Source: Bacillus sp. (in: firmicutes) (GTDB lineage: Bacteria > Bacillota > Bacilli > Bacillales > Bacillaceae). Taken from it: a stretch of DNA of 64,000 bases. The stretch lies in assembly GCA_031180405.1 (NCBI GenBank), contig JAPSLU010000001.1:1-64000 (forward strand), read 5' to 3'. Below the pieces are notes generated by a model. It had not been told where the DNA came from, searched no databases, and was given only the letters and a program-made list of their open reading frames with translations. The translations under genes and the position numbers were made by a program. Of the stretch, positions 1 to 64,000 are shown piece by piece. How positions within the stretch are numbered: position 1 is the stretch's first letter; every line of letters starts with the position of its first letter.

Positions 1-38
1 TTCTAAATTCCATATAAGGATCCATTAGAGAATCTTTT

Positions 39-476
39 ATGGAATTTAGAAATGATAAAAGTCTAAGGCATTTTTCTTATACTTCTAAAGAAAAATACGT
101 CAATCAGTTATTAGATGCTGTGGGATTACCAGCTAACTTAGCAAGTCGTTATCCTCACGAATTAAGTGGAGGACAAAGACAGAGGGTTACCATCGCCCGC
201 TCGATTAGTATCGAACCGGAGCTCCTTATCTTAGATGAACCAACTGCAAGTTTGGATGTCATTTCTCAAGCAGATATTTTGGCATTGTTGAATGAGCTAC
301 GTAAAGATCTAAACCTTTCCTACTTGTTTATTTCACACGATCTTACAGCAGTAAAACAATTGAGTCAACGAATTATGGTGATGAAAAAAGGGAATATAGT
401 CGACCTGTTTCCTTGTACTGAATTATTTAGTGAACAACGTCATGACTATACAAAAGAACTGATAGCTATTTTCTAG
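39..476 (+). CDS. Oligopeptide/nickel-type ABC transporter ATP-binding protein, C-terminal portion (5' end outside window or disrupted)
   Basis: LSGGQRQR signature, Walker B LLILDEPTASLD, H-loop ISHDL; no Walker A in the ORF; in-frame stop just upstream. Confidence 0.8.
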   Translation: MEFRNDKSLRHFSYTSKEKYVNQLLDAVGLPANLASRYPHELSGGQRQRVTIARSISIEPELLILDEPTASLDVISQADILALLNELRKDLNLSYLFISHDLTAVKQLSQRIMVMKKGNIVDLFPCTELFSEQRHDYTKELIAIF

Positions 477-579
477 TTTGTATACTCACAGTGGTAGAAA
501 ATTAGATGGTTAAAATTGTCCTTCATCGGGAAAATAAAAATAGTGAATGATATGCTATATTACGAATGGAGGACTTGCT

Positions 580-723
580 TTGGCTATTGAGATTCAAAAG
601 ATTAAGTTTTGTGAGAATTGCAAGGTAGAAACAATCCATCAAGCATATGAGGATGCTTTGGAAATTGAATATTGCTGTACACAATGCCATGAGAAAACTG
701 AGATTGTGAAATCCTTTTTTTAA
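580..723 (+). CDS. Small (47 aa) zinc-ribbon-like protein, TTG start
   Basis: Reads MAIEIQKIKFCENCKVETIHQAYEDALEIEYCCTQCHEKTEIVKSFF; two CxxC knuckles; GGAGG at 568-572 before TTG at 580; absent from ORF track. Confidence 0.6.
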   Translation: MAIEIQKIKFCENCKVETIHQAYEDALEIEYCCTQCHEKTEIVKSFF

Positions 724-1145
724 TGCTAAGAGGTTTGATCAGCAGGTAGGTTTAAATTTCAAGCTTGTCAACATACTCCAAATTTCAAAGAATTAACTTA
801 CTCCTTATTACTATCAAATATTAGTTGTTCGTTCCTACTACGTATCAAAAAGATAGTGTTTCATTTCATTAACCTATTGCAAGTAAGGCGCATTTCTAAT
901 AAGGGGCCATTACACCGAGAAGTTTTTATTAATATTTAAATCAAGGGATCGGGTGCTTATATAGAGATGCACCTGATTTACTCTATTATGATAAAAGTTT
1001 TAAGATGTAATCAAAAAACTATCTACTAGCAATATTTGTTATCCTCCTGTTTAGTACATCTCTTAAAAATGTGTGCATGATAAAAAGAATCCTCCCGACG
1101 CGATTTACATAGTAAAGGAAATATATTAATTAGGAGATCTAGCAA

Positions 1146-1835
1146 ATGATTATTCATCCAAATACATTTTTATTTAACATTGGTTTGGCAGCAATTTTAT
1201 CTATTATTATTGGTTTGGAGCGTCAATTAAAGAAAAAACCACTTGGGTTAAAAACGTGTTTAGTTATAGGAATCGTTAGCTGTTTATTAACAACTGTATC
1301 AATAGAATCATCTGAAAAATATGCAGAAGCCTATATAAGACCTATGGATCCTTTAAGGTTAGCGGCTCAGATCGTTTCCGGTATTGGTTTTTTAGGTGCT
1401 GGGGTTATTCTAAGACGAAATAATGATATGATCTCAGGATTAACAACAGCAGCAATGGTTTGGGGAGCTGGAGGAATTGGAATTGCATGTGGAGCAGGTT
1501 TTTGGTTCGAAGCAACCGTTGCTACACTTCTAATACTTGTTAGTGTAGAGATTATCCCATTTATTTTTAAATTTATTGGTCCAAAAACATTACGAGAGCG
1601 TGAGCTTAAAGTAAAAATAACCGTTAATAATGAAGAGAGATTGACAGATATTTTAAAAGAGCTTAAACAAAAAGGTATGAAAGCAAAAAAAGTGAGAGTA
1701 AGGGACTTAAAACTAGAAGGTCTACAACAGTTAGAGCTCATCCTTTTAGTTAATGAAAAACTTTATGTGACAGAGGTTTATTATACATTAAAGCAAATCG
1801 ATCACGTAGTAAATATTGAAATGGAATCTCTTTAA
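1146..1835 (+). CDS. MgtC/SapB family membrane protein
   Basis: N-terminal IIGLERQLKKKPLGLKTCLVIGI and GIGFLGAGVILRR motifs; C-terminal soluble ACT-like domain. Confidence 0.85.
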   Translation: MIIHPNTFLFNIGLAAILSIIIGLERQLKKKPLGLKTCLVIGIVSCLLTTVSIESSEKYAEAYIRPMDPLRLAAQIVSGIGFLGAGVILRRNNDMISGLTTAAMVWGAGGIGIACGAGFWFEATVATLLILVSVEIIPFIFKFIGPKTLRERELKVKITVNNEERLTDILKELKQKGMKAKKVRVRDLKLEGLQQLELILLVNEKLYVTEVYYTLKQIDHVVNIEMESL

Positions 1836-1896
1836 AGGGTCACAATATATGTAGTGAATGGATACTTACACAAATAAAAGTGAGGAGTGTGTATTT

Positions 1897-2652
1897 ATGA
1901 CACAAACAAAGCTTGATTCGAAGGTCCTTTCAATATTAGAAGATAAAATTCAATTAATTAAAACAGATAAAGGAGCTATCTATTTAGTGGGTCCCATTCG
2001 ATTGCCAATTAACTTGTATGAGGAGACAGTCGTTTTCCAATGGTATTGCTGGTTAAATTGTGAGGAAGTAACAGAAAATTATGAACGAATTATTCAAAAA
2101 TTGTCTTCTGTTAACTTAGCCGAATTACAGCAATCAAGTGTTTTGGTTTATGGAGATTTTGAATATGAGGATGATGCTATTATTAGATTTCACTCAATTT
2201 GTCATACAGGAGATATTTTTGGCAGTAAGAGATGTGATTGTGGATTCCAATTAAAACAGTCTTTAAAGATTATTTCAGATCATGGAACGGGTGCACTATT
2301 TTATCTAGCAAATCATGAAGGAAGAGGAATTGGCTTATTTAGTAAGGCAATGGCCTATATTCTACAAGAAAATGGCCTTGATACTGTTGAGGCAAATGAA
2401 GCTCTTGGATTTGTAGATGATTCTAGAAATTACGGTGATGCGATTCTTGTTCTTAAAGCAATAAGAAAAAAAACTGTAAAACTAATCACTAACAATCCTA
2501 ATAAACTGCAAGCATTAAAAAATGCCGGTTTGGAGGTTTCTGGAAGAGAGCCTATATGGGGTGATATTTCTGAATATAATGAGAAGTATTTAAAGACAAA
2601 AATAAGTAAGTCCGGTCATTTGGAAGGCGAGGAAACATGCTGTAATGACTAA
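1897..2652 (+). CDS. GTP cyclohydrolase II family protein (RibA-type), standalone
   Basis: Zn ligands CHTGDIFGSKRCDC (C-x10-C-x-C), HEGRGIGL, DTVEAN, ITNNPNK; start at MTQTKLD behind GAGGAG. Confidence 0.8.
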   Translation: MTQTKLDSKVLSILEDKIQLIKTDKGAIYLVGPIRLPINLYEETVVFQWYCWLNCEEVTENYERIIQKLSSVNLAELQQSSVLVYGDFEYEDDAIIRFHSICHTGDIFGSKRCDCGFQLKQSLKIISDHGTGALFYLANHEGRGIGLFSKAMAYILQENGLDTVEANEALGFVDDSRNYGDAILVLKAIRKKTVKLITNNPNKLQALKNAGLEVSGREPIWGDISEYNEKYLKTKISKSGHLEGEETCCND

Positions 2653-2722
2653 TTATAATTTTTGTTAGGTTTACATGGTTAATTTGATACAAAGGCTGCA
2701 CAATTTGTCTCTACATCCAGAA

Positions 2723-2754
2723 GAGCTAGAAGCAGTGTTAGCTTCTAGCTTTTA
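2723..2754 (+). terminator. Rho-independent terminator after the GTP cyclohydrolase II gene
   Basis: GAGCTAGAAGC-loop-GCTTCTAGCTTTT. Confidence 0.75.
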
Positions 2755-2868
2755 ATTTAATTGCTGATCTACTTTCTTACGTTCTTCACAAAAGTTGACT
2801 GCATTCTATTGCCGTGGTAGTAATTCTAGCCTTACCCCGTTGATTAGCTAAATAAATTTTATTTTATG

Positions 2869-3042
2869 ACATTATAAATACCGACAGCGAAAAGAGATAT
2901 AACAATTACAATAGCGTAAATTGACGTTAATCTCGTTACATTTCCTTTAGTTTTTTTGTATAGTTATGATCGTGAACATTTGGAATTGTTCCTACTAATG
3001 TAAGTGAGGCAAGCGTAATGTTAAGAAAAAAGCTACTGTCAT
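2869..3042 (-). pseudogene. Decayed small membrane protein (about 55-60 aa) with apparent frameshifts
   Basis: RBS + ATGACAGTAGCTTTTTTC... on - strand; coding-like pieces ITLASLTLVGTIPNVHDHNYTKKLKE and VTRLTSIYAIVIVISLFAVGIYNVIK* in different frames. Confidence 0.35.
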
Positions 3043-3137
3043 GGGATTGACTCCTTTTTGAAAAATAAAACATTGATCGATCCAATACATATATTAATGA
3101 ATGGTTTTATAACAGGTTTTATGAATAAAATTGTTTA

Positions 3138-3267
3138 GGTTGATTGCAGCGGAAGGAGCGAGACTCCTGTGGAAGAAGCGTGACAGGTGAGATCCCACAG
3201 GCGCTTGCGCCGAGGAAGCTCACCGCACGCCCCACGGAAAGCGAGCATCCTGGAGCTGCAATCAACC
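3138..3267. repeat. Dispersed 130-bp structured repeat, copy 1
   Basis: Terminal inverted repeats GGTTGATTGCAGC / GCTGCAATCAACC; internal GCGAGACTCCTGTGG...GACAGGTGAGATCCC...GCGCTTGCGCCGAGGAAGCTCACCG. Confidence 0.9.
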
Positions 3268-3539
3268 ATGCACAGCACATATTACTATAGCAACAAAGTT
3301 TACGAAAACAGCCTTTTCTTTTTAATTAATTTATGTATTACATTTTTAAGAATAAACCTTAAAGGTGAGAAAAAGGACCTGATTGATTGGCTCTGCAAGA
3401 GATTTCTTGCATATTTCACCTTTTTTTATTATAATCGTTTCATAGCTAACGAATAATATAAAAAAGTAGGTGAATTCATATTCATTTATATAATGGAGAT
3501 GGAGAATTACTCCCAGAAGAGGTTGATACAATTAGTCTT

Positions 3540-3992
3540 TTGACTAAACTACCCTTGAATTCACTTAATTTGGATGCCATTGCAGTTGTGACAAATATAT
3601 ATAGAGTGGCACAAGGGTTAAGAAATAAAATGGAGCAACAAGTACTTTCAGAATATGGTCTTTCGTGGACATCCTTTTCTATTCTTTATGATCTGTGGAT
3701 ATGGGGATCTCTCGAAACAAAAAAGCTGGCAGAATCAGCTGGAGTATCTAAAGCTACAATAAGTAATATAACGAACACATTAGAACGTAAAGAGCTTTGC
3801 TACCGAAAAGTTGATGACAATGATCGAAGAAATACGTTTGTCGTATTAACTGAAAAAGGGAAGCTAGTGATAGAGGAGCTTTATCCACGCTTCCATGCAG
3901 GTGAAGTTGATATTGTTTCCGGTTTAACTGTATCAGAACAAGTTTCGATTGCGAAATTGCTTAGAAGAGTCATTAGGGAAAATGAATTTTAA
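3540..3992 (+). CDS. MarR family transcriptional regulator (YwaE-like by position before tyrZ)
   Basis: wHTH motif AESAGVSKATISNITNTLERKEL..DDNDRRNTFVVLTEKG; start uncertain because coding-like sequence extends upstream of the TTG at 3540. Confidence 0.85.
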   Translation: MTKLPLNSLNLDAIAVVTNIYRVAQGLRNKMEQQVLSEYGLSWTSFSILYDLWIWGSLETKKLAESAGVSKATISNITNTLERKELCYRKVDDNDRRNTFVVLTEKGKLVIEELYPRFHAGEVDIVSGLTVSEQVSIAKLLRRVIRENEF

Positions 3993-3999
3993 TAGATAA

Positions 4000-4245
4000 A
4001 AGCTAAGATAGGAAATAAAGTAGTAGTTATCTCCCTGTTAACAGAGAGTCGATGGCTGGTGTAAATCGATACAAAGATAACACGAATTACATTCCTTGAG
4101 CTTTCTTTGTTGCTGGTATTGCAGCAAAGAACGGTTGAGCCGTTACCTGTTGAGTGGAAGGATCACAGTGATTCTTCAATAAGGGTGGTACCGCGTGAAA
4201 AAGTTAAACCACGTCCCTTTTTTAGGGATGTGGTTTTTTATATTT
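4000..4245 (+). promoter_or_regulatory. T-box leader (tyrosine) upstream of tyrosyl-tRNA synthetase
   Basis: T-box core AAGGGTGGTACCGCG at 4181-4195 followed by terminator ACCACGTCCC...GGGATGTGGTTTTTT; candidate UAC specifier near 4088-4090. Confidence 0.9.
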
Positions 4246-4268
4246 TTAAAAAGTTGGAGGAGTTTATT

Positions 4269-5516
4269 ATGACTGAATTAAATGAGAAATTAACGAAAGA
4301 TCAATTATTAGAAGTAAAGAGGCAGCTTGAGATATACAGTCAAGGTGTGTCGGAAATTATTCCAACTGAAGAATTAGAAGCTAAATTAGCAAAATCAATT
4401 CTTGAAAATCGTCCTTTAAAAATCAAATTAGGTTTAGATCCATCAGCGCCGGACGTTCATCTCGGTCATACCGTTGTCCTTAATAAAATGAGACAATTCC
4501 AAGAAAATGGGCATGTTATACAACTCATTATTGGGGATTTTACAGGGAAAATTGGTGATCCAACAGGTAAATCGGTTGCTAGGAAGCAGTTAACAGATGA
4601 AGAAGTGAAGCATAATGCTAAAACATACTTTGAGCAATTTGCAAAGATTATCGATATGGATAAAGTTGAACTGCATTACAATTCCTCGTGGTTATCTAAT
4701 CTGAAATTTGAGGATGTTATTCAACTTGCTGGGAAAATCACTGTGGCCAGACTTTTAGAAAGAGATGACTTTGAGGAAAGAATCGCATTTAATAAGCCGA
4801 TATCACTCCATGAGTTCTTTTACCCATTAATGCAAGGGTATGACTCTGTTGTTTTAGAAAATGACATTGAATTGGGTGGTACAGATCAGCATTTTAACAT
4901 TTTAATGGGAAGACATTTCCAAGAAAAGTTTGGGAAAGAGAAGCAAGTTGCATTATTAATGCCATTGTTAGAAGGTCTAGATGGTGTAGAAAAGATGTCT
5001 AAATCTAAGAAGAATTACATTGGGATTGATGAAAGTCCTCAAGAAATGTACGGGAAAGCCATGTCTATACCAGATGAATTAATGAGCAAATATTTTGAAT
5101 TAGTAACTGATTTTACACCAGATCAAATAAAAATATTAAAAGAAGAGCTAGAGCAAAATATCTTACATCCAAGAGATGCAAAAATGTTACTTGCTAAAAC
5201 AATTGTGAGAATGTACCACGGAATAGAAGCAGCAGAAAATGCAGAAAACCACTTTGTTTCTGTTTTTCAAAAGGGTGCTATACCAGATGAGATCCCAGTT
5301 GTCACATGGGAAGGCAATCAGGAAGTATCAATTGTAGATTTACTTGTTGATCTTAAACTTCTGAGCTCTAAAAGCGAAGCACGCAGGATGATTGACAACA
5401 GGGGAATTAAACTGAATGGCAATAAAGTAGAAGATGTACAATTACAAGTTTCTATAATAGAAGGATTAATTGTACAAGTAGGAAAAAGGAAATTTGTAAA
5501 AATAAAAATGAATTAA
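4269..5516 (+). CDS. tyrZ: Tyrosyl-tRNA synthetase, TyrZ-like clade
   Basis: [15 protein letters not shown] (HIGH), [10 protein letters not shown] (KMSKS), S4 domain C-terminus; ORF-track start at 4107 lies inside the T-box, real ATG at 4269 behind GGAGGAG. Confidence 0.9.
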
Positions 5517-5523
5517 AAACTAT

Positions 5524-5573
5524 AAACATCCCCCAAAAGAGCAACTAGATTTACAGTTCTTTTGAGGGATGTT
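5524..5573 (+). terminator. Terminator after tyrZ
   Basis: AACATCCCCCAAAAGA...TCTTTTGAGGGATGTT. Confidence 0.8.
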
Positions 5574-5700
5574 TTGTGTTAAAAAACTTCAAGATTGCTG
5601 ATCGGGACACCTCTTTTAATTTTTCTCCTTCTCTTTCACCAAGTTTTCACCAAACTCTACTAAACTACAAACATCAAGAACGAAAGGAGAAAAGACTGGA

Positions 5701-6087
5701 ATGAAAAAAACGATATTTTGGGGTGCGATCATCACCCCGATGGTAGTAGGAGTCTACTTTTTGGTAGGAGGCTATAGTGCTCTAGCAGCAGGACCACATG
5801 GACACGGCCCAGGTGGAATGGGACCTAGAGGAGGTATAGAAGACCACCATATGTATGGCTCTCATCACGGAGGGTTTTCCTGGATAGGATTTCTATTATT
5901 TTTGATTATCGCGGTAGCTATTTTGATGCTACTGGTGAAATGGCTAAAAAGAAAATCAAAGACTTCTTCTATGCAGCAACTTATCGATACAACTTTAATG
6001 AGCTCAAGTAAACCGGTTATTAACCAAAATGAAAGCTTTTTAGATCAATGGGAACGAAAAGTAACAAACAAAAAGGAGAATGAATAG
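5701..6087 (+). CDS. Small His/Gly-rich single-pass membrane protein of the PspA operon
   Basis: N-terminal signal/TM, GPHGHGPGGMGPRGG, second TM; translationally close to pspA. Confidence 0.7.
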   Translation: MKKTIFWGAIITPMVVGVYFLVGGYSALAAGPHGHGPGGMGPRGGIEDHHMYGSHHGGFSWIGFLLFLIIAVAILMLLVKWLKRKSKTSSMQQLIDTTLMSSSKPVINQNESFLDQWERKVTNKKENE

Positions 6088-6088
6088 A

Positions 6089-6766
6089 ATGGGAATTTTT
6101 AAAAGAATAAAAACGATTGCAAAGGCAGATATTCATTCGTTATTGGATGGGATGGAAGATCCAATCGCTATGTTGAATGAATATTCAAGAGAAATGGAAC
6201 AGGAAATAGTAAAAGCACAAAAGGCTCTTTCACGTCAGATATTTGTAGAAAATAAACAAGCGGCGCTTATTCAGGAAACGAAGAATTTACTTAGTAAAAG
6301 AGGACGACAGGCAAAGCTTGCAATCGAAAAGGGGGAGGATGAGATCGCAAAACTAGCTGTTCAAGAAAAATTAACCCATGAAAAGCAACTTGACCTTTAT
6401 CAACAGCAAAATTTAGCGATTCAAGGACAAACCCAACTTCTTAAGGAAAAACTACAAGAACTGCAGGAAATCTATTACGAATTACAGCATCAAAAAGTGC
6501 TATTAGCATCAAGAGCAAATGTGGCTCAGTCGATTAAACAAATTCAGAAAGCCACAGCTTCCTTCCAAACAGATACGATTACTAGAGGTGTAGCTCGAGC
6601 AGAAGAAAGAATTTTATTAATGGAAGCTGAAGTACAAGCAGGTAACCAATTTACACATCCTTTAGCACAGCATGATCTTACCTACAAAAACTATGTGAAT
6701 GATGAAGAGTTAACTAGAGAAATAGAAAAGCTAAAAAGTGAAAAAGAGCATCAGTCTCAGGCCTAA
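6089..6766 (+). CDS. PspA/IM30 (LiaH-like) phage-shock family protein
   Basis: MGIFKRIKTIAKADIHSLLDGMEDPIAMLNEYSREMEQEI; coiled-coil; start moved to 6089 behind AAAGGAGAATG. Confidence 0.9.
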   Translation: MGIFKRIKTIAKADIHSLLDGMEDPIAMLNEYSREMEQEIVKAQKALSRQIFVENKQAALIQETKNLLSKRGRQAKLAIEKGEDEIAKLAVQEKLTHEKQLDLYQQQNLAIQGQTQLLKEKLQELQEIYYELQHQKVLLASRANVAQSIKQIQKATASFQTDTITRGVARAEERILLMEAEVQAGNQFTHPLAQHDLTYKNYVNDEELTREIEKLKSEKEHQSQA

Positions 6767-6847
6767 TAAAGAATATGAAAAGGGAGCACCAGCAAACCAT
6801 GTTAGGTGTTTCTTTTTTCATCGAATGGAAAAGGAAGGGAAATTACA

Positions 6848-7501
6848 ATGAATGATCTATTACCTATTTTTGTTTACCTGCTTACTGCTCTGGTCATCAC
6901 TCAAATTCCTTTTCTAAGAGTTTATTTTGCTCTTTGCAATATCCTTCTCCACGAAATAATTTGGGTTATGGTAGAAGGGGCATTTATAAATAAGATCAAA
7001 CTGCATCACAACCGCGGGAGGAAGTTAACTAATATTGAGAAATCTCAGGTTAAACATACACTTATCACCTACGCTGGACATACGAGTGAGTCAATTGCGG
7101 CAATTGGGTTATTCTATTTAGTTGCAAATCAGCACTACGATTATATTCTATATTTATTTGTTGGAATATTAGGAGTTGCTGTGATTCTATGGATCCGTAA
7201 CTTTTGGGGTTTTCTTTGGGCGCTGTCATTTATTGCCTTCCTAGCAATATCTATTTATTTCAAATACGACATTGCCATTATGCATATTAGTATTCTTCTA
7301 TCTTCCTTGATTTTTATACAATCAATTTTTAACGGTATAAAAGTGTGTAGGCAAATTCTTATCGAACGAAAAAGTCCAGTTAGGCTTGGTTTTTTCCCCG
7401 GAATAAAATTTATACCGTTACTCATGCTTGGTGTTGTCCTTCTTGGTCAATCTCTTTATGCTGGATTTTTTATTGTAAGAAGTGTTTTGAGTTTATATTA
7501 A
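6848..7501 (+). CDS. Multi-pass membrane protein, possible M50B-peptidase-like homologue lacking an intact HExxH
   Basis: LLHEIIWVMVEG..ITYAGHTSESIAAIGLFYLV pattern; several TM segments; start at MNDLLPIF behind GGAAGGG. Confidence 0.5.
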   Translation: MNDLLPIFVYLLTALVITQIPFLRVYFALCNILLHEIIWVMVEGAFINKIKLHHNRGRKLTNIEKSQVKHTLITYAGHTSESIAAIGLFYLVANQHYDYILYLFVGILGVAVILWIRNFWGFLWALSFIAFLAISIYFKYDIAIMHISILLSSLIFIQSIFNGIKVCRQILIERKSPVRLGFFPGIKFIPLLMLGVVLLGQSLYAGFFIVRSVLSLY

Positions 7502-7616
7502 TGTTTAAAACGATGCTGCACACACATTTTTTAAGGAACATTAAGGTTCGGATTTTTTTAATGAGTTTCTAAAATGATCTTAAATACAACAAAACATCAA
7601 ATAGGAGGAAAAAGAA

Positions 7617-8594
7617 GTGAAAAAATGGATTTCTATTATCGTTATCATCTTGCTCACTGTAGGAGGGGGTTTCTGGTTTTTCCAAAGTAGACAAACAGTA
7701 ACACCTGTTTTGGCACAAGTAACGACAACAACCGTTCAAAAAGGAGATATAAGAGTTGAAGTAAGTGGATCTGGAACAGTTGCTTCTATTAATAGCTCAG
7801 ATATTACCGCAGATTTAGAAGGAGAAGTTGATGAGGTTTTAGTAGAGGAAAATGATGTTGTTGAAGAAGGCGATGAACTCGTTACCTTTACAGATGGTAG
7901 TGATCCAATAACCGCTGCACATGCTGGTACCATTACCTCTCTTGATGTAGAAAGCGGAAGCCGCATCCAGTCTTCTCAGGTAGTGGGTCACATAACAGAT
8001 TATGAAACATTAGTAACAGTCATCAGTGTAGATGAACTTGATATTACAGATGTGAAAGAAGGGCAAACTGCTGAAATCACTGCAAGTGCTTTTCCTGATG
8101 AAACATTCCAAGGTACTGTCACAGAGGTTTCCAAAGAAGGGACAGCCGAAAATGGGGTTTCAAGTTTCAATGTAACAATCCAGCTTACGGATCCAAAAAG
8201 CTTGCTAATTGGGATGACAACAGAAGTTAGCGTCATTACAGAAAGTAAAGAAGATGTTCTTTATGTTCCAATTGAATCGGTAAAGGTTAATTTTGATGAA
8301 AAATATGTCACTATTCAAGGATCTACTTCAAGTAATGACACAGAAGCAAATACGTCATCACAGGTGGTTGAAACGGGTATTAATGACGAACAAAATATAG
8401 AAATCATTTCCGGTCTTACAGAAGGACAAAAGATTGAACTACCAATTACGGTTTCATCTGAAACACAGTCAGAACAAGGAGCGAGAGGAACGGAAAAAGA
8501 ACAAGGAATCCCTGCATTTGGAGAAGATCAAGGAATTCCAAGTACTGGTGGGGGAAAAGGGTTACAAGGCGGAGCTGGAAGAGGTGGAGAGTAA
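7617..8594 (+). CDS. MacA/YknX-like efflux adaptor (HlyD/RND family)
   Basis: TM anchor, VRVEVSGSGTVA-type start, biotinyl-lipoyl-like VLVEENDVVEEGDEL, Gly-rich tail; operon with MacB-like genes. Confidence 0.85.
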   Translation: MKKWISIIVIILLTVGGGFWFFQSRQTVTPVLAQVTTTTVQKGDIRVEVSGSGTVASINSSDITADLEGEVDEVLVEENDVVEEGDELVTFTDGSDPITAAHAGTITSLDVESGSRIQSSQVVGHITDYETLVTVISVDELDITDVKEGQTAEITASAFPDETFQGTVTEVSKEGTAENGVSSFNVTIQLTDPKSLLIGMTTEVSVITESKEDVLYVPIESVKVNFDEKYVTIQGSTSSNDTEANTSSQVVETGINDEQNIEIISGLTEGQKIELPITVSSETQSEQGARGTEKEQGIPAFGEDQGIPSTGGGKGLQGGAGRGGE

Positions 8595-9331
8595 TGAAAA
8601 ATCCCATTATTGAAATTAAAAATATGACAAAGTCATTTGAGCTTGGCGATGAAACCGTTCATGCGTTGCAGGAAGTTTCCCTTCAAATTTATGAAGGGGA
8701 TTTCCTTTCTATCATTGGTCCATCTGGATCTGGAAAGTCAACGTTTATGAATATGCTAGGATGTCTTGATAAGCCAGACTCAGGAGAGTATTTACTAGAT
8801 GGAAAAAATGTCGCAAACATGAAGGATGTTGAACTCGCGACGGTACGTAATGTGAAGATAGGATTTATTTTTCAGAACTTCAATTTATTAAATAAATTAA
8901 CAGCCTTGGAGAACGTTGAACTTCCCCTTGTATACAGAGGTATGAGTGTAAAAGAACGGAGAGAGAAGGCAACTGATAGCCTTGATTTAGTGGGGTTAAA
9001 CGAGAGGTATCATCATTTACCAACCCAACTTTCAGGAGGACAACAACAGAGGGTTGCTATAGCAAGAGCACTTGCTGGAAACCCTTCTGTTCTGTTAGCT
9101 GATGAGCCAACTGGTGCGCTAGATAGTAAAACAAGTAATGAAGTCCTGCAATTGCTTAAAGAATTAAATGAAAAAGGACATATCATCATTTTAATTACCC
9201 ATGACTTAGAGGTGGCAAGACAAGCTAAACGCGTCGTACGAATCCATGATGGACAGCTATTTGAAAATGGAGGTGACTGGTTTGAACCTGCTGGAATCAA
9301 TCAAGATGGCCTTAAAGAGTATCAAAGGTAA
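8594..9331 (+). CDS. MacB/YknY-like ABC transporter ATP-binding protein
   Basis: GPSGSGKSTF, LSGGQQQRVAIARAL, LLADEPTGALD. Confidence 0.92.
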   Translation: MKNPIIEIKNMTKSFELGDETVHALQEVSLQIYEGDFLSIIGPSGSGKSTFMNMLGCLDKPDSGEYLLDGKNVANMKDVELATVRNVKIGFIFQNFNLLNKLTALENVELPLVYRGMSVKERREKATDSLDLVGLNERYHHLPTQLSGGQQQRVAIARALAGNPSVLLADEPTGALDSKTSNEVLQLLKELNEKGHIIILITHDLEVARQAKRVVRIHDGQLFENGGDWFEPAGINQDGLKEYQR

Positions 9332-10451
9332 TAAATTAAGAGCATTCCTTACCATGCTCGGAATCATTATCGGGGTTGCGTCAGTCATTACGTTGGTAGG
9401 TGTAGGACAGGGATCTTCAAATTCAGTAACAGAAGAGATTGGGAGTCTTGGAACAAATCTATTAACTCTAAGTGTGACGGATACTGAATCTGTTCAGCTG
9501 AAAGAAGATCAGGTTGAGCAATTTAAGGAGTTAAATGGGATTTCTGAAGTGGCTCCGGTTGTCTCTGGAAGAGTAACAGCAAAAAATGGTCAGAATTCAA
9601 CTCAAGTTTTGATTACTGGTACGACCTCCTCCTACTTAACTGTTAGAGATTTATCATTAAGTCAAGGTCGCTTCCTATCAGATATGGAGAATGAACTAAG
9701 ACAAAGAACTGTGGTCCTTGGATCAGATACAGCTTCCACCCTCTTTCCAAATGCTAACCCAGTTGGAGAGAATGTTCAAATCAATGGCGTATCCTTTAAG
9801 GTAATAGGAGTTTTGGAGTCTGTAGGCAGCTCACTTGGTACAAGCGGTGACAATGTGATTATTGCTCCTCTTTCAACAACACAAAGAGTGACAAAAAATA
9901 CGACAATTGGAACCATTTATTTAAAGGCACAAAATGAACAAATGGTAGATCGTGTGAAATTTCAAGTACAAGTTGTCATGACGACCTTATTTCCAAATTT
10001 TAATGACTACTATTCTGTATCGAGCCAGGAAGATTTAATGGAGACGATGACTTCTGTTTCAGATACAATGACGCTAATGCTAGGCGGGATTGCAAGTATC
10101 TCTCTTTTAGTTGGTGGAATCGGTGTGATGAACATTATGCTTGTATCAGTTTCTGAACGGACAAAGGAAATTGGAATAAGAAAGGCAATCGGTGCTAATC
10201 GAAAATCGATTCTGCTCCAATTTCTTATTGAGGCAGTAGTATTAAGTATTATAGGTGGATTAATTGGGGTTGTATTGGGATTAGGTATTTCCAAATTTAT
10301 TGAGGTATTCTCTAGTCTATCTATTTCATATTCACCTACAGTAACACTTTCAGCTTTCTTATTTTCTTTTGCCATCGGGATTATCTTTGGTGTATTCCCT
10401 GCAAATAAGGCTTCGAAATTAAATCCAATTCAAGCGTTACGTGAGGAATAG
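9282..10451 (+). CDS. MacB/YknZ-like ABC transporter permease
   Basis: LNLLESIKMALKSIKGNKLRAFLTMLGIIIGVASVI; FtsX-like C-terminus; TTG start at 9282 behind GGAGGTGA, overlapping the ATPase gene by 50 nt. Confidence 0.88.
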   Translation: MNLLESIKMALKSIKGNKLRAFLTMLGIIIGVASVITLVGVGQGSSNSVTEEIGSLGTNLLTLSVTDTESVQLKEDQVEQFKELNGISEVAPVVSGRVTAKNGQNSTQVLITGTTSSYLTVRDLSLSQGRFLSDMENELRQRTVVLGSDTASTLFPNANPVGENVQINGVSFKVIGVLESVGSSLGTSGDNVIIAPLSTTQRVTKNTTIGTIYLKAQNEQMVDRVKFQVQVVMTTLFPNFNDYYSVSSQEDLMETMTSVSDTMTLMLGGIASISLLVGGIGVMNIMLVSVSERTKEIGIRKAIGANRKSILLQFLIEAVVLSIIGGLIGVVLGLGISKFIEVFSSLSISYSPTVTLSAFLFSFAIGIIFGVFPANKASKLNPIQALREE

Positions 10452-10526
10452 CACGAGTTGTTCTTTGAGTTGTGAGATTCAATAATGATATAAGCAAATT
10501 TAAAATAGAAGTGAGGGGGAAGCAGA

Positions 10527-11933
10527 ATGGGGCGAAATATAGGAATGAAATTAATTGTTGCTGGCACGATCATCGGATACTCCAATGTATCAGCCTTTCC
10601 GATATCCTATACAAGTGCAGAGGAAATAAGCATTACTGAAAGCACAACAGTGTTACAATCGTTAAAAATTGAAGAGTTTCAACTGAATCAAGAATTTTCA
10701 CCTGACGTCAAGGCGTATACGGCATCTGTTGGAAATGATATAGAAAAGATGAATTTAGTCGTTGAGAAGAAAGAGGAATCGGCGTCCATAACTATTAATG
10801 GAGAAACAATAGAAAGTGGGGAAAAAACGAACCTATCTTTAACTACCGGCAAAAATACATTTACCATTATTGTAACAAATGGAACAGTGGTTTCTTCTTA
10901 TAAGATAACGGTTGTTCGTGCAGAAAATGATAATAACCTCCTATCAAGCCTTTCTTTATCTAGTGGAAGCTTGGCCTTTGATCCTGAAACGTCTTCGTAT
11001 AACCTAGAAGTAAAGAACGAGATTAGTAAAATGACAATAAAACCAAAAGTGGCAGTTGATACGTCAACTGTCCAGGTCAATAACAGGATCTTAAAAAATG
11101 AGGAAGGTCATTCTGTTGAACTTCCTGTTGGCTCTACTACCATAAAGATCATTGTAACAGCAGAGAATGGTAGCAAACGAACATACACTGTGGCTGTTGT
11201 ACGAAAAGAGAAGGAAGAGGATGGTCAAGCTCGAGATTCAAACGATGAAGCAAAAGAGCAATTAAGTGAAGAAGTACTACCAGCGAATGAGACCTCTTCA
11301 GGCAGTGGCAAGCTTAATGCCACAACAGAAACGACAGGGTTAAATACAAATGGTACAAGGTCCTTTACAAATGTTGAATCACTATCAGTAGCAAGTGATA
11401 ATGGAACAAATAGTACGAAGAATCTTGATTCTTTATCGACAATGACAAGCACAAGTGAAACGAGGACTACAGCTAATCTAGCTTCTTTAACAGCCTCAAA
11501 TGGTACGTGGAACAAGACATTTTCTTCAGATGAATATACGTATCATCTAGCATTAGAAGATGATGTTACAAGTCTCACCATAACGGCAGGTGCTGAGGAA
11601 TCAGATGCAAAAATTTTTATTGATGACAAAGAGATATCAGGTAGTACAACAGTAACGATTGATGATAAAGCGAAAACAGTCATTTCTGTTGTTGTTGAAA
11701 ACGGAGATGATCGCAAAACATATGTAGTCGTATTTGATAAGGATATAGATGAAGTAGCAACAATGGTTACGGCAGAAACGAATGTTTCAGATATTGAGGA
11801 AACAAAGGTTTCAACAGAAAACGCTAGCAGCAAAAAAGCAACCAAAGAACCAAATCAACTAATTGTCCATTCCGAAACACAAGCTGAAACCCCTTCAATT
11901 TGGCAAAAGTTTTTAGCATTTTTTGGTTTATAG
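10527..11933 (+). CDS. Secreted protein with three cadherin-like beta-sandwich (PF12733-type) domains
   Basis: Signal peptide; repeated LSSLSLSSGSLAFDPETSSYNLEV... / TITAGAEESDAKIFIDD ... YTVAVVRKE pattern. Confidence 0.75.
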   Translation: MGRNIGMKLIVAGTIIGYSNVSAFPISYTSAEEISITESTTVLQSLKIEEFQLNQEFSPDVKAYTASVGNDIEKMNLVVEKKEESASITINGETIESGEKTNLSLTTGKNTFTIIVTNGTVVSSYKITVVRAENDNNLLSSLSLSSGSLAFDPETSSYNLEVKNEISKMTIKPKVAVDTSTVQVNNRILKNEEGHSVELPVGSTTIKIIVTAENGSKRTYTVAVVRKEKEEDGQARDSNDEAKEQLSEEVLPANETSSGSGKLNATTETTGLNTNGTRSFTNVESLSVASDNGTNSTKNLDSLSTMTSTSETRTTANLASLTASNGTWNKTFSSDEYTYHLALEDDVTSLTITAGAEESDAKIFIDDKEISGSTTVTIDDKAKTVISVVVENGDDRKTYVVVFDKDIDEVATMVTAETNVSDIEETKVSTENASSKKATKEPNQLIVHSETQAETPSIWQKFLAFFGL

Positions 11934-11941
11934 ATTAGCTT

Positions 11942-11980
11942 AAAAGCACAATTACGCCTTAGCTGTAATTGTGCTTTTTA
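11942..11980 (+). terminator. Terminator
   Basis: AAAAGCACAATTACG...CTGTAATTGTGCTTTTT. Confidence 0.8.
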
Positions 11981-12201
11981 AAATGAATTCTTAAAGGTGA
12001 AAAAAATGCATCTGTAAAAAACACAGTGTTTCTTATATGTAACAAATTTCTTTTTATGTCATAAAAAACTAAGATACTCTCCATGCATTTACTATCATGT
12101 GAAATGTAGTTATGATTCTTTTATAGTGTTTGTTTTAATAAAGAGCACTTTTTTGTGTTAGCAACTGTTTTTTAATAGGTTCTTTTAATAGAAACTCTTT
12201 A

Positions 12202-12331
12202 GGTTGGTTGGAGTGGGAGGTGCGAGACCCCTGTGTGAGCAGCGGGACAGGTGAGACCCCAAGTCGCTTGCGACGAGGAGGCGCACCGCCAACCCCACGG
12301 AAATCTAGCTATCCTAAAGCTCCAACCAACC
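12202..12331. repeat. Dispersed 130-bp structured repeat, copy 2
   Basis: Terminal inverted repeats GGTTGGTTGGAGT / GCTCCAACCAACC, same internal architecture as 3138-3267. Confidence 0.9.
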
Positions 12332-12425
12332 ATTCTCTGACCTTATTACAAGTCAACAAAGTTTGAGAACACAGCTTAATAAAAATAGAAATTGATAAAA
12401 TAACGCAAAAAGCAAATAGTAATGA

Positions 12426-13889
<1,464 letters not shown>

Positions 13890-13942
13890 TTTAACTATAA
13901 AACGGATAGTAATGTTAAAAGAAATATCACATAATTTTGGAA

Positions 13943-13968
13943 AGGGGCTACTCAGTAGCTCTTTTTTT
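13943..13968 (+). terminator. Terminator downstream of GH1
   Basis: GGGGCTACTCAGTAGCTCTTTTTTT. Confidence 0.65.
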
Positions 13969-14146
13969 CGTTTAGCGTACAATGTCCTGCAGCGCTCTCC
14001 TTTTAAAAATGTATGGTATCCTATCCAGCAGCAGTTAGAAGGTTGAAGTGTGTGTATGATTAGGTACTATTATAAGTTTGGGAAAGAAAGTAAAGAAAGC
14101 TCGAAAACAACCGTAATTTATTCATATTAATTGAATGTGTAATATT

Positions 14147-14182
14147 CCAGAGCTAAATAACATGCTCTGGGATCCTTTTTTA
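14147..14182 (+). terminator. Terminator-like hairpin
   Basis: CCAGAGC...GCTCTGGGATCCTTTTTT. Confidence 0.55.
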
Positions 14183-14193
14183 AATAAGACTAG

Positions 14194-14255
14194 TTAAATA
14201 TTAAAACGAATTGTGCATCTCTCTCATATGTGAAAAGATCCTGATAATCTATAAT
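14194..14255 (+). promoter_or_regulatory. Module A regulon motif + -10 (site 1)
   Basis: TTAAATATTAAAACGAATTGTGCATCTCTCTCAT; TTGTGCAT at 14211, TATAAT at 14250 (39 nt). Confidence 0.7.
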
Positions 14256-14315
14256 ATGAATTATAATGTTCTTAGGTATTGTAACAAAATTATTTTATTA
14301 AAAAGAGGTGGATGC

Positions 14316-15479
14316 ATGAAATTTATTAAGGTTGGTGTTATCGGGGTAGGAAATATGGGTAGTTCACATATTCTTCAATTAGATAAAGGGGAAATTTCCG
14401 GAGCTGTTTTAGGGGCTGTTTGTGATGGAGATGAAGAACGTCTAAATTGGGTAGATCAACAAACGAATAATTCGATTCAATATTTTCAGGATGTTGACCA
14501 GTTTTTCAATGAAGCAAATATTGATGCAGTTATCATCGCTACTCCTCATTATAGTCATCCAGAATTAGCTATGAAAGCCTTTTCTAAAGGATTGCATGTC
14601 CTTGTAGAAAAACCTGCAGGAGTTTATACAAAGAATGTTCTAGAAATGAACAAGGCTGCAAATGAAAGCGGTAAAGTTTTTAGTATAATGTATAACCAGA
14701 GAACAAATCCATTGTATCAAAAGGTAAGGGAGCTTATTCAATCTGGGGAGCTAGGCGAGATAAAAAGAACAAATTGGATTGTGACAAATTGGTACCGCTC
14801 TCAAAGTTACTATAATTCTAGTGAATGGAGAGCTACATGGAAAGGTGAAGGTGGAGGAGTTCTTCTAAACCAAGCTCCGCATCAATTGGATTTATGGCAA
14901 TGGACGACTGGACTAATGCCTAAAAAAGTTCATGCCTTTTGCTCAACAGGAAAGTATCATGATATAGAAGTTGAGGACGATGTGACAGCGTATGTAGAAT
15001 ACGAAAATGGGGCGACAGGTGTATTTATTACGTCAACGGGTGAAGCACCTGGGACTAATAGATTTGAAATTACAGGAGATCGTGGAAAGATTGTCATTGA
15101 AGATGATCAAATGACATTTTATCGATTAACCAGGTCAGAGCGTGAATTTAATAGAACCTATAAAGGCGGTTTTGGTGAGCCGGAATGCTGGAAAATTGAT
15201 ATCCCTATAAGTGGTGAAAATATCGGACACAAAGGAATTATTCAAAATTGGACAGATTCGATTTTAAATGACACACCTCTTCTTGCTCCTGGTGAAGAAG
15301 GAATCAAGGGACTGGAAATATCAAATGCTATCTATTTATCTTCTTGGTTAAAAGATGCAGTAGAACTTCCGATCAATGCAGACCTCTTCTATGAAAAACT
15401 TCAGGAAAAAATAAACCAATCTTCATTTAAGAAAGAGAATGTATCGAACGTTACCTTGAATGTGCAAGGTACACACTAA
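14316..15479 (+). CDS. Gfo/Idh/MocA family oxidoreductase
   Basis: VGVIGVGNMGSSH Rossmann, LVEKPAG motif, GGGVLLNQAPHQLDL; start reset to MKFIKVGVIG behind AAAGAGGTGG. Confidence 0.9.
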   Translation: MKFIKVGVIGVGNMGSSHILQLDKGEISGAVLGAVCDGDEERLNWVDQQTNNSIQYFQDVDQFFNEANIDAVIIATPHYSHPELAMKAFSKGLHVLVEKPAGVYTKNVLEMNKAANESGKVFSIMYNQRTNPLYQKVRELIQSGELGEIKRTNWIVTNWYRSQSYYNSSEWRATWKGEGGGVLLNQAPHQLDLWQWTTGLMPKKVHAFCSTGKYHDIEVEDDVTAYVEYENGATGVFITSTGEAPGTNRFEITGDRGKIVIEDDQMTFYRLTRSEREFNRTYKGGFGEPECWKIDIPISGENIGHKGIIQNWTDSILNDTPLLAPGEEGIKGLEISNAIYLSSWLKDAVELPINADLFYEKLQEKINQSSFKKENVSNVTLNVQGTH

Positions 15480-15495
15480 CTAGTGAGGGGAGAAG

Positions 15496-16596
15496 ATGAA
15501 AATGAGCAAGGATGGTATGAATTATGCTCCAAAAGGTAAGCCAAACCCTGTAGTTGAAGCTGGAGATTTTTTGATTGCAGCCGTAGCTCTTGATCATGGT
15601 CATATTTTTGGAATGTGTAATGGGTTAGTAGAAGCTGGAGCAACGGTTAAATGGGTCTATGATCCAGATGAACAAAAGGTAAGAGATTTTTTAAAAGCGT
15701 TTCCAGATGCAAAAGTTGCTGATTCAATTGAACAGGTACTAAATGATCAAACAATAGCATTAGTTGCTGCTGCTGCAATTCCATCAGAACGAAGTGCATT
15801 AGGTAATCGTGTAATGGAAGCAGGGAAGGATTATTTTACTGATAAAACCCCATTTACAACGATGGCTCAAATAGAAGAAACAAAAAAAGTTGTTGAGCGG
15901 ACAGGACAAAAGTACATGGTTTATTTTAGTGAGCGACTTCATGTGGAAAGTGCAGTATTTGCTGGTGACTTAATAAAAGATGGAGCCATTGGCCGTGTTA
16001 TACAAGTAACCGGTTTTGGTCCACATCGGTTAAATGCTCCGACACGCCCTGACTGGTTTTTCATCAAAGAGCAATATGGTGGTATATTATGTGATATTGG
16101 TAGCCATCAAATTGAACAATTCTTATTTTATGCAAACTGTAATGATGCAGAAGTATTACATAGTAAAGTAGCGAATTATAATAACCCCGATTATCCAGAG
16201 TTAGAAGACTATGGTGATGCTACATTACGAGGAAATAATGGGGCAACAAACTATTTTCGTGTAGATTGGTTTACGCCTGAAGGTTTAAGTACGTGGGGTG
16301 ATGGGCGAACATTCATTATTGGTACTGAAGGAACAATTGAGATTCGTAAGTATGTGGATGTGGCCAGATCTTCAGAGAAAGATCATATTTATTTAGTAAA
16401 TAAAGACGGCGAACAACATTTGGAGGTTTTTGGAAAAGTTGGGTTCCCGTTTTTTGGAGAATTAATTTTAGACTGTATTCATCGAACAGAAAAGGCCATG
16501 ACACAAGCACATGTATTTAAAGCATCCGAATTATGTTTATTAGCACAAGAACGGTCTATAGTCGTTTCACAAGAAGCGAGAGAAACGATTATCTAG
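15496..16596 (+). CDS. Gfo/Idh/MocA family oxidoreductase, divergent
   Basis: Rossmann-type N-term, GGILCDIGSHQIEQ motif; TDKTPF where EKPxG is expected. Confidence 0.8.
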   Translation: MKMSKDGMNYAPKGKPNPVVEAGDFLIAAVALDHGHIFGMCNGLVEAGATVKWVYDPDEQKVRDFLKAFPDAKVADSIEQVLNDQTIALVAAAAIPSERSALGNRVMEAGKDYFTDKTPFTTMAQIEETKKVVERTGQKYMVYFSERLHVESAVFAGDLIKDGAIGRVIQVTGFGPHRLNAPTRPDWFFIKEQYGGILCDIGSHQIEQFLFYANCNDAEVLHSKVANYNNPDYPELEDYGDATLRGNNGATNYFRVDWFTPEGLSTWGDGRTFIIGTEGTIEIRKYVDVARSSEKDHIYLVNKDGEQHLEVFGKVGFPFFGELILDCIHRTEKAMTQAHVFKASELCLLAQERSIVVSQEARETII

Positions 16597-16616
16597 AATA
16601 GAATAGGGTTCTCCGG

Positions 16617-16645
16617 AAAGCTTTGGAACTTCCAAAGCTTTTTCT
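16617..16645 (+). terminator. Terminator
   Basis: AAAGCTTTGGAA-CTTCCAAAGCTTTTTC. Confidence 0.75.
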
Positions 16646-16828
16646 ATTTGATGTAGTTACAAATACTCATGATTGATCTAAAGTAGACAGATCCAGTTAG
16701 AAAGAAGGCCTTAGGCATGAAATAAAAGTGGAAACAGACATTAATTGTTTAGGAAGTTACGTATACGAAGACCTGAAGAAGGAGTTTACCTGATAACATA
16801 TAAAAAGTAACTACATAATGAATGATTG

Positions 16829-16890
16829 GTAAATATTAAAAGCATTTGTGCATCTGTCACATTTAACCTGTATCATCTCTCCTTTATACT
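16829..16890 (+). promoter_or_regulatory. Module A regulon motif + -10 (site 2)
   Basis: GTAAATATTAAAAGCATTTGTGCATCTGTCACAT; TTGTGCAT at 16846, TATACT at 16885 (39 nt). Confidence 0.7.
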
Positions 16891-16917
16891 TAAAAAAAAG
16901 GCAATAAAGGAGGATTT

Positions 16918-17880
16918 ATGAAAACGATAAATGAAAGCGTAACCAATACATTGGATAAGCAGCCTCTAGTCAAAACGTCAAAAGTAAAAAGTAAGAGGTG
17001 GGAGACACCTTTCACAGGATATTTGTTTCTTTCACCATGGTTACTTGGATTTCTGGTATTAACTTTATATCCTATGGTTCAATCAATCTATTTTTCCTTT
17101 ACTGATTATTCATTATTAGAAGCACCAAACTGGGTAGGGATGGAAAACTTTCAAAAAATATTTACGGAGGATAAGCTCTTCTATAAATCATTAAGCATTA
17201 CAATCTTGTTTGTTGTTATATCTGTTCCACTTAAATTAATAACAGCATTATTCATGGCTATGTTCTTAAATCAAGATATAAAGGGAATGTCTATTTATCG
17301 GACAGCAATTTATTTACCTTCCCTTATTGGAACAAGTGTGGCGGTTGCAATTTTGTGGAGTAACATCTTCGGAAGAGATGGTATGGTAAATGGCTTTCTA
17401 GCTTTGTTTGGTATGAAGGGAGAAAATTGGATTGGGAGTCCAGATACGGCGTTAGGTACGCTTATCTTATTAGTAGTATGGCAATTTGGTTCTTCAATGG
17501 TTATCTTTCTTGCAGGCTTAAAACAAATTTCGCCAGACCTTTATGAGGCATCTGCAATAGATGGTGCTACAAAGGTTAAGCAGTTTTTTAAGATTACATT
17601 ACCAATGCTGTCTCCTGTTATTCTATTTAACTTGGTTCTTCAAACAATTGGTTCCTTTCAAATGTTTACTCAAGCATTTGTTATCACAAAGGGAGGTCCC
17701 ATTCAATCGACGTATATGTTTGCGCTATATCTTTATGAAAGAGCGTTTGCCGGATTTCAAATGGGGTATGCATCAGCATTAGCATGGATCTTACTTATCA
17801 TTATCGCCATCTTTACAGCTTTAATTTTCATATCATCTCGCTCATGGGTATTCTATCAAACGGAAGGAGGAAAAGGTTAA
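16918..17880 (+). CDS. Carbohydrate ABC transporter permease (UgpA/MalF type)
   Basis: TM segments; EAA loop LYEASAIDGATKVKQFFKITLPMLSP. Confidence 0.92.
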   Translation: MKTINESVTNTLDKQPLVKTSKVKSKRWETPFTGYLFLSPWLLGFLVLTLYPMVQSIYFSFTDYSLLEAPNWVGMENFQKIFTEDKLFYKSLSITILFVVISVPLKLITALFMAMFLNQDIKGMSIYRTAIYLPSLIGTSVAVAILWSNIFGRDGMVNGFLALFGMKGENWIGSPDTALGTLILLVVWQFGSSMVIFLAGLKQISPDLYEASAIDGATKVKQFFKITLPMLSPVILFNLVLQTIGSFQMFTQAFVITKGGPIQSTYMFALYLYERAFAGFQMGYASALAWILLIIIAIFTALIFISSRSWVFYQTEGGKG

Positions 17881-18716
17881 TGAAGAAAAGAAAATGGTTG
17901 AGTCATATTGTTTTAATCAGTATTTGCCTCTTGATGGTTTACCCAATTCTATGGTGGGTTGGAGCGGCTTTTAAGTCAAATGAAGAGATAAATTCCATTA
18001 ATATATTTCCTTCTGCTCCTATATTATCTAACTTCACAGATGGTTGGGTGGCAATACCAGGATTTACATTTACTCACTTTTTCATAAATACGTTTGGATT
18101 AATTTTAGGTGTTTTATTTACGACACTTATCTCATGTAGTCTTGTTGCTTTTGCATTTGCACGACTTGATTTTCCTTTGAGGAATTTTTGGTTTTCGATT
18201 GTATTAGTGACGCTAATGCTTCCTAGCCAAATTACATTGGTTCCGCAATACGATTTATTTAATGCTTTTGGATGGGTTAATACGTATTTACCATTTATTG
18301 TGCCACATGCACTGGCTGGTGGCATTGGCGGTTCTTTCTTTATATTCTTATTAGTACAATTCATTAGAGGGATACCAAGAGAATTAGATGAGGCTGCGAA
18401 AATGGATGGTTGTTCATGGTTTGGGATTTATTTTCGAATTATCTTACCTCTTATGAAACCACCGTTAGTCACTGTAGCTATTTATTGTTTCCTTTGGAAT
18501 TGGGATGATTTCTTAGGACACTTAATTTATATCAACTCGGTAGATAAGTATACCGTAGGGCTAGCTTTAAAAATGTTTGTTGACGCAAACTCAGCAGTTC
18601 CATGGGGGCAATTATTTGCAATGAGCCTTGTTTCAGTCATACCAGCTATTATTATTTTCTTCTTTGCACAACGCCATATTGTAGAGGGAGTAGCAACGAC
18701 TGGATTAAAGGGATAA
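17880..18716 (+). CDS. Carbohydrate ABC transporter permease (UgpE/MalG type)
   Basis: EAA loop LDEAAKMDGCSWFGIYFRIILPLMKP; start at MKKRKWLSH overlapping previous stop. Confidence 0.92.
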   Translation: MKKRKWLSHIVLISICLLMVYPILWWVGAAFKSNEEINSINIFPSAPILSNFTDGWVAIPGFTFTHFFINTFGLILGVLFTTLISCSLVAFAFARLDFPLRNFWFSIVLVTLMLPSQITLVPQYDLFNAFGWVNTYLPFIVPHALAGGIGGSFFIFLLVQFIRGIPRELDEAAKMDGCSWFGIYFRIILPLMKPPLVTVAIYCFLWNWDDFLGHLIYINSVDKYTVGLALKMFVDANSAVPWGQLFAMSLVSVIPAIIIFFFAQRHIVEGVATTGLKG

Positions 18717-18805
18717 AAATGACGTATATGAAAAAGAAAAGGTTATTTTCACATACCTTTTCTTTTTATTTATCTTGGAAATTATAAAATTCTTGAACTG
18801 AGGAT

Positions 18806-18936
18806 CAGCGCTTCGACATCCAGCTCCAGCGCTAGCTCCTCGAGGTCATAAGCCACAATTGAATTGAAGACAAAGAACGTCTTCTATTCAATTGCGTCTT
18901 ATGCTTGTCGGAGCTGATCAAGGCGCTTGCGCTTTT
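18806..18936. repeat. Nested palindromic intergenic element
   Basis: CAATTGAATTGAAGAC-aaagaac-GTCTTCTATTCAATTG (18856-18894) inside CATAAG/CTTATG and AGCTCC/GGAGCT arms, ending GGCGCTTGCGCTTTTGTTC. Confidence 0.7.
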
Positions 18937-18985
18937 GTTCTTATGTGGTACTATTTTCTAAAGTAATAGAAAGTGAGGTAGGGCC

Positions 18986-20746
18986 ATGAAAAATCCTTTT
19001 AAACATTACCCTATACGAAAGGCCTTTTTTATTACCTTTTCAATCTTTGTGACACTCCTTCTTGGAATCATTGTTCTGGTTAGTTACGAAGTTTCTATTA
19101 ATCAAATGCAACATAATACCTCACATTACCAGCAAAAGCTCCTAAGAGAAATAAATGAACAAATTAGTATTCAGAAAACGTCAATTGAAGAAGTGACGTT
19201 AGCGATGACAAGAAATAGTGATTTGCAAAATTATATTAGGGGACAACAAACTGATTATGGGGCATATAGAAGTATTTCCGAAGTTAATAAATCATTTTTT
19301 AATATTGCCTTTAGTGTTCCAATGATTGATTCTATTCATATTTATTTAAAAAAGGTGCCATTTAGAGAAAATGAAGGTCCTATTCGGTATTTAGAATTTC
19401 AAGAATATCGAACAAAAAAATGGCTATCACCATTAAGAGATGCAGACTCCTCTTGGTTAAGAAAACATAATATTTATTCCGTGCAAGGAAATATTTCCGT
19501 TGTTAGTTATGCCCGTAAAGTATATGATTTAGACCATGAAGTTGAAGGGGTTATTGTTGTCAATGTAAAGACGGATAAGTTCCAAAAAATCATGGAAGAT
19601 GAAGTAAGTGGTATTAATAGAATATTAATTGATTCATCTGATCAACCAATTACTTATGTGGGATCAAAAGAAGATACTTCCTTTACCATATTAAAAGAAT
19701 TAAAGAAAAATCAACAAATTAACTTAAACAAAGACGGTTTTATTCGTTATGAAGATCATTTTGTTGTTTGGTCCAAATTATTTAATACAGATTGGTTATT
19801 AATGGAGATAACTCCTTGGAAGCAAGTCGCATTGGGGAGTATACGGTTAACTATTCTACTTGGTAGTATCGGGTTGCTTGCTATTGGAATCGCTATCATT
19901 ATCAATTATCAGATTTCTAGACAATTTACAAAACCTATTCATATTCTATTAAAAAGAATGGATAATTTTTCAATGACAAAAAACGATCTTCAATTACCTG
20001 AAGATTATGAAAACGAATTTGGTTCATTATTTCGTCAATATAAAAACTTAATGAATCGCATTTTATTGCTGTATAAAGACCTAGAAACGGGATATAGGCA
20101 AAAGCGAAAGGCAGAAGTGGAAACATTACAGGCCAATATAAACCCTCACTTTTTATATAATACTCTTGATCAACTAAACTGGATGGCGATAGAAGCAGGA
20201 CAAACCCAAATAAGTAAAGTTCTTGAATTAACAGGAAAAATGTTTAGAATCGGACTATCCAAGGGTGAAAGTTTTATAACCATTAAACAAGAAATTAATC
20301 ATTTGGAATCCTATCTACAAATTCAACAAATACGACTAGGGAAAAGCTTTCGTTACCAAGTTGATGTGGATGAATCTTATTTAAGCTCTTACATGCCTAA
20401 ATTAACTCTTCAACCATTTGTTGAAAATAGTATCATTCATGGATTTCATAATAGAGATCATGGAATGATTAAAATAAAGATGTATTATCTCCAAGAATAT
20501 TTTTATATTGTCATACAAGATAATGGTGTAGGTTTTCATAAGGAAAAACAATCTACTACTAAAACAACAGGTGGATATGGAATTCGCAATGTAAAAGATA
20601 GATTAGAGGCTTATTTCGGTGAGAATTATTCAATAGATTTCTATAGCGAAGTTGAAAGCGGTACAACTGTCATGATTAAAATTCCTAAGTTAGATAATCT
20701 TGAAAAAGAAGAGGTGTCTTTATATGTGGAAGGCAATCATCATTGA
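18986..20746 (+). CDS. YesM-type sensor histidine kinase
   Basis: Two TMs, HAMP, LQANINPHFLYNTLDQLNWMAIEAG His_kinase motif, HATPase VQDNGVGF. Confidence 0.92.
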   Translation: MKNPFKHYPIRKAFFITFSIFVTLLLGIIVLVSYEVSINQMQHNTSHYQQKLLREINEQISIQKTSIEEVTLAMTRNSDLQNYIRGQQTDYGAYRSISEVNKSFFNIAFSVPMIDSIHIYLKKVPFRENEGPIRYLEFQEYRTKKWLSPLRDADSSWLRKHNIYSVQGNISVVSYARKVYDLDHEVEGVIVVNVKTDKFQKIMEDEVSGINRILIDSSDQPITYVGSKEDTSFTILKELKKNQQINLNKDGFIRYEDHFVVWSKLFNTDWLLMEITPWKQVALGSIRLTILLGSIGLLAIGIAIIINYQISRQFTKPIHILLKRMDNFSMTKNDLQLPEDYENEFGSLFRQYKNLMNRILLLYKDLETGYRQKRKAEVETLQANINPHFLYNTLDQLNWMAIEAGQTQISKVLELTGKMFRIGLSKGESFITIKQEINHLESYLQIQQIRLGKSFRYQVDVDESYLSSYMPKLTLQPFVENSIIHGFHNRDHGMIKIKMYYLQEYFYIVIQDNGVGFHKEKQSTTKTTGGYGIRNVKDRLEAYFGENYSIDFYSEVESGTTVMIKIPKLDNLEKEEVSLYVEGNHH

Positions 20747-22349
20747 TGATGACCGACAAATTTTGCGTATCATGAAAAAGGTCATTCCATGGGATAAACT
20801 TGGAATTACATGCGTAGGAGAAGGAACTGACGGTGAGGTTGGCCTTCAGTTAATCAAGGAAAACAATCCTGATATTGTGTTAACAGACATCTATATGCCG
20901 ATTATGAATGGGATGGAAATGCTTCAACATTCCAGAGAAAATGGATTTGATGGTAAAGTGGTCATTTTGAGTGGATATTCAGACTTTGAATATGCTAGGA
21001 CGGCTTTGCGATTAAATGTTCATGATTATCTTTCAAAGCCTGTTAGTATAGAAACAATTGAAACCGTCTTGACTGGCATTATTCAAGGGCTTGAGAAAGA
21101 AAAGGAAAAGCAACTTGATCAAGAGGACTTAAGCCATAAACTGGAATACTATCAATCTCTCTATTCAAATTCCTGGATAAAATCAATGATGATGGGGATT
21201 GAAGATCAGTCTACGATGGAATTCAAACAAGAAAATTCACATATGGTAGACCAGCGACATATGGTGATTTCAATCCAAATTCATAAAAGTGAATATGAAC
21301 AATTGGAACTACAGAGACCTGATTGGGCTACCATAAGAAATATGCTTAGAGACATACATAAGAAATCAGCATTTACCTCTTTGAAAAATGTGGAATGGGT
21401 TGAATTAAGCTTACATCATTCAGCTATTTTGCTTTCATTTGACAAAGAAGAAGAGTTTAGAAACTGTTCGAAATTCTCTAAGTCCCTTGTAGAGGATTTG
21501 GTAAATGTGATGGCACATTCAATCCATCAACCCATAAGTATTGGAATTGGACGATTAAAAGAAAACTGGACAGAAATAGCTTCTTCTACAGAGGAAGCGA
21601 TTCAAGCTGCGTATTTTTCTACAGATGAGCATATCATTCAATGTTTTGAGGAAATAGAACAAAAAGAATGTGAGATTCCAAAAATAAAGCTAGATTTTAA
21701 AAGGCCTGTCCAATTTTATCGAGAGCTTTCAGCTACCATTAAGAACAATCAATTTGATCAAACATTAGATTTAGTTGAAACATTTACAAAAAGTTGTGTA
21801 GAAAAAAACTCATATCTTCCATACCAATGGCAACTGTTATGTAAGGAAATATGGATTGTTTTGACTTATAATCTCTATGATAATGGAATCAACTTAGAAG
21901 AAATTTTTGATGAGAAAAAAGTGAATCGTCAAATAGATAGGATTGAAACAAAGGATCAATTTGAAGACTGGTTACGAAAAAGTATCATGACTATAGCTGA
22001 CTATCAAAAAATGAATGATAAAGAAAATATAAGACATAAGCAGGCAGTAGATTATATGATTCAATATATACATGACCACTATGCTGAAAATATCACTCTT
22101 AACGAACTTTGTGAACAAGTCTATATTTCTAGAAACTACCTTAGCCAAATTTTTAAAAAAGCAACAGGTCTATCATTTAATCATTATGTAAATAAGGTAA
22201 GAATGGATAAAGCTAAATATTTAATATTGGAGGGGAATTATTTAATATACGAGGTTGCAGAAAAGGTTGGATTCAAGAATACTCCTTATTTCAGTTCGTT
22301 ATTTAAGAAGTATACGGGGGTTAATCCAACAGATTTATTAAAACAATAA
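20724..22349 (+). CDS. YesN-type response regulator with AraC DNA-binding domain
   Basis: IIDDDRQILR...DIVLTDIYMPIMNG receiver; C-term AraC HTH YISRNYLSQIFKKATGLSFNHYVNKVRM. Confidence 0.92.
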   Translation: MWKAIIIDDDRQILRIMKKVIPWDKLGITCVGEGTDGEVGLQLIKENNPDIVLTDIYMPIMNGMEMLQHSRENGFDGKVVILSGYSDFEYARTALRLNVHDYLSKPVSIETIETVLTGIIQGLEKEKEKQLDQEDLSHKLEYYQSLYSNSWIKSMMMGIEDQSTMEFKQENSHMVDQRHMVISIQIHKSEYEQLELQRPDWATIRNMLRDIHKKSAFTSLKNVEWVELSLHHSAILLSFDKEEEFRNCSKFSKSLVEDLVNVMAHSIHQPISIGIGRLKENWTEIASSTEEAIQAAYFSTDEHIIQCFEEIEQKECEIPKIKLDFKRPVQFYRELSATIKNNQFDQTLDLVETFTKSCVEKNSYLPYQWQLLCKEIWIVLTYNLYDNGINLEEIFDEKKVNRQIDRIETKDQFEDWLRKSIMTIADYQKMNDKENIRHKQAVDYMIQYIHDHYAENITLNELCEQVYISRNYLSQIFKKATGLSFNHYVNKVRMDKAKYLILEGNYLIYEVAEKVGFKNTPYFSSLFKKYTGVNPTDLLKQ

Positions 22350-22356
22350 AAGGATT

Positions 22357-22419
22357 GTTAGATTTTAAAAACAATTGTGCATCCTTCTTATATAAACACA
22401 CATGTAAGCGCTTTATACT
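22357..22419 (+). promoter_or_regulatory. Module A regulon motif + cre-like site + -10 (site 3)
   Basis: TTAGATTTTAAAAACAATTGTGCATCCTTCTTAT; TTGTGCAT at 22375, TATACT at 22414 (39 nt); ATGTAAGCGCTTTA overlaps the -10. Confidence 0.7.
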
Positions 22420-22456
22420 TAAACACAAGAAACAATTAAATTTCTAAGGGGGATGG

Positions 22457-23755
22457 ATGTTTGTGAAGAAAAATATCAAAAAATGGCTGGTTTTAATGAT
22501 TGCTTCAATTCTAATGATGAGTTTGGTAGCTTGTAGTGCAAGTACGAATAGTAAATCAGATAATAGCTCATCTTCAGATGATTCAAACACTAAGTTACGA
22601 ATTGTATGGTGGGGATCACAAGAAAGACATGATGCAACATTAAAAGCAATAGAACTATATGAAGAGAAAAATCCAAATGTATCATTTGAAGTAGAATTCT
22701 CTGGATGGGATGGCTACTGGGATAAACTAGCTACTCAAGCTGCAGCAAAAAATGCACCTGATATTATCCAAATGGATGCTTCATATTTACAAGAATATGC
22801 TGGAAGAAATCAACTTGCCGACTTATCAGGAGTTAATACTTCAGATATAGACCCATCTCTAGTTGAATCAGGGAAATATAAGGATAAGGCATATGCTGTA
22901 CCATTAGGAAATAACGCTATTGGAATGGTTTACAATAAATCGGCTTTTGAAAAATTAGGGGTAGAGCCACCTGAAAATGGTTGGACGTGGGATGATCTGT
23001 TTACATTAGCAAAAGAAATTCAACCTAAGTTAGAAGATGGTGTATATGCTTTAAGAGACTTTACTTATGACCCAGGAGTTTACGAACTGTATCAATTAAG
23101 TAAGGGGAAAGGCCATTTATCTAAGGAAGATGGATCGTTTAATATTGATAAAGAAACATGGTTAGAATGGCAAAGTATTTTTAAAGAGTTAAGAGAACTT
23201 GGTGTTGTTACTCCACCAGACGTGACTGTTTCAGAACAAGAATATGACCCAAAACAAGATTTGTTATTGAATAATACTGTTTTAATTAAGCAGTCATTTG
23301 CCGCACAATTCCCAAGTTATGATAGTGTTCAACCAGGAAGCTATGCACTAGTAACAGCACCTAGAAGTGATGAAGCAGGTGGCTATCTAAAACCATCAAT
23401 GTTCTGGTCTGTTAGTGAACATTCTAAAAATAAGGAAGAAGCTCAGAAGTTTGTTGATTTCTTCATCAATGACCCTGAAGCAGCAGAGATCTTAGGCGTT
23501 TCTCGTGGTATTCCGGTTTCTAATAAAATATTAGAAACATTGAGTCCAAGCTTTAGTGAATCAGAGACTGCTCAGTTAACGTTAATAAACGAAACGGCAC
23601 CAGACGCTCAACCATTTAATGGTGGACCAAAAGGCTGGGGAGATTTCGCAAATAATGGATATAGACAAGTTGGTGAACAACTAACCTTTGGTCAAATTGA
23701 GCCTGAAGAAGCATTTGAAGAAATAAAGAGAGAATATGAAGATACAATTAATTAA
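22457..23755 (+). CDS. Carbohydrate ABC transporter substrate-binding lipoprotein
   Basis: Lipobox SLVACS; LRIVWWGSQERHDATLKAIELYEEKNP. Confidence 0.92.
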   Translation: MFVKKNIKKWLVLMIASILMMSLVACSASTNSKSDNSSSSDDSNTKLRIVWWGSQERHDATLKAIELYEEKNPNVSFEVEFSGWDGYWDKLATQAAAKNAPDIIQMDASYLQEYAGRNQLADLSGVNTSDIDPSLVESGKYKDKAYAVPLGNNAIGMVYNKSAFEKLGVEPPENGWTWDDLFTLAKEIQPKLEDGVYALRDFTYDPGVYELYQLSKGKGHLSKEDGSFNIDKETWLEWQSIFKELRELGVVTPPDVTVSEQEYDPKQDLLLNNTVLIKQSFAAQFPSYDSVQPGSYALVTAPRSDEAGGYLKPSMFWSVSEHSKNKEEAQKFVDFFINDPEAAEILGVSRGIPVSNKILETLSPSFSESETAQLTLINETAPDAQPFNGGPKGWGDFANNGYRQVGEQLTFGQIEPEEAFEEIKREYEDTIN

Positions 23756-23765
23756 TTTTAATAAT

Positions 23766-23795
23766 AAAAGGTTACCTGATGGTAACCTTTTATTA
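23766..23795 (+). terminator. Terminator
   Basis: AAAAGGTTACC-TGAT-GGTAACCTTTT. Confidence 0.85.
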
Positions 23796-23881
23796 TGATA
23801 GGAAATGGTCAAGAGGTGAATGTTTTAACGTATTGCCTACACTTATAGAATTAGTCTTTATATATTAGAGGAGGAGTTATT

Positions 23882-24682
23882 ATGGCTCTTATAAATTCTA
23901 ACTATTATAGCTTTTCTTTAAAACGTACTGTGGAAATAAACGTTATTATCCCTACTCCAGAGGGAGATGAGCAAATTACTGATAAAAAAACACAAGATTC
24001 GTATCAGTATGAACAAGGGCTTAGAGTAGTTTATCTTCTACATGGAGCTTATGGTAATTATAGCTCATGGACAAGGTTCAGTAATATTGAACGTTATGCA
24101 CAGAAACATTGCTGTGCAGTAGTAATGGCATCAGCCGAAAACAGTTTTTATCAGGATATGAGACATGGAGGTGCATTTTTTACTTTCTTTTCAAAAGAAC
24201 TTCCTACAATGATTACCAGTCTTTTTCCGGTAAGTAAGAGGCGAGAAGATACTTATATTGCAGGTTTATCGATGGGTGGTTATGGTGCATGGTTTTTAGC
24301 ACTCTCCAATCCGAATATGTATTCTAAAGCGGCAAGTTTATCAGGAGCACTAGATATTGCTATGCTTTACGATAATTCGAAAAAAGGTTCTATTCCAGGC
24401 CCCTTTATATGGGAGGACATTTTTGAAGATCCATCACATCTTAAAGGAAGTAGGGCCGATTTATTTTATCTGCTTTCCCGGTGCAAAGAATCTGGTGTCA
24501 TACCAGAGTTATATCAAGCTTGTGGGACAGAAGACTTCTTATATCCTATGAACCAATCAGTTCGCGATCGTATCAAAGATTCTGGGGTAGAATTTATCTA
24601 TGAAGAAGGAACAGGGGACCACGACTGGGATTACTGGGATAGCTATATACAACATGTTTTGGAATGGATGATGAAGAAGTAG
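23882..24682 (+). CDS. Esterase D / S-formylglutathione-hydrolase-like alpha/beta hydrolase
   Basis: YLLHGAYGNYSSW, AGLSMGGYGAW nucleophile elbow, GTGDHDWDYWD. Confidence 0.85.
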   Translation: MALINSNYYSFSLKRTVEINVIIPTPEGDEQITDKKTQDSYQYEQGLRVVYLLHGAYGNYSSWTRFSNIERYAQKHCCAVVMASAENSFYQDMRHGGAFFTFFSKELPTMITSLFPVSKRREDTYIAGLSMGGYGAWFLALSNPNMYSKAASLSGALDIAMLYDNSKKGSIPGPFIWEDIFEDPSHLKGSRADLFYLLSRCKESGVIPELYQACGTEDFLYPMNQSVRDRIKDSGVEFIYEEGTGDHDWDYWDSYIQHVLEWMMKK

Positions 24683-24773
24683 AATTATAATGCTTGTTTA
24701 TAAAAATCAATCTCGTTAAAGTCAACAGCGAATAAGGAGTAATATGTTGTAATTTGAAGATGTAAGAAATGGG

Positions 24774-24815
24774 GGTGCTCAAAAGTCGATAAATAACGAC
24801 CTTTTGAGCACCTTT
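24774..24815. terminator. Bidirectional terminator
   Basis: GGTGCTCAAAAGTCG...CGACCTTTTGAGCACC. Confidence 0.8.
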
Positions 24816-24946
24816 CTCTATATCTAGACCATCGGGTCAGCCAAACAACTAATAATTCTAAGTTTCAACAATAAAGAGCTTTTATGCTATATTATAAAAA
24901 ATAGATACTTTAAATTTTTTGAACGATAATAAAGGAGGGAAGAGAA

Positions 24947-25492
24947 ATGGACCAAAAAGTACTCCCAGTAATGTCAAATATGAAAGAATTTGAGTCCTTT
25001 CTAAAAAGCCCTTTTGAGATTGGTGTTTTTATGGAAACTCACATAGCCCAGTTAAAAAATATTCATATGATGGCAGAGGCACATAAGAAAAAGATTCTTT
25101 ATCATGTTGATTTGATAAATGGCTTGAAAAATGATGAGCATGCGACAGAATATCTTTGTCAGGAATTCAAGCCCTATGGTCTCATTTCTACAAAATCAAG
25201 CGTAATATTGAAAGCGAAGCAAAAAGGGGTCTTAGCTGTACAGAGGATCTTTTTAATTGATTCACATGCACTTGAAAAAAGTATTAAATTGCTTAAGAAA
25301 ACAAACCCGGATTTTATAGAAGTACTTCCGGGAGCAATGCCTAGCCTTATTCAAGAAGTAAAGAAGCGAATCAACATTCCAATGTTTGCAGGAGGCTTTA
25401 TCAAAACTCCCGAACAGGTACAAAATGCACTAGATGCAGGTGCTGTTACGGTTACAACTTCTAATAAAGAGCTTTGGCAATCGTTTATTTAG
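24947..25492 (+). CDS. glpP: Glycerol-3-phosphate responsive antiterminator
   Basis: VLPVMSNMKEFESFLKS, HVDLINGL, FIEVLPGAMPSLI, AGGFIKTPEQV. Confidence 0.92.
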   Translation: MDQKVLPVMSNMKEFESFLKSPFEIGVFMETHIAQLKNIHMMAEAHKKKILYHVDLINGLKNDEHATEYLCQEFKPYGLISTKSSVILKAKQKGVLAVQRIFLIDSHALEKSIKLLKKTNPDFIEVLPGAMPSLIQEVKKRINIPMFAGGFIKTPEQVQNALDAGAVTVTTSNKELWQSFI

Positions 25493-25543
25493 ATAGGTTT
25501 TGGGGAATTTGTTATTGGTGTTTTAAAACAAAAACTTTTTTAT

Positions 25544-25673
25544 GGTTGATTGTAGTGGAAGGATGCGAGACTCCTGCGGGAGAAGTGGGACAGGTGAGAC
25601 CCCGCAGGCGCATGCCGAGGAGGCTCACCGCCCACCCCGCGGAAAGCGAGCAATCCTGGAACGGAAATCAACC
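25544..25673. repeat. Dispersed 130-bp structured repeat, copy 3
   Basis: GGTTGATTGTAGTGG...GCGAGACTCCTGCGGGAG...GACAGGTGAGACCCCGCAGG...GGAAATCAACC. Confidence 0.9.
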
Positions 25674-25789
25674 ATCTCGGCATACCCCGTTATAGCAACA
25701 AAGTTGACGAAATTGGCCTTTTATTTAAATGATTCGGTTATTATGTTGTTGATAAAAATACTCATTTTTAAAGTTGTGCAATAAAACAA

Positions 25790-25819
25790 TTGACATCGTT
25801 TTCAGCCCCAGAGTATAAT
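25790..25819 (+). promoter_or_regulatory. SigA-type promoter of glpK
   Basis: TTGACA (25790) - 18 nt - TATAAT (25814). Confidence 0.75.
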
Positions 25820-25850
25820 TTACTATAAGTTAATACAAGTGACGGAGATT

Positions 25851-25907
25851 GGGAGATTCACACAGAAATACCTTCTTAGATGGTTTCTGTGGAATCTTCC
25901 TTTTTTT
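25851..25907 (+). terminator. GlpP-type leader terminator upstream of glpK
   Basis: GGGAGATTCACACAGAAA...TTTCTGTGGAATCTTCCTTTTTTT between promoter and glpK. Confidence 0.8.
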
Positions 25908-25955
25908 ATGACACTTTGGAAAAATATATATAAATTTCTGATTAAGAATCGCTAA

Positions 25956-27473
<1,518 letters not shown>

Positions 27474-27554
27474 TGATTTTTTAAATTTTTCATACACAAG
27501 AAGAAGTTCTTTTGCTATACTAATAATAAGTTAATATTCGGTAGGAGAAACGGA

Positions 27555-27608
27555 GAGACCACGACGCATTACTTTTTACAAGTAATGTAGTTCGTGGTCT
27601 CTTTTTTT
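27555..27608 (+). terminator. GlpP-type leader terminator upstream of glpD
   Basis: GAGACCACGA...TCGTGGTCTCTTTTTTT in glpD leader. Confidence 0.8.
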
Positions 27609-27649
27609 ACGTAAAACAACTAAGCATTTCCTAAAAAGGAGGAAAAAGA

Positions 27650-29329
27650 ATGTTATCAAATATAAAACGTAACGATATTATTTCCAAATTATCTGAGGTC
27701 TCTTTTGATTTATTAGTTATAGGTGGAGGTATTACAGGCTCAGGAATCGCACTTGATGCAACGACTCGAGGAATAAAAACGGCCGTAGTCGAAATGCAAG
27801 ACTTTGCTGCAGGTACATCTAGTCGATCTACAAAGTTAGTTCACGGTGGTTTAAGATACCTAAAACAATTAGACTTCAAGGTTGTGGCAGAGGTTGGGAA
27901 GGAAAGGGCTATTGTCTATGAAAATGGTCCACATGTAACCACACCAGAATGGATGTTACTGCCGTTTTACGAAGGTGGAAATTTTGGTAAATTTATGACC
28001 TCTATTGGACTAAGAGTATATGATTTCCTTGCTGGAGTGAAAAAAAGCGAACGTAGAGTTATGTTTAATGTTGAAGAAACACTTAAGAAGGAGCCTTTAA
28101 TAAAAAAGGATGGTTTAAAGGGCGGCGGCTATTATGTTGAATATCGTACCGATGATGCAAGGTTAACGATTGAAGTGTTAAAGGCTGCGATTGATAAAGG
28201 AGCAACGGCTTTAAATTATGCAAAAGTTCAAGAATTTCTTTATGAAAATGGTAGGGTAGTAGGAGTGCTGGTTGAAGACCAGTTAACTGGAGAGCAATTT
28301 AAAGTAAAGGCAAAGAAAGTAATCAATGCAACTGGTCCATGGGTTGATTCGTTAAGAGAGAAAGATGGATCCAAAAAAGGAAAAGGATTAATTTTATCAA
28401 AAGGAGTTCACATCGTTCTTGATCAGTCACGTTTTCCGTTAAAACAAGCAATCTATTTTGATACAAAAGATGATAAAAGAATGATTTTTGCGATTCCACG
28501 TGGTGGGAAAGCGTATGTAGGAACGACAGATACGTTTTATTATGATGATCCTGTGTCGCCAGAAATCACTCAAGAAGATGTTGACTATATTCTCAATGCC
28601 ATTAATTTTATGTTCCCTGATGTAAAAGCAACTAGAAATGATGTTGAATCATCTTGGGCTGGCGTTCGTCCACTGATCCTAGAAGAAGGAAAAGATCCAT
28701 CAGAAATTTCACGAAAAGATGAAATTTGGGAATCCGATTCAGGGTTAATAACAATCGCAGGCGGAAAATTAACAGGTTACAGAAAGATGGCTGAAATGAT
28801 TGTTAACGTTGTTGCTGAGAAGTTTAACTCTGAAGAAGGTAGAAAGTTCAAAGGTTGTCAAACATTAAAGCTTCCTATTTCAGGTGGAAATGTAGGTGGC
28901 TCTAAGAATTACAATCAATTTGTTCAGTTAACCGCAGAAAAAGGAATGAAGGCAGGTTTATCTCAGGAGGAAGCAACTCATCTGGCTTCTTTCTATGGAT
29001 CAAATGCTCCAATTGTATTTGAACTTTTGCATCATAATAAAGAGGCAGCAAAACAATACGGCATTCCTTTGGTTGTTTTTGCAAAACTGCTTTACGCAAT
29101 CGAATATGAATTGGCTGTTACCCCTGTTGATTTTTATTTTAGAAGAACTGGAAGTCTGTTATTTGATATCGACTCCGTTCATAAATGGAAAACTCAAGTG
29201 AGTAGATATATGGAAGATCAGTTCAAATGGTCAAATACTAACAAAAATAGATTTATCTCTGAACTTGAAAGAGAAATCGAAGCAGCAACAGGGAAGAATT
29301 ATAGTCCTTCGACTGTTTCAAATTATTAA
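27650..29329 (+). CDS. glpD: Aerobic glycerol-3-phosphate dehydrogenase
   Basis: FDLLVIGGGITGSGIALDATTRG, SRSTKLVHGGLRYLKQ. Confidence 0.97.
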   Translation: MLSNIKRNDIISKLSEVSFDLLVIGGGITGSGIALDATTRGIKTAVVEMQDFAAGTSSRSTKLVHGGLRYLKQLDFKVVAEVGKERAIVYENGPHVTTPEWMLLPFYEGGNFGKFMTSIGLRVYDFLAGVKKSERRVMFNVEETLKKEPLIKKDGLKGGGYYVEYRTDDARLTIEVLKAAIDKGATALNYAKVQEFLYENGRVVGVLVEDQLTGEQFKVKAKKVINATGPWVDSLREKDGSKKGKGLILSKGVHIVLDQSRFPLKQAIYFDTKDDKRMIFAIPRGGKAYVGTTDTFYYDDPVSPEITQEDVDYILNAINFMFPDVKATRNDVESSWAGVRPLILEEGKDPSEISRKDEIWESDSGLITIAGGKLTGYRKMAEMIVNVVAEKFNSEEGRKFKGCQTLKLPISGGNVGGSKNYNQFVQLTAEKGMKAGLSQEEATHLASFYGSNAPIVFELLHHNKEAAKQYGIPLVVFAKLLYAIEYELAVTPVDFYFRRTGSLLFDIDSVHKWKTQVSRYMEDQFKWSNTNKNRFISELEREIEAATGKNYSPSTVSNY

Positions 29330-29420
29330 TTGATTTTTTTAACAAAGACTCATTTATAATAGAATGTTGTTTTTTAACTGGTTTATGAATGGAAAGTAAC
29401 CAAGCACATACATTTTAATT

Positions 29421-29446
29421 TAGCATCAAAGTATACGAAAACAGCC
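29421..29446. repeat. Solo tail of the 130-bp repeat family
   Basis: TAGCATCAAAGTATACGAAAACAGCC. Confidence 0.65.
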
Positions 29447-29449
29447 AAA

Positions 29450-29480
29450 AAAATGATCCCTGTTTTACAGGGATCATTTC
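29450..29480. terminator. Bidirectional terminator between glpD and lacI-type gene
   Basis: AAATGATCCCTGT-TTT-ACAGGGATCATTT. Confidence 0.8.
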
Positions 29481-29503
29481 CTATAGCTTATTGAATTATC
29501 ATG

Positions 29504-30496
29504 TTATTTTCTAATAGTACCTGCTAGGGCACAAGAGGTTCTTTCAGCAATTTTTGGTGTTAACTTTTGACTGAGTGGAACAGAACGAGGATCATCCATG
29601 TAATATAACAACGTTTGCACCATCTGTTGAGCAATCTCTTCAACAGGAACACCGACGCTTGTTAATGGAACTTCTAAATTTTCCATCTGTGGGATATTAT
29701 CGTAACTAATGACTGACATATCCTTTGGAATAATATAATTCGCTTGTCTTAGTGAACGGATAATTCCTGCGCTAATGTCAAAGCTAGTTCCAATCATTGC
29801 AGTAGGCTTAAATGGTGAACTTAAGAGGCGATTAGTCGCCATGTATCCATCGTACCAGTCTAGTCCCCCGGTATTAATTAAGTTATGATTACCAGTTTTT
29901 AGTCCGAATGTTTCCATGGCCTGTTGAAATCCGTGATATTTTTCAACTTGTCTTTCGTCCATAAATGAAAAGTCTCCGAGAAAAGCAATGTTTTCATGTC
30001 CTAGGTTGTATAAGTATTCAACAGCAGCATGCATGGCCTCTTTATAATTTACATCAATGACAGGAATAGACTTATTTTGATTAACACCATAAGTCACAAT
30101 AGGCATTGGAAATGTTTTTGGCATATGAATATTGTCTTTATTAAACACGATCGCACCGTCTACCTGGAAACGCTTAAACATGTCAATCGATTCTTCAATT
30201 GAGTTAATAGAAAGAATCATGGAATAGCCATGTTTACTAATCTCTTCATTAATTTTTGTTACTAAGGTCGAAGGAGCTACTCGTTCTAAAGTTGGCCAGA
30301 TCAACCCAATAACATTCGATTGCTTAGAAACGAGTCTTTGTGCAGCATAATTTGGTTCATACCCCATCTCTTTTGCTAGTTTAATAATTTTATCTTTTGT
30401 TTCCTGTCTTACAAGAGGGCTATCATTTAATGCTTTTGATACAGTTGAATAGCTAACACCAATCTTTTTTGCAATATCTTTTATCGTGATTGTCAT
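29504..30496 (-). CDS. LacI family transcriptional regulator
   Basis: MTITIKDIAKKIGVSYSTVSKALNDSPLVRQETKDKI. Confidence 0.95.
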   Translation of the reverse strand: MTITIKDIAKKIGVSYSTVSKALNDSPLVRQETKDKIIKLAKEMGYEPNYAAQRLVSKQSNVIGLIWPTLERVAPSTLVTKINEEISKHGYSMILSINSIEESIDMFKRFQVDGAIVFNKDNIHMPKTFPMPIVTYGVNQNKSIPVIDVNYKEAMHAAVEYLYNLGHENIAFLGDFSFMDERQVEKYHGFQQAMETFGLKTGNHNLINTGGLDWYDGYMATNRLLSSPFKPTAMIGTSFDISAGIIRSLRQANYIIPKDMSVISYDNIPQMENLEVPLTSVGVPVEEIAQQMVQTLLYYMDDPRSVPLSQKLTPKIAERTSCALAGTIRK

Positions 30497-30701
30497 ATGA
30501 ATTCACCAACTATCTATATATTAAAAATGAATTAATGTATCATTTAATAATAACGTTGTTAAAGATTAACCAATAAATTATTTGTATTTATATTTTTACA
30601 GGAAAATGGCAAAAAGTCAAACGCTTTCAATATTTGAAAATATAAAAATTTTAAGAAAAAACACTTGAATTGTTAGGATCAATAAGTTAGTATAAAAGTG
30701 T

Positions 30702-30719
30702 AATAACAACGTTGTTATT
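30702..30719. promoter_or_regulatory. LacI-type operator
   Basis: Perfect 18-bp palindrome AATAACAACGTTGTTATT, adjacent related half ATAACGTTG at 30722; third similar site AATAATAACGTTGTTAAAG near 30547-30565. Confidence 0.7.
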
Positions 30720-30919
30720 TTGATAACGTTGAATGTAAACCCTTTATTTTTTGCGAATCGTGTAAGCGTTCGCTAGGTTAAGAAGTATGATTTTTCATTT
30801 AATAGGAAAAGTGTAATTTACTATTCTAGAAAACATATTTTTTAAAAAAGAATAATGAAAGGGATTACAGACTTATTGCATGTACCTATTATATAACTCT
30901 TAAACTAGGGGGAACAACA

Positions 30920-31951
30920 ATGAAGATGAAAAAGTTATTATCAATAGCAGCAACTAGTATTTTATCTCTGTCACTATTAACTGCGTGTGGATCAGGCAGC
31001 ACTGGTGGAAGCGGTTCAGAAGGCGGGAGTGAAAAGTCAGTTTCTCTGCGTTTAGCACATAACCAACCAGAGGATCATCCTGTTCATACGTCTTTAATGG
31101 AGTTTACAAAACTAACTGAGGAAAATTCAGGTGGAAATGTAAAGGTAGACCTTTTTCCAAATGGACAATTAGGGCAAGAGCGTGATGTGATTGAACTTGT
31201 GAAGTCAGGTACTCTAGATATGGCTAAAGTAAGTGCAAGTGCATTGGAAGCGTTTAATTCAAACTATGCGATCTTCTCACTTCCATATGTATTTCAAAGT
31301 AAAGACCACTACTATGAAGTAATGGATAATAGTGAGGCTGTTCAAGAAATTTTCCAAGGTACGAAGGATGAAGGATATATTGCTATCGGTTGGTATGATG
31401 CAGGTCAGCGCAGTATTTACACAGCTGATAAAAAAGTGGAATCTCCAGCTGATATGAGTGGTATGAAAATTCGTGTTCAAGAAAGTCCAACATCTATCGC
31501 AATGATTGAAGCAATGGGTGGAGCACCAACTCCAATGTCGTTTGGAGAAGTTTATACATCTCTACAACAAGGTGTCATTGACGGAGCAGAGAACAATGAA
31601 ACCGCATTAACAAATAATAAACACGGTGAAGTTGCAAAAACGTACACGTATACAGAACACCAGTATGTTCCTGATGTGTTAATTGTAAGCACTAACATGT
31701 GGGATAAGCTGTCAGAGGACCAGAAAAAAGCTGTTCAAGATGCTGCGAAAGCATCTACTGAGAGTCATAAAGATGTATGGGCAAAAGCAGTTGAAAAATC
31801 TATTAAAGAATCAGAGGGAATGGGAGTAACTTTCCATACAATTGATAAACAGGCCTTTATTGATGCAGCAACACCATTACATGAAAAATATAAATCAGAA
31901 AATGAAAACAACAAAAAATTCTTTGATGACATCCAAAGTCATCTTAAATAA
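30920..31951 (+). CDS. TRAP transporter substrate-binding protein DctP family
   Basis: Lipobox LLTACG; LRLAHNQPEDHPVH, GMKIRVQESP, GEVYTSLQQGVIDGAEN. Confidence 0.93.
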   Translation: MKMKKLLSIAATSILSLSLLTACGSGSTGGSGSEGGSEKSVSLRLAHNQPEDHPVHTSLMEFTKLTEENSGGNVKVDLFPNGQLGQERDVIELVKSGTLDMAKVSASALEAFNSNYAIFSLPYVFQSKDHYYEVMDNSEAVQEIFQGTKDEGYIAIGWYDAGQRSIYTADKKVESPADMSGMKIRVQESPTSIAMIEAMGGAPTPMSFGEVYTSLQQGVIDGAENNETALTNNKHGEVAKTYTYTEHQYVPDVLIVSTNMWDKLSEDQKKAVQDAAKASTESHKDVWAKAVEKSIKESEGMGVTFHTIDKQAFIDAATPLHEKYKSENENNKKFFDDIQSHLK

Positions 31952-31964
31952 TTCGTAAGACCAC

Positions 31965-32003
31965 TAGGCCTCTTTTTCTGATACATGCAGAAAGAGAGGC
32001 CTA
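31965..32003 (+). terminator. Intercistronic hairpin between dctP and dctQ homologues
   Basis: TAGGCCTCTTTTTCTG...CAGAAAGAGAGGCCTA, no strong T-run after. Confidence 0.6.
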
Positions 32004-32029
32004 AAATTTAAAAAGAAGGTGACGATCCT

Positions 32030-32509
32030 ATGAGAAAAATAGTAGATAGGGTTACAGCGTTTTTAACATGCTCGTTAATGATCATTATGGTCTTAGTAGC
32101 TTGTTGGCAAGTGTTTACTCGGTTTGTTCTAAATTCCCCTAGTACTGTATCAGAGGAATTTTTAAGATACGCCCTTATTTGGTTAACAATGATTGGTTCT
32201 GCTTATGCTTATGGAAAAAAGAAACATTTAGCTGTGGTATTTGTAGCAAGAAAAATACCTGGAAAAAATCAGATATTCGTAAAATTACTCGTTGAAGCGG
32301 TGGTCTTGATATTTATTTTTGTGATTCTCCTATTTGGAGGAACAAAAGCATATCAAAATGCAATTGGCCAGGCGTCATCTGCTTTAGGAATGCCAATGGA
32401 GTATTTATATTTAAGTCTTATGGTAGCTGGAGTTTTGTTCATGTTCTATTCACTACTCCATATAAAAGAGTATTTTACAAAGGATGCACAAACTACACCA
32501 ACGGAATAA
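32030..32509 (+). CDS. TRAP transporter small permease DctQ family
   Basis: Four TM; WQVFTRFVLNSPSTVSEEFLRYALIWLTMIGSAYAYGKKKHLAV. Confidence 0.9.
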   Translation: MRKIVDRVTAFLTCSLMIIMVLVACWQVFTRFVLNSPSTVSEEFLRYALIWLTMIGSAYAYGKKKHLAVVFVARKIPGKNQIFVKLLVEAVVLIFIFVILLFGGTKAYQNAIGQASSALGMPMEYLYLSLMVAGVLFMFYSLLHIKEYFTKDAQTTPTE

Positions 32510-32538
32510 TTGTTAGTTTATAAAGGAGAGTGAACAAC

Positions 32539-33834
32539 GTGGCATTACAAGCGGGTCTGGTTTTACTATTTGTTTTTTTACTCATGCTTACAATAAGTGT
32601 GCCTATCTCAGTAAGTATCGTAATAGCTTCTATTGCTGCTATTCTTACCGTTATGCCTTTGGATATGGCCATCTTTACGTCAGCTCAAAAAATTGTAACA
32701 GGGCTTGATAGCTTTACATTACTAGCCGTACCTTTCTTTATTCTATCAGGTATCCTAATGAATAATGGAGGAATTGCAGAAAGACTCATTAATTTTGCAA
32801 AGGTCCTTGTAGGGAAAATGCCAGGTTCCTTGGCTCATGCAAACGTACTAGGGAATATGTTATTCGGGTCTCTTTCTGGATCCTCTGTTGCTGCAGCAGC
32901 AGCAATCGGTGGTGTAATGACTCCATTACAGAAGAAGGAAGGCTATGATCCGAAATTTTCAGCGGCTGTAAATATTGCTTCAGCACCAACAGGGTTAATT
33001 ATCCCACCTAGTGGAGCCCTAATTATCTATTCTTTAGTAAGTGGTGGAACATCTGTAGCTGCTCTTTTTATCGCAGGCTATTTACCAGGTATTTTATGGG
33101 GATTGGCTTGTATGGTTGTTGGTTTTATTATTGCAAAACGCAGAAAATACCCAGTTTCAGAAAGGGTACCTTTTAAAGTTGCTGTTAAAACGTTTTTAGA
33201 TGCGATACCTAGTTTAATGTTGATCGTTATTGTAATTGGTGGGATCTTAGGTGGGATTTTTACTGCCACTGAAGCTGCAGCAGTTGCGGTAGCCTATACA
33301 TTTGCTTTAGCTATGATTTATAAAGCGGTTAAGCTTTCAGATATTCCTAGAATCATCATGGAGACAGTAGAGATTACAGCTGTCATCATGCTGCTTGTAG
33401 CTGCTTCTTCGATTATGTCATGGGTTATGGCGTTTACAGGTATTCCTACAGCTATTAGTGAATTCATTATGGGAATTTCCGACAACCCAATTATTATTCT
33501 TTTAATCTTGAATCTATTCTTATTGTTTATAGGAACATTCATGGATATTACACCGGCTATACTTATCTTCACACCAATTTTCTTGCCGATTGTAACTAGC
33601 TTTGGAATGGATCCGGTGCACTTTGGAATCATGTTAGTACTGAATTTAAGTATTGGAAATATTACACCTCCCGTTGGAAGTGCGCTGTTTGTTGGAGCCA
33701 GTATTGCCAAATTAGATTTAGAAGATGTAATAAAACCGCTAATACCGTTTTATATCGTCATTATTATTGTGCTACTCCTTGTTACGTATATACCGGAAAT
33801 TAGTCTGGTTCTACCAAGAATGCTCGGTTATTAA
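32539..33834 (+). CDS. TRAP transporter large permease DctM family
   Basis: VPFFILSGILMNNGGIAERLI, GNMLFGSLSGSSVAAAAAIG; GTG start at 32539 best fits the RBS. Confidence 0.92.
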   Translation: MALQAGLVLLFVFLLMLTISVPISVSIVIASIAAILTVMPLDMAIFTSAQKIVTGLDSFTLLAVPFFILSGILMNNGGIAERLINFAKVLVGKMPGSLAHANVLGNMLFGSLSGSSVAAAAAIGGVMTPLQKKEGYDPKFSAAVNIASAPTGLIIPPSGALIIYSLVSGGTSVAALFIAGYLPGILWGLACMVVGFIIAKRRKYPVSERVPFKVAVKTFLDAIPSLMLIVIVIGGILGGIFTATEAAAVAVAYTFALAMIYKAVKLSDIPRIIMETVEITAVIMLLVAASSIMSWVMAFTGIPTAISEFIMGISDNPIIILLILNLFLLFIGTFMDITPAILIFTPIFLPIVTSFGMDPVHFGIMLVLNLSIGNITPPVGSALFVGASIAKLDLEDVIKPLIPFYIVIIIVLLLVTYIPEISLVLPRMLGY

Positions 33835-33911
33835 GAGTAGAAGCGCAGGTCACTTTTAAATTAGGTTACGAAACTCTCATAAACAGATAACTACAGAAAA
33901 AGGTGAATGGA

Positions 33912-36311
33912 ATGTCATTAAGAGAAAATTATCAATTTAAGTTTTTAGATAAAAAAAGTAATACTTTATTGTTCCAATTAAAAAATTCAGATGTAATAGC
34001 AAAAGTAATTGTACTAGAAAAAGATATAGTTCGAGTCATGATGACAAAAGGTGAGCAACTTAAGGTCAAGAAAACCTGGCTTGTTGCTCCAGGTATGGAT
34101 GATGTTCCTATGGAAGGTAGAGATCGATTAGATTTATCTCCATTCTCACTACCAAAATATAATTATATAAATGAAGGGGAAACCTTCACGGTTGAAACGG
34201 ATTTATTAAAGTTAAACATCAATTTAGATGGATTTAAAATCACCTGGTTCTCTAAAGACAACGAAGGAAATGTACAACAAATTGCAGCAGACCGTAATAC
34301 ACAGGCTTATAATTTAGATGGTTCATTAGGAGATGGGATTTTTCATTATCAGCAAAGAACACTAGACGAACAGTATTATGGTCTAGGGGAGAAAAGTGGA
34401 GAAACAGACCGTCACGGCAAACGTTACCGTATGTTAAGTATTGATCCGATGGGCTATGATGCTCAACACACTGATCCGCTTTATAAGCATATTCCTTTCT
34501 ATATTACTAGAAATAAACAAACAAATATTTCATTCGGTATTTTCTATGATAATATGGCCCAAAGTATCTTTGATATGGGAAATGAAATGGATAACTACCA
34601 TGGGTGGTACAGATATTATCAATCAATGGCCGGAGATTTAGATTACTACTTGATGTTAGGACCTGAAGTGAAGGATGTAGTAAAAAAATACTCTTGGCTA
34701 ACGGGTAAAACAATCTTTTCTCCTAAATGGAGTTTTGGATACTCAGGCTCAACAATGACCTATACAGATGCACCTGATGCACAGAAACAATTGAAAAAAT
34801 TCATTGATAATTGTGAAGAAAATGACATCATTTGTGATTCATTTCAATTATCTTCTGGGTATACATCGATTGGAGATAAACGTTACGTATTTAACTGGAA
34901 TACTGATAAGTTTCCAGATGCCAAAGGGTTTATCAATGAGTACCATGAAAAAGGCGTAAAACTTTGTGCGAATATTAAACCGGCATTACTTAAAGATCAT
35001 CCTCTTTTTAATGAATTAAAAGAAGAGAAAATGTTTATTTTGAATGATGATGGAGAAGTTGAAATGTCTCAGTTTTGGGATGAAGTAGGTGCATACATTG
35101 ATTTTACTAATGAAGAGTCAATTAAATGGTGGAAACAAAAGGTTACTGAGCAATTATTAGAATATGGGATCGATTCCACTTGGAATGATAATAATGAATT
35201 TGAAGTTTGGTCAAAAAATGCTATTTGTAATGGATTTGGTGAACAAACGAATTTTGAAAACGTGCGTGCTCTACAACCATTGCTTATGATGAAGGCTTCT
35301 TATGAAGCACAAAAGGAATTTGCTCCCGAAATCAGACCTTATTTAATTTCTAGATCAGGTAGTCCAGGAATGCAGCGCTACGTTCAAACGTGGTCAGGAG
35401 ATAACTATACAAGCTGGAAATCATTAAAATATAATATTAAAATGGGAATCGGATTAAGCTTATCTGGTATATATAACATTGGTCACGATATCGGCGGTTT
35501 TTCAGGACCAGCACCGGAACCAGAATTACTAGTGAGATGGGTACAAAATGGGATTTTTCACCCTCGTTTTACAATCCATTCATGGAATGATGACAAATCT
35601 GTTAATGTTCCTTGGATGTATGAAGAAACAACGGGCCCAATTCGTGATTTGATCAAGTTCCGTCATCGTATGATTCCTTATTTATACACTGCATTATATA
35701 ATGCACATGAAACGTACGAACCAATCCTTCGTCCAACTTTTTATGAATTTGAAGCGGATGAAAAAACTTTCGAAGAAAATGATGATTTCATGTTAGGGGA
35801 ATCGATGCTTGTTGCTTCAGTTGTTGAAAAAGGACAAAGAGAAAGGTCTGTATATCTACCAAAATATGAAGGTGGCTGGTATGATTACCATACTTCAAAA
35901 TGGTATGAAGGTGGTCAAACCGTTACGGTCCCAGCGCCATTAGAATATAATCCTTTATTAATTAAAGGGGGAAGCATTATTCCTATAAATGATGCAGAAT
36001 CTTCATTCAAAAATAAAGAAAAGGATGAAAGAGGCTTCTTGTTATTCCCTCACAAGCAGTCAGGAAGTACTTCCTATGATCTTTATGAGGATGATGGTAT
36101 TTCAGCGAATTACCAAGAAAATCATACAATTGTTTCGGTTCAAATGAATGCAGATTCTGAAAAAATAGATGTAAGCTACAAAATAGAAGGTAAATACAAG
36201 CTTCCATACGAATCATTAAGCTTCTATTTACCTGCAAATGAAGAGCGTAAATTGTATGTAAATGGAGAAGAAGTGAAAAAGGAAGCTAATGGTTATACTG
36301 TAGCTTTGTAA
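33912..36311 (+). CDS. Glycoside hydrolase family 31 (alpha-glycosidase, specificity unknown)
   Basis: QYYGLGEKSGETDRHGKRYRM, GIDSTWNDNNEFEVW nucleophile region, NIGHDIGGFSG; ATG at 33912 behind AAAAAGGTG. Confidence 0.9.
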   Translation: MSLRENYQFKFLDKKSNTLLFQLKNSDVIAKVIVLEKDIVRVMMTKGEQLKVKKTWLVAPGMDDVPMEGRDRLDLSPFSLPKYNYINEGETFTVETDLLKLNINLDGFKITWFSKDNEGNVQQIAADRNTQAYNLDGSLGDGIFHYQQRTLDEQYYGLGEKSGETDRHGKRYRMLSIDPMGYDAQHTDPLYKHIPFYITRNKQTNISFGIFYDNMAQSIFDMGNEMDNYHGWYRYYQSMAGDLDYYLMLGPEVKDVVKKYSWLTGKTIFSPKWSFGYSGSTMTYTDAPDAQKQLKKFIDNCEENDIICDSFQLSSGYTSIGDKRYVFNWNTDKFPDAKGFINEYHEKGVKLCANIKPALLKDHPLFNELKEEKMFILNDDGEVEMSQFWDEVGAYIDFTNEESIKWWKQKVTEQLLEYGIDSTWNDNNEFEVWSKNAICNGFGEQTNFENVRALQPLLMMKASYEAQKEFAPEIRPYLISRSGSPGMQRYVQTWSGDNYTSWKSLKYNIKMGIGLSLSGIYNIGHDIGGFSGPAPEPELLVRWVQNGIFHPRFTIHSWNDDKSVNVPWMYEETTGPIRDLIKFRHRMIPYLYTALYNAHETYEPILRPTFYEFEADEKTFEENDDFMLGESMLVASVVEKGQRERSVYLPKYEGGWYDYHTSKWYEGGQTVTVPAPLEYNPLLIKGGSIIPINDAESSFKNKEKDERGFLLFPHKQSGSTSYDLYEDDGISANYQENHTIVSVQMNADSEKIDVSYKIEGKYKLPYESLSFYLPANEERKLYVNGEEVKKEANGYTVAL

Positions 36312-36370
36312 AGCTAGTCTTAAGTACTGTGCTTTACGAAATAGTAGAAAAAGATGAACTATAAACAATA

Positions 36371-36406
36371 AACGTCTTAAATCCTTTTTAGGGTTTAAGA
36401 CGTTTT
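36371..36406 (+). terminator. Terminator
   Basis: AACGTCTTAAA...GTTTAAGACGTTTTT. Confidence 0.8.
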
Positions 36407-36550
36407 TATTTATGGCTCTTTTCTGAAAGATTGTTGCTAATTGACCTAATTATTCTATTAGAATACATTGTTTTGTAGATATAAGGTACATTTCTAAGAA
36501 GAAAAGATGCCACTATACTTGATATAGGGCTGTTTACTTCAAGTTACTAA

Positions 36551-36576
36551 TAGCAACAAAGTATACGAAAACAGCC
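36551..36576. repeat. Solo tail of the 130-bp repeat family
   Basis: TAGCAACAAAGTATACGAAAACAGCC; forms GGCTGTTT/AAACAGCC stem with 36528-36535. Confidence 0.65.
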
Positions 36577-36726
36577 TTATTTATCACAGATAAAGTCTTA
36601 TATAAATAGCCGTAAGAAACACTATGTGCAAAGGGAACAGCTTATTAGACTATTGCGGTAGTAATTGATACAAATAGAAACCACAGGATTCATATACACA
36701 TTTTTTGAAATATAGGTAGTTTTCTG

Positions 36727-37146
36727 TTAATTAGTAGTGAATGTCTCTATTTTTTCATTTTTATGAATAGCTTCCGTCCCTGCATCCAATGCAGTCTTGT
36801 AATATGAACATTTATGCTCGATAAGCTCCATTGTTTTTTTAAGTTCTTCCATCTGTGCTTCTACAGTAGCTTTACGTTCTATAAACATGTCATATCTTTG
36901 TTGCAACGTGGAGTCCCCATCAGAACACCAATCTATGAAATTTTTAATTTCCTTAATAGGCATTCCGGTAGATTTCAGACATTCAATTACTTTTAATGCA
37001 CCGATATCGGCTTCTTTAAATACTCGTGTACCATTGGGTGACCGTTCTACAAAAGGCATTAATCCTTCCTTGTCGTAATATCGCAAGGTATATACTGTAA
37101 GATTCAATTCTGTTGCCACTTCACTAATAGAATATTTCTTCATCAT
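36727..37146 (-). CDS. MerR family transcriptional regulator (AdhR-like)
   Basis: YSISEVATELNLTVYTLRYYDKEGLMPFVERSPNGTRVF. Confidence 0.92.
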   Translation of the reverse strand: MMKKYSISEVATELNLTVYTLRYYDKEGLMPFVERSPNGTRVFKEADIGALKVIECLKSTGMPIKEIKNFIDWCSDGDSTLQQRYDMFIERKATVEAQMEELKKTMELIEHKCSYYKTALDAGTEAIHKNEKIETFTTN

Positions 37147-37175
37147 ATCTCTCCCTATTTTTTAAAAGATTTAAA

Positions 37176-37193
37176 CCTCGAGTTAACTCTATG
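37176..37193. promoter_or_regulatory. MerR-type operator (regulator side)
   Basis: CCTCGAGTTAACTCTATG. Confidence 0.55.
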
Positions 37194-37286
37194 AAGTGAA
37201 AGAATTTTATCACGGTATTTTCTGGATGTCAAAGTCGATTTAAAGAGAAAGTTTAAAATTTCAAAAATAATAACATATATCACTTG

Positions 37287-37306
37287 CCCTAGAGTTAACT
37301 ATAAGG
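37287..37306 (+). promoter_or_regulatory. MerR-type operator in promoter of alcohol dehydrogenase
   Basis: CCCTAGAGTTAACTATAAGG, same AGAGTTAACT/CGAGTTAACT core as 37176-37193. Confidence 0.65.
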
Positions 37307-37378
37307 ATTACCATTGTTTTGCAAGAGAAAAAGTAAAAGCTCATTCTCTTGGAATTTTAATTAATAGGAGGGTTTTTT

Positions 37379-38419
37379 ATGATAACTGCTAAAGCGCGAG
37401 CTGTTGACGGTCCTGATAAACCATTTCGAGCAGCTGAAATTAAACGACGAGATCTCGATTCACAGGATGTTCTGATTGAAATTAAATTTGCAGGTATATG
37501 TCATTCTGATATTCATACTGCTCACGGAGAATGGGGTCCTGTGAATTATCCGCTTGTTCCTGGACATGAGATTGCTGGAATTGTTACGGATGTAGGACCA
37601 GGGGTTACAAGGTACAAAATCGGTGACAGGGTAGGAGTCGGATGTATGGTTGACTCATGCGGGGAATGTGAGAACTGCCGTAAAGGTGAAGAACAATACT
37701 GTTTAAAAGGGAATGTCCCTACATATGCTGGTGTTGACAAATACGGTGAACCAACTCAAGGTGGTTATTCTACTCACATTGTCGTAACAGAGGATTTTGT
37801 CGTTCGAATTCCTGACAGCATTGAGCTTGATGTAGCAGCACCATTACTTTGTGCAGGTATTACGACATATTCGCCATTAAACCATTGGGGGGCTAGCCCA
37901 GGTAAAAAAGTAGCGGTTGTCGGTTTGGGTGGTCTTGGTCATATGGCTGTCAAAATTGCACATGCCATGGGTGCAGAAGTTACCGTTCTGTCCCAATCTT
38001 TAAAGAAAAAGGAAGATGGCTTGCAGTTCGGTGCCAGTGACTACTATGCAACAAGTGATCCTGAGACATTTACGAAACTTGCCGGTTCTTTTGACTTGAT
38101 CATTAATACAGTAAGTGCAAGTATCGATATTAGTTCATACCTCTCACTATTAAAGCTAGATGGTACGTTAGTAAATGTTGGTGCTCCTGCAGAGCCGTTG
38201 GCAGTAAATGTATTCTCTCTTATAGGTCATCGTCGTTCATTTGCAGGTTCAATGATTGGTGGTATTCGTGAGACTCAAGAAATGTTGGATTTCTGTGGAA
38301 AGCATAACATTGTTCCTCAGATTGAAGTTATTTCAGCGGATGAAATTGATGAGGCCTATAAACGCGTATTAGCTTCAGATGTTAAGTATCGGTTTGTGAT
38401 TGATACCAGCACAATATAA
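37379..38419 (+). CDS. Zinc-dependent alcohol dehydrogenase (AdhA/YahK type)
   Basis: [53 protein letters not shown]. Confidence 0.93.
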
Positions 38420-38587
38420 GTTGGTAACGATAAATCTGACTGTTTTTATTCAGGGTGTCCTAAATTAACATTAGTTGTTGGGACATCCTTTTGCATATCT
38501 CTGCTTCAAAGTGAAAGTTTAGTGAAAAAACTCAGCTTAAAAAAGCATTATCATTAAGCTCTCAAATTGGAGAAATGGAGGGTTTAA

Positions 38588-38724
38588 ATGGTACAGAAAA
38601 TTGCTCTTGTAACTGGCGTAATCGAGGAATTGGATATGAGTTGGTTAAACAATTAGCTTATGATGGTTATAAAGTAATTTTGGCTAGTCGGGACCAAGTA
38701 AAAGTAGCTAAGATGATAAATTAG
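38588..38724 (+). pseudogene. SDR-family fragment with frameshift and truncation
   Basis: MVQKIALVTG then, after a 1-nt shift, NRGIGYELVKQLAYDGYKVILASRDQ...; reads TGxNRGIG only with a frame change. Confidence 0.7.
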
Positions 38725-38753
38725 TTATACAAAAAAGAAGCCTTTTAAGGCTC

Positions 38754-39611
38754 CTAATTATTTAAATCATAAAGACCAGGTGCATGTTCATTTGGCATTT
38801 CAGGCATTTCTGGTACTGGGTATCCTTGTGGTGGTTCTGTCACATTTAGTTCTCCTCCATTCCTACTAGGAGTTGTACCGTTGAAGATTTCACCTATCAG
38901 AGTATTATCAAGTCTAAAGTTGAATTGTGCATTGTGGAAACCCATTTCAACATATTTACGACATTCCGGGTATTTATTTATATCGTAGTTAGGGATTGGA
39001 AATAGCTTACCCCAATCAACACCTAGCGTCTCTAGAGCCTTTGCAAAGGCATTTTGATGAGCGTTATCCCTAACTATCAAAAAGGCTATAGTTTCACGAA
39101 GTGTTTTATTGTCACTCATTTCATATATCCTAGATTTTTGCAGCACACCAGTAGATTCCAGGACTACATTATTTAATAAGTTTGCGGCTAAATTTCCGTG
39201 ATCGTATACCCAAGATCCATTCCATGGGTTACCACCAGCATCAACAGGAAGAGATGCTTTAGCTCCTATAATATAATGATGAGGATTAGCTCCACTTTGG
39301 ATTACATCATTTAATGGAGCGCTGTCTTGAGCTTGGTTACCTGGCATATCTCCACCAGATTCATTTAGAAGTTGGTTAATTGTTGATTGCACCAGTTCTA
39401 CATGACTAAGTTCTTCTAAGAAAACACCTCTAATAAGATCCCTATACTTCTTGTCTTTACCCCGGAAATTTGCACTTTGGAACGAAAATTGCATCATTGT
39501 ACGCATTTCTCCAAATTGACCTCCGAGAGCTTCTTGAAGAACTTTTGCCGCGTTTGGATCAGGTTTGTCCGGAACTATCATATTAATTAGATCTTCTTTG
39601 TAGAAATACAT
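38754..39611 (-). CDS. Manganese catalase family protein
   Basis: ALGGQFGEMRTMMQFSFQSANFRGKDKKYRDLIRGVFLEELSHVELV; DNAHQNAFAKALE. Confidence 0.93.
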   Translation of the reverse strand: MYFYKEDLINMIVPDKPDPNAAKVLQEALGGQFGEMRTMMQFSFQSANFRGKDKKYRDLIRGVFLEELSHVELVQSTINQLLNESGGDMPGNQAQDSAPLNDVIQSGANPHHYIIGAKASLPVDAGGNPWNGSWVYDHGNLAANLLNNVVLESTGVLQKSRIYEMSDNKTLRETIAFLIVRDNAHQNAFAKALETLGVDWGKLFPIPNYDINKYPECRKYVEMGFHNAQFNFRLDNTLIGEIFNGTTPSRNGGELNVTEPPQGYPVPEMPEMPNEHAPGLYDLNN

Positions 39612-39958
39612 TTTCTCAACTTCCTTTATAAATAGAGTCCTTTTAGGTTGCCCAATTTCCTATTTTATAAATAAGAGTTTGAAAAATAACTGCCAATTTT
39701 TTATAATTTCTACTAATAAATACACTCATCTTGAAACCTGCTTATTAGAAAAGCGGAATGGAAATACCCTTTAAATAAATATATGGTAGTAGAAATGTGC
39801 ATTAAAAAGAATGATTAAAATATTTACTTATTAAACACAGCTGAAATTCACTTTCATGATTTTCGATACCATTTTTATGACTAGTCACATTGATCGGGTG
39901 AATTCATAGATTTTAGTGTACCCTTTTGGTTTAATTGTATAATTAATAAAAAGTATAT

Positions 39959-40564
39959 GTGAGGTTTAAATTGATATACAACTTTAACAACTCTGACACG
40001 ATTATCATAGTGATTCATGAAATTTATGGAATTAATCAACATATGAAAGATGTTTGTGACTCATTTAATAAACAAGGTTTTGACGTCATTTGCCCCAATT
40101 TATTAAACGAAGAGATAGCTTTTGAATATTCACAAGAGGATATAGCTTACCGGAATTTTATAAACAACATTGGTTTTACTAATGCTTTAGAAATCATTAA
40201 CGAATTGTTATTAAAGGTTAAAGGTAAATATAATAAAATCTTTATCGTCGGTTACAGCGTGGGAGCAACCATTGCTTGGTTGTGCAGTAATAAAGATTTT
40301 ATTAACGGTGTTGTAGGTTATTATGGATCCCGTATTCGAGACTATTTAGACGTAGTGCCTCTTTGTCCTACGATGCTTTTCTTTCCGCAAGAAGAGCAAG
40401 CATTTAATGTAAGTGAATTAATTACTAGCTTAGAAGCAAAGAATATCATGACATGTAAGTGTAACGGTTTGCATGGTTTTAGTGATCCGTACTCAATAAA
40501 TTACAATGAAAAGTCTGCCCAAAACGCATATAGCGCAATGATGGATTTTTTAATGAATCATTGA
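39959..40564 (+). CDS. Dienelactone hydrolase-like alpha/beta hydrolase
   Basis: IVIHEIYGINQHMKDVCDSFNKQGFDVICPNLL; GYSVGATIAW; start may be TTG at 39971. Confidence 0.75.
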   Translation: MRFKLIYNFNNSDTIIIVIHEIYGINQHMKDVCDSFNKQGFDVICPNLLNEEIAFEYSQEDIAYRNFINNIGFTNALEIINELLLKVKGKYNKIFIVGYSVGATIAWLCSNKDFINGVVGYYGSRIRDYLDVVPLCPTMLFFPQEEQAFNVSELITSLEAKNIMTCKCNGLHGFSDPYSINYNEKSAQNAYSAMMDFLMNH

Positions 40565-40954
40565 TTTATTCTTAATATTCACCTTCTGCAAACAGGCAAA
40601 AGAATCGAGTTTTTGGTGTGGATTACGAATATTCTGTTTGAGCCTGCAAATAAAGTGGAATACTCCACTGTTTTCTTTTCATTGAACATTTACAGCGGCT
40701 TTTTCAAAGCGAAGTGTCATTTGAACGTGTCATCAGAAGAAGTTGATAAAGCGCACTTTGCTGTTGACATTACACAAGCTGGCTACAGCACTACTAAAGG
40801 CTTATTTCACATTTCATGGAATAAGCCGGTAAGAGGTCAGAGCCTCTAGTAACCTTGGAAACTAACTCTTTGTAAAATAGGCCTATAGTTTAAGTAATGT
40901 TATATAGTTAAGTGCATATTGACATAAGAATAGATTAGATGGTATCTTACTACT

Positions 40955-40981
40955 ATTAGTTAGTTTACAAAACAAATTAAT
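40955..40981. promoter_or_regulatory. Operator-like site upstream of gndA, shared with the uxaC/ROK region
   Basis: ATTAGTTAGTTTACAAAACAAATTAAT; reverse complement matches 57476-57502 at 26/27. Confidence 0.75.
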
Positions 40982-41084
40982 AAAATGCTCTTTAGTAAGT
41001 AAGAATTGGTTGTTAGGAATGAAGTATGTAACACTAGATAACTAGAATGTTTGGGACTGAATTTATTAGGAGAGGAAAATAACA

Positions 41085-42497
41085 ATGTCAAAACAACAAA
41101 TCGGTGTTATCGGACTAGCGGTAATGGGAAAAAATCTTGCGTTAAATATTGAGAGTAGGGGTTATTCAGTTTCTGTTTTTAATCGTTCCTATGAAAAAAC
41201 GGAAGAATTCTTAAAGAACGAAGCTGAAGGAAAGAATTTTGTTGGTTTAAAAACAATTGAAGAATTTGTTCATTCATTAGAAACACCACGTAAAATATTA
41301 TTAATGGTTAAGGCTGGAAGTGCAACTGATGCAACAATCGAATCTTTAAAGCCTTATTTAGAAAAAGGTGATATTTTAATAGATGGTGGAAATACTTTCT
41401 TCCAGGATACAATTAGACGTAATAAAGAATTAGAATCGACAGGTATTCACTTCATTGGTACAGGTGTTTCAGGTGGTGAAGAGGGAGCACTAAAAGGACC
41501 TTCCATCATGCCTGGTGGTCAAAAGGAAGCCTATAAGCTTGTAGAACCAATTTTTAAAGCAATTTCTGCAAAAGTTGATCAAGATGAATGTGTTACATAT
41601 ATAGGGCCTAATGGCGCTGGTCACTATGTAAAGATGGTTCATAATGGAATTGAATATGGTGATATGCAATTAATATGTGAAGCATATTTTATTTTGAAAA
41701 ATGTACTAGGATTAAGTGCAAATGACCTTCACCATGTATTCTCTGAATGGAATAAAGGGGAATTAGATAGTTACTTAATTGAAATCACTTCAGACATTTT
41801 TACAAAGGTAGACGAAGAAACAGGTAAGCCACTTGTGGATGTTATCCTTGATACGGCCGGTCAAAAAGGAACAGGAAAATGGACAAGTCAAAATGCACTT
41901 GATTTAGGAACCCCGCTCCCAATTATTACAGAATCAGTATTTGCTCGTTTTATTTCAGCAATGAAGGATGAACGCGTTAAGGCTAGTAAACTTTTAAAAG
42001 GTCCTGAGATAACTTCTTTTGAAGGAAATAATACTGAATTAATAGAAGCGGTCCGTCAAGCATTATATTTAAGTAAGATTGTTTCATATGCTCAAGGTTT
42101 TGCTCAAATGAGAGCAGCTTCCGAAGAATATGATTGGAATCTTAATTATGGAGATATTGCGATGATTTTCCGTGGTGGATGTATAATACGTGCCCAATTC
42201 CTACAAAAAATAAAAGACGCATATGATCGTGATCCAAATTTAGCAAACCTACTTTTAGATCAGTATTTCAATGAAATAGCTGGAAACTATCAAACTGCAT
42301 TGCGTAAAGTAATTTCATTAGCAGTAGAAAAAGGCATTCCAGTACCTGCTTTCTCAAGCGCTATTGCTTATTACGATAGTTATCGTAGTGAAACATTACC
42401 AGCTAATCTTTTACAAGCTCAACGTGATTATTTCGGAGCACATACGTACCAGCGTGTTGATAAAGAAGGGGTCTTTCATACGAACTGGATGTCTTGA
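41085..42497 (+). CDS. gndA: 6-phosphogluconate dehydrogenase, decarboxylating
   Basis: [57 protein letters not shown]. Confidence 0.95.
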
Positions 42498-42596
42498 GAA
42501 GTAAGATAATAACAACGTATTCATTCTCAGCGCCAAGCACATATCGGCTAGAGTTACTAGAATTAGAAGGGCTCCACTCGAACCAAGAGAATAGTG

Positions 42597-42636
42597 TAGA
42601 AAATAGGGTATCACATTTGTGCTACTCTATTTTCTA
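42597..42636 (+). terminator. Terminator after gndA
   Basis: TAGAAAATAGGGTATCACA-TTT-GTGCTACTCTATTTTCTA. Confidence 0.7.
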
Positions 42637-42772
42637 TTTAGTGCTTAATATGTAAAGAAAATTAGCAAGAATTTGAGAGACACATATAGCGCTTAACTTA
42701 TTTGTAAATGTAGGTTTGATAACTTATATTTTACTAGCTAGAAAGCTTTTTTTGTTTTTTAAGTATGAGTAT

Positions 42773-43417
42773 TTATAATGAAGCATTCTCGGGTTCCATT
42801 TTATCCTTTTTTTGTTCAATTTTTTGGAACGCACGTGTTGCAGATACCATAATCATTAATGCTAAAATACTTCCGCTAAAGAAAGGGATGGTCGCGGGTA
42901 TATATAATATTCCAAGATAAATAATGAAAACTCCTGTAATCATATAAAGGGTTGAAAGCGGATTCAAAACCATGATTAAAAATGCGTTTTTAATCACTTG
43001 AAGGTTGCTTGCATTAAAGTGTACGTATGTTGGAAAAATGTACATTACTGTTAGAAAATACATGCAATTAAAAAGAATGAATGGATAATAGAGTAGTTGA
43101 AGGAAAGAATTGTTTGCTGCCTTTAAAAATTGAATATCAAAATAAGAGATCACACCAATAATAATAATGACAATTCCTAGAAGATTCCCTTTTATGAACT
43201 CCTTTCTATATACCTGCCAAAAATATTTAACTATTGGTTCATCGGGGTTTTTTCCTAATGCCCGTACCACTGAAAACATCGCAATTGTTGCAGGGAACAA
43301 TCCAAAGATTATTAACCCAAGTAGAGAAAATACGATCCATAATATGTTTATGAATGCTAATTTCATAAACCAATTGCTTAGCTTGTATGCTAATCCAGTT
43401 AAACCACCCGTTGTCAT
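42773..43417 (-). CDS. DUF624/YesL-like membrane protein
   Basis: LAYKLSNWFMKLAFINILWIVFSLLGLIIFGLFPATIAMFSVVR; start at MTTGGLTG behind AGGAGG. Confidence 0.85.
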   Translation of the reverse strand: MTTGGLTGLAYKLSNWFMKLAFINILWIVFSLLGLIIFGLFPATIAMFSVVRALGKNPDEPIVKYFWQVYRKEFIKGNLLGIVIIIIGVISYFDIQFLKAANNSFLQLLYYPFILFNCMYFLTVMYIFPTYVHFNASNLQVIKNAFLIMVLNPLSTLYMITGVFIIYLGILYIPATIPFFSGSILALMIMVSATRAFQKIEQKKDKMEPENASL

Positions 43418-43510
43418 AATAACCCTCCTCTGATCTTTTGGGATCATTATACTACCTATCTTTGTATTTTTATACTCTTTAAGAAAATAAGTCAAATTAA
43501 TATGCAAGAT

Positions 43511-43580
43511 GGTAAAGATTTTAACGAAATAATGAAAATAGGTAAAAATATTTTCATTTCGGTAAGAATAGTTCATTGTT
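43511..43580 (+). promoter_or_regulatory. Direct repeats GGTAARRWTW upstream of module B ABC operon
   Basis: GGTAAAGATT 43511, GGTAAAAATATTTTCATTTC 43541, GGTAAGAATAGTTCATTGTT 43561. Confidence 0.55.
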
Positions 43581-43637
43581 TAGACACATTTCTGAAACTT
43601 ATAATAAGGCTACAAGTTTAAAAGAGAGGTGAGTTAC

Positions 43638-44588
43638 GTGAAAAGTCAAGCAGAGCTACAAGCACATCACAAGATAAGTACATCTTCAAAGCAAAAGAGG
43701 ATTTCTCGTTTTAAAGGATGGCAAGAAACACTAGCAGGTTATGTTTTTATCGCACCAATGTTAATAGGGGTAACTTGTTTAACAGTGTTTCCGATCTTAG
43801 CTTCTATTTTTCTAAGTTTCACAGATTGGAACTTCATAACAGGGATGAAGGGATTTAACTTTATAGGATTAGATAACTTTATAAAATTATTTAACGATCC
43901 GGTATTTTTGAAATCGCTTACAAATAATATCGTCATATTATTAGTCGTTCCTATTGGACTATTTATCTCTCTAACTTTAGCAGTCATTATTAACAAACAT
44001 GTCTATTTAAAGGATTTCTTTAAAGTCATTTATTTTATGCCTTATATTTCAAGTGTTGTGGCTGTAGCAATTGTTTTCCAAGTCTTATTTCACCCTACTA
44101 TGGGTCCAGTTAACCAATTTTTACTGTCAATAGGAATCGATGATCCTCCCAAATGGATTGCTGATGTTAATTTTGCTCTTCCATCAGTCATGATCATTTT
44201 GATTTGGACGCATATCGGATTCCAATTAATTATTTACTTAGCAGGACTACAAAATATTCCAAAAGAACTTTACGAAGCAGCAGATATAGATGGAGCTACT
44301 GCATGGTATAAGTTTAGAAAAATTACCATTCCATTAGTTTCACCGACAACCTTCTTATTATTAGTAACAGGGTTGATTGGTTCATTTAAAGTTTTCGACT
44401 TAATTGTTGTCTTAACGAACGGTGGACCAGCAAATTCAACTGCGTTACCTGTCTTTTATCTTTATGAGCAAGCATTTATCGAATTAAAAACAGGATATGC
44501 TTCAACAATCGCGTTAGTCATATTCGCCTTAATTCTAATTATTACAGTTTTCCAATGGCTAGGCCAGAAAAAATGGGTGAACTATTAA
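43638..44588 (+). CDS. Carbohydrate ABC transporter permease
   Basis: EAA loop LYEAADIDGATAWYKFRKITIPLVSP; GTG start behind AGAGAGGTG. Confidence 0.92.
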   Translation: MKSQAELQAHHKISTSSKQKRISRFKGWQETLAGYVFIAPMLIGVTCLTVFPILASIFLSFTDWNFITGMKGFNFIGLDNFIKLFNDPVFLKSLTNNIVILLVVPIGLFISLTLAVIINKHVYLKDFFKVIYFMPYISSVVAVAIVFQVLFHPTMGPVNQFLLSIGIDDPPKWIADVNFALPSVMIILIWTHIGFQLIIYLAGLQNIPKELYEAADIDGATAWYKFRKITIPLVSPTTFLLLVTGLIGSFKVFDLIVVLTNGGPANSTALPVFYLYEQAFIELKTGYASTIALVIFALILIITVFQWLGQKKWVNY

Positions 44589-44607
44589 TTAAAGAGGAGG
44601 GACTTCA

Positions 44608-45450
44608 TTGGGACGAGTGTTAAAGAAAATAGAAATACCAAAATTATTGACCACAATCATTATGGCATTACTAGGAATCGTTTTTCTGTCACCATTTATA
44701 TGGATGTTATCTGCATCATTTAAATTAGAACAAGAAGTACTAGCATTTCCTATTGAATGGATTCCATCTACATGGAATGCGGTAGAGAATTATTCAAGAG
44801 TTTGGTTAGAGGATAAATCATTTCTTACTTACTATGGGAACACAATTAAAGTAACCTTATTAACAACAATTACATCGGTATTTGTATCAGCCTTAGCAGC
44901 CTATGCATTTGCAAAGGTGAAATTTAAAGGGAGAGAAATTGTATTTTTAATAGTACTTGCAACTTATATGGTTCCTCCCCAATCTGTTTTAGTACCACAA
45001 TTCTTGTTATTTAAATGGGTAGGATTATTTGACTCACATTTCGGGTTAATTCTCTTAAATAGTTTTAGTGTTTTTGGCACATTTATGTTAAGACAATTTT
45101 TCTTAGGAATTAATGATGAAATTATTGAATCAGCAAAAATGGATGGAGCAGGTCATTTTAAAACCTTTTTCCATATAGCACTTCCGTTAGTCCGCCCGGC
45201 AATTGCAACCTACGCAATTCTACGCTTTATCTGGACTTGGAATGACTATCAATATCCACTAATCTTCTTACGCTCTGAAGAACTATTTACACTACAACTT
45301 GGAATTGCCCAATTTGCAGATGCTCATGGAATGATTTATTCCCTCATGATGACAGGAGCAGTATCAGCAATTGTTCCACTACTAATCGTCTTTGTCATTG
45401 GGCAAAAACATGTCATCGAAGGAATTTCGTTAGGGGGTGTTAAAGGGTAA
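44608..45450 (+). CDS. Carbohydrate ABC transporter permease
   Basis: IIESAKMDGAGHFKTFFHIALPLVRP. Confidence 0.92.
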   Translation: MGRVLKKIEIPKLLTTIIMALLGIVFLSPFIWMLSASFKLEQEVLAFPIEWIPSTWNAVENYSRVWLEDKSFLTYYGNTIKVTLLTTITSVFVSALAAYAFAKVKFKGREIVFLIVLATYMVPPQSVLVPQFLLFKWVGLFDSHFGLILLNSFSVFGTFMLRQFFLGINDEIIESAKMDGAGHFKTFFHIALPLVRPAIATYAILRFIWTWNDYQYPLIFLRSEELFTLQLGIAQFADAHGMIYSLMMTGAVSAIVPLLIVFVIGQKHVIEGISLGGVKG

Positions 45451-45523
45451 GTTAATTTATAGTAGCTTAAGTTTAGCCGTGATAAATAGTCTTAGTTAAA
45501 GCTAAAAATTGATTTTGATGCAC

Positions 45524-45568
45524 TTGTTGATTGGATGGAAAGCGAATGACTGCAGTGGAAATCAACAA
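45524..45568. repeat. Short internally deleted derivative of the 130-bp repeat
   Basis: TTGTTGATTGGATGGAAAGCGAATGACTGCAGTGGAAATCAACAA; both ends match family termini. Confidence 0.55.
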
Positions 45569-45604
45569 GCAAATTTGACAGAATTATATATAGGGGGAAA
45601 AGAA

Positions 45605-46936
45605 ATGAAATTAAAATGGATTGGTTCCTTATTAACTGTATTAGTATTAATGATCGCTGTTATTGGATGTTCAAACGATGAAAAGTCTAGTGGAAAAGGA
45701 TCAGAAACAGAAGATGGTGTTGTCACGCTAAACTTCCATCACTGGTATAATGAAGAAGCTGGAAACTGGGCAAAAGTAATCGAAGCATATGAAAAAGAAA
45801 ACCCAGGAGTGAAAATTAACTCTCAACCATTAGTAGAAAATTTAAATCATGACGAGTATCTTAAGAAATTAGATTTACTTGCTTCATCTGGGGATCAATT
45901 AGATATCTTAATGTTCTCAAATCAAACAGATTTTGCAAAACGTGTTGATGCAGGGTTAATGGCCCCACTAGATTCTTTTATTGAAAAGGAAGGCTTAAAT
46001 CTAGAAGAAGAGTATAAGAGTTTTCCAGGACAAATCGATGGATCCTATTATGCTTTACCGGGAAAATCTGTCACTTCATTAGTATTATTAAATAAAGATC
46101 ATTTAGACGCTGCGGGTTTACCAGTACCTACTGACTGGACTTGGGACGAATATGAAGAATATGCAAAAAAATTAACAATTAATGAAGGCGCTAACAAACG
46201 CTATGGTTCTTACTTCCATACATGGCCAGATACTTTTCTAGTCTTAAAATTAATGAATAAGGAAAAAAATACACACATTATTAATGAAGATGGTACGTCT
46301 AATATGGATGACCCAATGGTTAAAGAATCACTTGAATTACGTTATAGAATGGAACAAGAAGATAAAACATCTGTTCCTTACGCGGAAACACTTTCACAAA
46401 AACTTGATTATCGTCAACAATTCTTTACTCAATCAGCTAGTATGATACCATCCGGAAGCTGGATGATTTCTGAGTGGGGAGAATTTACACCTGATTTCAA
46501 AATGGCTTGGGCTCCGCTTCCAAAAAACAATAAAGCTGACAAACCTTGGACAATTATCCAAGGGGACGTATTAGGTATCGCTCAAAACTCAGAGCATCAA
46601 GAAGAAGCTTATAAATTTATTCGCTGGTTTACAACAGAAGGGATTATGCTTCAACAAAAGTCTCTTCCATCTTGGACAGGTGCTGACTTGAATGAGGTAA
46701 TTGATAACCTAGTTGCGAATACAACTAAACCTGAAGCTGTGGACAAAGAATCACTTATCTATACACTTGAAAATGCTGTGGCGGCTGAACGTGGTGTTCC
46801 ACAATCATTTATTGCAGAAGCGTATGATGATTATAATGCAGAAGCAGAGTTGTATTTACTAGGTGAGCAAAATATTGAGACGACAATGAAAAATGCGAAA
46901 GAGAAAATCCAAGCTATTATTGACGCAAATAAATAA
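45605..46936 (+). CDS. Carbohydrate ABC transporter substrate-binding lipoprotein
   Basis: Lipobox AVIGCS; VTLNFHHWYNEEAGNWAKVIEAYEKENPG; start at MKLKWIGSLL behind AGGGGG. Confidence 0.92.
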   Translation: MKLKWIGSLLTVLVLMIAVIGCSNDEKSSGKGSETEDGVVTLNFHHWYNEEAGNWAKVIEAYEKENPGVKINSQPLVENLNHDEYLKKLDLLASSGDQLDILMFSNQTDFAKRVDAGLMAPLDSFIEKEGLNLEEEYKSFPGQIDGSYYALPGKSVTSLVLLNKDHLDAAGLPVPTDWTWDEYEEYAKKLTINEGANKRYGSYFHTWPDTFLVLKLMNKEKNTHIINEDGTSNMDDPMVKESLELRYRMEQEDKTSVPYAETLSQKLDYRQQFFTQSASMIPSGSWMISEWGEFTPDFKMAWAPLPKNNKADKPWTIIQGDVLGIAQNSEHQEEAYKFIRWFTTEGIMLQQKSLPSWTGADLNEVIDNLVANTTKPEAVDKESLIYTLENAVAAERGVPQSFIAEAYDDYNAEAELYLLGEQNIETTMKNAKEKIQAIIDANK

Positions 46937-47033
46937 TAGGGTCAAAGGTTATTTTGAATAGTATAATATAATTGATGAGGGAACATGAATGTTGTTCTCT
47001 CTTCTATTATTTTTTCTAAAGGGGTAGAACAAA

Positions 47034-48842
47034 ATGAAAGGGTTTACACAAAGACTTAAGAGTCTCTCTTTGAGACAGCGTTTAATCATCTCCGCATTGT
47101 TATGTGTGATCTTGCCGTCTTTGATAACATATATGGTATCGACCTATTATACGAAGGATACACTTGAAGAAAGAGCTGTAAAGCAATCACAAGATACCTT
47201 ACGATTGTTAGATTTAAATATTTCCAATTATTTAGAGGATTTAATGTATGTATCGAACTATATTCATTTCGATGACAAAATGAATTCAATCCTAAAAGAA
47301 AGCAGGTTCTATGATAAGAAGAATCTACCTTCTAACAAGATAAGTGCTCTTCAACATATAAATATTTCTAGGAATTTAGAAGGGATTACTAATTTATTTG
47401 CACCTTCTTATATTACGATTTTAATGCAAAATAACTTCTCATATACAAATTACCCTACTTATGAATATGACCCCAAAAATTTTTACAATGAAGATTGGTT
47501 TCAAAAAATAAAGGATCTCGATTCTTATGAAACGTTTTGGCTTGGTACACATCCAACCTACATTCAATCTCAAAAAATAAGAAACCCATATTTAATCTCA
47601 ATTGCAAATGCCTTGAAAATTTCTGGAACAACCTATGCTTATACAATTATTAGCATAAATGAAAATGATATAAGCAATCTTTTTAAGCAATTTGGCTCTA
47701 ACGATGAACAAAAGCTCATGTTAATAAACTCAGATGGCATCATTTTATCTAATCAAAATGAAAAAGAAATTCTCAAGAAATTTCATTATATCGATGATAT
47801 TAATAATAGTCAGGAGAGTTATAGTATTGTTGACTATAATAAGAAAGATTATTTAGTAGTAAGTCGACCTTTAGAATATGCTGATTGGAAACTAGTCAGT
47901 TTAGTGCCCTATAAAAAAACCGTGGGACAGATGGATTCGATTGCTCATACAACCTTAGTATTACAAACCATCTTATTTTCAGTGTTTTTATTTATCCTTA
48001 TTTATTTAATGAAAAAATTCACTAAACCTATTGCTAAGCTAAGTTATGTTACGAAAGAAGTAGAAAGAGGGAATATTCAAATTCGATCCGGTATTAAAGG
48101 AAATGGGGATATCGAGTTATTAGGTTCTTCATTTGACCAAATGCTTGATAAAATCGAATTAATGATAAAACAAATTAAAAAGGAAGAAAACGGAAAACGA
48201 AAAGCAGAACTGGAAATGCTTCAAGCTCAAGTTAATCCACATTTTCTATTTAATATCTTAAACTCGATTCGATTAAAAATTATAATGAACGGCGATAGTG
48301 AAAGTGCAAAATTAATTCAATCCCTTTCAACTCTGCTTCGAATGACAATTACAAGAAACAATGAATTTGTTCCATTACATGAAGAAATTGATGTAATTGA
48401 TCATTATGTGAAGCTAATGATTTTCCGACAACAATATCATATTGAAATAAAACGAGATTTAGCCTCTAACGTATTAATGGAGGAAGTACCAAGATTTTTT
48501 CTGCAACCGATAATTGAAAATTCGATTATTCATGGATTTAACCAAAAAGGTGGGGTTATTGATATATTTGCCTGTTTCGTAGGAGATTCCATGTTTATTC
48601 GTGTAAAAGATAATGGGAAAGGTATGACTGATGAACGTTTACAGCATCTTCAAAATCATTATTTAACTCCAAAAAATAATCAGCAAATGGAAAAGGTGGC
48701 TTCTCTAACAGGAATCGGAATATCCAATGTATATCAGCGTCTAAAGTTAATTTATGGTGAGGAGTTCCAGATGAACATAACTAGTAAAGAATCACAGGGT
48801 ACAGAGATAACGTTTTATATGCCTAAAAAAAGAGGGGTGTAG
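47034..48842 (+). CDS. YesM-type sensor histidine kinase
   Basis: LQAQVNPHFLFNILNSIRLKI; HAMP; VKDNGKGM. Confidence 0.92.
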   Translation: MKGFTQRLKSLSLRQRLIISALLCVILPSLITYMVSTYYTKDTLEERAVKQSQDTLRLLDLNISNYLEDLMYVSNYIHFDDKMNSILKESRFYDKKNLPSNKISALQHINISRNLEGITNLFAPSYITILMQNNFSYTNYPTYEYDPKNFYNEDWFQKIKDLDSYETFWLGTHPTYIQSQKIRNPYLISIANALKISGTTYAYTIISINENDISNLFKQFGSNDEQKLMLINSDGIILSNQNEKEILKKFHYIDDINNSQESYSIVDYNKKDYLVVSRPLEYADWKLVSLVPYKKTVGQMDSIAHTTLVLQTILFSVFLFILIYLMKKFTKPIAKLSYVTKEVERGNIQIRSGIKGNGDIELLGSSFDQMLDKIELMIKQIKKEENGKRKAELEMLQAQVNPHFLFNILNSIRLKIIMNGDSESAKLIQSLSTLLRMTITRNNEFVPLHEEIDVIDHYVKLMIFRQQYHIEIKRDLASNVLMEEVPRFFLQPIIENSIIHGFNQKGGVIDIFACFVGDSMFIRVKDNGKGMTDERLQHLQNHYLTPKNNQQMEKVASLTGIGISNVYQRLKLIYGEEFQMNITSKESQGTEITFYMPKKRGV

Positions 48843-48846
48843 GTAA

Positions 48847-50472
48847 ATGTATCAGGTCATTTTAGTAGATGATGATTTTATCGTCACTGAGTTTTTATCT
48901 GAAATGATTCCATGGGAAGAGCTTGGTTTTACATTAAACGCGTCCTTTCATGATGGTTCAGAGGCTCTTGAACATTGCAAGTCTAAAAAGCCGGATGTGA
49001 TCATTACTGATATAGGGATGCCGGTCATGGACGGAATAACGTTGATGAAACATGTAAGAGATCTTGATTCTTCCACCCAGTCAATTATCCTTTCTTGTCA
49101 CGATGATTTTAAATATGCACAACAAGCATTACAATTAGGGATTTTTGAATATGTTTTAAAAGAATCGATGGATACAGAGAACATCATAAATATTTTAAAA
49201 CGGCTAAAACAGAAGCTTGATAGGGAGAAAAAGATAAGCCTTGAGAGTTGTAAGTTAAAATCTTTGGTACAAGATAATATTGTTTCTCTCAAAAGTAAGT
49301 TCCTCCATACATTATTAGAGCACCGACTTAATGATAAATTTGAATGTAAACAACGGGCGAGAGAGCTAGGTTTAGATTTTTCCTTCCACCATTGTATACC
49401 TGTCCTATGCTATATTGATCATTTTGAAGAAACAAAAAATGAATATCGTTCGATTAATTTACTAAAGTTTAGTGTAGATAATCTAGTAAATGAACTTAAC
49501 AATCAAAACGGAAAAAGTTTTAGTATTTTTTATATTGATTCGATGTTTATTATTTTTTATCCATTATCTCATCATACACTTAAAGATCCTTTACAAGTGA
49601 TTAAGGAATCATTAACAGAGATACATAAAGGATTACAAAATTACTTAGATATTAGCATCACATCAATGATTGGAGAAGTCTCTCAGAACACTATTAATTT
49701 AATTGAACAAGTAAAGATGATGATAAATAAATCAGATCAACGATTTTATTTTAAGCATGGATCAATCATACGAAATGAATACTTTCAGTTTTCGACTGAT
49801 AATCTTTATATGTATTATGCAGAAGCTACTCAAGAACTTAAGTCTCATATCATTAAAGAAGATGTTGAGGGATTAGATGTAACTATTAAAAAATGGGTTG
49901 CGTTTATTCAAGAGCATAAATTTCAGCCAAGTATTGTTCGGGAATGGGTAATTAAAATCGTATTAGACATTAAATTGAAATTTAATACGTTGGAAAATTT
50001 TGAATCCACGTTTGCAGTATCTATGACAGATAATATCATCAATAATATTGAAAGCGTTTATGAGCTTGAAAAAGCGCTTGGCAAGATTTTTAGTGGATTG
50101 ATAAAAAATATGAATAGTATTAATGAATTACCTCAGAAAAATGAAATCATAAAAGCGAAAAAATATGTGTTAATGAACTTAGATAAGAAAATTACCCTTG
50201 GAGAGGTTGCAGCACATCTACATCTAAATCCAAGCTATTTTAGTAGATTATATAAACAACATACGAATGAAAACTTTATTGATTATGTGATAAAAACAAA
50301 AATGGAAAGAGCTCAGGAGTTAATTGACCATTCAAATGTATCGATTGACAAGATCTCTGAAATGCTAGGTTTTGAGAATAAAAGTTATTTTTTTAAAATT
50401 TTCAAGAAGTACTTTGGGGCGACTCCCAGGGAATATAAATATAAATCTGCTGAGTCATTAGTAAAAAATTAA
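48847..50472 (+). CDS. YesN-type response regulator with AraC DNA-binding domain
   Basis: ILVDDDFIVTEFL..DVIITDIGMPVMDG; C-term HLNPSYFSRLYKQHTNENFIDYVIKTKM. Confidence 0.92.
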   Translation: MYQVILVDDDFIVTEFLSEMIPWEELGFTLNASFHDGSEALEHCKSKKPDVIITDIGMPVMDGITLMKHVRDLDSSTQSIILSCHDDFKYAQQALQLGIFEYVLKESMDTENIINILKRLKQKLDREKKISLESCKLKSLVQDNIVSLKSKFLHTLLEHRLNDKFECKQRARELGLDFSFHHCIPVLCYIDHFEETKNEYRSINLLKFSVDNLVNELNNQNGKSFSIFYIDSMFIIFYPLSHHTLKDPLQVIKESLTEIHKGLQNYLDISITSMIGEVSQNTINLIEQVKMMINKSDQRFYFKHGSIIRNEYFQFSTDNLYMYYAEATQELKSHIIKEDVEGLDVTIKKWVAFIQEHKFQPSIVREWVIKIVLDIKLKFNTLENFESTFAVSMTDNIINNIESVYELEKALGKIFSGLIKNMNSINELPQKNEIIKAKKYVLMNLDKKITLGEVAAHLHLNPSYFSRLYKQHTNENFIDYVIKTKMERAQELIDHSNVSIDKISEMLGFENKSYFFKIFKKYFGATPREYKYKSAESLVKN

Positions 50473-50609
50473 TAGCAATGTTTATTTGATATGCTGGGAT
50501 GGCTAGTAATTATTAATAAAATTAAATATAGAAAAATGAATTTATCTGTAAGTTCTTTTATAAAAGCACGATCAGTCAATTTTTTATCATTTTTAGACAG
50601 TTTGAGGTA

Positions 50610-51512
50610 ATGAGTTTTTCCAATATTTCAACTAAAATGATAGTAGTTTCATTGGAAGGAATGGTTTACTTGTATGAAACATTGGTTGTGAATTATAGAA
50701 TGCAAGGGCATTACTCCCTTGACTTTCATTCACATCAGGAGTACGAAATCTATATATTTCATAAGGGTTCTTGCAGATATTTGATTCATAATCATATATA
50801 CGATTTAGAGCCAGGAGATATTTTATTAATGGATGGGATGACACTTCATAAGCCAAATGTTAGCCCTAGTTGTGAGTATATTCGCAGCGTTATACACTTT
50901 TCACCACATTGGATTAAAAGTTTGCTAATTGAGATGGGCGGTATGTATTTATTAGAGGTTTTTCAACAACTACACCATTGTTTAATTAGGGCGAGCGATC
51001 ATAACCAATTGAAAGAACTTGAGGATGTTATTTGTCGTCTAGCTGAAGTAAAAAGAAACGCTGAATCTAATGATATTTATGCAGTCACAGAAATGAAAGT
51101 ATTACTTTTACAAGTATTAATTAATGTGCATCGGCTCGTTCGGATGAACTCGATTAATACTTCGAACAAGAAGGAAGACAAGGCAATCCATGCCGAAAAT
51201 ATCGCAGAGTATGTTCAAGAGAATTATATGAAGAAGTTAACTTTACAAACAATTGCAGACGGGCTTAATTTGAGCAAGTCGTATGTAGCACATGTATTCA
51301 AAGAAATGACAGGATTTACAGTCATGGAGTATGTAATGGGATGTCGGCTAAGACAGGTGAAATATTTACTTGAGATGGAGACGGATAAACCATTAAAAGA
51401 TATTGCATATGAATGTGGTTTTGAAAGCGTTCCCCACTTTAGTCGTTATTTCCGTGAAAAAGTAGGGGTAACAGCGAAAAAGTATCGTAGTTTAAGAACT
51501 CAAATAGAATGA
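50610..51512 (+). CDS. AraC family transcriptional regulator (cupin sensor)
   Basis: HSHQEYEIYIFHKGSCRYLI cupin; LNLSKSYVAHVFKEMTGFTVMEYV HTH; start may be downstream. Confidence 0.9.
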   Translation: MSFSNISTKMIVVSLEGMVYLYETLVVNYRMQGHYSLDFHSHQEYEIYIFHKGSCRYLIHNHIYDLEPGDILLMDGMTLHKPNVSPSCEYIRSVIHFSPHWIKSLLIEMGGMYLLEVFQQLHHCLIRASDHNQLKELEDVICRLAEVKRNAESNDIYAVTEMKVLLLQVLINVHRLVRMNSINTSNKKEDKAIHAENIAEYVQENYMKKLTLQTIADGLNLSKSYVAHVFKEMTGFTVMEYVMGCRLRQVKYLLEMETDKPLKDIAYECGFESVPHFSRYFREKVGVTAKKYRSLRTQIE

Positions 51513-51561
51513 TAATAACAAGGAGATTCTTATCATTTATTAATATCGAGGAGGATCAGAG

Positions 51562-53613
51562 ATGAATCGTAACTTAATGATATCAGGATTTTCAGATGAA
51601 ATCTCATCAGACTTTAATACCCAACTTGAAGTTGTTTCTAATTTGGGAATGAATTATATCTCAATACGTGGGATTGACGGGAAAAATATTGGTGATTTTA
51701 CTGTTGATGAATTTAAAGAGAATGTACTACCACGTCTTCAAACTGCACGAATTAGTGTTTCATCAGTCGGATCACCAATTGGGAAAGTGTTTATCAATGA
51801 TGAAGAAGGCTTTGCAAACCAAAAAAAAATGTTGGATACGCTTTGCCAGATTAGCAATCTACTAAATTGTCAATATATTCGTATTTTCAGCTTTTATATT
51901 CCAAAGGGAGAAAATGCTGATCATTATAAAGATGAAGTAATCAGGAAGTTAAAGGAATATTCAGCCATTGCAGAAAAATATGATGTCATCCTCCTTCATG
52001 AGAATGAGAAGGATATTTACGGTGATATTGGAAGACGTTGTAAAGAAATCTTAGATGAAGTGGGATCTCCTCACTTTAAGGCAATTTTTGATTTTGCGAA
52101 CTTTGTTCAATGTGGTGAAGACACACAAGAATGCTATGGCTTACTAAAAAATGATATCGCATACATTCACATTAAGGATGCCGTAACAACTGATAGTCAT
52201 AATGTGGTTTGTGGTACTGGAGATGGAAAAATTGCTGATATTTTATCACAGGCAATCCAAAGAGGCTATCAAGGATTTTTAACACTAGAACCTCATTTAG
52301 TTCTTTTTGACTCATTGAAAGATTTAGAACTTGAAGAAGCGACTGAAGTGATTAAAGAAACACAAGGATTAGATGGTGCTGGTGGATATAAGCTTCAATA
52401 TGAGGCGCTATTGGAAATACTAGGAAAAATCGAGAGTGAAGGAGAGAAGAATATGAATAAAGTAAGATTAGGTATTATCGGAATCGGGATTCAAGGTGGT
52501 ACTTACGCCGACTTTATCAAAGAAGGCAAAGTAAAAGGAATGGAGATCGGGGCTATTTGTGATATCGATCCTGAGAAAGAAACAATGGTTGAAGAAAAAT
52601 ATCCTGGTGTTCCATTCTATGAAAACTATATAGACCTTCTTGAAAGTGGAAATGTGGATGCAATTATAACAACCGTTCCTCACTATTTACATCCAGAAAT
52701 CGGAATTGCTGCATTAAAAAGAAATATTCATGCATTAGTGGAAAAACCAGCTGGTGTTTATACAAAACAAGTAAAAGAATTAAACGATTTTGCTTCAACA
52801 AAACCAGAATTAACATTTGGAATTATGTTTAATCAACGAACAAATCCACTTTATCAAAAAGTAAAAGAAATAATTGAAAATGGCGAAATCGGGAAAATCC
52901 GCCGTACAAACTGGATGATTACAACTTGGTGGAGACCACAAGGTTATTATGATTTAAGTGAATGGAGAGCAACTTGGGAAGGAGAAGGCGGTGGTGTTCT
53001 CGTCAACCAGGCACCACACCAATTAGATTTACTGCAATGGATTTGTGGTATGCCTAAAAAAGTCTACTCAAATGTCAAATACGGTTACCAAAGAAATATT
53101 GCAGTTGAAGATGAAGTAACAGCCATGCTTGATTATGGCAATGGAGCTACGGGTGTATTTATTACATGTACTCATGACGTTGTTGGGACAGATCGTTTTG
53201 AAATTTTAGGAGACAAAGGGAAGATTGTTGTCGATGACAGTAAAAAAGTAACAATTAAAAGACTTGCTCAACCTGAATCAGAAATGAGCGCAACCATTCC
53301 ATGGGGAGAAGTTTCAAATATTTTTAAAGGTGAAGGATTATCCAAAATCTACTCTGAGGAAGTACTAGAATTTGAAAGTGTCTGGGGTGCTCAACATATC
53401 GGAGTACTAGAGAACTTTGCTGCCAACATTCTTGATGGCGCACCACTATTAGCACCAGGTAGTGATGGTATTCACGGAGTGAGGTTAGCAAATGCCATTC
53501 ACTTATCAAGTTGGTTAGGTAAAGAAATAGAAATTCCGTTTGATGAAGATTTATTCCTAGATGAATTGAATAAAAGAGTTGAAGAAGAAAGAACGAGCTT
53601 AGTTAAACAATAA
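51562..53613 (+). CDS. Fusion: TIM-barrel sugar isomerase/epimerase (N) + Gfo/Idh/MocA oxidoreductase (C)
   Basis: N-term IolE/AP-endonuclease-2-type TIM barrel; C-term MNKVRLGIIGIGIQGGTYADF...LVEKPAGVYTK; single ORF. Confidence 0.85.
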   Translation: MNRNLMISGFSDEISSDFNTQLEVVSNLGMNYISIRGIDGKNIGDFTVDEFKENVLPRLQTARISVSSVGSPIGKVFINDEEGFANQKKMLDTLCQISNLLNCQYIRIFSFYIPKGENADHYKDEVIRKLKEYSAIAEKYDVILLHENEKDIYGDIGRRCKEILDEVGSPHFKAIFDFANFVQCGEDTQECYGLLKNDIAYIHIKDAVTTDSHNVVCGTGDGKIADILSQAIQRGYQGFLTLEPHLVLFDSLKDLELEEATEVIKETQGLDGAGGYKLQYEALLEILGKIESEGEKNMNKVRLGIIGIGIQGGTYADFIKEGKVKGMEIGAICDIDPEKETMVEEKYPGVPFYENYIDLLESGNVDAIITTVPHYLHPEIGIAALKRNIHALVEKPAGVYTKQVKELNDFASTKPELTFGIMFNQRTNPLYQKVKEIIENGEIGKIRRTNWMITTWWRPQGYYDLSEWRATWEGEGGGVLVNQAPHQLDLLQWICGMPKKVYSNVKYGYQRNIAVEDEVTAMLDYGNGATGVFITCTHDVVGTDRFEILGDKGKIVVDDSKKVTIKRLAQPESEMSATIPWGEVSNIFKGEGLSKIYSEEVLEFESVWGAQHIGVLENFAANILDGAPLLAPGSDGIHGVRLANAIHLSSWLGKEIEIPFDEDLFLDELNKRVEEERTSLVKQ

Positions 53614-53688
53614 TCTAATGTTTGTAGAATAAAATAAAGCTAGCCTTTTACCATTCAACAGCAGGCAGCTTTTAAAGGAGATTAACTT

Positions 53689-54711
53689 ATGCTAAAAGTA
53701 GCAGTTATAGGCCTTGGGGATATCTCAAAGATTCATATTCCTGCTATTCAAGAGAACCCTGAGGTTGAGCTGGTGGCAGTTTGTGATATTGATGAATCAT
53801 TAGCTGATACTGTACCTGGTATTCGCTTTTATACAGATTATCATGTGATGCTTGAAGAGGAGACTTTGGATTGTGTTCATATCTGCTTGCCACATTATCT
53901 CCACGTTCCTGCAACAAAAGCATGTGTTGAAAAAGGTATTCACGTTTTGCAAGAAAAGCCTCTCGCGATAAATAGAGAAGAAGGCTTAGAGCTAGTAAAA
54001 CTTGAAAAAGATAACCCGAATGTAAAGATTTGTATTTGCCACCAAAATCGTTATAACGAGACGTTTGAAACTCTAAAAAAGATCGTCCAAAGTGGAGCAT
54101 ATGGAAAGATTGTTGGCATTAAAGGGCTAGTTACTTGGTTTAGACCTAAGTCGTATTACGATGTAAAGCCTTGGCGTGGACAAATGAAGTACGCTGGTGG
54201 AGGTGTTATGATTAACCAATCCATTCATACATTAGATTTAATGCAGTTACTAGGTGGGGAGATTGAATCAATTAAAGGTTCCATTACCCAATTATTAGAT
54301 TATAGTATTGATGTCGAGGATACAGCAGTAGCTAACATTACATTTAAAAATGGTGCAACAGGGTTGTTTTTTGCTACAAATTCGAATGCAGAAAATTCTA
54401 GTGTTGAATTACATGTCGTCTTAGAAAATGGCAAATTTACGATTAAAGATAGTATTCTTACAAAAGTCGATGAAGATGGTAAGAAGGAAGAAATCATTGA
54501 AGATACAAAACTATCAGGTACCAAATTTTATTATGGTGCTAGTCATATCAAGATCATTGATACTTTCTATTCTTGTATTCGAAACAACACTCAAGATTAT
54601 GTTCATGTAGAAGATACATTACCATCGATTGAAATCATTGATGCAATCCGCAAATCATCCGAATTAAATAAATCAATTGATATGGAGGATTTCCAATATG
54701 CTAAAAGGTAA
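53689..54711 (+). CDS. Gfo/Idh/MocA family oxidoreductase
   Basis: VAVIGLGDISKIHIPAI, VLQEKPLA, GGGVMINQSIHTLDL. Confidence 0.92.
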   Translation: MLKVAVIGLGDISKIHIPAIQENPEVELVAVCDIDESLADTVPGIRFYTDYHVMLEEETLDCVHICLPHYLHVPATKACVEKGIHVLQEKPLAINREEGLELVKLEKDNPNVKICICHQNRYNETFETLKKIVQSGAYGKIVGIKGLVTWFRPKSYYDVKPWRGQMKYAGGGVMINQSIHTLDLMQLLGGEIESIKGSITQLLDYSIDVEDTAVANITFKNGATGLFFATNSNAENSSVELHVVLENGKFTIKDSILTKVDEDGKKEEIIEDTKLSGTKFYYGASHIKIIDTFYSCIRNNTQDYVHVEDTLPSIEIIDAIRKSSELNKSIDMEDFQYAKR

Positions 54712-55558
54712 ATTTGGTGTACAAATGATGATGCTAAAAGGCAAAGTCGAAGAACTTGGTGCCTATGAAACAATGAGAAAAATAAAAGACCTTGGTTACC
54801 GAAGTGTAGAGGTGTCACAAATTCCGATGACACCGGAAAATGTAGCTGAATTAAAAAGAGCTAGCAAGGATTTCGATATCGAAATTGCTGCATGTTCAGC
54901 TGCACTAGAACCAAACATGCCAGGTATGCCTGGAGAAACGTTAGCAACTGATTTCGAAAAAATCGTCAATGATTGTAAAATATTAAATTGTAACTACTTA
55001 CGTATAGGGATGCTACCATTGCACTTAATGGGCAACAAAGATAAAATTATGGAATTTATTCAAAAAGCAGAAGCAATGGCTGAGAAATTAGCTGAGCATG
55101 GTATTGAATTATACTACCATAACCACCATATCGAATTCGAACAATATGATGGTGAAACACTTTTAGATATTATGAAAAATCATACTTCTAAAATTGGGTT
55201 TGAATTGGATGTTCACTGGATTCATAGGGGTGGAGAAAACCCGGTAGATGTCATCAATCGATTTGAAAATCGTATTTCACTTATTCACTTGAAAGACTAT
55301 CGAATTGGTCATCTTGATGTAACGGAAGAAGATTTGAAAGAAAGACAAAGATTCTGGGCGAAATTTACTAATGTTATTGAGTTTGCAGAGGTAGGTCAAG
55401 GTAGCTTGGACTTTACAGCAATTATTGAAGCGGGTCTGAAGAGTGGGGCAAAATATTTCTTAGTCGAACAGGATGATACATATGGCCGTGATCCATTTGA
55501 CTGCCTACAAACATCTGCGGAGCATTTAAGGAAGCTAGGATATGCTGATTGGTTTTAA
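54701..55558 (+). CDS. Sugar phosphate isomerase/epimerase family TIM-barrel protein
   Basis: KIKDLGYRSVEVSQI, YYHNHHIEFEQ, GFELDVHWIHRGGENP; start at MLKGKFGVQ behind GGAGG. Confidence 0.9.
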   Translation, partial: LKGKFGVQMMMLKGKVEELGAYETMRKIKDLGYRSVEVSQIPMTPENVAELKRASKDFDIEIAACSAALEPNMPGMPGETLATDFEKIVNDCKILNCNYLRIGMLPLHLMGNKDKIMEFIQKAEAMAEKLAEHGIELYYHNHHIEFEQYDGETLLDIMKNHTSKIGFELDVHWIHRGGENPVDVINRFENRISLIHLKDYRIGHLDVTEEDLKERQRFWAKFTNVIEFAEVGQGSLDFTAIIEAGLKSGAKYFLVEQDDTYGRDPFDCLQTSAEHLRKLGYADWF

Positions 55559-55590
55559 ATAGAGCAAAGCTATAAAAATCAAATAATAAG

Positions 55591-55626
55591 AAATGGCAGA
55601 TCTTATGATAGGATCTGCCATTTTTT
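55591..55626 (+). terminator. Terminator of module B
   Basis: AAATGGCAGATC...GGATCTGCCATTTTTT. Confidence 0.85.
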
Positions 55627-55790
55627 ATTGTTTAGGAAATGATTCTTGATGTGAGTAGCGGCTTGATACCAGCTTCAGCAGTCTTAGTTTTTGCAATAAA
55701 AGTAGGATCTAAATCGTCTTATTGTCCGGGGGTGACCAGGTGCTTGAACTTTTGTTCGGGCTTGACAGAATGTGAGGGAATTTGTCGAAT

Positions 55791-55874
55791 GATAGATTAT
55801 TTTAAAAAGTTGATAGATTACTATCTATAGTTGATAGATTTTTCGCAAAAGTTGATAGATTATCGGACATAACT
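55791..55874. repeat. Four-unit 21-bp periodic array
   Basis: GATAGATT at 55791, 55812, 55833, 55854; units end in GTT. Confidence 0.7.
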
Positions 55875-55900
55875 GCAAGTTTCAGCCAGCCTAAAGATAT

Positions 55901-55936
55901 AATGCTCACTACACAAAGGGTGTGAGCATTTTTACT
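55901..55936. terminator. Terminator-like hairpin
   Basis: AATGCTCAC...GTGTGAGCATTTTT. Confidence 0.65.
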
Positions 55937-55942
55937 ATTATA

Positions 55943-56079
55943 TTACTGCAAATCTGCAGCTCCTTGTGTGATTAAGTCAAATAATTCCTCGATATCATCT
56001 GCTACTACGTAAGAGAATGCGATACGAAGGTCTGTGGAGTTAATTAAAATCATACCAACGCCAGTGAGATCGTTCCCCT
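55943..56079 (-). pseudogene. C-terminal remnant of a PLP-dependent aminotransferase-like gene
   Basis: Reads GNDLTGVGMILINSTDLRIAFSYVVADDIEELFDLITQGAADLQ* with no start or upstream domain. Confidence 0.55.
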
Positions 56080-56140
56080 AATGAATTTATAACACACATG
56101 CGAAAACCTACTCAAAAAAGACGAGTAGGTTTTTTATTTC

Positions 56141-57310
56141 CTAGTTTTGATTATTAAGCGTTAAACGTAATTCAGGAATCTCTAAAAAATCCTTAATAGC
56201 AAATGCGCACGCACCCATAACAGCCGCTTGTTTGCCTAGGTCAGAAATAAATAATTCATTATAATAGCTCACTGAAGAAATAAGATTAGACTTAATTTTA
56301 TCAATAGCATCTGGATAAAGCTTCAATAATTCACTATTTAAAACCAATGTTTCAGGATTTAATAAATTAATAATGTTATTTAATCCAATTGCTACATATT
56401 GAATAAATCGCTCTAAATGATCACAGGTTACGGGATCTTCATCCTTAATTAGCATTTTTACATCCTCATAGGTTATACCTTGTTTTTGATGTAATTCTTC
56501 AAGCTGGTTAAAGAAGCTAGCTTCAGAAGCATATAATTCCCAACAACCTAAATTTCCGCAATTACATGGTTTGCCGTCAGGAACAATAATCATGTGACCC
56601 ATTTCACCGGCATACCCATGGTATCCTTTAAGGAGGTCTCCGTTTATTAAGATACCAAGTCCAATGCCAGAGTACATGCTGATACTTATCAAATTCTCAC
56701 TATGGTGACGGACATATACTTTCTCTGCAAATGAGCATAAGTTTGCATTATTCTCAATATGTATGTTTATATTGAGCTCTTTCTCTAAATCTTTTTTTAA
56801 GTTCTTGTTTTCCCATTTATGCTGGGGAACAAAATTGATCATTTCATTTTTTGATACGATACCATGTACTCCGATAACAACACCTATAAGTCCAAAACGA
56901 CTTTCTGAACATTGCTTATTAAAAGCTTTTATTTGATTTGTTAGGATTTCAAGAATTTCATCATAATGTGAGCTTTTTAATTCGATTACTTCTGTTTGAA
57001 TAGGCGTCCCGGATAAATCAGATAATGTGAATGTGACTTGTTTATAATCCAAGTCTACTCCTAATGCGTAACCTGCATGACGATTAAGAGACAGCATGAT
57101 CGGCTTTCTTCCAACATGATGATGTTCTTGTTGGGATTCTACAATTAATTCTTCTTCTAACAAATCAGCTACTTGTACAGAGATGGTAGCTCTTGTTAAA
57201 TTAGTGATTTTTGATAAATCAGCTCTTGAGATCATTCCTTCTTCAATAATTTTACTTATAATTAACCGTCTATTAATTTGTTTTATATAAGCAGCATCAC
57301 CAGTTGCCAT
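56141..57310 (-). CDS. ROK family transcriptional regulator (XylR/NagC type)
   Basis: wHTH ISRADLSKITNLTRATISVQVADLLEE; GYALGVDLDYKQ; CNCGNLGCWE zinc motif; start reset to MATGDAAYIKQ. Confidence 0.92.
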   Translation of the reverse strand: MATGDAAYIKQINRRLIISKIIEEGMISRADLSKITNLTRATISVQVADLLEEELIVESQQEHHHVGRKPIMLSLNRHAGYALGVDLDYKQVTFTLSDLSGTPIQTEVIELKSSHYDEILEILTNQIKAFNKQCSESRFGLIGVVIGVHGIVSKNEMINFVPQHKWENKNLKKDLEKELNINIHIENNANLCSFAEKVYVRHHSENLISISMYSGIGLGILINGDLLKGYHGYAGEMGHMIIVPDGKPCNCGNLGCWELYASEASFFNQLEELHQKQGITYEDVKMLIKDEDPVTCDHLERFIQYVAIGLNNIINLLNPETLVLNSELLKLYPDAIDKIKSNLISSVSYYNELFISDLGKQAAVMGACAFAIKDFLEIPELRLTLNNQN

Positions 57311-57475
57311 GTAATCACCCTTCTGATATATGGTAGATAAAACGTTTCTTTCGCCAATTAAATCATTATACATTTTGCCATATTATATGAAAATCAACCA
57401 TACATAAAATGGGGAAAATCGTATAAATCAACATATTGACGAGTAGAAGTAGAAGTGATATTCTACAGATATCAC

Positions 57476-57502
57476 ATTAATTTGTTTTGTAAACTAATTA
57501 AT
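57476..57502. promoter_or_regulatory. Operator-like site between ROK regulator and uxaC
   Basis: ATTAATTTGTTTTGTAAACTAATTAAT; XylR/NagC-like imperfect palindrome; matches site upstream of gndA. Confidence 0.75.
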
Positions 57503-57596
57503 GTAACAGATGAATTATAACATAACTATTGTGTAGAAAAATGAATTTATAATAGAAATTTTTGTATTATATCAATTATTTTGTTTTGGAAAAAGT

Positions 57597-57622
57597 TAAG
57601 TTAATTGGAGCTGAAATCAACC
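57597..57622. repeat. Very short derivative of the 130-bp repeat
   Basis: TAAGTTAATTGGAGCTGAAATCAACC. Confidence 0.4.
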
Positions 57623-57682
57623 AAGCAGGGAGAAGAACAGCTGAATGATTAAAAACTATACAAAGGACTTGGAGGAGAACAA

Positions 57683-59086
57683 ATGAAAACGTTTTTAAGC
57701 GAGGATTTTTTATTAACAAATACGACTGCAGAGAATCTTTACCATAACGTAATGAAAGACTTACCAATTTTCGACTACCATTGTCATTTAAGTCCAAAAG
57801 AAATCTATGAAAATCAATCCTTTGAAAATATCACAAAGCTCTGGCTAGCTGGAGATCACTATAAATGGCGTGCTATGCGAATTCATGGAGTAAAAGAAGC
57901 CTTAATAACAGGGGATGCTAGTGATTGGGAGAAGTTTGAGGCTTGGGCTGAAACAGTACCACATTTATTCGGAAATCCATTATATCACTGGACACATATG
58001 GAATTAAGAACATACTTCGGAATTACAAAGCTTTTATCTCCGGATACTGCTAAGGAGATTTGGGAAGAATGTAATGAAAAGTTGCAAACAGACGATTTTA
58101 AGCCTCGTCGCTTTATTGAAAGATCAAATGTTCAATTTGTCGGTACAACAGATGATCCTGCAGATACGCTGGAATATCATAAATTAATAAAAGAAGATTC
58201 AAGCTTCCAGGTTGTTGTAGCTCCAACATTTCGCCCTGATCAGGCCATTTATATAGAAAGAACTAGTTTTGAAGAATATCTAACAAAGTTAGAAGATGCC
58301 TCAGGAGTTAAGATTGAAGGACTTGGTGGATTAGTTGAAGCATTAAAGCAACGAGTAGATCACTTTGCTGATCATGGTTGTTATGCATCTGATCATGATA
58401 TCCCGCTTATGGCGTTCCAACAACTACCGAAAAATGAAGTTGAGGAGATCTTTTCAAAACGTTTGCGTCATGAGGAACTAACAAGTGACGAATTAATTGG
58501 ATATCGTTCGTATTTACTTGTTGAATTAGGAAAAATGTACGCAGAAAAAGAATGGGTTATGCAACTGCATATGGGTGGTTTAAGAAATAATAATACGTAT
58601 ATGAAGGAATTAATTGGTGCTGACGGTGGGTTTGATTCAATCGGAGACAACTTGTTAGCTGAAGGGCTTTCACGATTCCTAGATACATTAGATCAAGCAA
58701 GATCATTACCTAGAACGGTTCTGTACAACTTAAATCCACGTGATAACTATGTGATTGGGACAATGATTGGAAACTTCTTTGAAGAAGGAATTCCTGGGAA
58801 GGTTCAATTTGGATCTGGCTGGTGGTTTAACGATCAATATAATGGAATGCTAAATCAAATGACAGACCTAGCAAACTTAGGCATTCTGAGCCATTTCATC
58901 GGAATGACAACGGATTCTAGAAGTCTTCTGTCGTATGTTCGTCATGAGTATTTTAGAAGAATTGTATGTAATATCCTCGGAGAATGGGTTGAAGAAGGAA
59001 AAGTACCAAATGATGAAGTCATTTTACAGCAAATGATCACAAATATCGGATTCAAAAATGCACAAAACTATTTTTCTAAGCGATGA
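57683..59086 (+). CDS. uxaC: Glucuronate (uronate) isomerase
   Basis: LPIFDYHCHLSPKEIYENQSFENITKLWLAGDHYKWRAMRIHGV. Confidence 0.96.
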   Translation: MKTFLSEDFLLTNTTAENLYHNVMKDLPIFDYHCHLSPKEIYENQSFENITKLWLAGDHYKWRAMRIHGVKEALITGDASDWEKFEAWAETVPHLFGNPLYHWTHMELRTYFGITKLLSPDTAKEIWEECNEKLQTDDFKPRRFIERSNVQFVGTTDDPADTLEYHKLIKEDSSFQVVVAPTFRPDQAIYIERTSFEEYLTKLEDASGVKIEGLGGLVEALKQRVDHFADHGCYASDHDIPLMAFQQLPKNEVEEIFSKRLRHEELTSDELIGYRSYLLVELGKMYAEKEWVMQLHMGGLRNNNTYMKELIGADGGFDSIGDNLLAEGLSRFLDTLDQARSLPRTVLYNLNPRDNYVIGTMIGNFFEEGIPGKVQFGSGWWFNDQYNGMLNQMTDLANLGILSHFIGMTTDSRSLLSYVRHEYFRRIVCNILGEWVEEGKVPNDEVILQQMITNIGFKNAQNYFSKR

Positions 59087-59139
59087 GGCTTCTTTCTATA
59101 AAAAAGATTATCTAAAAATACTTTGAACAAAACTTTGTA

Positions 59140-59177
59140 GGTTGATTGGAGCGAGCATCCTGGAGCTCCAATCAACC
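59140..59177. repeat. 38-bp internally deleted derivative of the 130-bp repeat (perfect hairpin)
   Basis: GGTTGATTGGAGC-gagcatcctgga-GCTCCAATCAACC. Confidence 0.8.
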
Positions 59178-59248
59178 AACCCTTACACTAGTTAAAAAGC
59201 AAATAGTTTACGGAAACAGCCAATAATTTAAAGGAGCAGATATAAGTT

Positions 59249-60517
59249 ATGGGTATTCTTCAAGATTTATTAAAAGACATTCCAGTTCCAAAAATGGTGA
59301 AGGTAAGACAGAACTTTGACAACAGTAAGATAGAAGATATCGAACAAGCTTTAAATGAGAAATTCCAACAAGAATCCATCCGTTCTAAAGTAAAACCAGG
59401 AATGGAAATTGCCATTGCAGTTGGAAGCCGTGGAATGGATCGACTTGTTGAAATTACGGCAAAAACGGTTCAATTTCTAAAGGATTTAGGCGCTACTCCA
59501 TTTATTGTCCCTAGTATGGGAAGTCATGGCGGGGCAACTGCTGAGGGACAAAAAGAGGTCTTGGCCCATCTTGGTGTAACAGAAGAAAGTGTAAAAGCGG
59601 AAATCCGTTCCTCTATGGAAGTGATCAAATTAGGAGAATTGCCAAACGGATTACCAGTATATATAGACAAATATGCCTCACAGGCAGATGGAATTGTTGT
59701 AATTAATCGTATTAAACCACATACCGCATTTAGAGGACCAGTTGAAAGTGGCATCATGAAGATGATCAGTATCGGCTTAGGGAAGCAAAAAGGTGCTGAA
59801 GCTACTCATCAATTAGGATTTAAATATATGGCTGAAAATGTTCCGGCTATGGCTCGAATGATGATGGAAAAAACACCAATTCTTTTCGGAGTAGCCACTC
59901 TTGAAAATGCATTTGATAAAGTGGCAAGAGTTGAGGTTTTAGCGGTAGAAGAGATCGAAGAAAAAGAGCCAGCTCTTCAAGCGCTAGCAAAACAATTATT
60001 GCCTAAATTGTTCTTTGAGCAAATTGACGTTCTTGTAATTGACGAGATTGGCAAAAACATTAGTGGTGATGGAATGGATCCGAATATTACAGGGAGATAT
60101 CCAACACCTTACGCTAAGGGTGGACCTGATGTAAATAAAATGGTTGTTCTTGATTTAACCCACCAAACAGAGGGGAATGCAAATGGAGTAGGAACAGCAG
60201 ATTTTACGACACAACGTCTTGTTGACAAAATGGACCGCGAAGTGACATATGCGAACGGACTTACTTCAACAGTATGTGCTCCAACGAAAATCGCAACAAC
60301 TTTAGCAAATGATAGAGACGCCATAAAAGCTGCTATCAAAACATGTAATATTTTAGACTTTACAAAAGTAAAAATGGTCCGTATTAAAAATACATTAGAT
60401 ATCGCTGAAATTGAAGTTTCAGAAGCTTTGATTGATCATGTAACAGGGCATCCTGATATGGAACTAATATCAGATCCTTTTGAATTACGATTTAATGAGG
60501 ACGGAAACTTAATATAA
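59249..60517 (+). CDS. LarA-family (nickel-dependent hydroxyacid racemase/epimerase) homologue; predicted D-gluconate/D-mannonate 2-epimerase
   Basis: LarA-type PSMGSHGGATAEGQ, NRIKPHTAFRGPVESGIMKMISIGLGKQKGAEATH; operon with larE and larB. Confidence 0.8.
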   Translation: MGILQDLLKDIPVPKMVKVRQNFDNSKIEDIEQALNEKFQQESIRSKVKPGMEIAIAVGSRGMDRLVEITAKTVQFLKDLGATPFIVPSMGSHGGATAEGQKEVLAHLGVTEESVKAEIRSSMEVIKLGELPNGLPVYIDKYASQADGIVVINRIKPHTAFRGPVESGIMKMISIGLGKQKGAEATHQLGFKYMAENVPAMARMMMEKTPILFGVATLENAFDKVARVEVLAVEEIEEKEPALQALAKQLLPKLFFEQIDVLVIDEIGKNISGDGMDPNITGRYPTPYAKGGPDVNKMVVLDLTHQTEGNANGVGTADFTTQRLVDKMDREVTYANGLTSTVCAPTKIATTLANDRDAIKAAIKTCNILDFTKVKMVRIKNTLDIAEIEVSEALIDHVTGHPDMELISDPFELRFNEDGNLI

Positions 60518-60576
60518 GAGATTGTCATTAAATATATAACACACGATGTTTGAATAAAATGAGGGGGACTTTTAAA

Positions 60577-61347
60577 ATGTCTAGTTTATTTGATTTAACA
60601 GGGAAAACAGCTGTAGCAATTGGTGGAAACAGCGTATTAGGTTCATCAATTGCAAAAGGGCTTTCAGAGCATGGAGCAGCTATTGCTATTGTTGGCCGTA
60701 ATTTTGAAAAGGCTAATCAAGTTGTAGCAGAAATTGAAGAAGCTGGTGGTACAGCAAAAGCATTCCAAGCAGATGTAGGCTCCCGAGAATCTTTGGAAAA
60801 GGTAGTAAAGGAAATTGAAGATTGGTCTGGTGGCTTCGATATTCTTCTTAATGCACCTGGAAAAAATAGCACAACTCCTTTCTTTGAATTAAGTGATGAA
60901 GAATGGGACGATATTATGGATGTTAACTTAAAAGGCATGATGATTACATGTCAAATTTTCGCAAAGAAAATGATTGACCAAGGAAGAAAGGGAAGTATCA
61001 TTAATATTTCTTCTGTTTCATCAACAACTCCTCTTTCTAAAGTGTTTACGTATTCAGTTTCGAAAGCGGGAGTAAATAGCATGACCCAGTACTTAGCACG
61101 AGAGTTTGCTCCGAATAACATACGTGTAAATGCAATTATCCCTGGTTTCTTCCCAGCAGAGCAAAATCGAAAAATATTAAGTGAAGAACGTGTTGAGTCC
61201 ATTATGAATCATACTCCAATGAAGCGTTTCGGAAGCCCGGATGAACTTCAAGGTGCAGCGATTTGGCTTGCTTCAGAGAATGCTTCTAGTTTTGTAACAG
61301 GAGCTCTTATCCGTGTTGATGGTGGTTTTGGAAGTATGACGATTTAA
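60577..61347 (+). CDS. SDR-family oxidoreductase, probable D-mannonate oxidoreductase (fructuronate reductase, YjmF-like)
   Basis: LFDLTGKTAVAIGGNSVLGSSIAKGL, YSVSKAGV, IPGFFPAEQNRKIL; start at MSSLFDL behind GAGGGGG. Confidence 0.85.
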   Translation: MSSLFDLTGKTAVAIGGNSVLGSSIAKGLSEHGAAIAIVGRNFEKANQVVAEIEEAGGTAKAFQADVGSRESLEKVVKEIEDWSGGFDILLNAPGKNSTTPFFELSDEEWDDIMDVNLKGMMITCQIFAKKMIDQGRKGSIINISSVSSTTPLSKVFTYSVSKAGVNSMTQYLAREFAPNNIRVNAIIPGFFPAEQNRKILSEERVESIMNHTPMKRFGSPDELQGAAIWLASENASSFVTGALIRVDGGFGSMTI

Positions 61348-61423
61348 CCAACTTTTTATAGATCTATATTTTAGATATAATATAGTAGGAATTTACTAGT
61401 TTAATAGAAAGGAGAAGACAACG

Positions 61424-62221
61424 ATGAATGAAAAACTTCTTAGCTTAAAGTCTATTCTCCGAGAGATGGAATCAGTTGTTGTTGCGTTTTCAGGTGGAGT
61501 TGATAGTACCTTTTTGTTAAAAGTAGCTGTTGATACATTAGGACCAGAACGAGTTTTAGCCGTCACAGCAGATTCTGAAACGTATCCTTCGAGTGAGCTT
61601 CAAGAGGCAAAAGAATTAGCAAAAAAAATTGGTGCAACTCATACTGTCATTGAAACATCCGAACTTGCTATACCAGGCTACACAGAAAATGATCGGAATC
61701 GATGCTATTTCTGCAAAAACAGCTTATTTGAACATATCATCCCAATTATGGAAAAAGAGGGTTTTCAGAATATTGTTTATGGAGTTATTGCTGACGATTT
61801 AAACGAATTTCGACCTGGGATGAAAGCAGCGAAAGAAAAGGGTATTCGTGGCCCTTTACAAGAGGCTAACTTATTTAAAGATGAAATAAGGGAGCTATCA
61901 AGGGAATTCGAGTTACCAACATGGAATAAGCCTTCGTTTGCATGCCTATCTTCTAGAATTGCATACGGAGAAAAAATTACGATTGAGAAGCTAACAAAAG
62001 TAGAGAAAGCAGAAGCATACTTAAAAACATTAAAGATCCGTCAAGTTCGAGTTCGAACACACCAGGAGATGGCACGAATTGAAGTAGAGCCAAACGATAT
62101 GAAAATTGTCCTTGAGCATCATGACACAATCGTACATGAACTAACTAAATACGGATATAAGTATATAACATTAGATTTAGTTGGATATAAGAGCGGTAGT
62201 ATGAATAAGGTTCTTTCATAA
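61424..62221 (+). CDS. larE: ATP-dependent sacrificial sulfur transferase LarE
   Basis: VVVAFSGGVDSTFLLKVA PP-loop; NRCYFCKNSLFEHI; NKPSFACLSSRIAYGEKIT. Confidence 0.92.
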   Translation: MNEKLLSLKSILREMESVVVAFSGGVDSTFLLKVAVDTLGPERVLAVTADSETYPSSELQEAKELAKKIGATHTVIETSELAIPGYTENDRNRCYFCKNSLFEHIIPIMEKEGFQNIVYGVIADDLNEFRPGMKAAKEKGIRGPLQEANLFKDEIRELSREFELPTWNKPSFACLSSRIAYGEKITIEKLTKVEKAEAYLKTLKIRQVRVRTHQEMARIEVEPNDMKIVLEHHDTIVHELTKYGYKYITLDLVGYKSGSMNKVLS

Positions 62222-62296
62222 GGCTTTGGAATTTATCCAAGGCCTTTTCTATGGAAAAATAGTAGAAACCATATTGTTGAAGGGGAAGATGAACTT

Positions 62297-63769
62297 ATGG
62301 CAAAAGAATTTGTTATGGGACTTGATATTGGAACCACTAGTGTGAAAGCGGTCATTTTTGATTTAAAGGGAAAAGTCATTTCGGATTCAGAAGAAATGAT
62401 TACATCATTTTACCCGCAACAAGGGTGGGTTGAGCAAGATCCAGTCGAAATCGAACAACTTGCTGTACAAGCAGTACGTGGTGCGATGAAGGAAGCTAAT
62501 ATTGATAAGGACGAACTTTTCACAATTGGATTTTCTTCTGCTATGCATTCGCTAGTGTGTGTAGGCGAGGATCATCAACCATTATCCAAAGCTCTCATTT
62601 GGGCAGACGGAAGAAGTAGTGAACTAGCGGAAAAATTGAAACAACAACATGGAGCGAGGGTTTTTCAAAAAACAGGAGTTCCAATTCATCCAATGACTCC
62701 CCTTACGAAATTACTTTGGATGGAAGAGGTAGAATATGAACCATATCAAAAGGCTAGTTATTTTCTATCTATTAAAGAATATGTTCTCTTAAAATGGTTT
62801 AATAAACGTGTAGTGGATTATTCAATGGCGACTGCATCGGGTTTATTTAATGCACATACACTTAATTGGGATTGTGAATTACTAGAAATGACAGGTATAA
62901 GGAAGGAACAGCTCTCAGAAGTGGTTCCACCTACTACAGTTTTAACTGGGATAAAAGAAGAGCTTGCTGATGAAATGGGCATATCACATGATCTATCATT
63001 TGTCATAGGAGCAGCAGATGGACAGTTAGCAAACTTGGGTATTGGTGCTATAACATCTGGGGAAGTGGCAATTACGGCAGGAACAAGTGGTGCCATCAGA
63101 CAATTTACAACTGGTTTCAACGTATCAGAAAACCGTGAAACATTCTGCTATACCTTTACTGAAGATTATTCTATTATTGGTGGACCAACAAATAATGGTG
63201 GAATCGCGTTACAATGGTTGAAGGAACTTTTAGGCTATGAAGGAAGCTTTGATGATTTTACAAAAGAAGCAGAGAAGGTAGCTCCAGGTGCAGAAGGATT
63301 ACTTTTTCATCCTTATATTAATGGTGAGAGAGCACCAATATGGAATCAACAAGCAAAAGGTAATTTTTACGGAATGAGTATTACTCATAAGAAGGAACAT
63401 TTTGTACGTGCCGTTTTAGAAGGAATTACATTTAACCTCTATCAAATAGGCCAAAGTTTAGAAAGATTAGCAGGTGCACCTGATAAGATTTATGTAAATG
63501 GTGGTTTGTCTAGATCTACATTATGGCTTCAAATGCTAGCTGATGTATTTGGAAAAGATGTCTATGTTTCTGAGAGCCATCATAGTGCTGCATGGGGGGC
63601 TGCGTGGACAGGATTAGTAGCTCTTGGTAAAGTGCCTTCTTTTGAGGAAATAAAAGAAAATATCCCGATGAATGCGCCTATTATACCAAATGAGGATCGC
63701 CATAAAACATATAAAAAAATCTATAATAAATATGAATTGTTAGCTAGTGACATAGCAAAGCATTTTTAA
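62297..63769 (+). CDS. gntK: Gluconokinase (FGGY family)
   Basis: MGLDIGTTSVKAVIFD; FSSAMHSLVCV; GVPIHPMTPLTKLLW; IGGPTNNGGIALQW; HPYINGERAPIWN as in B. subtilis GntK. Confidence 0.9.
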   Translation: MAKEFVMGLDIGTTSVKAVIFDLKGKVISDSEEMITSFYPQQGWVEQDPVEIEQLAVQAVRGAMKEANIDKDELFTIGFSSAMHSLVCVGEDHQPLSKALIWADGRSSELAEKLKQQHGARVFQKTGVPIHPMTPLTKLLWMEEVEYEPYQKASYFLSIKEYVLLKWFNKRVVDYSMATASGLFNAHTLNWDCELLEMTGIRKEQLSEVVPPTTVLTGIKEELADEMGISHDLSFVIGAADGQLANLGIGAITSGEVAITAGTSGAIRQFTTGFNVSENRETFCYTFTEDYSIIGGPTNNGGIALQWLKELLGYEGSFDDFTKEAEKVAPGAEGLLFHPYINGERAPIWNQQAKGNFYGMSITHKKEHFVRAVLEGITFNLYQIGQSLERLAGAPDKIYVNGGLSRSTLWLQMLADVFGKDVYVSESHHSAAWGAAWTGLVALGKVPSFEEIKENIPMNAPIIPNEDRHKTYKKIYNKYELLASDIAKHF

Positions 63770-63817
63770 TAACATCATAATAGAAGAAAGTAGCTAAAAT
63801 TAAGGTGAGTGAAGATA

Positions 63818-64000
63818 ATGCTTGAAGATATTTTAAAACAGGTTCAAACAGGGTCGCTAAGTATCGAGGAAGCCAAGGGGAAACTTTCAACATATGAGAA
63901 TTTAGGGTTTGCGAAGGTTGATCATCATCGCAAGAAACGCCAGGGTTTCCCGGAGGTCGTATACGGTGAAGGAAAAACGAAGGAACAAATTCTTTCAATT
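63818..64000 (+). CDS. larB: LarB (pyridinium-3,5-biscarboxylic acid mononucleotide synthase), truncated by window end
   Basis: MLEDILKQVQTGSLSIEEAKGKLSTYENLGFAKVDHHRKKRQGFPEVVYGEGKTKEQILSI; not in ORF track. Confidence 0.88.
   Translation, partial: MLEDILKQVQTGSLSIEEAKGKLSTYENLGFAKVDHHRKKRQGFPEVVYGEGKTKEQILSI

Follow-up and report, generated by a model that had tools for sequence, protein, structure and literature searches.

A conserved nickel-pincer gene cluster of Bacilli predicted to convert glucuronate to 6-phosphogluconate through a LarA-like protein

A conserved gene cluster of Bacilli very probably takes glucuronate (from plant material) to 6-phosphogluconate through a LarA-like protein dependent on the nickel-pincer nucleotide (NPN). 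It was studied in the window, that is, the whole stretch of 64,000 nt of contig JAPSLU010000001.1 (assembly GCA_031180405.1, Bacillus sp.) that was analysed; the host assembly is fragmented (438 contigs, 89% complete, 6.5% contamination). The proposal is built on gene content, conservation, a shared operator, the fold and main residues of the LarA-like protein, and the finding that some relatives lack the alternative route. From these we infer all substrates and products beyond UxaC, what the ROK protein does, and the step order SDR-LarA-kinase. A second, nickel-dependent use of glucuronate is thereby indicated, one that would supply the pentose phosphate pathway with 6-phosphogluconate; because the cluster appears to be the sole glucuronate route in some Bacilli, growth on glucuronate should there need nickel. 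In addition, hexonates become a concrete and testable substrate class for an uncharacterised nickel-enzyme family (NPN group 22) that is common in Bacilli, where it is found in 65 of 400 genomes.

The earlier note on this DNA had read six genes, uxaC-larA-SDR-larE-gntK-larB, in one plus-strand run: all are in place and on that strand. It had proposed to look for larC past position 64,000, and the gene is present there, encoded as two genes (larC1 and larC2) directly downstream of larB.

57683..59086, plus strand: uxaC, uronate isomerase (PF02614 702.5 bits, NF002794 644.9)
59249..60517, plus strand: larA-like NPN enzyme of group 22 (NF052515 565.8 bits, cut-off 400)
60577..61347, plus strand: SDR, predicted fructuronate reductase (280.4 bits for "D-mannonate oxidoreductase", cut-off 281)
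61424..62221, plus strand: larE, sulfur transferase of NPN synthesis (TIGR00268 368.7 bits, cut-off 150)
62297..63769, plus strand: gntK-like FGGY kinase, predicted gluconokinase (best family TIGR01314, 495.5 bits)
63809..64000, plus strand: 5' end of larB (whole gene at contig 63809-64588; 313.7 bits, cut-off 175)
contig 64569-65543, past the window end: larC1
contig 65579-66046, past the window end: larC2

The start of the SDR was placed at 60577 by homology, the listed TTG at 60550 being less likely. The LarE translation contains CYFC and ACLSS motifs, corresponding to the CXXC-C cysteines of the [4Fe-4S] type (PMC9283937). LarB, LarC1 and LarC2 score above the cut-offs of NF033503, TIGR00299 and NF052512. 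The set that builds NPN – LarB, LarC and LarE – is encoded entirely within the cluster. Since no second LarA homologue turned up in the genome, the LarA-like protein of the cluster is most likely the one that these cofactor genes serve. Programmed frameshifting was rejected as a general mechanism for the division of LarC: there are gaps between the two genes, no frame relation is fixed (21, 13 and 14 cases among the three frames), and in one relative (G177) the genes lie about 10 kb apart.

We propose that the cluster is an operon for hexuronate catabolism under ROK control. In it UxaC would convert D-glucuronate to D-fructuronate, and the SDR would convert D-fructuronate to D-mannonate. The group-22 LarA, carrying the NPN that LarB, LarE and a LarC in two parts supply, would then invert C2 of D-mannonate to give D-gluconate; the FGGY kinase would produce 6-phosphogluconate, which a co-regulated 6-phosphogluconate dehydrogenase (Gnd) would pass to the pentose phosphate pathway. 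That the middle steps run in exactly this order (SDR, then LarA, then kinase) is moderately probable, and is favoured by the SDR tree and by what is proven for other members of the LarA superfamily, namely mannonate-gluconate activity (PMC7583248). In favour of the pathway are a unit conserved in 80 loci, the presence of gnd (39 loci) and transketolase (14 loci), and the occurrence of UxaE in relatives, as in Thermotoga; against it are the distance of group 22 from GntE in sequence, the missing GntE loop signature, the replacement of Asp72 of LarA, the want of a clear equivalent of its Lys298, a kinase score below the gluconokinase cut-off, and the fact that the host also has uxuA, uxuB and eda.

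Membership of the LarA-like protein in group 22 is clear (565.8 bits against a cut-off of 400; Pfam Lar_N 48.6 bits, cut-off 23.3), the host branch differing from the group at large in being tied to a specific hexuronate operon. A direct sequence search matched solved LarA structures only weakly. The structure model (pLDDT 87) has a LarA fold: all 19 PDB fold matches with E <= 0.001 belong to the LarA family, including 4NAR (GntE2), with TM values of approximately 0.5. In the hhalign alignment His93, His158, Lys171, His187 and Arg61 correspond to LarA His108, His174, Lys184, His200 and Arg75 – both catalytic histidines are thus retained, as are the Arg, Lys and His that bind NPN – and all five are invariant in 20 group-22 sequences. 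LarA Asp72 aligns with Ser60; for LarA Lys298 no residue is a clear equivalent, the invariant Arg283 and Lys269 being candidates. The loop after the second catalytic histidine reads Thr159-Ala160, Thr159 being invariant in group-22 sequences, whereas the signature of GntE at this position is Glu-Val/Ser (PMC7583248). Assignment to the GntE type by sequence was rejected, since the protein belongs to group 22, not to groups 18-20, and its matches to solved LarA structures are weak; with the GntE loop signature absent as well, "gluconate 2-epimerase" is not a reading from homology. In comparison with GntE (LarAH groups 18-20) the predicted reaction, fold and cofactor are the same, but the loop differs and the sequence is distant. 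We found no reported activity for NPN group 22 in the literature searched, and no literature linking LarA or NPN with glucuronate.

The prediction that the LarA-like protein is a hexonate (mannonate/gluconate) 2-epimerase comes from context rather than from homology to characterised enzymes. A sister branch of group 22, approximately 55% identical, has as neighbours a TRAP transporter, a galactonate-dehydratase-like enzyme and an IlvD/Edd-type dehydratase, and is also found beside a KDG kinase-like gene and KDPG aldolase: such neighbours give much of group 22 the look of a sugar-acid family. In locus L077, which represents a more remote part of the window branch, larA lies beside a gluconokinase, an NAD-dependent 6-phosphogluconate dehydrogenase and a galactonate dehydratase homologue.

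The SDR phylogeny bears on the step from fructuronate. SDRs linked to larA form a single clade, sister (support 100/99) to a single clade of UxuB SDRs linked to uxuA, with E. coli IdnO far outside both; where a genome carries both routes, its canonical UxuB adjoins uxuA and the other SDR adjoins larA. The simplest reading is that both SDRs would reduce fructuronate and that the two operons part at mannonate, UxuA leading to KDG and LarA to gluconate. The same data bear on a different order of steps, in which LarA22 would first invert C2 of D-fructuronate (5-keto-D-mannonate) to give 5-keto-D-gluconate, from which the SDR would make D-gluconate, with the same sum. This order would fit the gene order uxaC-larA-SDR-kinase, the separation of larA-linked and uxuA-linked SDRs into two clades, the second-best family of the SDR (gluconate 5-dehydrogenase, 221 bits), its second PDB match (1VL8, carrying the same label), and the high KM of known GntE enzymes for mannonate (17 and 120 mM; PMC7583248). 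We nevertheless consider it unlikely, given the sister relation of the SDR to the UxuB fructuronate reductases and its distance from IdnO, and given that T. maritima GntE2 acts on mannonate. We know of no LarA enzyme that uses a 5-keto acid, and count this too against epimerisation of fructuronate. As a separate observation, the existence of a distinct SDR clade for the larA operon could mean a different substrate.

If reduction to mannonate comes first, as we prefer, it must still be asked whether the kinase or LarA acts next. The score of the cluster kinase (495.5 bits) lies below the TIGR01314 gluconokinase equivalog cut-off of 648.55, as might be expected if the FGGY kinase made 6-phosphomannonate and LarA22 were a 6-phosphomannonate 2-epimerase. 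Such chemistry has been shown in extracts of Lactobacillus suebicus, where gluconokinase homologues are suspected to act as mannonate kinase (PMC6978723); the L. suebicus pathway resembles that proposed for the host in that hexuronate carbon enters as 6-phosphogluconate and not as KDG, and differs in that phosphorylation precedes epimerisation (PMC6978723). But the characterised hexonate epimerases of the LarA superfamily use unphosphorylated substrates, the sister branch of group 22 stands beside dehydratases of unphosphorylated hexonates, and the LarA of L077 adjoins a kinase with a higher gluconokinase score (629 bits): phosphorylation ahead of epimerisation is improbable. That group-22 LarA is the first nickel-pincer enzyme to act on a keto-hexonate or a phosphorylated hexonate is a possibility to which we attach rather little weight; if true, the hexuronate pathway would have a new intermediate and would not be a copy of the Thermotoga route.

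Conservation of the cluster was assessed in 80 loci obtained from a scan of named genomes, in which LarA is 77-94% identical to that of the window. The loci are from Metabacillus, Neobacillus, Halalkalibacter, Lederbergia, Domibacillus, Paenibacillus and other genera, the nearest named relative being Metabacillus halosaccharovorans (LarA 94% identical). Around larA are found SDR (73 loci), larE (71), gntK (62), larB (59), larC1 (58), ROK (54), larC2 (50), uxaC (43), gnd (39) and transketolase (14), some of these counts being low merely through contig ends or antisense ORFs that mask a gene from the simple gene caller (probably the case for the SDR of L146-L148). Gene order is conserved across species, far beyond chance. 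Several relatives have the tagaturonate epimerase UxaE adjoining the cluster (two were scored against PF16257, giving 654.6 and 666.9 bits). The earlier note had thought a nickel transporter worth seeking; in six relatives a NicO-like protein follows the cluster, with a score (PF03824 25.8 bits) just below the Pfam cut-off of 27.7. When 400 Bacilli were surveyed, the window-type LarA (at least 70% identity) was present in 12 genomes, the host included, and a clear gap in identity divided it from all other group-22 sequences, which reach at most 63%; in the LarA tree it forms a well-supported branch together with a few more distant sister sequences.

The operon contains no uxuA, kdgK or eda, and the earlier note, seeing none of UxuA, KdgK and KdgA in the window, had proposed a bypass of them, to be checked by a genome search. 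The notion that the genome has no uxuA was rejected: uxuA is found on contig C120, a canonical UxuB-type SDR (438.8 bits) on C27, and eda (KDPG aldolase) on C64. The SDR on C27 adjoins a xylose isomerase gene and what looked by eye like xylanase and alpha-glucuronidase genes. Because all three contigs resemble the window in GC and tetranucleotide make-up, contamination is not the obvious reason for their presence, although the assembly is fragmented and carries 6.5% contamination. A bypass is thus not forced in the host, but the argument from a missing uxuA does hold for five relatives. Among 400 Bacilli plus the host genome, 96 genomes have a substantial uxaC; the cluster is present in five of the eight that are without uxuA as against five of the 88 with it (Fisher p = 0.0002, uncorrected for kinship, the effective number being smaller since three of the five uxuA-less cluster genomes are of one genus). 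Replacement of uxuA by the cluster everywhere was accordingly rejected, uxuA being present in five of the ten uxaC-positive cluster genomes. In the other five (G373, G177, G270, G261 and G346) no uxuA, canonical UxuB or ManD was found above cut-off, and in G373, G177 and G270 Eda is also absent.

These distributions bear on a further possibility, namely that LarA22 acts on some other 2-hydroxyacid (lactate, malate, L-gulonate or an aldarate, for example) and that the operon serves mixed substrates and not one pathway. Some catalytic residues differ from those of LarA, group 22 is a diverse set of which one genome has several paralogues, and some loci (L193, L194) are missing uxaC, SDR or gntK beside larA. 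Yet larA is tightly linked to SDR, kinase and gnd over many genera with one operator, and the genomes without uxuA would be left with no evident exit for fructuronate: we hold a mixed-substrate operon to be very unlikely.

The operator, the ROK gene and gnd lie upstream of the cluster genes:

40960..40976, minus strand: ROK operator copy 2, TTTGTTTTGTAAACTAA, 109 bp upstream of gnd
41085..42497, plus strand: gnd, NADP-dependent 6-phosphogluconate dehydrogenase (TIGR00873 773 bits, cut-off 426.7)
56141..57373, minus strand, divergent: ROK-family repressor, likely regulator (PF00480 187 bits)
57481..57497, plus strand: ROK operator copy 1, TTTGTTTTGTAAACTAA, between the ROK gene and uxaC

In the window TTTGTTTTGTAAACTAA occurs just twice without a mismatch, the copies being identical at 17 of 17 positions and 16.5 kb apart; since two matches per 64 kb to the generic one-mismatch pattern are not unusual, the weight lies on this identity and on the positions. 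Of 55 regions between a divergent ROK gene and its operon in relatives, 35 contain the palindrome TTTGTTN5AACAAA, as against at most 2 after shuffling. It lies upstream of 49 of 56 ROK genes, 29 of 43 uxaC, 35 of 79 larA and 11 of 39 gnd genes, and upstream of none of 301 larE, gntK, larB, larC1 and larC2 genes. The ROK protein is the presumptive binder of this operator, and gnd is predicted to belong to the same regulon as the cluster. On the evidence of sequence, then, a uronate isomerase, an SDR, a LarA-superfamily protein, an FGGY kinase and Gnd fall in one predicted regulon. Perfect operators before both uxaC and gnd tie 6-phosphogluconate dehydrogenase to the operon and support gluconate/6-phosphogluconate as the end of the route; the earlier suggestion that the route feeds this enzyme is strengthened both by the shared operator and by the adjacency of gnd to the cluster in 39 of the 80 loci.

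The earlier note had regarded such a pathway as unusual, but it has precedents. The heat-loving Thermotoga maritima, according to Rodionova 2012 as cited in PMC3750489, has an operon aldH-pelB-gnd-uxaRED-gntEK and a separate kdgAK-uxuBA operon. GntE was proposed in that same work (as cited in PMC6978723 and PMC3750489); GntE2 of T. maritima (LarAH20) converts D-mannonate to D-gluconate, and mannonate had already been proposed to enter the pentose phosphate pathway (PMC7583248). Thermotoga and the host cluster have in common a regulon, predicted in the host, with gnd, an oxidoreductase (uxaD in Thermotoga), a LarA-superfamily protein (in the host a predicted 2-epimerase) and a sugar-acid kinase (in the host a predicted gluconokinase); they also share a uronate isomerase, uxaE (present in the host's relatives), and a separate route of the uxuA type. 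The host differs in that its LarA is of group 22 and not 20, its SDR clade is sister to Bacillus-type UxuB, its regulator is ROK, and larB, larC1, larC2 and larE lie inside the operon. With the Ashwell route (uxaC-uxuB-uxuA-kdgK-eda) the host operon shares the first step, uxaC, and probably the second, but it has no dehydratase, KDG kinase or KDPG aldolase. The recipe is therefore known: what is new is the LarA group, the SDR clade, ROK with its operator, and cofactor genes (LarC as two) inside the operon.

Between gnd and the ROK gene lies a possible accessory block, which is found directly upstream in about 19 of the 80 related loci:

50610..55558, plus strand: possible accessory block, including an AraC regulator
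51562-53613, plus strand: TIM-barrel/Gfo-Idh fusion
53689-54711, plus strand: Gfo/Idh protein
54677-55558, plus strand: TIM-barrel isomerase-like protein

Two observations concern the cofactor assembly genes, one on the cysteine pattern of LarE and one on the arrangement of LarC:

61424-62221 (window), larE, with CXXC-C cysteines
64569-65543 (contig; L003:7570-8544), larC1

The CXXC-C pattern is that of the catalytic [4Fe-4S] type of LarE, to which the T. maritima enzyme likewise belongs, whereas L. plantarum LarE is of the single sacrificial cysteine type. In the window organism and across the set of related loci with its type of LarA (L116-L195), two separate genes, larC1 and larC2, encode LarC. 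Each has a start of its own, and there is no constant relation between their reading frames; in one relative (G177) some 10 kb lie between them. In the window organism, LarC1 contains a long insertion rich in His, Asp and Gly that may act as a nickel store.

Upstream of the cluster lies a further block:

50610-55558 (window), AraC regulator, two TIM-barrel proteins (AP_endonuc_2) and two proteins of the Gfo/Idh family

Its position immediately upstream is conserved in about 19 of the 80 related loci. One TIM-barrel and one Gfo/Idh protein, separate genes in relatives, are fused in the window as a 683-aa frame. The block might serve oxidoreductive release or modification of glucuronides.

In Lederbergia and its relatives, a protein of ~460 aa repeatedly adjoins the cluster; a Pfam search of the L139 and L210 copies gave no match:

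L139:12190-13608, L145:12129-13505 and L210:14232-15605, ~460-aa protein

Another contig of the window organism's genome (C27) carries a second SDR:

L196:1432-7125, canonical UxuB-type SDR and neighbours

A xylose isomerase gene adjoins this SDR, as do genes that, judged by eye, look like those of a GH10 xylanase and a GH67 alpha-glucuronidase. By gene content the region is an aldouronate locus apart from the cluster, which suggests that the organism has two glucuronate routes in parallel.

A group-22 LarA branch at ~55% identity has a distinct conserved cluster (L046-L076, e.g. L051:1513-14780), comprising a TRAP transporter, a galactonate-dehydratase-like enzyme, a 735-aa IlvD/Edd-type dehydratase, a KDG kinase-like protein, KDPG aldolase and an IclR-like regulator.
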